In this document: positions 1 through 27,723 of the stretch, one piece after another
Numbering within the stretch: position 1 is the stretch's first letter
Layout of the letters: every line of letters begins with the position of its first letter
IMG/VR virus record: IMGVR_UViG_3300049008_000014
Span: 1 to 27,723 of that record
DNA from: a virus
DNA length: 27,723 bases
Strand: one strand, 5' to 3'
Made by a program: the position numbers and the translations under genes
Notes under the pieces: generated by a model
Told to the model about the DNA's origin: nothing
The model's database searches: none
What the model saw: the letters and a program-made list of their open reading frames with translations, nothing else

Positions 1-82
1 CCCATCAAACTCACCCATTTAGAACGGCTGGGCGGATGCCGTTGATTACATTCTGAACTATTTTAGAGCATCTGACAATAGA
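1..82. other. Left-edge spacer downstream of portal gene
   Basis: This short stretch lies after the portal stop codon on the minus strand. Two minus-strand ATG codons lie at the very edge (starting at 18 and at 5). The one at 5 has a purine-rich GGTGAG about 4 nt upstream, so the next leftward gene may begin here. In P22-like phages the next gene is the scaffold, but too few bases are present to say. I see no terminator hairpin. Confidence 0.4.
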
Positions 83-2128
83 TCACGCGCCCTGGCCCTG
101 GATCATCCTTTGGATGGCCTCGGCGTTAGTGATCGCCATGTTTTGCGCGGACTCGTCCACTTTGCCGAGCGTCTCCAGGGTCTGAGCCCTCCGAAGCTCC
201 GAGTTGGCGATTGTCTCGACCGTATCGGCCCGTGCCTTGGCGGCCTTGGCCTCTTCGTTGGCGGCTGCTGCCTGCAGGTACATGGTGTTCGGGTCTTGAG
301 GCGTGTTCTGCATTTCCGCCATGAGCTCTTCCTTCTCCTTGTCCGTTGGCTGGACAACGCCCATGCGCAGGAGCTTCTTGCGAAAGTAGGAATTCGCATC
401 CTCGATGCCCTCGCCTTCCATGTTCATCATCGCCATGGCCCCCAGAACCTGGGCGGTCTCGGGGTCTTGGGTGATCTGGAGCATACCGGTGAGAGCACGG
501 ACCGTGGCGGCCTTCTTGCTGCTGCTCGATGGGCCAACGTCAACGTTGACGTCAAACGCTGCGGCGCCGAGGTCGTTGGCCATGACAATCTCGCCAGTTT
601 CCTGATCGATTGTCGGCTGCATCAACTCCACGACGTCGGTCTCGCCGGTCTGGGTGAGCGTTTTCATCCGCCGCTTGCTCTCGGTGTAGACGTCCTTGGC
701 CATGGATAGCCAAATCTCGCCGCAGCGCTTCATGCCCTTGGCGAAGTTGCTCATGTAGATGAATGTCTGCATGTCAACGCGGGCCTGGATCATCTCGACG
801 GCTTTGCCGGAGACGTTGCTCACCATCTTGTCCGCTCCCTGAGCGTTGCCAAGTATATCTTGCATGTCCTGCTCGGTGATCTGGAGCAGCGCCGCCATTG
901 CGGGCGGGATGTTGGGTGACTTCGTGTAGGCGACTGGGCCGCTGATGGCCTGGTTGCCGTTCTGATCGGTCACTGGGTTGATGAGCAGGTACGGATAGTC
1001 CTTGAGGTTGTCCTCGGCCCACATCATCTGATGGCCGGCGACCTGCTCTGGCACCAGTATCGGCTTCTCAACGCTGGACAGAGCGCTGATCTCGCCGAGC
1101 TTGGAGAGTTGCATGTTCTTCAGGCGCTGCGCATCCTTGGCCAGGCGCACGTGACCCATGCAGCGCTCAATGTTGTCCACGAACCAGCGCTTCCCGAAAA
1201 CCGGAACAACCGGGATGCATTTGCCGGCGATGTACCCAGCATCCTCAAGCACCTTGCCGCCGGACATGACGTACTTGCGGACCTTCTTGCGCTTGACTCG
1301 CTTCTGCCGCACCTCCAGGCTACCGACCGCCAACAGGGTTTCCTCAAGCGTTTCATCGTTGGCAAAGTCGGCCGGGCTATAGCGCTCTTCCTCGCCGCTG
1401 ATGTTCTGGAAAATGCGGATGGTCTCGCTCTTTTCCTCGACCTTGTAGTACTCGGCGACGTAGACCACGTCAGGCGTACACCAGTCAAATTCGTACTGGT
1501 GGATGATCTTGGGCCAGTCTGTAGGATCGTCGCCCCAGGTGTCCTTGTACGCCTGGCGGGTCATGCTGGTGACGACGAAACAGTACTTGGCGTCCGACTT
1601 GTCCTGGCGCTTGGCGCCGAGGTCGAAGAACACCGAACTATCGGCGTCAAATATCGGCTCGATCTTGATGCGCTGCCGATCGTCCTCCGGGTCTTCCTCG
1701 TCCTCGTAGGCGGTGCGCAGGCGCCAGGCTCCGAACCCGCCGCCGACTGCCTCTTCAAATGCGTTGTCGTAGGCCTCGTTGGCCACCGAATCGTTCTCGT
1801 CGGCCCGGTACAGGCCATCGCAAACGTCGGCCAGCTTGTCGTTCTCTTCGCCATCCTTTGAGACAAAATCCACCGTAATGCGGTTGTTCCGGTACTCGTT
1901 GATGATGCGAATGACAGCGAGGTGGATCTTGTTGACCTCGAACTTTGGCTTGTTCTCGAACTGGTCCCAGAGCGGACCCTCCCACTGGCTGCCGGAGAGC
2001 GAGTAGAAGCGCCGATCTTGCAGGCACTGCAGGCGCTCGTCGCGCATGGCACTCTGAATGTCGCCGAACTGCGCCAGCGCCTCGGTGTGCAGGTTGGCGA
2101 TGCGTTGATCGTTGGACATTCTGGCCAT
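83..2128 (-). CDS. P22-like portal protein
   Basis: Forms the dodecameric portal ring at one capsid vertex, through which DNA is packaged and ejected and to which the tail attaches. The 681-residue length is close to P22 gp1 (about 725). Landmarks shared with P22 gp1 in the same order are GxGAWRL in the N-terminal third, KSDAKYC (compare KSDARHC), KRKKVRKYV with the following AGKCIPVVPVFG (compare IPIVPVFG), the VRLAKDAQRLKNM stem region, PEQ-AG-, and a VDVGPS segment near residue 550. The last 80 residues are Ala/Gln-rich, predicted helical, like the P22 barrel/coiled end. The start at 2128 has AGGAA about 9 nt upstream; a second ATG lies three codons in. It follows terL by 13 nt in the same leftward transcript. 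Confidence 0.95.
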   Translation of the reverse strand: MARMSNDQRIANLHTEALAQFGDIQSAMRDERLQCLQDRRFYSLSGSQWEGPLWDQFENKPKFEVNKIHLAVIRIINEYRNNRITVDFVSKDGEENDKLADVCDGLYRADENDSVANEAYDNAFEEAVGGGFGAWRLRTAYEDEEDPEDDRQRIKIEPIFDADSSVFFDLGAKRQDKSDAKYCFVVTSMTRQAYKDTWGDDPTDWPKIIHQYEFDWCTPDVVYVAEYYKVEEKSETIRIFQNISGEEERYSPADFANDETLEETLLAVGSLEVRQKRVKRKKVRKYVMSGGKVLEDAGYIAGKCIPVVPVFGKRWFVDNIERCMGHVRLAKDAQRLKNMQLSKLGEISALSSVEKPILVPEQVAGHQMMWAEDNLKDYPYLLINPVTDQNGNQAISGPVAYTKSPNIPPAMAALLQITEQDMQDILGNAQGADKMVSNVSGKAVEMIQARVDMQTFIYMSNFAKGMKRCGEIWLSMAKDVYTESKRRMKTLTQTGETDVVELMQPTIDQETGEIVMANDLGAAAFDVNVDVGPSSSSKKAATVRALTGMLQITQDPETAQVLGAMAMMNMEGEGIEDANSYFRKKLLRMGVVQPTDKEKEELMAEMQNTPQDPNTMYLQAAAANEEAKAAKARADTVETIANSELRRAQTLETLGKVDESAQNMAITNAEAIQRMIQGQGA

Positions 2129-2141
2129 GTTGTTCAGTTCC

Positions 2142-3368
2142 TTACCATTTGCTGACGGTCGCCATCGGGATGACGGTCTGCGGTTTTACTGTATTTGCAC
2201 GCCGCACCGCCTCGCAAGCATACCTGAGCGCATCTATGACATGGTTCTTCTTGTCCTCCAGCACAGGAAGAATCTTGCCGGTCAATGGGTCAGTCTTATA
2301 GCTGTAAAGTGTCAACTCGTCAATCGTGTGCGTACAGCGAGGATGCACGACGATGGTGTAGTTCTTCAAAAACTCGATGCCTTCCTCTACCGACTTCGGA
2401 CCTTTGACCGCCGTCATGATTTTGGGGAAGCCGTTCCGCCGCATGTGGCTGATGGTCTCCGGCCTGGCGGAGTCGGCCACGATGGGCCATTTCTCGGCCT
2501 CTGGAACCTGCATGAACAGCTCTGGCGTGTTCACGATCTCGCAGCCCACCATGTAGGCTTCAAAGTCGATGTAGAGCGTACGCCCAATTATATGGCAGCG
2601 CACCAGTGTGGTCGGGTCAACGGAAAACCCCCAGTCGGCGCCGAGCCGGTGAATAGCGTCAGCCGGCGCGTCAAAATCCTCGATCCGCCAGTTCCTGAAC
2701 ACCCTCGACTCGCTGTTCTGTAAGTACTCGCCGCGCCATACATGCCGATATTTGTCCGGGTCTCGCCGTTTGTCGTACTCCATTTCGTCCTTGAGCACGG
2801 ACGGGAACCACGGGTTGTCGGCGTAGTTCACCTTGATGACGTTTGCATCCTTGGGCGGCGTCGGTCCGCGCAGGAGCAGGTCCACCGGATCGCTGGCCTG
2901 GCGAGGGTTCCACGTGAACCACAACTCGCTGCCAGGCTTGCGGATCGTTGGCCGGAGCAGGTCCAGGCTTGTCTGGCTCAGGCTTTGCGCCTCCTCGACC
3001 CAGGCGCGGTCGTAGCCTTCCAGAGACTTGATGCTGTCCGCCGTGTGGTTCTGCATACCCTGGAAGATGATTCTGCCGTCGGCCTTCTTGGACTTGATGA
3101 CCGCATCCTGAACCTCAAAGTATGCGCCAGCATTCATCTCCTGAATCTTCATCTCCAGCAGGCGCTTAACCGATTGATTCAAAGATTTCTGAATCTCGCG
3201 CACGCAAACGCTGGACTGCGATTGGTTCATGATATGTTCTTCAAGCATCATCTCGGCGAACATATGGGATTTGCCAGAACCTCGGCCGCCCCAGGCACCT
3301 TTGTAGCGGCTGGCCTCAAGCAGCGGGAGTGCCCATTCTGGGGTTTTGAGTTGAAGGGTTTTACCCAT
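2142..3368 (-). CDS. terL: Terminase large subunit (ATPase/nuclease packaging motor)
   Basis: Motor protein that pumps DNA into the procapsid through the portal and cuts the concatemer. The ATPase domain shows Walker A GGRGSGKS (residues 27-34), a Walker B with catalytic acids WVEEA (about 123-127) and a coupling motif FTWNP (151-155). The C-terminal RNase H-like nuclease shows three acidic motifs: GADWGFSVD (D245), VADSA (D299) and HVIDALRYA (D379). The 408-residue length fits the shorter PBSX/Terminase_3 type rather than P22 gp2 (499). The start overlaps the end of terS by 8 nt, which suggests coupled translation. All motifs needed for activity are present. Confidence 0.95.
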   Translation of the reverse strand: MGKTLQLKTPEWALPLLEASRYKGAWGGRGSGKSHMFAEMMLEEHIMNQSQSSVCVREIQKSLNQSVKRLLEMKIQEMNAGAYFEVQDAVIKSKKADGRIIFQGMQNHTADSIKSLEGYDRAWVEEAQSLSQTSLDLLRPTIRKPGSELWFTWNPRQASDPVDLLLRGPTPPKDANVIKVNYADNPWFPSVLKDEMEYDKRRDPDKYRHVWRGEYLQNSESRVFRNWRIEDFDAPADAIHRLGADWGFSVDPTTLVRCHIIGRTLYIDFEAYMVGCEIVNTPELFMQVPEAEKWPIVADSARPETISHMRRNGFPKIMTAVKGPKSVEEGIEFLKNYTIVVHPRCTHTIDELTLYSYKTDPLTGKILPVLEDKKNHVIDALRYACEAVRRANTVKPQTVIPMATVSKW

Positions 3369-3786
3369 TCTTGATTACTACGCGCTCAATTCTCGAAAAC
3401 AATAATGGGTTTTCAGAATCTCCAGATAACTCTAATTTATCTCCATATTTCTTTGGCGCCAATTTAGATAGTAGCCATTTTCTACTCTCTATTTGCAGCC
3501 TTTGCTTGTTGACTGCTCCAGAGTCTGTGGCTCCAGAGTCTGTGCTATTTACCGGCTCGTCGGCGATCAACAGAATCTCGTCGGCAATGCCGTCTATGAG
3601 TTCGTCTCGCGCACGCGTGTAGCGGTCAGCGAGCACAGCATCCCCATCGCACCACAACAAAAACGTCGGCCTGGCCACGCCAGCCTTCAGGCACGCCTTG
3701 CGCAGACTCAAGCCCTCCAGCGCCATGCCGGATAGCACTGTCTCGATTTGCTTGGCCTTGTCGGCCACTGTTGTTATTTTCGCCAT
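3361..3786 (-). CDS. terS: Terminase small subunit
   Basis: Predicted DNA-recognition subunit that chooses the packaging start and loads TerL. The N-terminal half reads as a helix-turn-helix of the small-terminase type (GLSLRKACLKAGVARPTFLL, residues about 24-43), followed by WCDGD and a helix with RYTRARDELIDGIADEI. This is a common arrangement in phage small terminases that precede a PBSX-type large subunit. The C-terminus is polar and likely contacts TerL. The call rests on the HTH plus position immediately before terL with an 8-nt overlap. The ribosome site is weak (a G-run about 10 nt before ATG). The upstream spacer carries a motif array that could be its binding site. Confidence 0.85.
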   Translation of the reverse strand: MAKITTVADKAKQIETVLSGMALEGLSLRKACLKAGVARPTFLLWCDGDAVLADRYTRARDELIDGIADEILLIADEPVNSTDSGATDSGAVNKQRLQIESRKWLLSKLAPKKYGDKLELSGDSENPLLFSRIERVVIKNG

Positions 3787-3892
3787 GTCTGACTAGCCCC
3801 CATCCCAAATTTTGCACAACTGCCTAAAAATTAAGCAGAACACCCAATCTAAGGGTTTTCCCTAACGGATACGCTTTTTTCGCACGATGTTC

Positions 3893-3999
3893 GGGTACAG
3901 CGGGTACACCCCTTAGGGGTGTGTACCCGGTTGTACCCCAAACACGTCTTTCGCCCGGGTACAACTGTACCCGCTTGTACCCGCTTGTACCCTGTACCC
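3893..3999. repeat. Nine-copy TGTACCC/GGGTACA motif array (candidate pac, iteron or operator)
   Basis: The 7-mer TGTACCC occurs nine times in 107 bases: as GGGTACA at 3893, 3902 and 3957 and as TGTACCC at 3922, 3932, 3966, 3976, 3986 and 3993 (start positions). The run 3966/3976/3986 is spaced exactly 10 bp with unit TGTACCCGCT, and 3922/3932 is also 10 bp apart, so these sites face the same side of the helix. Two copies form the perfect inverted repeat CGGGTACA-ac-TGTACCCG at 3956-3973. The array begins 2 nt after the primase-helicase stop and lies just upstream of terS. A TerS binding (pac) site or a replication iteron array would both look like this; the choice is inference. Confidence 0.8.
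3901..3929. terminator. GC-rich hairpin within the motif array
   Basis: CGGGTACACCCC, a 3-nt TTA loop and GGGGTGTGTACCCG form a strong stem with a two-base bulge. It could form in RNA of either direction and sits between the primase-helicase stop and terS. There is no U-run directly after it on the minus strand (the nearest A/T-run, at about 3875-3880, is over 20 nt further), so it is not a standard intrinsic terminator. It may attenuate transcription, or be a paired protein site in DNA. Confidence 0.35.
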
Positions 4000-4001
4000 G
4001 G

Positions 4002-5948
4002 TCAAAATCCGATCCCCAGCTCATAAATTCCGGGCTCCTCCTCGACCATCTCGCCGCGCTCCAGGAGCTCCACAACGGCCCTGGAGAACGCCTGCTTCTT
4101 GCTGTTGGCGGACTCCAGCTCGGACAGTTCATCAAACGCCTGCCGCCATTCCGACCTGGCGACCAGCCTGGCATTGAGCGCCTTGAACGCCTCCCAAGCC
4201 ACGTTGGCATTGGTGCTACGTAGCTTGCGCTTGGCGCTCTTCTCTGGCGCCCCGGCCTGCACCAGCACCGCGCTCGTCACCGGTTCTCCATCCTCATCAA
4301 ACCACCCAGGAATAATTACTTTCTCAAGCGTAGCATATAAGGTCGGCGCTAACTCGGCGTCCTTGCTCTTGCGCTGGATAATCTCCATCGGCGCCTCGCC
4401 CTTGGCCGGGACGATGCTGATCTCAATGTCCAGCGCACCGCGCCAAGCGCTCGATCCTCTGGCTCGATGCTGGGTCTCTTCAGAAACCCCAGTATGGTGG
4501 ACTAATATGATGGTGCAATTGAATTCCGCCATTAGCATGGCGCAGGCATCAAGCATGGCCTTGGCGTCTTGGGATGAATTCTCGTCACCGGAGTTGAAGC
4601 GGTGCAGAGTATCTATCACGATTGCGGCGGGCTTGATCGGCAACGCCCTGATGTGCTCGGAGACCTTGCGGTAGCCCTCGGGGGTGTCTAGGTCGCAGCC
4701 GCTCTTGCTGAGATACATATTAAGCGCATGACCATTACCATGGCGCTCTTTCCACGCCGCGATCCGGCTGCGCAGACCGTGGTGGCCCTCGCCCGCCAGA
4801 TAGACAATCGCACCTGGCGTGACCCGGCTGCCGAACCAATCCTGTTGGCCCTGGGCCATTCGCAGGCACCAGTCCAGAACGGTGAACGTCTTCCCGCCGC
4901 CGCTCGGGCCGTGGACCATGATGAGCGCGGCCTGCTGGATCCACCCTTTGACCATCCACTTGATTGGCGCAGGCTGGCGGCAGAACTCGTCCGCCGGCAT
5001 CAGCCAATCACTTACCGCTGGCTCAAGCAGCGCCGCCAGATCGTTGCCGGCCTGAACGTAATCATTGGCGTCCCCGGCCGCTGGCGGCATCACCGATCTG
5101 GCACCGTACTTGGCGCTCGCCTGCTCGGCATACCTTTGACCGACTCCAGACGCATCGTTGTCAGCCACGATCACCAAATCCTGCTGTGCGCCGAACCTCT
5201 CCCGAAGTGCGCCGGTGACTGGAACTAGATTACTGGCGCTGTACGCCACTGCGCAGGCTTTGCCGGTGGCTTGATGAATGGTAGCGGCAGTGGCAAAGCC
5301 CTCGGCGATGTAGATGGTTGATCCCGGCTCGCCGAGCATCCAGAACTTGCCGCCAGTTGCGCCGCCGGGGTGATACCGTTTCTCGCCATCGGCTGCAATG
5401 TACTGGACCGAGGCCAGATCACCTTCGGCACCGTACAACGGAACCATCAGCCGCCCATCGCCGGTGACCCTAGCGCCATTGGCTGCGATTCCCTTTCGCG
5501 CCAGATACGGATGATCGGCGCTCGCCGCACCGCCTGCTGTCCAGATGGCATCCACCGTGGTGGCAGCAACGGCCTGGCTGCGCTCCTGCTCTGCCTCCCT
5601 TGCCGCCTTGGCCTCGGCCATTCGCCGGGTGTGCGCCATCTCCTCGGCGATGGTGAGCTTCCTTCCCATCTCCGCCTGCCAAGCCTGCTCAATCCCTGCC
5701 CGCCAGCAGCCAAAGCGACCTGCCGGGACACCATCACCAAATGCCACGTACCAGCCCGGCTTGCTGTGGCCCGGTGAGCCCTTGGTCCCGGAGTTGAACC
5801 TGTGCAGCTTGCCGTCTAGATAGATCGCCTCTGGCGGCTCCAGACCCGCCTCAATCATTGCTTCCCGCAGCTGCTCGTCTGGCGGGTCTACCCTCTTGGG
5901 CTCGGGAAGCGCGTAGACGCCGCCAAAGATGCTAGTCAGGTCTGCCAT
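4002..5948 (-). CDS. TOPRIM primase / RepA-type helicase fusion
   Basis: Predicted replication protein combining a primase-type TOPRIM domain with a hexameric RecA-like (AAA_25/RepA) ATPase. The N-terminal part (to about 200) has one RFNSG and one GCWRAG segment typical of phage DNA-binding primase leaders. The TOPRIM domain follows with IAEGFATA (E216) and VADNDASG (D263, D265). The ATPase shows Walker A GPSGGGKT (347-354), AGEG at 385-388, Walker B AIVIDTLHRF (D446), LVHHTG (sensor-like, 482-487) and RGSSAWRGALD (about 497-507). I see no zinc-finger with four cysteines, so it may need a separate primase cofactor. The start is 7 nt past the stop of the PAPS-reductase-like gene. It lies in the same direction as the packaging genes, which is unusual for a replication gene. 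Confidence 0.88.
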   Translation of the reverse strand: MADLTSIFGGVYALPEPKRVDPPDEQLREAMIEAGLEPPEAIYLDGKLHRFNSGTKGSPGHSKPGWYVAFGDGVPAGRFGCWRAGIEQAWQAEMGRKLTIAEEMAHTRRMAEAKAAREAEQERSQAVAATTVDAIWTAGGAASADHPYLARKGIAANGARVTGDGRLMVPLYGAEGDLASVQYIAADGEKRYHPGGATGGKFWMLGEPGSTIYIAEGFATAATIHQATGKACAVAYSASNLVPVTGALRERFGAQQDLVIVADNDASGVGQRYAEQASAKYGARSVMPPAAGDANDYVQAGNDLAALLEPAVSDWLMPADEFCRQPAPIKWMVKGWIQQAALIMVHGPSGGGKTFTVLDWCLRMAQGQQDWFGSRVTPGAIVYLAGEGHHGLRSRIAAWKERHGNGHALNMYLSKSGCDLDTPEGYRKVSEHIRALPIKPAAIVIDTLHRFNSGDENSSQDAKAMLDACAMLMAEFNCTIILVHHTGVSEETQHRARGSSAWRGALDIEISIVPAKGEAPMEIIQRKSKDAELAPTLYATLEKVIIPGWFDEDGEPVTSAVLVQAGAPEKSAKRKLRSTNANVAWEAFKALNARLVARSEWRQAFDELSELESANSKKQAFSRAVVELLERGEMVEEEPGIYELGIGF

Positions 5949-5954
5949 AAATTC

Positions 5955-6821
5955 TCAATCTCCGCAGAAGCAGGCGATGGCTTCTTCATCGGTCACAAAA
6001 TCAATCTGTGCGCCGTCGTTGTGCAGCATGGCTGCATAGCTTGCTCGATCTGAGCGGAAGACTGCGCCGCTTGGCTTGGACGCCAACGACAACGCCTCCA
6101 TCTTGGCCCACCATACCGCACGGCTCGGCTTCTCGTGAATCAGGCTGGCCACCTGAGATGCAGGCTTCAAAAAGCACAAGTCGCAATTGCCCGCAAGCGT
6201 CCGACCGTTGTACGTTGGCAAGCCGAGATTGAAGGGTTGCGCCTCCCAAAATGCTCCAACATCTTGCACCGTTACGCCGGCATCGGCAAGTGGCAAGCAC
6301 ATGATTTCGTTCTTGCTTTCCGCGCTATGCCCGCGAGCTCGAATCTTTGAGACTCGGCGCTGCTCATCGGCCCGGATGCCTATGAACTGATCACACTCCA
6401 TGTCTTTTTGTGCCATGCCCTTTTGCTCCCAATGCACTCGCTGGAACTTGTGCATCGTTCTGATCTTGAGCTCTGATGTGCAAAACCGCGTCACGGGATT
6501 TGGCAAGTAGTTGCGCTTGCGAATGATGGCCTCAAACGGTTCGCCGTCCCGACTGGCTGTAGCAAAGTCCACCAGCGCATACCCCTGGGCGTCGCTTCTG
6601 TACTCCACCCAAGAAATGTGAACGCCCCAGTGCTCAGCGCAGTCCTGCACAAAGCGCAACGTCGCCTCTTCTTCTTTGCCGGTGTTGGCAAAACACACCA
6701 GCGCCTCATCTGGTAGCCCCCCCCCATTGCTCTGCAACACCCGCCAAAGCATGTAGGCGCTTGTGCGCCCGCCGCTAAAGCTAATGCAAGTCGGCCCATC
6801 AATCTTGAATGGATCACGCAT
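5955..6821 (-). CDS. PAPS reductase/ATP-pyrophosphatase-like phage protein
   Basis: A 288-residue protein of the adenine-nucleotide alpha-hydrolase superfamily. It carries the PP-loop SFSGGRTSAY (residues 14-23), a following CFANTGKE strand-loop, FCTSELKI, and Cys clusters GNCDLCFLKP and ACFCGD at the C-terminus. Phage members are usually annotated as PAPS reductase, and some relatives act in DNA sulfur or base modification, but the substrate here cannot be read from the sequence. The chosen ATG at 6821 lies at the expected point before the PP-loop and overlaps the end of the regulator gene by 8 nt. A longer open frame to 6986 would add 55 residues that read as out-of-frame regulator sequence, so I rejected it. 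Confidence 0.8.
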   Translation of the reverse strand: MRDPFKIDGPTCISFSGGRTSAYMLWRVLQSNGGGLPDEALVCFANTGKEEEATLRFVQDCAEHWGVHISWVEYRSDAQGYALVDFATASRDGEPFEAIIRKRNYLPNPVTRFCTSELKIRTMHKFQRVHWEQKGMAQKDMECDQFIGIRADEQRRVSKIRARGHSAESKNEIMCLPLADAGVTVQDVGAFWEAQPFNLGLPTYNGRTLAGNCDLCFLKPASQVASLIHEKPSRAVWWAKMEALSLASKPSGAVFRSDRASYAAMLHNDGAQIDFVTDEEAIACFCGD

Positions 6822-6996
6822 GGGGCGGAGCCTTGGAAAGATAGGTCGACAACCGCTGAATCGCGGTGATGCGGGGTCGCTTGCTGCGACCACGCTGGAG
6901 AGCGAGCACAGTACTGTAATGCAGCCCTGTCGCTGCCGCAACGACCCGAACCTTGCGGTCCTGCAGCCCAGCGATGATCTGCTCAATCGTCATCAT
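6814..6996 (-). CDS. Small Cro-like HTH regulator
   Basis: A 60-residue basic protein with a single helix-turn-helix (about residues 12-52: RKVRVVAAATGLHYSTVLAL then RITAIQRLSTYL), the size and layout of Cro/YdaS-type phage repressors. It is the first gene of the leftward block and faces the divergent control region, where such proteins normally bind. The start at 6996 is set by AGGAG 8 nt upstream; an adjacent ATG at 6993 has worse spacing. The open frame extends further to 7047, but that part translates as an unlikely Phe-rich leader read from the promoter region. The exact target and whether it represses one or both directions are inference. Confidence 0.75.
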   Translation of the reverse strand: MMTIEQIIAGLQDRKVRVVAAATGLHYSTVLALQRGRSKRPRITAIQRLSTYLSKAPPHA

Positions 6997-7125
6997 AAAG
7001 CGTACTCCTAAAAAAAAGTTGGTGAAGATCGAAAAAAAGTGTACCACAACTTGAAAAGATGGTGTAGGATGCTATTCATGCACTGAACGGATTTCCCGAC
7101 GAGTGCTGACACAGAAGGAAACGAA
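6997..7125. promoter_or_regulatory. Divergent control region between leftward and rightward blocks
   Basis: The only divergent intergenic region in the window. It is AT-rich with A-runs at 7010-7017 and 7031-7038. It contains an imperfect inverted repeat: AAGTTGGTG at 7016-7024 and CCACAACTT at 7044-7052 (7 of 9 matching positions), a plausible operator for the adjacent Cro-like protein. Leftward initiation must occur here, but I find no good -35/-10 pair for it. Confidence 0.6.
7051..7078 (+). promoter_or_regulatory. Candidate sigma-70 promoter for the rightward block
   Basis: TTGAAA (7051-7056) and TATTCA (7073-7078) are separated by 16 bp and lie about 50 bp before the first rightward ATG. 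The -35 overlaps one arm of the inverted repeat at 7044-7052, as expected for a repressor-controlled promoter. It is a pattern match only, with a moderate -10. Confidence 0.35.
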
Positions 7126-7347
7126 ATGACCAAGACCCTGACCTGGAACACCATCCGCGCAATCGGCAAACAAGACAGCGCAGGACGCTGGACCCCGAGC
7201 GCCGAAGTAGCCGAGTATTTCAGCAACATCCGCACCCCCAGCCGCGCCTGGCCGAACAGCATGGCCAAGGCCGCGCAGACCGCCAAGTTTGCGAGCTGGC
7301 TGACCGCCAACCGTCCCGAGATTGCCGCTAAGTTGCTGGCGAACTGA
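7126..7347 (+). CDS. Small unknown protein, first gene of rightward block
   Basis: A 73-residue, mildly basic protein without a family I recognise. It reads as a compact alpha-helical protein (TWNTIRAIGKQDSAGRWTPS, then FSNIRTPSRAWP, then Ala/Lys-rich helices). It has a clear ribosome site (AAGGAAA, about 5 nt before ATG). It is followed after 11 nt by the Sak4-like ATPase, so it is probably part of the recombination module or an early regulator. No cysteines, signal peptide or membrane segment. Confidence 0.75.
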   Translation: MTKTLTWNTIRAIGKQDSAGRWTPSAEVAEYFSNIRTPSRAWPNSMAKAAQTAKFASWLTANRPEIAAKLLAN

Positions 7348-7358
7348 AAGCTACCAAC

Positions 7359-8036
7359 ATGGCCATCAACTTAAAAACCACCTCCAGCCTAGCAAGCAAC
7401 GGCGCCAAGCTGCTTGTCTACGGCCAAGCCGGCGCAGGCAAGACCACCCTGGCGGCAACCCTGCCAAACCCAATCATCCTGAGCGCCGAGGGCGGCCTGC
7501 TCTCAATCCAAGACGCAAACCTGCCCTACATCGAGGTCACTTCCATGGCCACCCTGATGGAAGCCTACTCTTGGCTGCGCGACAGCCACGAGGCCAAAGA
7601 CTATCAATCGGTGGCGCTGGACTCAATCAGCGAGATTGCCGAGGTTGTCCTAAACGCCGAAAAGAAGAGCAACAAGGACCCGCGAGCAGCCTACGGCGCC
7701 ATGCAAGAGCAGATGGCGGACATTATTCGCGCCTTCCGCGACCTGACTGGCCGCCACGTCTACATGAGCGCTAAGCTAGAAAAGACGCAGGACGAGATGG
7801 GCCGGGTTCTCTATTCGCCATCGATGCCGGGTAACAAAACCGGCCAGGCTTTGCCCTACTTCTTCGACGAGGTTCTGGCCCTGCGAGTCGAAAAAGACGC
7901 CGAGGGGATCAGCCAGCGGGCACTCATGTGCGACTCGGACGGCCTCTGGCTGGCGAAGGATCGCAGCGGCAAGCTCGGAGCCTGGGAGCCGGCCGACCTC
8001 GGCCAGATCATTGCAAAGATTGGCGGTGCCAAATGA
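7359..8036 (+). CDS. Sak4-like RecA-fold ATPase (single-strand annealing)
   Basis: A 225-residue ATPase of the AAA_24 / Sak4 type, a shortened RecA-like core used by phages for recombination, usually with an SSB partner. Walker A is GQAGAGKT (22-29), and a Walker B-like strand SVALDS (D88) follows. Later YMSAKLEK and the GNKTGQALPYFFDEVLAL segment are characteristic of phage Sak4-type proteins. It binds ssDNA and promotes annealing in characterised relatives; here that is inferred by family. The neighbouring DUF669 protein is the usual SSB-like partner. The stop overlaps the next ATG (ATGA at 8033-8036). Confidence 0.85.
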   Translation: MAINLKTTSSLASNGAKLLVYGQAGAGKTTLAATLPNPIILSAEGGLLSIQDANLPYIEVTSMATLMEAYSWLRDSHEAKDYQSVALDSISEIAEVVLNAEKKSNKDPRAAYGAMQEQMADIIRAFRDLTGRHVYMSAKLEKTQDEMGRVLYSPSMPGNKTGQALPYFFDEVLALRVEKDAEGISQRALMCDSDGLWLAKDRSGKLGAWEPADLGQIIAKIGGAK

Positions 8037-8398
8037 TCGCCGTCTGGTTGGCCTGCAAAGAAGCCGAGCGCCTGGCAACCGAGGCTCGCCGGGTTGTTGA
8101 GGACGCCATGATCGAGCAGTTCAAGGTGGCCAAGGACATGGAGGGCACGAAGACCTTCATGAACGCAGGCTACACGGTCAAGATCGCTGGCCGCCTGAAC
8201 CACAAGATCGACAGCGACAAGCTCCAAGCGATCGCTGCCGAGGCCGGCCTGGCCGAGCACCTCGGCTCACTATTTCGGTGGAAACCGGAAATCAATTCGT
8301 CGGCCTGGAAATCAGCCGATGAATCCATCACGCGCCCGCTCTTGGGTGCGATCACCACCACGGCGGGCCGCCCGTCTTTTTCAATCACCAAGGAATAA
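8033..8398 (+). CDS. Unknown recombination-module protein
   Basis: A 121-residue protein found between the Sak4-like ATPase and the DUF669 protein, a position often taken by a small conserved unknown in phage recombination modules. The N-terminal half is a long charged helix (ACKEAERLATEARRVVEDAM). The middle has NHKIDSDKLQAIAAEAGL and the end SLFRWKPEINSSAWKSADES, the latter resembling phage unknowns with a short WKP motif. I cannot assign a function; an accessory factor for annealing is possible. The ATG is fixed by the ATGA overlap with the previous stop. Confidence 0.8.
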   Translation: MIAVWLACKEAERLATEARRVVEDAMIEQFKVAKDMEGTKTFMNAGYTVKIAGRLNHKIDSDKLQAIAAEAGLAEHLGSLFRWKPEINSSAWKSADESITRPLLGAITTTAGRPSFSITKE

Positions 8399-8401
8399 AT
8401 C

Positions 8402-8875
8402 ATGGCTACTCTCGGACAAGACTACGTTGCAGCAGACCTCCCCATGGGCAAGTCTTTCGAGCCCCTGCCTGCAGGCTGGTACACGGCAGCCATAACGCAG
8501 GCAACCGTCAAAGACACCAAGGCGGGCACTGGCCGCTACATCTCGCTGAAGTACGACATTACCGGCCCCAGCCACCAGGGTCGCACCATCTTTGGCAACC
8601 TGAACATTTCCAACCCGAACCCGAAAGCCGAGGAGATCGGACGCCAGCAACTGAATAGCCTGATGCGAGCGATCGGCCTGGCGAAGGTGAACGACACGGA
8701 CCAACTCATCGGCGGGCAACTGAAGATCAAGCTGGCGATCACCACGAGCGACCAATACGGCGAGGGCAACGACGTCAAAGACTTCGCCACCATTGCCGGC
8801 GGGGCAATGCCCGCGGCAAGCAAGCCGGCGGCACCTGCTGCTGGCGCTAAGGCTGCGCCGCCCTGGGCCAAGTGA
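8402..8875 (+). CDS. DUF669-type ssDNA-binding-like protein
   Basis: A 157-residue protein matching the DUF669 phage family, SSB-like OB-fold proteins next to annealases. It has the family-typical start (LPAGWYTAAI), then ISLKYDITGPSHQGRTIF, QLNSLMRAIGL and GGQLKIKLA. The tail is Ala/Pro-rich (ASKPAAPAAGAKAAPPWAK), a flexible C-terminal tip similar in layout to SSB tails but lacking their acidic end. It probably coats ssDNA and works with the Sak4-like ATPase. It begins 3 nt after the previous stop and is followed by the only strong terminator of the rightward block. Confidence 0.83.
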   Translation: MATLGQDYVAADLPMGKSFEPLPAGWYTAAITQATVKDTKAGTGRYISLKYDITGPSHQGRTIFGNLNISNPNPKAEEIGRQQLNSLMRAIGLAKVNDTDQLIGGQLKIKLAITTSDQYGEGNDVKDFATIAGGAMPAASKPAAPAAGAKAAPPWAK

Positions 8876-8889
8876 GATAGCGTGACGGG

Positions 8890-8925
8890 GCGTGACAGAT
8901 AAATCTAGGAACCTGTCACGCTTTT
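8890..8925 (+). terminator. Intrinsic terminator after DUF669 gene
   Basis: GCGTGACAG (8890-8898) and CTGTCACGC (8913-8921) form a perfect 9-bp stem with a 14-nt loop, followed by TTTT (8922-8925). A second GCGTGAC copy lies at 8880-8886, so an alternative pairing or a protein-binding role is possible. It splits the recombination genes into two sub-operons; partial termination would lower expression of downstream genes. Confidence 0.7.
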
Positions 8926-8950
8926 ACCTTACAAAACAAGGAGTTAGACC

Positions 8951-9118
8951 ATGATTATCAAGTTGACCAAAGAAGAGATTACAGAAGCCATCCTTGAGTG
9001 GACGAACAACCGGATGGACTTTGACTTCCAAGAGCACGGGTTCAACACGGTGGAATTACTCTACTCCAATGGCTGCGAAGTCTCCTGGGTTGAGCCCGCC
9101 AAGGCCGAGGCTACCTAA
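8951..9118 (+). CDS. Small acidic unknown protein
   Basis: A 55-residue protein beginning MIIKLTKEEITEAI and ending KAEAT. It is predicted as an N-terminal helix then a short beta segment (NTVELLYSNGCEVSW). It is too small to assign by motif. A strong ribosome site (AAGGAG, 9 nt before ATG) and the TAATG overlap with the next start argue that it is a true gene in the same transcript as the nuclease. Similar tiny acidic proteins are frequent in phage early regions. Confidence 0.72.
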   Translation: MIIKLTKEEITEAILEWTNNRMDFDFQEHGFNTVELLYSNGCEVSWVEPAKAEAT

Positions 9119-10092
9119 TGTCAGCAATCCCAATCCCCGACGAGGTGGCGCAAGCCATCGACGCCGCTCACGAACGCCAGGTCGAGCTACCCAGGTCGCA
9201 CCTCGGCGCCAGCCAGCTTGGTCACGCTTGCGACAGGTGGCTGTGGCTGTCGTTTCGCTGGGCGGTGCGCGAGCCTTTCCCTGGTCGCATCCTGCGCTTG
9301 TTTCGGCGGGGCCGGATGGAGGAGGCAACAATAGCGGCGGACCTCAAGGCGATTGGGATTGACATTCACAGCACCGAGGGCGCCCAGGCCCGCGTTGATT
9401 TTGGCTCGCACGTCAGTGGCAGCCTGGACGGCATCATTGAATCTGGCGTCCCCGGTGCGCCGAAGGCTCGGCACATTTTCGAGGCCAAGACGCATTCCAA
9501 GAAATCCTTTGACGATCTGGTCAAGCACGGCGTGGAGAAATCCAAGCCGGTCCATAGCGCCCAGATGCAGGTCTACATGCACGGCACGAACATCGATCGC
9601 GCTTTGTACTTTGCAGTCTGCAAAGACGATGACCGCATCTACACCGAGCGTTTGCGGTACAGCCGCACCGAGGCCGAGCGCCTGATTGCTCGCGGCCACC
9701 GCATCGCCCTGGCGGACAGGATGCCTGAGCCGCTATCCAGTAACCCGGCATGGTACGAATGCAAGTTCTGCGCTGGGCATGACTTCTGCCACGGCAGCAA
9801 GAAAACCAAAGAGGTCAATTGCCGCACCTGCGCCCACAGCACCGCCGAGCCCTCAACGCCGGACAGCGATGCGCACTGGACATGCGCACGATTTGACCGC
9901 AGCGTTATCCCAATTGAAACCCAGTACACCGGCTGCGGGTCGCATGCTCTGCACCCCGACATGGTGCCCTGGCGACGCCTGGACGGGCCGGACGCTTGGA
10001 CGGCGATCTATGTCATTGATGGGCGGGAGGTTGCCAACGGGGAGGGGGATGCAAATGTTTATGCTAGCCGGGAGTTGCTAAGTGCTCCGTGA
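9118..10092 (+). CDS. PD-(D/E)XK exonuclease with Cas4/AddB-type Fe-S cysteines
   Basis: A 324-residue predicted nuclease. The core shows GSLDGI (D104), FEAKT (E122, K124) and QMQVYM (Q149, Y153), the RecB-like active-site set. One Cys before the core (C38, in GHACDRWLW) and CX2CX5C after it (C215, C218, C224) reproduce the layout that holds a 4Fe-4S cluster in Cas4 and AddB. A second Cys set (C235, C238, C256, C273) forms an extra, possibly zinc-binding, C-terminal module. It likely resects DNA ends to give ssDNA for the annealase and SSB encoded upstream. Its end overlaps the helicase start by 11 nt. Function is by family; the iron-sulfur cluster is inferred from spacing. Confidence 0.86.
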   Translation: MSAIPIPDEVAQAIDAAHERQVELPRSHLGASQLGHACDRWLWLSFRWAVREPFPGRILRLFRRGRMEEATIAADLKAIGIDIHSTEGAQARVDFGSHVSGSLDGIIESGVPGAPKARHIFEAKTHSKKSFDDLVKHGVEKSKPVHSAQMQVYMHGTNIDRALYFAVCKDDDRIYTERLRYSRTEAERLIARGHRIALADRMPEPLSSNPAWYECKFCAGHDFCHGSKKTKEVNCRTCAHSTAEPSTPDSDAHWTCARFDRSVIPIETQYTGCGSHALHPDMVPWRRLDGPDAWTAIYVIDGREVANGEGDANVYASRELLSAP

Positions 10093-11689
10093 CTACCAAC
10101 AGCGCACCATAGACCAGCTTTACGCCTGGTTCGACCGCAACAACACCGGCAACCCCTGCTTGGTGCTGCCCACCGGCTCGGGCAAGAGCCACATCATTGC
10201 AGCCCTGTGCAAGCGGGTATTGCAGGAGTGGCCGGACAGCCAGATTCTGATGCTGACCCATGTCAAGGAACTCATTGAGCAGAACGTGGAGAAGTTGCGC
10301 CAGCACTGGCCCGATGTGCCGGTTGGCATCTACAGCGCGAGCATCGGCAAGAAACAGTTGGGCGAGCCAATCACCTTTGCCGGCATCCAGTCGGTGCGCG
10401 AGAAGGCCGCGCTGCTCGGGCACGTTGATCTAGTGCTGGTGGACGAGTGCCACTTGATTGCGCACAAGGACCAAGGCGGCTACCGCAGCCTGCTGGCCGC
10501 ACTGTTGGCGATCAACCCTCGCCTGCGGGTAGTGGGCCTGACCGCCACGCCTTACCGCCTCGGGCACGGCATGATTACCGACGAGCCCGCCATTTTCAAA
10601 GAGCTCATTGAGCCCACCAACATCCTCGAGCTCGTGCGCCTCGGCCACCTGGCGCCGCTACGCTCCAAGCACACCACGGCGCAGCTGGACACCAGCGAGG
10701 TTCACAAGCGCGGCGGGGAGTTTATCGAGGCCGAACTCCAGGCCGCAGTGGACACCGAAGACCAGAACAATTCCGTTGTGCGCGAGATCATCAAGCTCGC
10801 CGGGGATCGCAAAGCCTGGCTGGCCTTCTGCTCTGGCGTCCAGCATGCCTGGAACATATGTGACAAGTTGAACGAGCTCGGCATCATCGCGGACTGCATC
10901 ACCGGCGGCACTTCCAAACGTGAACGCGAGCGCATCATCGGCGAATTCAAGGCGGGCCGTATCCGCTGCCTGACGAACGCCAATGTCCTGACCACCGGAT
11001 TTGATTACCCGGACATTGACATGATCGCCATGTTGCGCCCCACGATGAGCCCAGGCCTCTACGTCCAGATGGCGGGCCGGGGTTTGCGGCCAAAGAGCCA
11101 CGCCGATCACTGCCTGGTGCTCGATTTTGCCTCAGTGGTGGCCACCCACGGACCCATCACCCACGTCAGGCCGCCCAACAAAAAGGGCGAGAAGGAAGGC
11201 GCCGCGCCGGTGAAGGTATGCGACAACTGTCAAGAGTTATGCGCCCTGGCGGCCCGTGTATGCCCTGCCTGCGGGCATCCGTTCCCGGAGCCGGAGCCCA
11301 AGAAACTCAAACTGCAGAACGATGACATTATGGGCTTGGCTGGCAAGGAAATGTCGGTCACTGCCTGGCGCTGGCGCAAGCATGTCAGCCGCGCCAGCGG
11401 GCAAGAAATGCTGATGGTGACGTACTACGGTGCGCTCTCCGATGCGCCAGTGTCCGAATACATGCCGATCAACAATCCAGGCTACGCGGGCGAGAAGGCC
11501 CGCAGGACCGTGGCAACGATTGCCGTAGATGCCGATGTGCTTGTGTCAGACCTCTACAACCCGCTGGATGTGGTGGCCGATATTCTGTCCTGCGGCGAGC
11601 CGCCAGACATGATTGAGTTCAAGATGGACGGTAAATATCACCGTGTTATGCAACGAAAATGGAAACTAGATGCGCCACAAACAGCCTGA
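10082..11689 (+). CDS. SF2 DEAD/DEAH-box helicase with zinc ribbon
   Basis: A 535-residue superfamily 2 helicase of the SSL2/RecG-like phage type. Motifs in order: Q-like DYQQRTIDQL at the N-terminus, Walker A LPTGSGKS (29-36), DECH (121-124), TATPYR (154-159), and motif VI QMAGRGLR (329-336). A four-Cys ribbon follows (C380, C383, C394, C397). The start is GTG: an in-frame TAA directly precedes it and GGGAG lies 7 nt upstream, so it cannot start earlier. Together with the nuclease it resembles a resection or branch-processing pair for recombination-dependent replication. The C-terminal 130 residues are phage-specific and unassigned. Confidence 0.92.
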   Translation: MLRDYQQRTIDQLYAWFDRNNTGNPCLVLPTGSGKSHIIAALCKRVLQEWPDSQILMLTHVKELIEQNVEKLRQHWPDVPVGIYSASIGKKQLGEPITFAGIQSVREKAALLGHVDLVLVDECHLIAHKDQGGYRSLLAALLAINPRLRVVGLTATPYRLGHGMITDEPAIFKELIEPTNILELVRLGHLAPLRSKHTTAQLDTSEVHKRGGEFIEAELQAAVDTEDQNNSVVREIIKLAGDRKAWLAFCSGVQHAWNICDKLNELGIIADCITGGTSKRERERIIGEFKAGRIRCLTNANVLTTGFDYPDIDMIAMLRPTMSPGLYVQMAGRGLRPKSHADHCLVLDFASVVATHGPITHVRPPNKKGEKEGAAPVKVCDNCQELCALAARVCPACGHPFPEPEPKKLKLQNDDIMGLAGKEMSVTAWRWRKHVSRASGQEMLMVTYYGALSDAPVSEYMPINNPGYAGEKARRTVATIAVDADVLVSDLYNPLDVVADILSCGEPPDMIEFKMDGKYHRVMQRKWKLDAPQTA

Positions 11690-11861
11690 GATCGTGACGA
11701 TCTACTACAACGCAATCAAGGCCGGCCCGCCGCGTTGCTGCCACAGCTGCGAGATGTACGGCACGGACGGCCTGTGCGTGGAGTTCTTCAAGGAGCCGCC
11801 GGAGGACTTCGCCGCCACGCCGGATGCCTGCGACAAGTGGACGATGGACGTGCCATTCTGA
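11670..11861 (+). CDS. Small Cys-rich (possible zinc) protein
   Basis: A 63-residue protein with CCHSC (C23, C24, C27), C36 and a final C54 in DACDKW. The CX2C...C...C-x2-W layout is that of a small metal-binding protein. It overlaps the helicase end by 20 nt and shares a TGATG junction with the next gene, so it belongs to this transcript. GGAA lies 5-6 nt before ATG. A nucleic-acid-binding or nuclease-assisting role is only a guess. The larger protein at 26314-26715 has a similar cysteine-and-tryptophan signature. Confidence 0.78.
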   Translation: MRHKQPEIVTIYYNAIKAGPPRCCHSCEMYGTDGLCVEFFKEPPEDFAATPDACDKWTMDVPF

Positions 11862-12196
11862 TGAAAACAGAACACGAAGAACAACGCGAACTGGTGCAAT
11901 GGATACGCCAGGCCTGCGGGGTGCGGGTTTTCGCGGTGCCCAACGGCGGCCTGCGAGGCATCGCCGCCGCTGGCCGCCTGAAGGCCGAAGGCGTCTCGGC
12001 TGGAGTGCCTGACCTGTTCGTCCCGGCCTGGTTGTGCTGGATCGAGATGAAGCGGGAGAAGGGCGGCAGCGTCTCGCCAGAGCAGCAGAGTTGGCATGAC
12101 TACCTGCGCAACCTGGGGCACCATGTGATCGTTGGGCGCGGGCAAGAAGATGCTAAAGAAAAGATGCGAAACCTAGGGTTTGTACCTAAGAATTGA
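11861..12196 (+). CDS. VRR-NUC domain nuclease
   Basis: A 111-residue protein that is nearly all VRR-NUC domain, a PD-(D/E)XK-type fold. Motifs: an N-terminal E-E-Q pair (residues 4-8), VPNGG (26-30), GVPDLFV (D51), WIEMKRE (E62, K64) and Q75 in SPEQQSWHDYL. Phage stand-alone VRR-NUC proteins are thought to resolve branched DNA (Holliday or flap structures); the biochemical role here is inferred. The ATG is fixed by the TGATG overlap with the previous gene. After its stop comes an 8-base T-run, but without a stable hairpin. Confidence 0.88.
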   Translation: MKTEHEEQRELVQWIRQACGVRVFAVPNGGLRGIAAAGRLKAEGVSAGVPDLFVPAWLCWIEMKREKGGSVSPEQQSWHDYLRNLGHHVIVGRGQEDAKEKMRNLGFVPKN

Positions 12197-12205
12197 TGCT
12201 TTTTT

Positions 12206-12436
12206 TTGGGTAATATCCTCTTACACCAACCCGCAACCGGACCGGAGCCCAACATAAAGATCAACACCACCCACACCCTCTACGCGCCCGCCAAGGCCGA
12301 AGAGATCGCCGCCTTGCTGACCATTGACGGCGACGGCTGGACCTACAAGGCCAAGCACGATCCCCTGGGCACCGGCTGGTCTTTCATCGAAGTGTTCGAC
12401 GAAGACCAGTTCATCATTGGCCGCGTGACCTTTTAA
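12206..12436 (+). CDS. Small unknown protein with non-standard start
   Basis: A conserved-looking reading frame of up to 76 residues (TLYAPAKAEEIAALLTIDGD, then WTYKAKHDP and a C-terminal FIEVFDEDQFIIGRVTF). No ATG or GTG is available at the front: the first usable codon is TTG at 12206 without a ribosome site. GGAG precedes an ATA codon at 12254 by 6 nt, which would give a 60-residue protein beginning at the conserved-looking part. The frame is the same as that of the VRR-NUC gene, separated by a single TGA. Start and expression are unsure; the coding character of the latter part is good. Confidence 0.5.
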   Translation: MGNILLHQPATGPEPNIKINTTHTLYAPAKAEEIAALLTIDGDGWTYKAKHDPLGTGWSFIEVFDEDQFIIGRVTF

Positions 12437-12448
12437 CCTGGAGCCCTC

Positions 12449-12523
12449 ATGATTTCCGACACCCTCTTCGCCATAGCCCTAGGGCTTGCTGGCGCCACCT
12501 TTCTCTTCTTGGCACTGTCATGA
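12449..12523 (+). CDS. 24-residue single-membrane-span microprotein
   Basis: Reading MISDTLFAIALGLAGATFLF then LALS, nearly the whole protein is one hydrophobic helix. TGGAG 5-6 nt before ATG and the ATGA overlap with the next gene (12520-12523) support translation. The location among other tiny genes argues for a real, coupled gene. Role unknown; an inner-membrane microprotein or a translation-coupling leader are both possible. Confidence 0.55.
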   Translation: MISDTLFAIALGLAGATFLFLALS

Positions 12524-12798
12524 ACGGCGCCCCACCCTGCCCGATAGACAGCGTGGAATTCGTCTATGACATTGACGAAGTGGACGCCCCCCTGGTCTGT
12601 CACCTGGACTACGAGCCAGAGTGTTTTGGCCGCGGCGATCACCCAGACTACCCCAGCACCATGTGCCTGGCGGCGGCGTACATCAAGGACGTGGACATTC
12701 TCGGCCTCCTGAGCCCCGACAAGATCGAGGCGATTGAGTTGCTCGCCTTGGACGAGCAAGAGCGATTTGATGGAGATGGTGGGTACGATGAAGAATAA
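12520..12798 (+). CDS. Acidic unknown protein
   Basis: A 92-residue very acidic protein (runs such as VYDIDEVDAP and FDGDGGYDEE). It contains three cysteines spread without a clear metal motif and a segment ALDEQERF near the C-terminus. Start fixed by ATGA overlap with the microprotein. Its end overlaps the next gene by 11 nt. No recognised domain. High acidity is common among phage early proteins that mimic DNA or bind host factors, but nothing here specifies that. Confidence 0.65.
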   Translation: MNGAPPCPIDSVEFVYDIDEVDAPLVCHLDYEPECFGRGDHPDYPSTMCLAAAYIKDVDILGLLSPDKIEAIELLALDEQERFDGDGGYDEE

Positions 12799-12994
12799 AC
12801 CGCCGAGCATCGGATGGTGGCCATGCGGACCGCACTGGCTGCGCTGGTGGGATGGCAAGCACTGGTCCTGGCCATGCTTTGATTCTGACAGCATGAATTC
12901 GGTGGCAACGTATGGCAACCGGATTGACAAGAACGCAAAGGACGTTAGATGGTATCCACGGCCCGCATGGTGGCCAGAGAGGTCAAAGACATGA
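12788..12994 (+). CDS. Tryptophan-rich small protein
   Basis: A 68-residue protein with about ten tryptophans. They occur as IGWWPCGPHWLRWWDG, then KHWSWPCF, then RWYPRPAWWPERSK. Two CysPro elements flank the first cluster. The pattern of repeated W-x-W(W) resembles SH3-like or lectin/wall-binding repeats, but the protein is too short to decide. Frame is supported by overlap of 11 nt with the upstream gene and ATGA to the next (12991-12994). Function unknown. Confidence 0.65.
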   Translation: MKNKPPSIGWWPCGPHWLRWWDGKHWSWPCFDSDSMNSVATYGNRIDKNAKDVRWYPRPAWWPERSKT

Positions 12995-13095
12995 ACGATA
13001 GGGAAGAATACTTCTGCCGCGCTGCGGCCCGCCAAAGCCTGTTCTGCGCCGTCTGGGTCGTCGCCCTAGTGGCGCTGATTGCGTGGTTGGCATGA
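12991..13095 (+). CDS. 34-residue single-span membrane microprotein
   Basis: MNDREEYFCRAAARQ is followed by a hydrophobic helix (LFCAVWVVALVALIAWLA). A charged N-terminus and one transmembrane span. Start and stop both lie in ATGA overlaps with the neighbours (12991-12994 and 13092-13095), a strong sign of a coupled chain. Function unknown. Confidence 0.6.
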   Translation: MNDREEYFCRAAARQSLFCAVWVVALVALIAWLA

Positions 13096-13223
13096 CACAC
13101 ATCGGCTGGATGATCCTTGAAAGCAATGTCTGCATCCTGCTCACTAGGCGCCGCGAAGAGATGCAGTACTGGGTAGACCTCGGATGCGATGCGGTGCCGC
13201 TGTATGCAGTGCCCCCGGTGTAA
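13092..13223 (+). CDS. 43-residue unknown protein
   Basis: A small protein (MTHIGWMILESNVCILLTRR, then EEMQYWVDLGCDAVPLYAV). It reads like a single beta-alpha-beta unit and has no recognised motif. Its ATG overlaps the previous stop (ATGA) and its end overlaps the zinc-ribbon gene by 20 nt. Probably real because it fits the overlap chain, but only that. Confidence 0.5.
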   Translation: MTHIGWMILESNVCILLTRRREEMQYWVDLGCDAVPLYAVPPV

Positions 13224-13461
13224 CGCGCCAGCCGGCGTGCTTGAGACTAGGCAACGCCCCAATAACCTGACTTGGAGACGCTATAAATGTTACAACAACC
13301 ACCGGTTTTCCACAACGGAACAACTAAGCGGTTCGCCCGTTCGCTCGACGAAGCCTTCGGGGGAGACGGGTACGCCATATATCACTACAGAAACCGGTGG
13401 AGTTGGGTCAACCGCGTTGCCGTCTGCGTTCTTTGCGCTTTGGCACTGGTGTGGGGAGTGA
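13204..13461 (+). CDS. Zinc-ribbon protein (Ogr/NrdR-like N-terminus)
   Basis: An 85-residue protein with CPRCNAPAGVLETRQ and a second pair YKCYNNHRF, a zinc-ribbon of CX2C...CX3H type followed by STTEQ. This N-terminal half is a familiar phage small protein thought to bind DNA or RNA. The C-terminal half (from about residue 45) lies over the coding sequence of the next gene in another frame and has low-complexity composition, so it may be spacer or a real overlap. ATG at 13204 is just before the first CX2C; an upstream in-frame ATG at 13189 is possible. Confidence 0.65.
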   Translation: MQCPRCNAPAGVLETRQRPNNLTWRRYKCYNNHRFSTTEQLSGSPVRSTKPSGETGTPYITTETGGVGSTALPSAFFALWHWCGE

Positions 13462-13475
13462 CGTTATGGACCTGA
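13287..13475 (+). CDS. Small single-span membrane protein
   Basis: A 62-residue protein: a soluble N-terminus with the motif RSLDEAFGGDGYAIYHY, a form often seen in small phage proteins, then one membrane helix (RVAVCVLCALALVWGVTLW). It overlaps the zinc-ribbon gene by 175 nt in another frame and the endolysin start by 10 nt. The motif at the front suggests that this frame is translated. Position next to the lysis genes is suggestive but not proof of a lysis role. Confidence 0.6.
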   Translation: MLQQPPVFHNGTTKRFARSLDEAFGGDGYAIYHYRNRWSWVNRVAVCVLCALALVWGVTLWT

Positions 13476-13885
13476 AGAGCCAGTTGCTACGCGAGGAAGG
13501 CGCCGAGTCCTGCGCCTATCAGGACAGTCTCGGCTACTGGACCATCGGCGTAGGCCGGCTGATCGACTCGCGCAAGGGCGGCGGGTTGTCGCCAGACGAG
13601 ATCGACTTTTTGCTTGAGAACGATATTAAGCGCAACTACGAGGCGGTGCTGGCTGCGCTGCCGTGGATGGAAAAGTTGAACGATGCCCGTCAGGCCGTGC
13701 TCATTGGCATGGCGTTTCAGATGGGCTTGAAGGGACTGCTCCAGTTCAAGCGGACGCTGGGCAGCGTTGAGGATGGACAGTTTGCCGAGGCCGCAGCAGA
13801 AATTCTAGAAAGCAAGTGGGCACAGCAGACGCCTAAACGGGCGTATCGCATGGCCAAGCAGATGGAGACAGGCGAATGGCACTAG
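13466..13885 (+). CDS. GH24 endolysin (T4-type lysozyme)
   Basis: A 139-residue muramidase cutting the glycan strands of peptidoglycan. The catalytic triad aligns exactly with T4 lysozyme: E11 (REEG), D20 (YQDS) and T26 (YWTIGVG). The following LSPDEIDFLLENDI and the C-terminal QTPKRAYRMAKQMETGEW are family-typical. GGGGAG about 7 nt before ATG sets the start; a longer frame from 13397 reads through the shadow of the upstream gene. There is no signal peptide or SAR helix, so the holin encoded directly after is probably needed for release. Confidence 0.95.
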   Translation: MDLKSQLLREEGAESCAYQDSLGYWTIGVGRLIDSRKGGGLSPDEIDFLLENDIKRNYEAVLAALPWMEKLNDARQAVLIGMAFQMGLKGLLQFKRTLGSVEDGQFAEAAAEILESKWAQQTPKRAYRMAKQMETGEWH

Positions 13886-14244
13886 ACCCTTTGACCGCTG
13901 CGCTAGACGCAGGTAAGACAATCCTCGACAAGATATGGCCCGACGCTGGCGAGAACGAACGCCAGAAGGTGCAGATGGCGCTGGCCATCTACGCCGGCCA
14001 GGTTGAGATCGTCAAGGCCGAGGCGCAGTCCGAGCATTGGATTGTGGCCGCCTGGCGACCTGTCCTTATGTTGACATTCGGTGGACTGATCGTTGCCCGC
14101 TGGTTGGGCTGGTCTGCGCCAAACATCACCGAGGCAGAGATTCTGAAACTCTGGAGCATCGTGGAGTTCGGACTTGGCGGCTACGTCGTTGGGCGCAGCG
14201 TCGAGAAAGTTGTGCCGGCTATAGCGGGAGCGTTGAAGAAATGA
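13876..14244 (+). CDS. GTA-type holin (Holin_3TMs family)
   Basis: A 122-residue protein matching the GTA_holin_3TM family. A soluble N-terminal helix (LDAGKTILDKIWPDAGENER) is followed by the family signature EAQSEHWIVAAWRP (50-62). Two clear membrane helices lie at about 55-77 and 92-106. It would form the inner-membrane lesion that frees the endolysin. Its start overlaps the endolysin by 10 nt and its stop shares ATGA with the next gene. No Rz/Rz1 spanin pair was recognised around it. Confidence 0.88.
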   Translation: MALDPLTAALDAGKTILDKIWPDAGENERQKVQMALAIYAGQVEIVKAEAQSEHWIVAAWRPVLMLTFGGLIVARWLGWSAPNITEAEILKLWSIVEFGLGGYVVGRSVEKVVPAIAGALKK

Positions 14245-14495
14245 AAGACTACATCGCAGGCAACTCAACCTGGCGTTACCCCAGCTATGGGGACGATCTG
14301 CCGCCAACTGGCGCCAAGTGTTTGATCCTGACGCAGGGCGGCATCTGTGTCGTTGGCGCCTGGGGTCATGGCTGCATTGCCTGGGCTCCATTGCCCAAGC
14401 GCGACACGGCGCGTGAGTTGCACGAAGAGGTACGCAATGCGCTGGACTCAGCAGATATTAAACAGAGGATGGGCCAGTGGCCGAGGGAACTGTGA
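14241..14495 (+). CDS. Unknown protein after holin
   Basis: An 84-residue protein with Gly/Trp-rich beta-like N-terminal part (AGNSTWRYPSYGDD, GGICVVGAWGHGCIAW) and a helical end (RDTARELHEEVRNALDSADI). No family recognised. ATGA overlap with the holin stop fixes the start. Overlaps the following gene by 19 nt. Could be a lysis accessory or simply part of the long transcript. Confidence 0.68.
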   Translation: MKDYIAGNSTWRYPSYGDDLPPTGAKCLILTQGGICVVGAWGHGCIAWAPLPKRDTARELHEEVRNALDSADIKQRMGQWPREL

Positions 14496-14752
14496 ACGAA
14501 CGAATCAAAGCGCTAGCCGAGCAGGCTGGCATGAACATTAAAACGAACGTCATAGGCACGGCGTTGGTCTTTGGTACGTTTGAGGGTTACAAGACCTCGC
14601 ATATTACTACCGAGGAGTTGGAGATGTTTGCCAATCTCATCGTGCTGAAGTGCGCCCAAATAGTTGAAAACGAAGCGGCTCAATACGCCGCCCCAGTTTG
14701 GGCAGTTGAGCTAATAAATGACATGCACGAACAATTTGGGATGGAGCCATGA
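14477..14752 (+). CDS. Conserved small phage protein of unknown function
   Basis: A 91-residue protein containing NERIKALAEQAGMN near its N-terminus, a start very common in small phage proteins, and a helical C-terminus (EELEMFANLIVLKCAQIVEN). No function known to me. GTG at 14477 has AGAGGA 7 nt upstream. A second GTG at 14492, forming GTGA with the previous stop, would begin exactly at the conserved part but has its ribosome site only 4 nt away. Either start gives the same core. Confidence 0.72.
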   Translation: MAEGTVNERIKALAEQAGMNIKTNVIGTALVFGTFEGYKTSHITTEELEMFANLIVLKCAQIVENEAAQYAAPVWAVELINDMHEQFGMEP

Positions 14753-14949
14753 CAGAAACTGAGAGGAACCTAGACCTCCTGCTAGGCGATGCCCTAGCAG
14801 AGAACGAGCGCCTCAAGCGCGAACTCAAGTACCAAGATGCCAGAGACGGCCACATCGGCACGCATGGCCCCGACTGCTGGAGCTACGGCCCCAAGCACTA
14901 CGACTGCGCCATAAGGCATATCAACTCAATGACGGATGACGGAAAATGA
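14749..14949 (+). CDS. Small helical unknown protein
   Basis: A 66-residue protein whose first half is a charged amphipathic helix (NLDLLLGDALAENERLKREL), probably a coiled coil. The second half has HGPDCWSYGPKHYDC, a Cys/His-bearing loop. It overlaps both neighbours by 4 nt (ATGA), consistent with coupled translation. No recognised family. Confidence 0.7.
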   Translation: MTETERNLDLLLGDALAENERLKRELKYQDARDGHIGTHGPDCWSYGPKHYDCAIRHINSMTDDGK

Positions 14950-15194
14950 CATACAAACAAGCTGCACAACCATTGCCGGACACGCCGCTGGAGAGCGTAT
15001 ACAACCCACCGCACTACAAGCAAGGCAAGATTGAGTGTATCGAGGCGATCCAGTCTGCGTTGACTGAGGAAGAGTTTCGGGGATACTGCAAAGGTAACGC
15101 TATGAAATACATCTGGAGGGAACGGCACAAGGGCGGCACAGAGTCCATTGAAAAAGCGGCGTGGTATTTAGACTACATGATGCAGTGTGTATGA
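14946..15194 (+). CDS. DUF3310 protein
   Basis: An 82-residue protein of the DUF3310 phage family, sometimes annotated as a nucleotide-kinase-like protein though no kinase motif is present here. Family landmarks are VYNPPHYKQGKIECIEAI, GYCKGNAMKYIWR and ESIEKAAWYLDYM. It starts in an ATGA overlap and ends in one. The biochemical role of the family is not established, to my knowledge. Confidence 0.85.
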   Translation: MTYKQAAQPLPDTPLESVYNPPHYKQGKIECIEAIQSALTEEEFRGYCKGNAMKYIWRERHKGGTESIEKAAWYLDYMMQCV

Positions 15195-15601
15195 TGCATC
15201 CTGACACCGAGCTGCTGATGCACCTAGCATCTAATCTGGTGCGCGAGTACCCCAACGGCGTCAGCACAATCGATATGCACCTGCGCATGGCGATCTCGCT
15301 CGACAAGACCCGCAAGATTTTGTGCTTCGCCCGCAAGGCTCGGCTGTTGGGCGTGGCTGGCTCCGGCGTCACCGCTCGATGGGCATCGCCTGAGAGAGCG
15401 GCAGAGCTAGACGCTGGGCGATGGACGAAGCGCAAGCTGCAGCACAAGGCCTGCCGGGACCGCAGGACGGCGAGGATCGCCGCCCGCCAGGCCGCATCTG
15501 AACTGGCGCCGAGGCGGGTAGCAAAGCCGTTCAAACTTCATGCGCCCAACAGCGTCTGGCAACTAGCGGAGTTCCCATGCGACCCACCAAAGCGGCGATA
15601 G
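15191..15601 (+). CDS. Basic protein with possible winged-helix N-terminus
   Basis: A 136-residue basic protein. The first 70 residues read like a winged helix (MHLASNLVREYPNGVSTIDM, then SLDKTRKILCFARKARLLGV and a beta wing GVAGSGVTARWA). The rest is Arg/Lys/Ala-rich (KRKLQHKACRDRRTARIAAR), a nucleic-acid-binding tail. A late transcription regulator is possible but not shown. Two adjacent ATGs (15191, 15194) overlap the previous stop; the first forms ATGA. Confidence 0.68.
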   Translation: MMHPDTELLMHLASNLVREYPNGVSTIDMHLRMAISLDKTRKILCFARKARLLGVAGSGVTARWASPERAAELDAGRWTKRKLQHKACRDRRTARIAARQAASELAPRRVAKPFKLHAPNSVWQLAEFPCDPPKRR

Positions 15602-15798
15602 ACGCCATTCGGGAGGCCTACATGGCCGACGTCCTGACGATCAGAGCGCACATCCTAGCGCTCAATGATCCGCACTTAGAAGATGCCTGGGCCGGGATAG
15701 AAACGTTTGCCGCGGTGGCGCTGCGGGTGATGGCCAAGACCAACCCGTCGAAGCTCAAGAGCGAGATGGTGACTGTGGGTATCTCGGCGCTGCTATGA
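15577..15798 (+). CDS. Small helical unknown protein
   Basis: A 73-residue all-helical protein (AAIDAIREAYMADVLTIRAH, then ETFAAVALRVMAKTNP). No motif recognised. It overlaps the previous gene by 25 nt and the next by 4 nt (ATGA), and codon use is like its neighbours. Confidence 0.65.
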   Translation: MRPTKAAIDAIREAYMADVLTIRAHILALNDPHLEDAWAGIETFAAVALRVMAKTNPSKLKSEMVTVGISALL

Positions 15799-16238
15799 AA
15801 ATCGCTCCAATATCGCTTAAGTTGGCGCAAGAGTATGTGCGCGAACACCACCGGCACAACAAGCCGCCAATCGGTCACAAGTTCAGCGTCGGCTTGTTTG
15901 TCGGTGACGTTCTTGTCGGAACGGCAACCGCTGGCCGGCCAGTGGCGCGGATGCTTGATGACGGGTTGACGCTGGAGGTGACGCGCACATGCACCGATGG
16001 GACGCGCAACGCCAACTCAAAACTGTACGGCGCCATTTGCCGCGCAGCTACTGCGCTCGGCTATGCAAAGTGCGTGACGTATACGCAGCACGATGAGTCT
16101 GGCGCGTCGTTGCGCGGTGCTGGTTGGGCCGTCGCCGCGCAACTTCCGGCCCGGAAGGGTTGGGATGCGCCAAGTCGGAAACGCTCCGACATAGGGTCGG
16201 CTGATGTTGCGCGTATCCGCTGGGAGAGGGTGCTATGA
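15795..16238 (+). CDS. XF1762-family, GNAT/Mom-like protein
   Basis: A 147-residue protein matching the XF1762 phage family, a GNAT-fold group. The signature is VREHHRHNKPPIGHKF (residues about 15-30) followed by beta strands FSVGLFVGDVLVGTATAGRP, then LEVTRTCTDGTRNANSKLYG and YTQHDESGASLRGAGW. The layout is like that of phage Mu Mom, which makes modified adenine to avoid restriction; a DNA-modifying or ordinary acetyltransferase activity here is inference. Last gene of the rightward block. Its stop overlaps the opposing gene by 6 bp (16233-16238). Confidence 0.78.
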   Translation: MKIAPISLKLAQEYVREHHRHNKPPIGHKFSVGLFVGDVLVGTATAGRPVARMLDDGLTLEVTRTCTDGTRNANSKLYGAICRAATALGYAKCVTYTQHDESGASLRGAGWAVAAQLPARKGWDAPSRKRSDIGSADVARIRWERVL

Positions 16239-16469
16239 TCGGTCAACCTTGCCGTCCAGCTTGTCAAATATCCGCCCCAGCAGGTCGCGGATTTCTTTGA
16301 GGTCCGACCTGTAGTCGTCTCGGGTGACGTAGGTCTTGGGTAGCTCAACCGACAGGCGGGTCAGGTCGGCCTTCAACTCCTTGACCGCTGACCACAACTC
16401 CCTCGCAAACCACCCGGTGACGGCGCAAGCGCTAGCCAGGCCAATGTCGATCAGGTGTTGCGAATCCAT
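16233..16469 (-). CDS. Small membrane-anchored coiled-coil protein
   Basis: A 78-residue protein with a short hydrophobic N-terminus (LIDIGLASACAVTGWFA) and a long charged helix (ELWSAVKELKADLTRLSVEL and DLKEIRDLLGRIFDKLDGKV). Similar small proteins occur near phage lysis or tail genes, and a spanin-like role is conceivable. Last gene of the leftward virion block. The start forms TGATG with the upstream stop. Overlaps the opposing gene by 6 bp. Confidence 0.7.
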   Translation of the reverse strand: MDSQHLIDIGLASACAVTGWFARELWSAVKELKADLTRLSVELPKTYVTRDDYRSDLKEIRDLLGRIFDKLDGKVDRS

Positions 16470-16735
16470 CAGATCATCCTAGCAAGGAGAGGCACCGCCC
16501 CACCGGCGCAGGTTGCTAGGGCATCAAGCCATTCTACGCCATGGGTGGGTGTTAGGCCGGCCCTGATGGCTCGCTGGTTGGAGAGCCAGTCGAGCGCCTC
16601 CTTGCCCACTGCTGCGGCCACCACGAGGCCGTAGGCTGCGTCAGGCCGGCGTAGGATGGCCAGCGCCAGCAGGAAGATCAGCGCGCCGTAGATGGCGTGG
16701 TTGGCCTTATCTTGCGGGAGCGAAGGCATACCCAT
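16469..16735 (-). CDS. Small polytopic membrane protein
   Basis: An 88-residue protein with two or three hydrophobic segments (AIYGALIFLLALAIL, then GLVVAAAVGKEALDW and a weaker ATCAGGAVPLLARMI). Conserved-looking polar points are DKANHAIYG, KEALDWLSN and HGVEWLDALA. Such proteins occur in phages near tail or lysis genes with no proven role. ATG at 16735 forms TGATG with the lectin gene stop; a GTG one codon earlier is possible. Confidence 0.72.
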   Translation of the reverse strand: MGMPSLPQDKANHAIYGALIFLLALAILRRPDAAYGLVVAAAVGKEALDWLSNQRAIRAGLTPTHGVEWLDALATCAGGAVPLLARMI

Positions 16736-18123
16736 CACGGCCCCGAGTTCGGGAACGCAGCAGTCGGCGGGGTGAACGTGGTCCCACTAGGATAGCGGCA
16801 GATGCCCTTCGTGAAGCGGAAGTCGTCTATGTATCCGTTGAAGTATGGAGTAATAGGGGCAGACCCAACATTACCAATAACCATAGGGTTAGCATTAGTA
16901 TCTGCTGTTAATCCAGTAACGCTTACTGTCCCATTTTGTACGCCATTGATGTATTGGCGGTTTGTATTCCCGTCTCTAACAAAGGCAATATGATACCAAG
17001 TGTTAATAGCTATAGCGCCAGCAGAACTAGTGCAATTTATATTTCCGCCGCTACGAAACGTGCTTGTCATTACCCCCGCATTAGCCCACATGTAGAAGTT
17101 AAAATTAAAAGTTCCGTCGTAATCCCCGGCAAAATATCCGTTGGCTGTAGCTGATGCAAAGTTAACCCAACATTCAATAGTGAAGTCGCTACTACCCAAC
17201 GTAAGGGCAGACGTTTTACGAGTCGCTAGGTAGTCTGTAACTGTACCGCCGAACCTCAAAGCCCCAGTGCCATACTTAAACACGCTGGTGCTGATCTGAG
17301 CGTCGCCCACCGTCTCAAGGTTATTGAGCATGGTGTTGTCAAAGATCGCCCCGTTGCTCATGCCCAGCAGCAGTGCAGTGTTCGTGACTGCGGTCAGTGG
17401 CGCTGTGGGGGGAGTGAACGTCGTTGTGTAAAGAGCGGTGCCTTTAACCACACGAAGATTTGATATGTAACCAATGACACTAGACGGGCTGTATAAAGGG
17501 GAACTTCCTATCTGCGGTACTGGCGTGTCAGAAAAATTATTCGCTTTTGTAAATGTGGCGCTTACCACGCCATTAGAAAATAACCGAACTGTTGTTCCGC
17601 TTCTAGTAACAGCAACATGGTTCCAAACATTGTAGTTAAGAACAGTGGAGCCTAAATTAAAGCTGCCATCAGTATAGAAATTTAACTGATACCCTACACC
17701 AGTCGGATTCATGTTAACCACAAAACCTGTGCTTGTTGCGCCAGTTGATCTTAACTCAATAAGCACATCATTATTTGCATTAACAAGAGGTGTATTTACC
17801 CAACATTCAATAGTAAAGTCACCAGTGCCCATAGCAAGCGCAACATTGCTAGGAACAGTAAGATAATCCCCCGTCCCATCAAAGTACCCAGACCCACCGT
17901 TAGTAGCAACAGAGTAGGGGTAGGTAGAGACGAACGGATTGAACGAGCCTTGGGTCGTGTTACCGTTGCGGGTGACTGTGAAGTTGTTGGTGCTACCGTC
18001 TAGGAACGTGTTGTTCTGTGCGGCGTTGGTCCCATCTCCGTGCAGGAGCATGGAGACGTTGGCCCAGTAGGGGTCGGTAATCCTACCCAGCCGGGTTAAA
18101 AACGAGTTGAGTGCTGCAAACAT
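16735..18123 (-). CDS. Tail fibre-associated protein with two LamG lectin domains
   Basis: A 462-residue protein of two concanavalin A-like (LamG_3) domains, about residues 24-245 and 248-455. The repeats share the signatures GTGDFTIECWVN and SSDFTIECWVN, a NHVAVTR / YHIAFVR strand and closing YISNLRVVKGTALY / YIDDFRFTKGICRY. FNPF and DYLTVPS segments before domain 1 are frequent in phage tail proteins. Probably a sugar-binding adhesin on the tail. Overlaps the upstream fibre gene by a TAATG junction. Base composition is noticeably AT-richer than the neighbouring genes, suggesting separate acquisition. Confidence 0.85.
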   Translation of the reverse strand: MFAALNSFLTRLGRITDPYWANVSMLLHGDGTNAAQNNTFLDGSTNNFTVTRNGNTTQGSFNPFVSTYPYSVATNGGSGYFDGTGDYLTVPSNVALAMGTGDFTIECWVNTPLVNANNDVLIELRSTGATSTGFVVNMNPTGVGYQLNFYTDGSFNLGSTVLNYNVWNHVAVTRSGTTVRLFSNGVVSATFTKANNFSDTPVPQIGSSPLYSPSSVIGYISNLRVVKGTALYTTTFTPPTAPLTAVTNTALLLGMSNGAIFDNTMLNNLETVGDAQISTSVFKYGTGALRFGGTVTDYLATRKTSALTLGSSDFTIECWVNFASATANGYFAGDYDGTFNFNFYMWANAGVMTSTFRSGGNINCTSSAGAIAINTWYHIAFVRDGNTNRQYINGVQNGTVSVTGLTADTNANPMVIGNVGSAPITPYFNGYIDDFRFTKGICRYPSGTTFTPPTAAFPNSGP

Positions 18124-18707
18124 TATGCAAACGCCTGGGCTGCGTTACCGTACCAGCTGGTGCCGATGTAGACAAAGCTCAGAATGTCCACCGCACTGGC
18201 TGTTGCCGTGATCGTCGGCACGGTGCCGCCGGGCCATTTGACGCCGGTAAAGGTGGCGGTGGTCATGCCTGTTGCTGCTTGGGTCAAGAGCAGGATGAAC
18301 GAATTCCCTGCCGTGGGGGAGGTTGGCATTGCGAACGTACAAGGCGTTAAGGCCGTCAGCGTAGCGGTAACAACTGTGCCAGCCGTGATGTCGATTGTTG
18401 CCGTGCCTGTAACCGTTCCCAGAGCGGCTACTGACTCAACGTATCCAGAGATCGTAGGGGTTAGGATTGTTGGAGACGTATTCAAAACAACCGCCACGGT
18501 TCCAGTGCTTGAGGCAACCCCTGTGCCTCCACTAGCCACCGGCAACGCAGTGGTCAAGCTCAAGCTGGCAGCACTCACCGCCCGCCCAGCAGTCAGGTTG
18601 GCCACCGAGACCTGCTTGGTCGCCCCGCTCTGGACAATCGGCAAGACCTCCGTGCCCGCTAGGGGTGTGGTACTTGCCGGGAGGGCACTGATTTTTGAGT
18701 CTGCCAT
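18123..18707 (-). CDS. Fibre-like virion protein
   Basis: A 194-residue Thr/Ala/Ser-rich protein with the common phage fibre front KISALPASTTPLAGTEVLPI and LPVASGGTGVA, the small repeated motif of phage tail fibre shafts. The rest is beta-rich (TVVTATLTALTPCTFAM) and ends with SFVYIGTSWYG. Likely a short fibre or tail accessory acting with the tailspike and lectin. AAGGAAC lies about 8 nt before ATG. Confidence 0.75.
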   Translation of the reverse strand: MADSKISALPASTTPLAGTEVLPIVQSGATKQVSVANLTAGRAVSAASLSLTTALPVASGGTGVASSTGTVAVVLNTSPTILTPTISGYVESVAALGTVTGTATIDITAGTVVTATLTALTPCTFAMPTSPTAGNSFILLLTQAATGMTTATFTGVKWPGGTVPTITATASAVDILSFVYIGTSWYGNAAQAFA

Positions 18708-18740
18708 TTTGCTTGTTCCTTTGGCGTGATGATAGCTAAA

Positions 18741-21653
18741 TTATGCGACAGTGGTAACCGCTGTCCAAGTGGTTGAGCCGGTGGTGTTGACGTACATCCG
18801 GTTGTTGGTGGTGGTGCCGTCCGAGCGCAGGTAGAGCGAGCCTTGCGCAGCGGACAGCGTAGGAGCACCAGACCCGTAATAAATGCCGAAGTTGGTGGCG
18901 CTGGAGAAGGTCAAACCTTGAGTTGTAGACCCGCCGGCAGGAATCGCTGATAGCTGGTTGACCTTGACGTTGGCATAGACGTTCAGCGTGCCGTCAGGGT
19001 CAATCAACATCCGAGTACTTGCAGCGATTGCACCTGCGGGCGTGGTGCTGAACCCGAGGCTTGTCGGCAGGCTTGTCAAAGAGGCAACGCCAGCGATCTT
19101 GGCGTACACCAGGCCGGTGGTGCAGACAGCAGCGCCGTTGGTGCCGCAGAAAGCCAAAGTCCCCAGATCATCCCCGTTGACCACCAGATCAACAGCGGTA
19201 GCAGTTGCGCCCCTTGTCTTGACAAACAAATACGTTGCCGCCGTAGCGTTTGCCGAGTACTGCCATTGGAACGCATTGGAAGAGCCGTTTGTTGCAGCAC
19301 CGTACAGCTGCGAGCCGTAGGCGAATGCGCTGGACGTTGCGCCCACCAGAATCTTGCTGCTGGCGGTGACTGTCGCAAAAGTCCCTGTACTTCCTGGGCC
19401 AGACGAACCGGCGCCAAACGCCGCCCAGGTTCCAGGTGAACCGCCTACTAGGTTGACCCATCCAATCGGACCATCCAAGACCGGGAACTGCGCCCAAACT
19501 TTATCGCCCTGAATCCATGCGCCGCTAACAGGCGCAGCATCCCCGAAGAAGTCCCGCTGAGATGTGCCCCGGCCTGGCGTTGCAGTGGGAATGCCTGTGT
19601 AGGTGTTGACGCCAGTGGCAGATGCGCTGATATTGTTGAGTAGCGACCGCAGCGCATAGACGTTGGGGGTGTCGTTCCAGAGCGCAATGCCAGCGCTTGA
19701 TGCCCGCTGAATGTTGTTGCGATCCATCACATACTGGCGCTTGTCACCCGAGGCCAACTGGATGCCGTACAGCATTTGGGTTGATGCGGCCTCGCCGATG
19801 ACGGTGTTGTACGAGCAGTCAACACCGCCGTTGCTGTCGAGCAGGATGCCCGAGTTGCCGCCGCTAGTGGGTACGCCGGCCAACCCTAGGTTGATAAGTG
19901 TGTTGCTCCTGACCCGGCAAGATTTCAGCGGCGCAAACACCGCAACGCCGTTGTACTGGATGTTGGAGACGTTGTTGTTCAAGAAATCTACGTTGGCAAC
20001 GTACAGGCCGTACAGACCGTTGCGCCCGCAAGTGTCGATCACGTTGTCGGCAACCACCGCATTCTCGACATACCGCAGACTGATGCCGTCTTGATCGATG
20101 TTGCGAACGGAATTGCCGGTGATGGTTACGTTGTTGCCGTACAGCGCTTTAGTGACCGTGCCACCGCTGGTCCAGGCAGTCCATCCGGTAGTGTTTAGCG
20201 CGCTGTTTGTGTAATTGGTGGCGGTAAAAGTATTGGCCCCCAACGATGTTGCAGACACAACAAAAGTATCGTTGACCGTATTGGCAACCGCGCTTGCGGC
20301 GTCAATCATGCCCACCACGCCGCTGATACTGATGATGCTGCCAGCCACAAGACCGTGCGCCGCTACCGTAGTGAAGACGGCCGGGTTGGCCGCTGTAACC
20401 GCTGACAGCGTGCCAACGGTTGCCGGTGCCGAGTTGTACACCAAGATTCCATCGCCGCTAATTGTTGGTTCTGTTCCAGTGTTCTCGATGACGTTACCAA
20501 TAATCGTCATGTCGCTAGGCACTTGCGTCAGCACAGGGTCGTTGTACCACTGCACCTTCATGCCGATGCCGCAGGTGTTGTGGATCAGGTTGTTGCTGAT
20601 CGTCAGGCGCTGGATGCCGGTATCGCAATAGATGCCATGCTCGACCAACGTGTTCTTGATGATGTTGCCATCAATTACAACGTCCGTGGATTCCTGGCCG
20701 ACGATGATGCCTTCGCTGGTGTCTTGAATCGTGTTGCCGCGAATGGTGACGCCGTTGCCAAGGATCGTGACGCCGGTGCAGTTGCGGTTGCCCGCAGAAG
20801 GAACACCAAGAACAGCAGCGCCAGGCCCGGTGACGAAGTTGTCAACGAACTCGATGTTTGTGCCCGTGAGCGCCACCATCAACGGGGAGTAGCAGAACCC
20901 GGTGAACGTGTTGTTGCGGACGGATAGGTTGGTGGCTGACGCGCCGCGCACGCAGATGGCAAGTGAGCTTGCCGTGTTGGTAAACGGCGACTCGGCCTTG
21001 CCGACGAAGTTGCCGCCTGAGATGGTCACGCCGGTGGTGCTGCGCACATCAAACATCGGCGTTTGGTTGGCGGTCTGCGTGACCGTGGCGCCGTTGAAGA
21101 TCAACGTGCTGCCGGTCTGTACGGTCAGCGTCCCGCTGATGGTGTAGGTGTCACCGGCATCACCGAAGCTGACGCACTTGGACGCGGCGAGCGCGTTGTT
21201 GATGGCAGTGGTGGCGTCCAAGCCGCCAGTCGGGTCAGCGCCAAAGTCTTGAACGCTGACGCTCTCGCGCAGCTTGGCCTGGACGGTGGTGGCTACAGCT
21301 CCCGTGCCGGCCGGATCGTAGACTACCTGGCTTGCATTGATGGCCCCGCCGCCATAGGCCGCCGTTAATGCAAGGGCGCTATATACCGCATTCCCTTTGG
21401 CATTTTGAACCAAGATGCTGTAATTGCTGTCAACGTAGATTACTGCTGGCGTGCCGGCATTGAAAATATACCCGCCAGATGTGCGCAGTGGTTGCGCCGC
21501 TGTCTGCGTCAGCGCAGCGTCCCAGTAGATGCTGATCGGGTTGGTCTGTGGCGCCAGATTGACCGTGCCGATCCAGATGTAGCCGTTGTCCAGCGGCTGG
21601 CCCGCTGTATCGGTGAAGATCGGGTAGGCGGGTTGGATTGAAAGTGCGGTCAT
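18741..21653 (-). CDS. Tailspike with P22-type head-binding domain and beta-helix
   Basis: A 970-residue receptor-binding protein. Residues about 5-100 match the P22 tailspike head-binding domain (PAYPIFTDTAGQPLDNGYIW then IGT, with PLRTSGGYIFNAG and NYSILVQNAKGNAVYSA). SVQDFGADPTGGLDATTAIN (about 132-151) begins a pectate-lyase-like right-handed beta-helix with many N-x-I/V-turn repeats up to about 690, broken by an insertion at about 411-502. The C-terminal 280 residues are a different, Ser/Thr/Gly-rich module ending with QGSLYLRSDGTTTNNRMYVN, common in tail proteins. It probably binds and may cut host O-antigen; no catalytic residue can be fixed. TAAGGAAC sits 8 nt before ATG. Confidence 0.9.
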   Translation of the reverse strand: MTALSIQPAYPIFTDTAGQPLDNGYIWIGTVNLAPQTNPISIYWDAALTQTAAQPLRTSGGYIFNAGTPAVIYVDSNYSILVQNAKGNAVYSALALTAAYGGGAINASQVVYDPAGTGAVATTVQAKLRESVSVQDFGADPTGGLDATTAINNALAASKCVSFGDAGDTYTISGTLTVQTGSTLIFNGATVTQTANQTPMFDVRSTTGVTISGGNFVGKAESPFTNTASSLAICVRGASATNLSVRNNTFTGFCYSPLMVALTGTNIEFVDNFVTGPGAAVLGVPSAGNRNCTGVTILGNGVTIRGNTIQDTSEGIIVGQESTDVVIDGNIIKNTLVEHGIYCDTGIQRLTISNNLIHNTCGIGMKVQWYNDPVLTQVPSDMTIIGNVIENTGTEPTISGDGILVYNSAPATVGTLSAVTAANPAVFTTVAAHGLVAGSIISISGVVGMIDAASAVANTVNDTFVVSATSLGANTFTATNYTNSALNTTGWTAWTSGGTVTKALYGNNVTITGNSVRNIDQDGISLRYVENAVVADNVIDTCGRNGLYGLYVANVDFLNNNVSNIQYNGVAVFAPLKSCRVRSNTLINLGLAGVPTSGGNSGILLDSNGGVDCSYNTVIGEAASTQMLYGIQLASGDKRQYVMDRNNIQRASSAGIALWNDTPNVYALRSLLNNISASATGVNTYTGIPTATPGRGTSQRDFFGDAAPVSGAWIQGDKVWAQFPVLDGPIGWVNLVGGSPGTWAAFGAGSSGPGSTGTFATVTASSKILVGATSSAFAYGSQLYGAATNGSSNAFQWQYSANATAATYLFVKTRGATATAVDLVVNGDDLGTLAFCGTNGAAVCTTGLVYAKIAGVASLTSLPTSLGFSTTPAGAIAASTRMLIDPDGTLNVYANVKVNQLSAIPAGGSTTQGLTFSSATNFGIYYGSGAPTLSAAQGSLYLRSDGTTTNNRMYVNTTGSTTWTAVTTVA
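20148..20423 (-). other. FCCH-like insertion inside tailspike beta-helix
   Basis: Residues about 411-502 of the tailspike break the helix pattern. ATVGTLSAVTAANPAVFTTV, AHGLVAGSIISISGVVGM and FTATNYTNSALNTTGWTAW match the small all-beta module (ubiquitin E1 FCCH-like) seen repeated in many phage tail proteins. Beta-helix rungs resume at NNVTITGNSVRN. Boundaries are by eye. Confidence 0.6.
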
Positions 21654-21666
21654 TTATTCAAGTTCC

Positions 21667-23640
21667 TTACGGGTTCACAATAGGCAGTGCATTGAGCGCA
21701 TCATTGATTTTTGCCTTGGTCTGCCCGGCTTTTTTCATCTTGATGATCTGCACTAGGCCTGTTGCTATTGGTGCTGGCACGCCGAGAAACATTTCAGCAA
21801 GAGCCGACTCGCCCATTGCCGCCAGGATGGTGCCCGCAGTGCCGGATGAGTTGATTAGCGTCCCAGGCGGAACCGTGTTGACATAGCGTACCACATCGTT
21901 TAGGTCTCGGACAACCTGGGCTTGCTTTTTGCCCAGCACAATGTCGAGCCTGCCGTTTGCGTCAAGCGTCCTGACCGCCTGGTGCAACTTTGCCGGGGAC
22001 ACGATAGGCATGTCATTGGAGCCCATGCCCATGTTCTTGGTGGCCTCGTCTTTCAAGTATTTGATGGCCGCGCCTTGAAGCTCACTCCACGCCTGGGCGC
22101 CGTTGGCCCTGATCTCTGCGGCGTTCGGAGCGTTTCGCCCGCCAGTCAAGAGTGTGCGCTTTAGCCTGGTAATGTCTGCTGGCGAGCCGTTGACAATCAA
22201 TTTTTGAAAAATCTTATCTGTTGCCACCAGCGGGTCGGCCATCCCGGCCCTATTGAGCAAAAGATTGCCAATGATTGCGCGATCTTCGTATTTCTCGGAT
22301 TGATTTCGGCGAAGAGCGCGGGCTTTCTTAAACATGGGGCCAGATGCCGGGTCGGTGTGGGCGTCCACCATCTTTTTAATGATGGTCTCCTCCCGAATGC
22401 CAACTGCATCATCGTATTTAGCAAGGCCGCTCATTTCTTTGCGGAAATCCTCCAGTGTGCCAACAGTTGCGGGGCGAGCTACAAGACTGCCATCCTCGTC
22501 CAATTGCGCAAGACCCATCTTTACAAGATAGGATTTTGCAGCGTCTGGCACTGCTGAAGACGGAATGCCCGATACCCTGGAGTTCAAGTATCCGATCAAA
22601 GAATTCTGAATTTGATTTTCACCCTGGCCAATGGTGACTGTCTCGGTAAGGTTTACCGGGTTTGCTGCCTCTGGGGCTTTTCTGGCTGCGTTGTACGCCG
22701 TGCGTACTTGTGTTTTTGACGCATCCAATCCTTCGTTCAGTGATTTCAGAACAGCATTGCCGGTTGCTGTTGGCCCCATCTCGGCGGCAACTGCGCCAGT
22801 AGCATCCACCAGTGCGTCAAAGTTTTGTAGCGCCTGCAGGTTATTTTCTTCCGCCCGCTGGCGCAACGGGGCACCGGCCTCGGCTTTCATTTGCTCTTTT
22901 TCAAACGCCAGTTGTGCGGCTTCTCTGGCCGCTGCGCCTCTAGTCAGGGTGACCGGAACAGGCAACCCTTCAGCAGTTGCAACGCGCTGGATTGCCGCCG
23001 GCGTTGCCGCCGCGCCAGCCGAGCCAGGCCGGAGTGGCGTTGATGGCGTGACTACTCCCTTGACTGCGCTAATGGCCTGCTGCACCGGCTGAACAATGCC
23101 AGCTCTTGCGGCCTGGACTGCGGCAGTGCCGGCCCTTTGAGCCGTTGCCTGCGCAATTGGCGCCGCCGCTTGCGTGGCTCGCTGCAGCATGGCCATTTGC
23201 GGGAGCATCCCGGTGAGCGGGATTGCTTCTTTCAGTACTTCACCAGTAGCCTGCACCATCTCCCGACCGGCCTGCGTCCTTGGAGCATATGTAAGCGCCT
23301 CGGCGCCTTTGGCGGCGGCCTGCTCGACCATATTTGCGGCCTCTGGCGTGCCGAAGTTGCCAGATAGAATTTGCTGCGCAAGACCAAGTGCTGTACCCCC
23401 AATTGCGCCGACAGTGCCGCCGATTGCGCCAGTGCCGAGTGTTGTGGCCGTCTCTAGTGCGCCAAGCGCCTTTTGAGCCATGCCAGGCGTCTCGGTAGCC
23501 GTTGGCACAACGGGAGTTGCGGCCCTGCCTTCGTCAGACTTGGCTTGCTCATAGGCCTGCACAACCGTGTTGTAGTCAGGTGTGCCACGCTTAGAGACGT
23601 TGGCAACAATCCACGATGCGTATTCGTCAGCGGTAGCCAT
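21667..23640 (-). CDS. Ejection protein, P22 gp16-like position
   Basis: A 657-residue virion protein. Position (third of three genes after a gp7-like gene) and length match P22 gp16 (609), which enters the host with the DNA and helps it cross the inner membrane. Residues about 60-95 are Gly-rich and hydrophobic (TTLGTGAIGGTVGAIGGTAL), and a second Ala-rich stretch (about 140-200) is probably membrane-interacting. The second half is charged and helical and ends with a hydrophobic segment LAEMFLGVPAPIATGLVQII. No enzymatic motif seen. TAATG junction with the upstream gene. Identity by synteny more than by sequence. Confidence 0.72.
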   Translation of the reverse strand: MATADEYASWIVANVSKRGTPDYNTVVQAYEQAKSDEGRAATPVVPTATETPGMAQKALGALETATTLGTGAIGGTVGAIGGTALGLAQQILSGNFGTPEAANMVEQAAAKGAEALTYAPRTQAGREMVQATGEVLKEAIPLTGMLPQMAMLQRATQAAAPIAQATAQRAGTAAVQAARAGIVQPVQQAISAVKGVVTPSTPLRPGSAGAAATPAAIQRVATAEGLPVPVTLTRGAAAREAAQLAFEKEQMKAEAGAPLRQRAEENNLQALQNFDALVDATGAVAAEMGPTATGNAVLKSLNEGLDASKTQVRTAYNAARKAPEAANPVNLTETVTIGQGENQIQNSLIGYLNSRVSGIPSSAVPDAAKSYLVKMGLAQLDEDGSLVARPATVGTLEDFRKEMSGLAKYDDAVGIREETIIKKMVDAHTDPASGPMFKKARALRRNQSEKYEDRAIIGNLLLNRAGMADPLVATDKIFQKLIVNGSPADITRLKRTLLTGGRNAPNAAEIRANGAQAWSELQGAAIKYLKDEATKNMGMGSNDMPIVSPAKLHQAVRTLDANGRLDIVLGKKQAQVVRDLNDVVRYVNTVPPGTLINSSGTAGTILAAMGESALAEMFLGVPAPIATGLVQIIKMKKAGQTKAKINDALNALPIVNP

Positions 23641-25211
23641 TAGCTGCCCCCACGAATGATTGCATCGGCCTGGCTCCTGATGCTGGTTGTTGGAGCGGCA
23701 GCCGGCTGTCCAGCAACTGGGATTTGCCCTCTATTTGCCGCTGCAACTTCCGCCGGCGTGCCTGTTGGAATTTGAGCCTGCGGGGTTTGATACCTCTTCG
23801 CAATTTCACTTGATACGCGAACGGTGAAGTCTGCGAATGTTTCGCCAGCCTTTGCCGAAAGATCGCCAGCAATGAACGCGCTTGGCGCCCTGCCGAGCGA
23901 GCCCTTGTTTTGTGACATCCAGTCAACTTTTGCGCTTTGCACCGATGCGTCCAAGTCCTGCATTTTTGCCATGCCACGCAAGAATGAAGATATGACCTTG
24001 GGGTCGGAGGTGTCGGACGGGAACCCAGATAGAACCATCTGAATATCTTTATCGGTTGCCGGCCCTGGCGGCAGACTCTGGACAGCTGCCGAGGTGCGTA
24101 GGCGTGTAAATTCTTGGCGCAACTCGCTGACTGCGCCTTCGCTGCCTGTGGATTTTTTAAGCCATTCATTGAATGAGCCCAGACGGCCCCAAGACGTGCC
24201 AATATCATTAATGCGATTGGACAGCGAATTGAGTTGCTCTGCTTGTTGCTTGGATGCAGAAGCAGCAACTGCGGCTTTATTTATTTCAACTTTTGCGGCG
24301 TCTGGAATGGCAACCGCAAGATCGGCAATCTTGGCAAGTGTAAGATTAACATTTGCCTGCGTAGTTGCTTGATCTAATTTAAGTTTTGCAGCCCTGTCAT
24401 TTATTTGAGACAGAAGATTTTTTACATTCCAATTTTCAGTGGTTATTTTTGACTGATTGAGCTGATCTGCAAACTTTGCATCTGATGCGGCCTTAATTGC
24501 ATTTGATTGAGCAGTTGACAGATTAGACACTGCCAATGGTTTAGCAAATTCAGCGGCAACGCCTGCCGTCAGTGCATCCGCTTCCGCTTTTGCAGCAGCT
24601 GCTATAGCTTGGTTTAGCTCTGCTGGCGCTTTGGCCTCCAGCCTACCGGTAGACAATGTCTTGTCAACGTTCTCTAGAATTTCCTTGCCGCCAGGCATCA
24701 TGGCCATCATGATGCCGATTGTGTTTTGTGCGCCAGTTGGGTTTACGCCAATCAGCTTCAAGTATGTTTCTGTGGCTTTTGCCTTTGGCTCATTGCCGCT
24801 GTTTCTGTGTGCATCAATTTGATCTTGCAACAACTGTTTTGCAATCTCAGGCTGCCCCGCTTTGAGCGCTGAATATACTTGCCCTGCCTGTGACAATGTA
24901 TTTTGATTCTGAACGGTTGTCATCTCCCCGGCAATTTTCAATACATTGTCGGCTTGATCTTTTGGCAGTAGGAAAGATGCTTGAGTAAGATCGCTGGCTG
25001 TTGCATTTTTGTCCGCAAGCAATGCCTGGACTTTTGCTTGAGCATCCATCGCATTCTTGCGAGCCGTCTCTTTTGCCTGGGCCTCGGCTTGCTTGGCCTG
25101 CACCTCTGCCCCGGCAGCGCCAAGTTTGAACCCGCCCAGTGCTGCCTCAAATGGGCTCTGCACATCAATAGAGTAATTGATCGGCGGTTGGAATGGATTG
25201 ATGCCTGCCAT
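23640..25211 (-). CDS. Ejection protein, P22 gp20-like position
   Basis: A 523-residue Ala/Gln/Lys-rich, mostly helical protein, middle of the three presumed ejection proteins; P22 gp20 is 471 residues. The N-terminus NPFQPPINYSIDVQSPFEAA is followed by a long coiled coil (EVQAKQAEAQAKETARKNAM) and repeated Ala-rich helices. The C-terminus is Pro/Ala-rich. AAAGGA 6 nt before the ATG at 25211 fixes the start; the open frame continues upstream to 25400 through the gp7-like gene in another frame. Released into the host periplasm in relatives; here inferred. Confidence 0.72.
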   Translation of the reverse strand: MAGINPFQPPINYSIDVQSPFEAALGGFKLGAAGAEVQAKQAEAQAKETARKNAMDAQAKVQALLADKNATASDLTQASFLLPKDQADNVLKIAGEMTTVQNQNTLSQAGQVYSALKAGQPEIAKQLLQDQIDAHRNSGNEPKAKATETYLKLIGVNPTGAQNTIGIMMAMMPGGKEILENVDKTLSTGRLEAKAPAELNQAIAAAAKAEADALTAGVAAEFAKPLAVSNLSTAQSNAIKAASDAKFADQLNQSKITTENWNVKNLLSQINDRAAKLKLDQATTQANVNLTLAKIADLAVAIPDAAKVEINKAAVAASASKQQAEQLNSLSNRINDIGTSWGRLGSFNEWLKKSTGSEGAVSELRQEFTRLRTSAAVQSLPPGPATDKDIQMVLSGFPSDTSDPKVISSFLRGMAKMQDLDASVQSAKVDWMSQNKGSLGRAPSAFIAGDLSAKAGETFADFTVRVSSEIAKRYQTPQAQIPTGTPAEVAAANRGQIPVAGQPAAAPTTSIRSQADAIIRGGS

Positions 25212-25221
25212 TTTCTGTCCT

Positions 25222-25866
25222 TTAGAATCCGAAGCCTGGCTTCTTGCCAGCGCCGATTTGAGCGCCGACAAACTGGGCCGGCAAGTTGAACAGTTGCCCG
25301 TAAGCCTTGGCCTCGCCAAGGATGCCACCAGCTTCTGCGGCGCCTTGCTGGCCAAGTAGGTTGGCGATGTTGGTGCCGGTCTGCATCCCGGCAGCCCCAA
25401 CGCCAGCGGCGGATGCTTGTCCCATGCTTGTCATGCCGCCAAGCCGCCCGTACTGCTGGTCGATGAGACTGGATAGAAGTTGAGGACGAAACTGGCCAAG
25501 CGCGGCCTGAATGTTGCCGCCGCGCAGCCCGCCAGTAGCCGATGCCTGCTGAAGCAGTGCGTTTTCGCCTTGCTGCGCCAGTGCCTTGAACGTCTCGCCG
25601 CCGGTGAGCCTAGCAATAGCTGCCTGCTCTGCCTCCGGACCTTTTAGGCCCAGCAATGTCTGCTGCTGCTCCAGTGCCGGCAGGCCCGCCTCGGTGTAAT
25701 CCTTCAAAAGTCTGCGCATCTCGTCAAACTGGCGGCGTTGCTCTTCAATTCCGGCCTGGGATGCCGCGCCTTGAGCGGCTGCGGCGTCACCGGCTGCGCT
25801 AGCCTGCATCGAGCTACCGACCAGCTGGCTACCCGCCACAATCATTCCGGTTACTGGATCAGGCAT
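25222..25866 (-). CDS. P22 gp7-like ejection/DNA transfer protein
   Basis: A 214-residue protein similar in size and pattern to P22 gp7 (229). Shared layout: a Gln/Ala-rich front, RRQFDEMRRLLKDYTEAGLP (compare QFNTIMNNLKPFTPLADKYI), the ASATGGLRGGNIQAAL block (compare EATGGLGSTATSNQLA), a QPxLxxSLIDQQYGRLGGM helix and Gly/Ala-rich end. gp7 leaves the virion first during infection and helps form the DNA channel. Its start overlaps the previous gene by 8 nt, followed by gp20- and gp16-like genes, the P22 order. Confidence 0.85.
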   Translation of the reverse strand: MPDPVTGMIVAGSQLVGSSMQASAAGDAAAAQGAASQAGIEEQRRQFDEMRRLLKDYTEAGLPALEQQQTLLGLKGPEAEQAAIARLTGGETFKALAQQGENALLQQASATGGLRGGNIQAALGQFRPQLLSSLIDQQYGRLGGMTSMGQASAAGVGAAGMQTGTNIANLLGQQGAAEAGGILGEAKAYGQLFNLPAQFVGAQIGAGKKPGFGF

Positions 25867-26317
25867 TGCCGAACTCCTTCATGTAATCTTCAAATTTCTC
25901 GCCGTACAGGCTCATGACAAGATGTGCGTTTTTGGTTGCAAAGCCCGAACCATGCGATAGCGTAACAGCCATCAGGATCAGATCATAGTACCCGGCTCGC
26001 CAGATGAAGGATTTTGCATCTGCATTCCCGCTGCGCTCGGCGCTGTCTGATGCTTGCCACTTCAAGACCGAGACCGCAAGCATTGGCACCAAGTGGTGCG
26101 AGTTGGCGGCAAAGAATTGGTTCTGCGGCATACCTACGAAAACGTTCCAGATGGTGGCGTTCAGGTCTTTGCGCTTGACCGCATCACCGTCTGCAACGTC
26201 ATCAAAGACCTGAATGGCTTCATAGACCATCACCAACCACTCAATGGCCGGCTCAGGCAAGAGAAAAACCTTGCGCAGGTTTTCTATGAGCCATTCCAGG
26301 TTCGTCACAACGTTCAA
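25859..26317 (-). CDS. Unknown virion-region protein with DDxxD
   Basis: A 152-residue helical protein between the Cys-rich protein and the gp7-like gene. Residues 38-45 read FDDVADGD, which by form equals the DDxxD metal motif of polyprenyl synthases, but the second DDxxD, the length and the rest of the fold are absent. Other points: FIWRAGYYDLILMAV and SLYGEKFEDYMKEFG. Start is TTG at 26317 (TTGA overlap with the previous stop) or GTG at 26308; neither has good ribosome spacing. Probably a virion or assembly protein from position. Confidence 0.65.
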   Translation of the reverse strand: MNVVTNLEWLIENLRKVFLLPEPAIEWLVMVYEAIQVFDDVADGDAVKRKDLNATIWNVFVGMPQNQFFAANSHHLVPMLAVSVLKWQASDSAERSGNADAKSFIWRAGYYDLILMAVTLSHGSGFATKNAHLVMSLYGEKFEDYMKEFGNA

Positions 26318-26715
26318 TCTTCCATCTCAAATTCACGCTCTTCCCAGGCCTGGCAGACGCGCAAGTCGTGGCAGATGAATTTGAACTTGTTGCAGTAGCC
26401 TCGGAAGCCTGCGCCCGCGTCCCAGTCGTTGCGAGGGATGCGCTCCATTTTAGCCTGCGTCATGGTGCTGTTGTCATAGTAGGAGCAGTTCGAACACCGG
26501 CGGCGGCGAGCCTCCTTCTCGTCAACCTGCATGGCCTTGCCAACGGCAACCCAATAGACCTTGTTGGCCGCCGGCTCGTTGCTTGGGTTCTCAGGCCCGA
26601 GCATCCAGTCCTCGATGACGGTCTCGGTGTTCTTCTTGTTCTCGGCCGTGGTGATGAATTCCTCGCCCATCGGCAGGCCGGAGAAGCCTTGGGGGATGAC
26701 CATAAATTCTTTCAT
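26314..26715 (-). CDS. Cys-rich unknown protein in virion operon
   Basis: A 133-residue protein. The second half holds a cysteine set C74, C77, C108, C115, C121 (RRRCSNCSYYDN, GYCNKFKFICHDLRVCQAWE), with aromatic residues around, as in small Fe-S or zinc proteins. AAAGGAG 9 nt before ATG sets the start. Seated among virion genes, it may be structural; alternatively, a metal-binding accessory protein made late. I do not recognise a named family. Confidence 0.68.
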   Translation of the reverse strand: MKEFMVIPQGFSGLPMGEEFITTAENKKNTETVIEDWMLGPENPSNEPAANKVYWVAVGKAMQVDEKEARRRRCSNCSYYDNSTMTQAKMERIPRNDWDAGAGFRGYCNKFKFICHDLRVCQAWEEREFEMED

Positions 26716-26729
26716 GCTGTGGGGCTCCT

Positions 26730-27065
26730 TTAGGTGATTTCGCGGCCTGATACGCGGATGGTCAGCGATGTGGCTGCGCTGGCAATGGTAGAGATAAGGC
26801 CACCGGCCTCCAGCGCCTGGCCGACCAACTCCGGGAACGTGTAGGTTTCGTCTGGCGCAATGCTGCGAGTGTCCACGATCAGGTTGGCTGCTCCTGCGCT
26901 GTCGCCGCTGGCCACCAAGTTGACGCCGATCGTCACATTACCGCCGCTGGTGTTGGTGGCGGTGAATTTGTCAATGATCGCCTTGCAGTTGATGGCGGTG
27001 TACTGCGTGGTCTGGCTGTTCTCTGCCTGCTTCGCTGGGATTAGGACTTTGACGGTTACGGTCAT
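26730..27065 (-). CDS. Small beta-rich virion decoration-like protein
   Basis: A 111-residue beta-rich protein (TVTVKVLIPAKQ, then FTATNTSGGNVTIGVNLVAS, then TYTFPELVGQALEAGGLIST). Layout with NTSGGNVT and SLTIRVSGREIT is that of a phage capsid decoration or tail-surface protein of Ig-like or jelly-roll type. Follows the large surface protein by 8 nt. Function inferred from composition and place. Confidence 0.65.
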   Translation of the reverse strand: MTVTVKVLIPAKQAENSQTTQYTAINCKAIIDKFTATNTSGGNVTIGVNLVASGDSAGAANLIVDTRSIAPDETYTFPELVGQALEAGGLISTIASAATSLTIRVSGREIT

Positions 27066-27073
27066 GATGGCTT

Positions 27074-27723
27074 TTATTGCTCGGTTTGAGTGACGGCAAG
27101 GATGACGGCTGGCGCTGCTGGGGCAAAGGCGGTAGCCGCTATGGTTGCAATGCTGACGTTGGTATTGTCGGCTGCATACATCACTTCAATAAAGTCACCA
27201 GCAAGCAAGGACGCAACTTCATTTAGTGTTACAACCAGATAGCCATTGTTCAGCGTAATGGATGCAACTCTAGCTGAATTGGCCAAGTTAGTTGTTCCAT
27301 TCAATCGCAACCAAACCCAAATAGATTTCTGAGATGAATTGGTTGATGTAATCTGCACCGAGCAAGCAATGTTGTACAGGCCGGCTTGGGTAACAATAAT
27401 TTGCGAAGTTGTTCCGCCAATAGAAATGCCATTGGCAATTTGTGTATTTGTGAATAATATTTCATAGGCAGTGTTGATTACGGCAGGGCTTTGGCTGTCG
27501 AGCTTGGTGAACTCTCCGTAATAAATCTGCTGTTGAATAGTTGGCCGGACAAAAATGACGCCAATGGTAGCGCTTACGTGTAGCACGGCGGCAATAGGCA
27601 CCACGTTATTGGGGGCGGTTGGCTTGACGTTTGTAAGCGCACCGGCCACCGTTGGCGAGGCGTACAAAATGTCGCCCACCGAAAACGTGCTTGTATCTAC
27701 GTCCCGAACGTAGCCAAAAGTAG
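27074..27723 (-). CDS. Virion surface protein with C1q/TNF-like C-terminus, 5' end outside window
   Basis: The frame stays open to the right edge (TFGYVRDVDTSTFSVGDILY at 27720-27661), so the true start lies outside and the GTG at 27679 is not the start. The visible front matches the common tail-fibre and head-fibre segment YVRDVDTSTFSVGD...GALTNVKP. The end (YEILFTNTQIANGISI then TQAGLYNIACSVQITS, SIWVWLRLNGTT and GDFIEVMYAADN) resembles C1q/TNF-like trimer-forming jelly rolls found in phage fibres. Likely a trimeric surface or attachment protein. At least 216 residues lie here. Confidence 0.78.
   Translation of the reverse strand, partial: TFGYVRDVDTSTFSVGDILYASPTVAGALTNVKPTAPNNVVPIAAVLHVSATIGVIFVRPTIQQQIYYGEFTKLDSQSPAVINTAYEILFTNTQIANGISIGGTTSQIIVTQAGLYNIACSVQITSTNSSQKSIWVWLRLNGTTNLANSARVASITLNNGYLVVTLNEVASLLAGDFIEVMYAADNTNVSIATIAATAFAPAAPAVILAVTQTEQ

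Follow-up and report, generated by a model that had tools for sequence, protein, structure and literature searches.

Organization of the locus

The DNA analysed here (the window) is a virus record of 27.7 kb. In order of transcription, its leftward genes code for an XRE-like regulator, a PAPS-reductase-like protein and a primase-helicase; an array of short repeats follows, and then the genes for TerS (Sf6-like), TerL and a P22-like portal protein. The rightward genes include those for Sak4, an SSB-like protein, a Cas4-type exonuclease and a helicase. The genes for TerS (3361-3786) and for the small XRE-like regulator (6814-7047), both on the minus strand, are neighbours of the array.

The PAPS-reductase-like gene, located at 5955-6986 between the XRE-like and primase-helicase genes, is missing in many relatives (e.g. 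L050 and L069), in which these two genes abut. A lower GC content (0.47-0.48 versus about 0.58) was observed at 17001-18000, within an ORF of 462 aa (16735-18123), and at 24001-25000; both stretches are possible recent acquisitions.

The primase-helicase (4002-5948, minus strand; 648 aa) was assigned by domain and structure matches, and combines a Toprim primase domain (residues ~210-300, 5049-5321, minus strand; Toprim_3 and Toprim_4 matches) with an AAA_25 helicase domain of the RepA/T7 gp4-like type (residues 319-489, 4482-4994, minus strand; domain search). Its predicted model resembles T7 gp4, Twinkle and RSF1010 RepA (PDB 1g8y, 1nlf, 1olo). The C-terminal domain (residues 571-648, 4005-4238, minus strand) is a predicted winged helix and, as it changes together with the repeat motif, the proposed reader of the array. 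In both models residues ~579-644 fold as helix-helix-helix-strand-strand, with pLDDT mostly 84-91. The matches listed contained many winged helices at Z 8.6-10.3, ORC and Cdc6 domains among them, which supports the winged-helix fold class and not any particular relative; the P4 origin-binding domain was not among these listed matches. A Foldseek search with the C-terminal domain alone gave no match under E = 0.001, and a Pfam search with three C-terminal domains gave no family above the cut-off.

An array of TGTACCC repeats directly after the primase-helicase gene

Exact-word counting on both strands identified nine copies of TGTACCC at 3893-3999, three on the minus strand (3893, 3902 and 3957) and six on the plus strand (3922, 3932, 3966, 3976, 3986 and 3993). 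Elsewhere in the window the word occurs only at 1231 and 23392, and the array is the only one of its kind there; the total of 11, against an expectation of 1.58, was reached in none of the shuffles. For the 107-bp segment itself 0.006 copies are expected (Poisson P(>=9) ~3e-26), which bears out the statement of the earlier note that the clustering is far beyond chance. That note also described copies one helical turn apart. The start-to-start spacings are 9, 20, 10, 25, 9, 10, 10 and 7 bp, and the helical phasing is therefore partial, because exactly 10 bp is found in only three of the eight. The inverted repeat described in the note, perfect over 8 bp and with a spacer of 2 bp, was confirmed (CGGGTACA-AC-TGTACCCG), and a perfect 17-bp palindrome inside the array, ACACCCCTTAGGGGTGT (3906-3922), is an element that had been missed.

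The nine copies form two blocks. Read in the sense of the helicase gene (minus strand), the helicase-proximal block (3957-3999) consists of four direct copies, GGGTACA, followed by one inverted copy, TGTACCC; the distal block (3893-3938) consists of two direct copies, the palindrome and two inverted copies. The array lies, as noted earlier, in the gap upstream of terS, which extends over 215 bp from the primase-helicase stop (4002) to the TerS start (3786). It is the primase-helicase stop codon, and not terS, that the array abuts: it begins 2 bp past this stop, and its opposite end and the terS start are 106 bp apart.

The non-coding stretch between array and terS (3787-3892) is richer in A+T (GC 0.44 versus about 0.59 nearby) and is a possible unwinding region; a relaxed DnaA-box-like site, a weak match, was found at 3810-3818. 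The single-strand fold of the whole segment had z = -4.5. An intrinsic terminator at the palindrome was discarded, as no T run follows it; two terminator-like matches were found in 3300-4400, both away from the palindrome and at a frequency near chance.

Distribution of the arrays among related loci

Homologous loci from among the matches listed were made non-redundant by C-terminal sequence, leaving 88, among which some clades are over-represented. At least five exact copies of one 7-mer were present within 300 bp past the helicase stop in 57 of these 88 loci, whereas in the controls, Markov shuffles and coding segments of 300 bp, no 7-mer occurred more than 3 times. The first copy is located 2-40 bp beyond the stop in most loci. 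TGTACCC arrays adjoin primase-helicases 46-98% identical to that of the window, including those of contigs with unrelated terminases, and helicase homologues without TGTACCC mostly carry an array of another 7-8 bp word in the same place. The same arrangement is seen in Salicola CGphi29 (GGGGACA), Idiomarinaceae 1N2-2 (CGGTACA, 8 copies) and Alteromonas XX1924 (TGAACCA, 8 copies). Multiple short direct repeats beside a putative initiator gene, as in an iteron-type origin, are found at these loci.

The linkage has exceptions. In L034 the array is 1.7 kb away from the helicase gene, and in the L238-L270 clade, with primase-helicases about 67% identical to that of the window, mostly no array was found after the helicase stop and genes follow directly; the origin of this clade may lie elsewhere or work differently.

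TGTACCC arrays were also observed 38 bp and 9 bp past the stops of unrelated primase-helicases, of the VapE-like/prim-pol type and phrog_35358 (L021:1772-1930 and L041:8347-8574); iterons adjacent to the 3' end may therefore extend beyond the primase-helicase family of the window. In another phage group (L066:8496-8731, L087:4876-5059, L109:5589-5709, L010 and L030) TGTACCC clusters are mixed with TGTGAGCGG words and lie just upstream of a gene of 153 aa and terL; in L066 the primase gene is about 2 kb away.

A layout conserved while the repeat word changes

The motif varies among subgroups (TGTACCC, TGTACCG, GGGTAACA, AACGGAAC, AGGGGGC, TGTCCCA, TTGTCCAC and others), and the layout is common to them despite this change: direct repeats come first, and after them a palindrome that has CTWWAG as its core and inverted repeats on its flanks. 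On the helicase strand the typical order is direct copies, usually an inverted copy, a spacer (often with GGGGCAA), one or two direct copies, the palindrome, inverted copies and often GATGCGG. GGGGCAA was seen between the two iteron blocks in 20 of 51 loci, and GATGCGG after the second block, ~105-175 bp past the helicase stop, in 13 of 51.

In relatives the CTWWAG core of the palindrome is kept and the stem is changed on both sides. The fourth pair outside the core played no part in the selection of the palindromes and was complementary in 23 of the 32 distinct ones, and at the second pair all four Watson-Crick forms were seen; the symmetry is therefore retained while the sequence varies.

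DnaA boxes and base composition

In the 330 bp beside the arrays TTATNCACA boxes occur at 1.34 per kb, compared with 0.039 per kb elsewhere, a 34-fold difference. They were found beside the arrays in 19 of 66 loci, many of those related. In L159, L171, L199, L304, L305 and L068 the arrays have canonical DnaA boxes, TTATCCACA, on one side or on both. The clade of the window carries none at its arrays; no canonical box was found near the array of the window, where the sole strict match is at 27449. DnaA may be required by some relatives and not by others. The cumulative GC skew of the window showed no turning point at 3.9 kb, in a record that is a fragment and in which gene orientation confounds the skew.

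Exchange of the repeats together with the C-terminal domain

Loci L226-L232 differ from the window in both the repeat and the end of the primase-helicase. Identity to the window is 96-98% over helicase residues 1-570 and 52.6-53.8% over residues 571-648, and for L226 the DNA identity falls from ~94% to 54-66% at the boundary of the C-terminal domain. All nine iterons read TGTACCG (C to G) in an unchanged layout, the helicase-proximal block being built in the same way with CGGTACA. A helix segment, SKKQAF, is identical in the window and L226, which is consistent with the six bases common to both motifs, GGTACA. Across this change of motif the Sak4 proteins are 93-100% identical. The XRE-like proteins are 88-99% identical under either TGTACCC or TGTACCG, and XRE is therefore not the reader of the array.

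The terminase did not follow the motif. L057, L099, L219 and L223 carry TerL (and TerS, where compared) 97-99% identical to those of L226-L232, yet have the TGTACCC motif together with an 88%-identical C-terminal domain; the window and L069 have TGTACCC with TerS/TerL other than the L226 type. A second clade (L171, L286, L287 and L288) has helicase cores 95-99% identical and last 85 aa only 37-92% identical, and its motifs are GGTAACA (L171 and L286), AACGGAA (L287) and AGGGGGC (L288). The TerS proteins of L286 and L287 are 100% identical, and their arrays differ; L171 and L286 share the motif with TerS ~40% identical, a value taken from the comparison with L287, which has the same TerS as L286.

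Over 45 loci, motif similarity was correlated with C-terminal identity after control for core identity (partial r = 0.44, permutation p = 0.0005), and with core identity when C-terminal identity was removed (partial r = 0.36). TGTACCC is also paired with C-terminal domains only ~20% identical to that of the window, for which convergence or a conserved contact is needed. By sequence comparison, the repeat word is specific to the putative DNA-binding domain of the initiator and does not follow TerS, since one TerS can be accompanied by different motifs and one motif by different TerS. It appears that repeats and reader domain are exchanged as a pair among related phages.

Possible functions of the array

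The earlier note had favoured a pac/cos site, bound by TerS and starting packaging. The array end lies 106 bp upstream of the terS start, terS is located downstream of the array in many relatives too, and in L066 and L087 the TGTACCC cluster lies just upstream of genes preceding terL, ~2 kb from the primase gene in L066. The note had also named the absence of such motifs beside terS in close relatives as a refutation, and no TGTACCC cluster was found at TerS homologues of 48-63% identity. Moreover, TerS/TerL proteins 97-99% identical to each other are found beside TGTACCC in some phages and TGTACCG in others, TGTACCC also accompanies unrelated TerS/TerL, and an identical TerS occurs with GGTAACA or AACGGAA; the distance of terS, where found, from the helicase stop varies from about 200 to 3000 bp, whereas the arrays are fixed at the stop. 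The packaging reading is rejected because motif and terminase dissociate in two clades, and we give it a very slim chance.

Slightly less improbable, and still highly unlikely, is an operator, bound by the XRE-like protein or by the C-terminal domain as a repressor and controlling the packaging and structural genes. The array does lie between the replication and packaging genes of the leftward set, and in iteron replicons origin binding and autoregulation are often coupled. The XRE-like protein is ruled out as reader, since its identity reaches 99% where the motif has switched completely. TGTACCC is absent from the divergent control region (7048-7358), a scan for sigma-70 types gave no promoter-like site at 3300-4400, and the genes directly after the array in XX1924 and 1N2-2 are not annotated as packaging genes. 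The reading we hold least probable of all is a partition or incompatibility site, or another accessory helicase-binding site that is not the point of initiation. Iteron sets can serve as copy-number or incompatibility elements, as does P4 crr, and a single array in the window would suit such a role; against it, DnaA boxes and the palindrome accompany arrays in relatives, and no partition genes were recognised among the window proteins scanned.

A proposed iteron origin read by the primase-helicase

We conclude that the array is very probably the core of a phage iteron replication origin bound by the primase-helicase's own C-terminal domain. An iteron array read by the adjacent primase-helicase had been listed earlier as an alternative, and the joint swaps of C-terminal domain and array, together with the linkage to the helicase gene, argue strongly for it. 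The pairing of domain and array is what sequence comparison shows; direct binding, origin activity, strand opening and a hairpin role are our inference.

Several copies of the primase-helicase would bind the nine iterons through their winged-helix domains, and the bound copies would concentrate and load the RepA-like helicase ring at the array. The ring would open the duplex close to the iterons and to the neighbouring A+T-richer stretch, and the Toprim domain would prime. A hairpin extruded from the palindrome between iterons may aid loading or priming. This division of labour would resemble that of RSF1010 RepC, RepA and RepB' with the ssi hairpins.

We are somewhat inclined to regard this arrangement as an undescribed class of tailed-phage replicon, in which one Toprim/RepA-type protein would be initiator, helicase and primase, with an exchangeable origin reader and iterons directly 3' of its gene; domain and array would be traded as a specificity cassette, with at least 10 distinct iteron sequences; the trade may be driven by phages or satellites that compete or interfere with one another over origin recognition. 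In the literature searched, outside which most subscription journals lie, we found no system that combines a Toprim/RepA-type helicase with a swappable C-terminal reader and iterons adjacent to the 3' end of its gene. No description of the iterons or origin was found in the Alteromonas phage literature examined, and an earlier mention for PB15, XX1924, CGphi29 or 1N2-2 is possible.

For most of the tailed phages that are known only from environmental DNA, the replication origin is unmapped. A repeated 7-8 bp word just past the stop codon of this type of primase-helicase would give a rule for finding them. The natural pairs, in which the enzyme core is the same and the reader domain and all repeats are changed, are material for studying how winged helices choose their DNA words. 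Origin-directed interference is documented for PLE and ICP1 (PMC8263062). If the iteron type decides cross-use or interference in replication among phages or satellites, it would be a testable driver of phage diversity.

Comparison with known systems

Among phage initiators, lambda O likewise binds iterons that lie within its own gene or beside it; it differs in having neither helicase nor primase activity and in recruiting the host DnaB through P, and its iterons are inside the O gene. In P4 alpha the winged-helix domain is C-terminal and the helicase is of the SF3 type, whereas that of the window protein is AAA_25, RepA/T7 gp4-like. P4 alpha is similar in that one protein combines a Toprim primase, matched here by Toprim_3 and Toprim_4, a helicase and a winged-helix domain that binds origin repeats (PMC4234260); in the window protein the last of these is a predicted winged helix with a proposed role. 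The array of the window differs from the P4 arrangement in lying directly 3' of the gene, and the 27.7-kb record yielded no counterpart of crr as a second array.

The RepC/RepA/RepB' system of RSF1010 (IncQ), with its oriV, has iterons, a hexameric helicase of the RepA type, as in the window protein, a primase and hairpins (PMC4234260). There the functions belong to three separate proteins, whereas in the window protein they are apparently fused, with a primase of the Toprim type; no RepC-like or RepB' protein was recognised among the ten window proteins scanned. ORF904 of pRN1 is another multidomain replication protein with a winged helix at its C-terminus; the origin follows its gene immediately and contains a stem-loop of non-conserved sequence (PMC4234260). 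Unlike the window, pRN1 lacks iterons, and its primase and helicase are of the archaeo-eukaryotic prim-pol and SF3 types, respectively.

In RepA of the Vibrio cholerae PLE, the DNA-binding domain and the origin iterons covary and are exchanged as a module on a conserved backbone, an exchange that was tested experimentally (PMC8263062). The PLE domain is an N-terminal RepA_N with iterons of ~30 bp, whereas that of the window is at the C-terminus of a primase-helicase with iterons of 7-8 bp. P4 alpha, RSF1010, pRN1 and PLE RepA each have part of the arrangement of the window.
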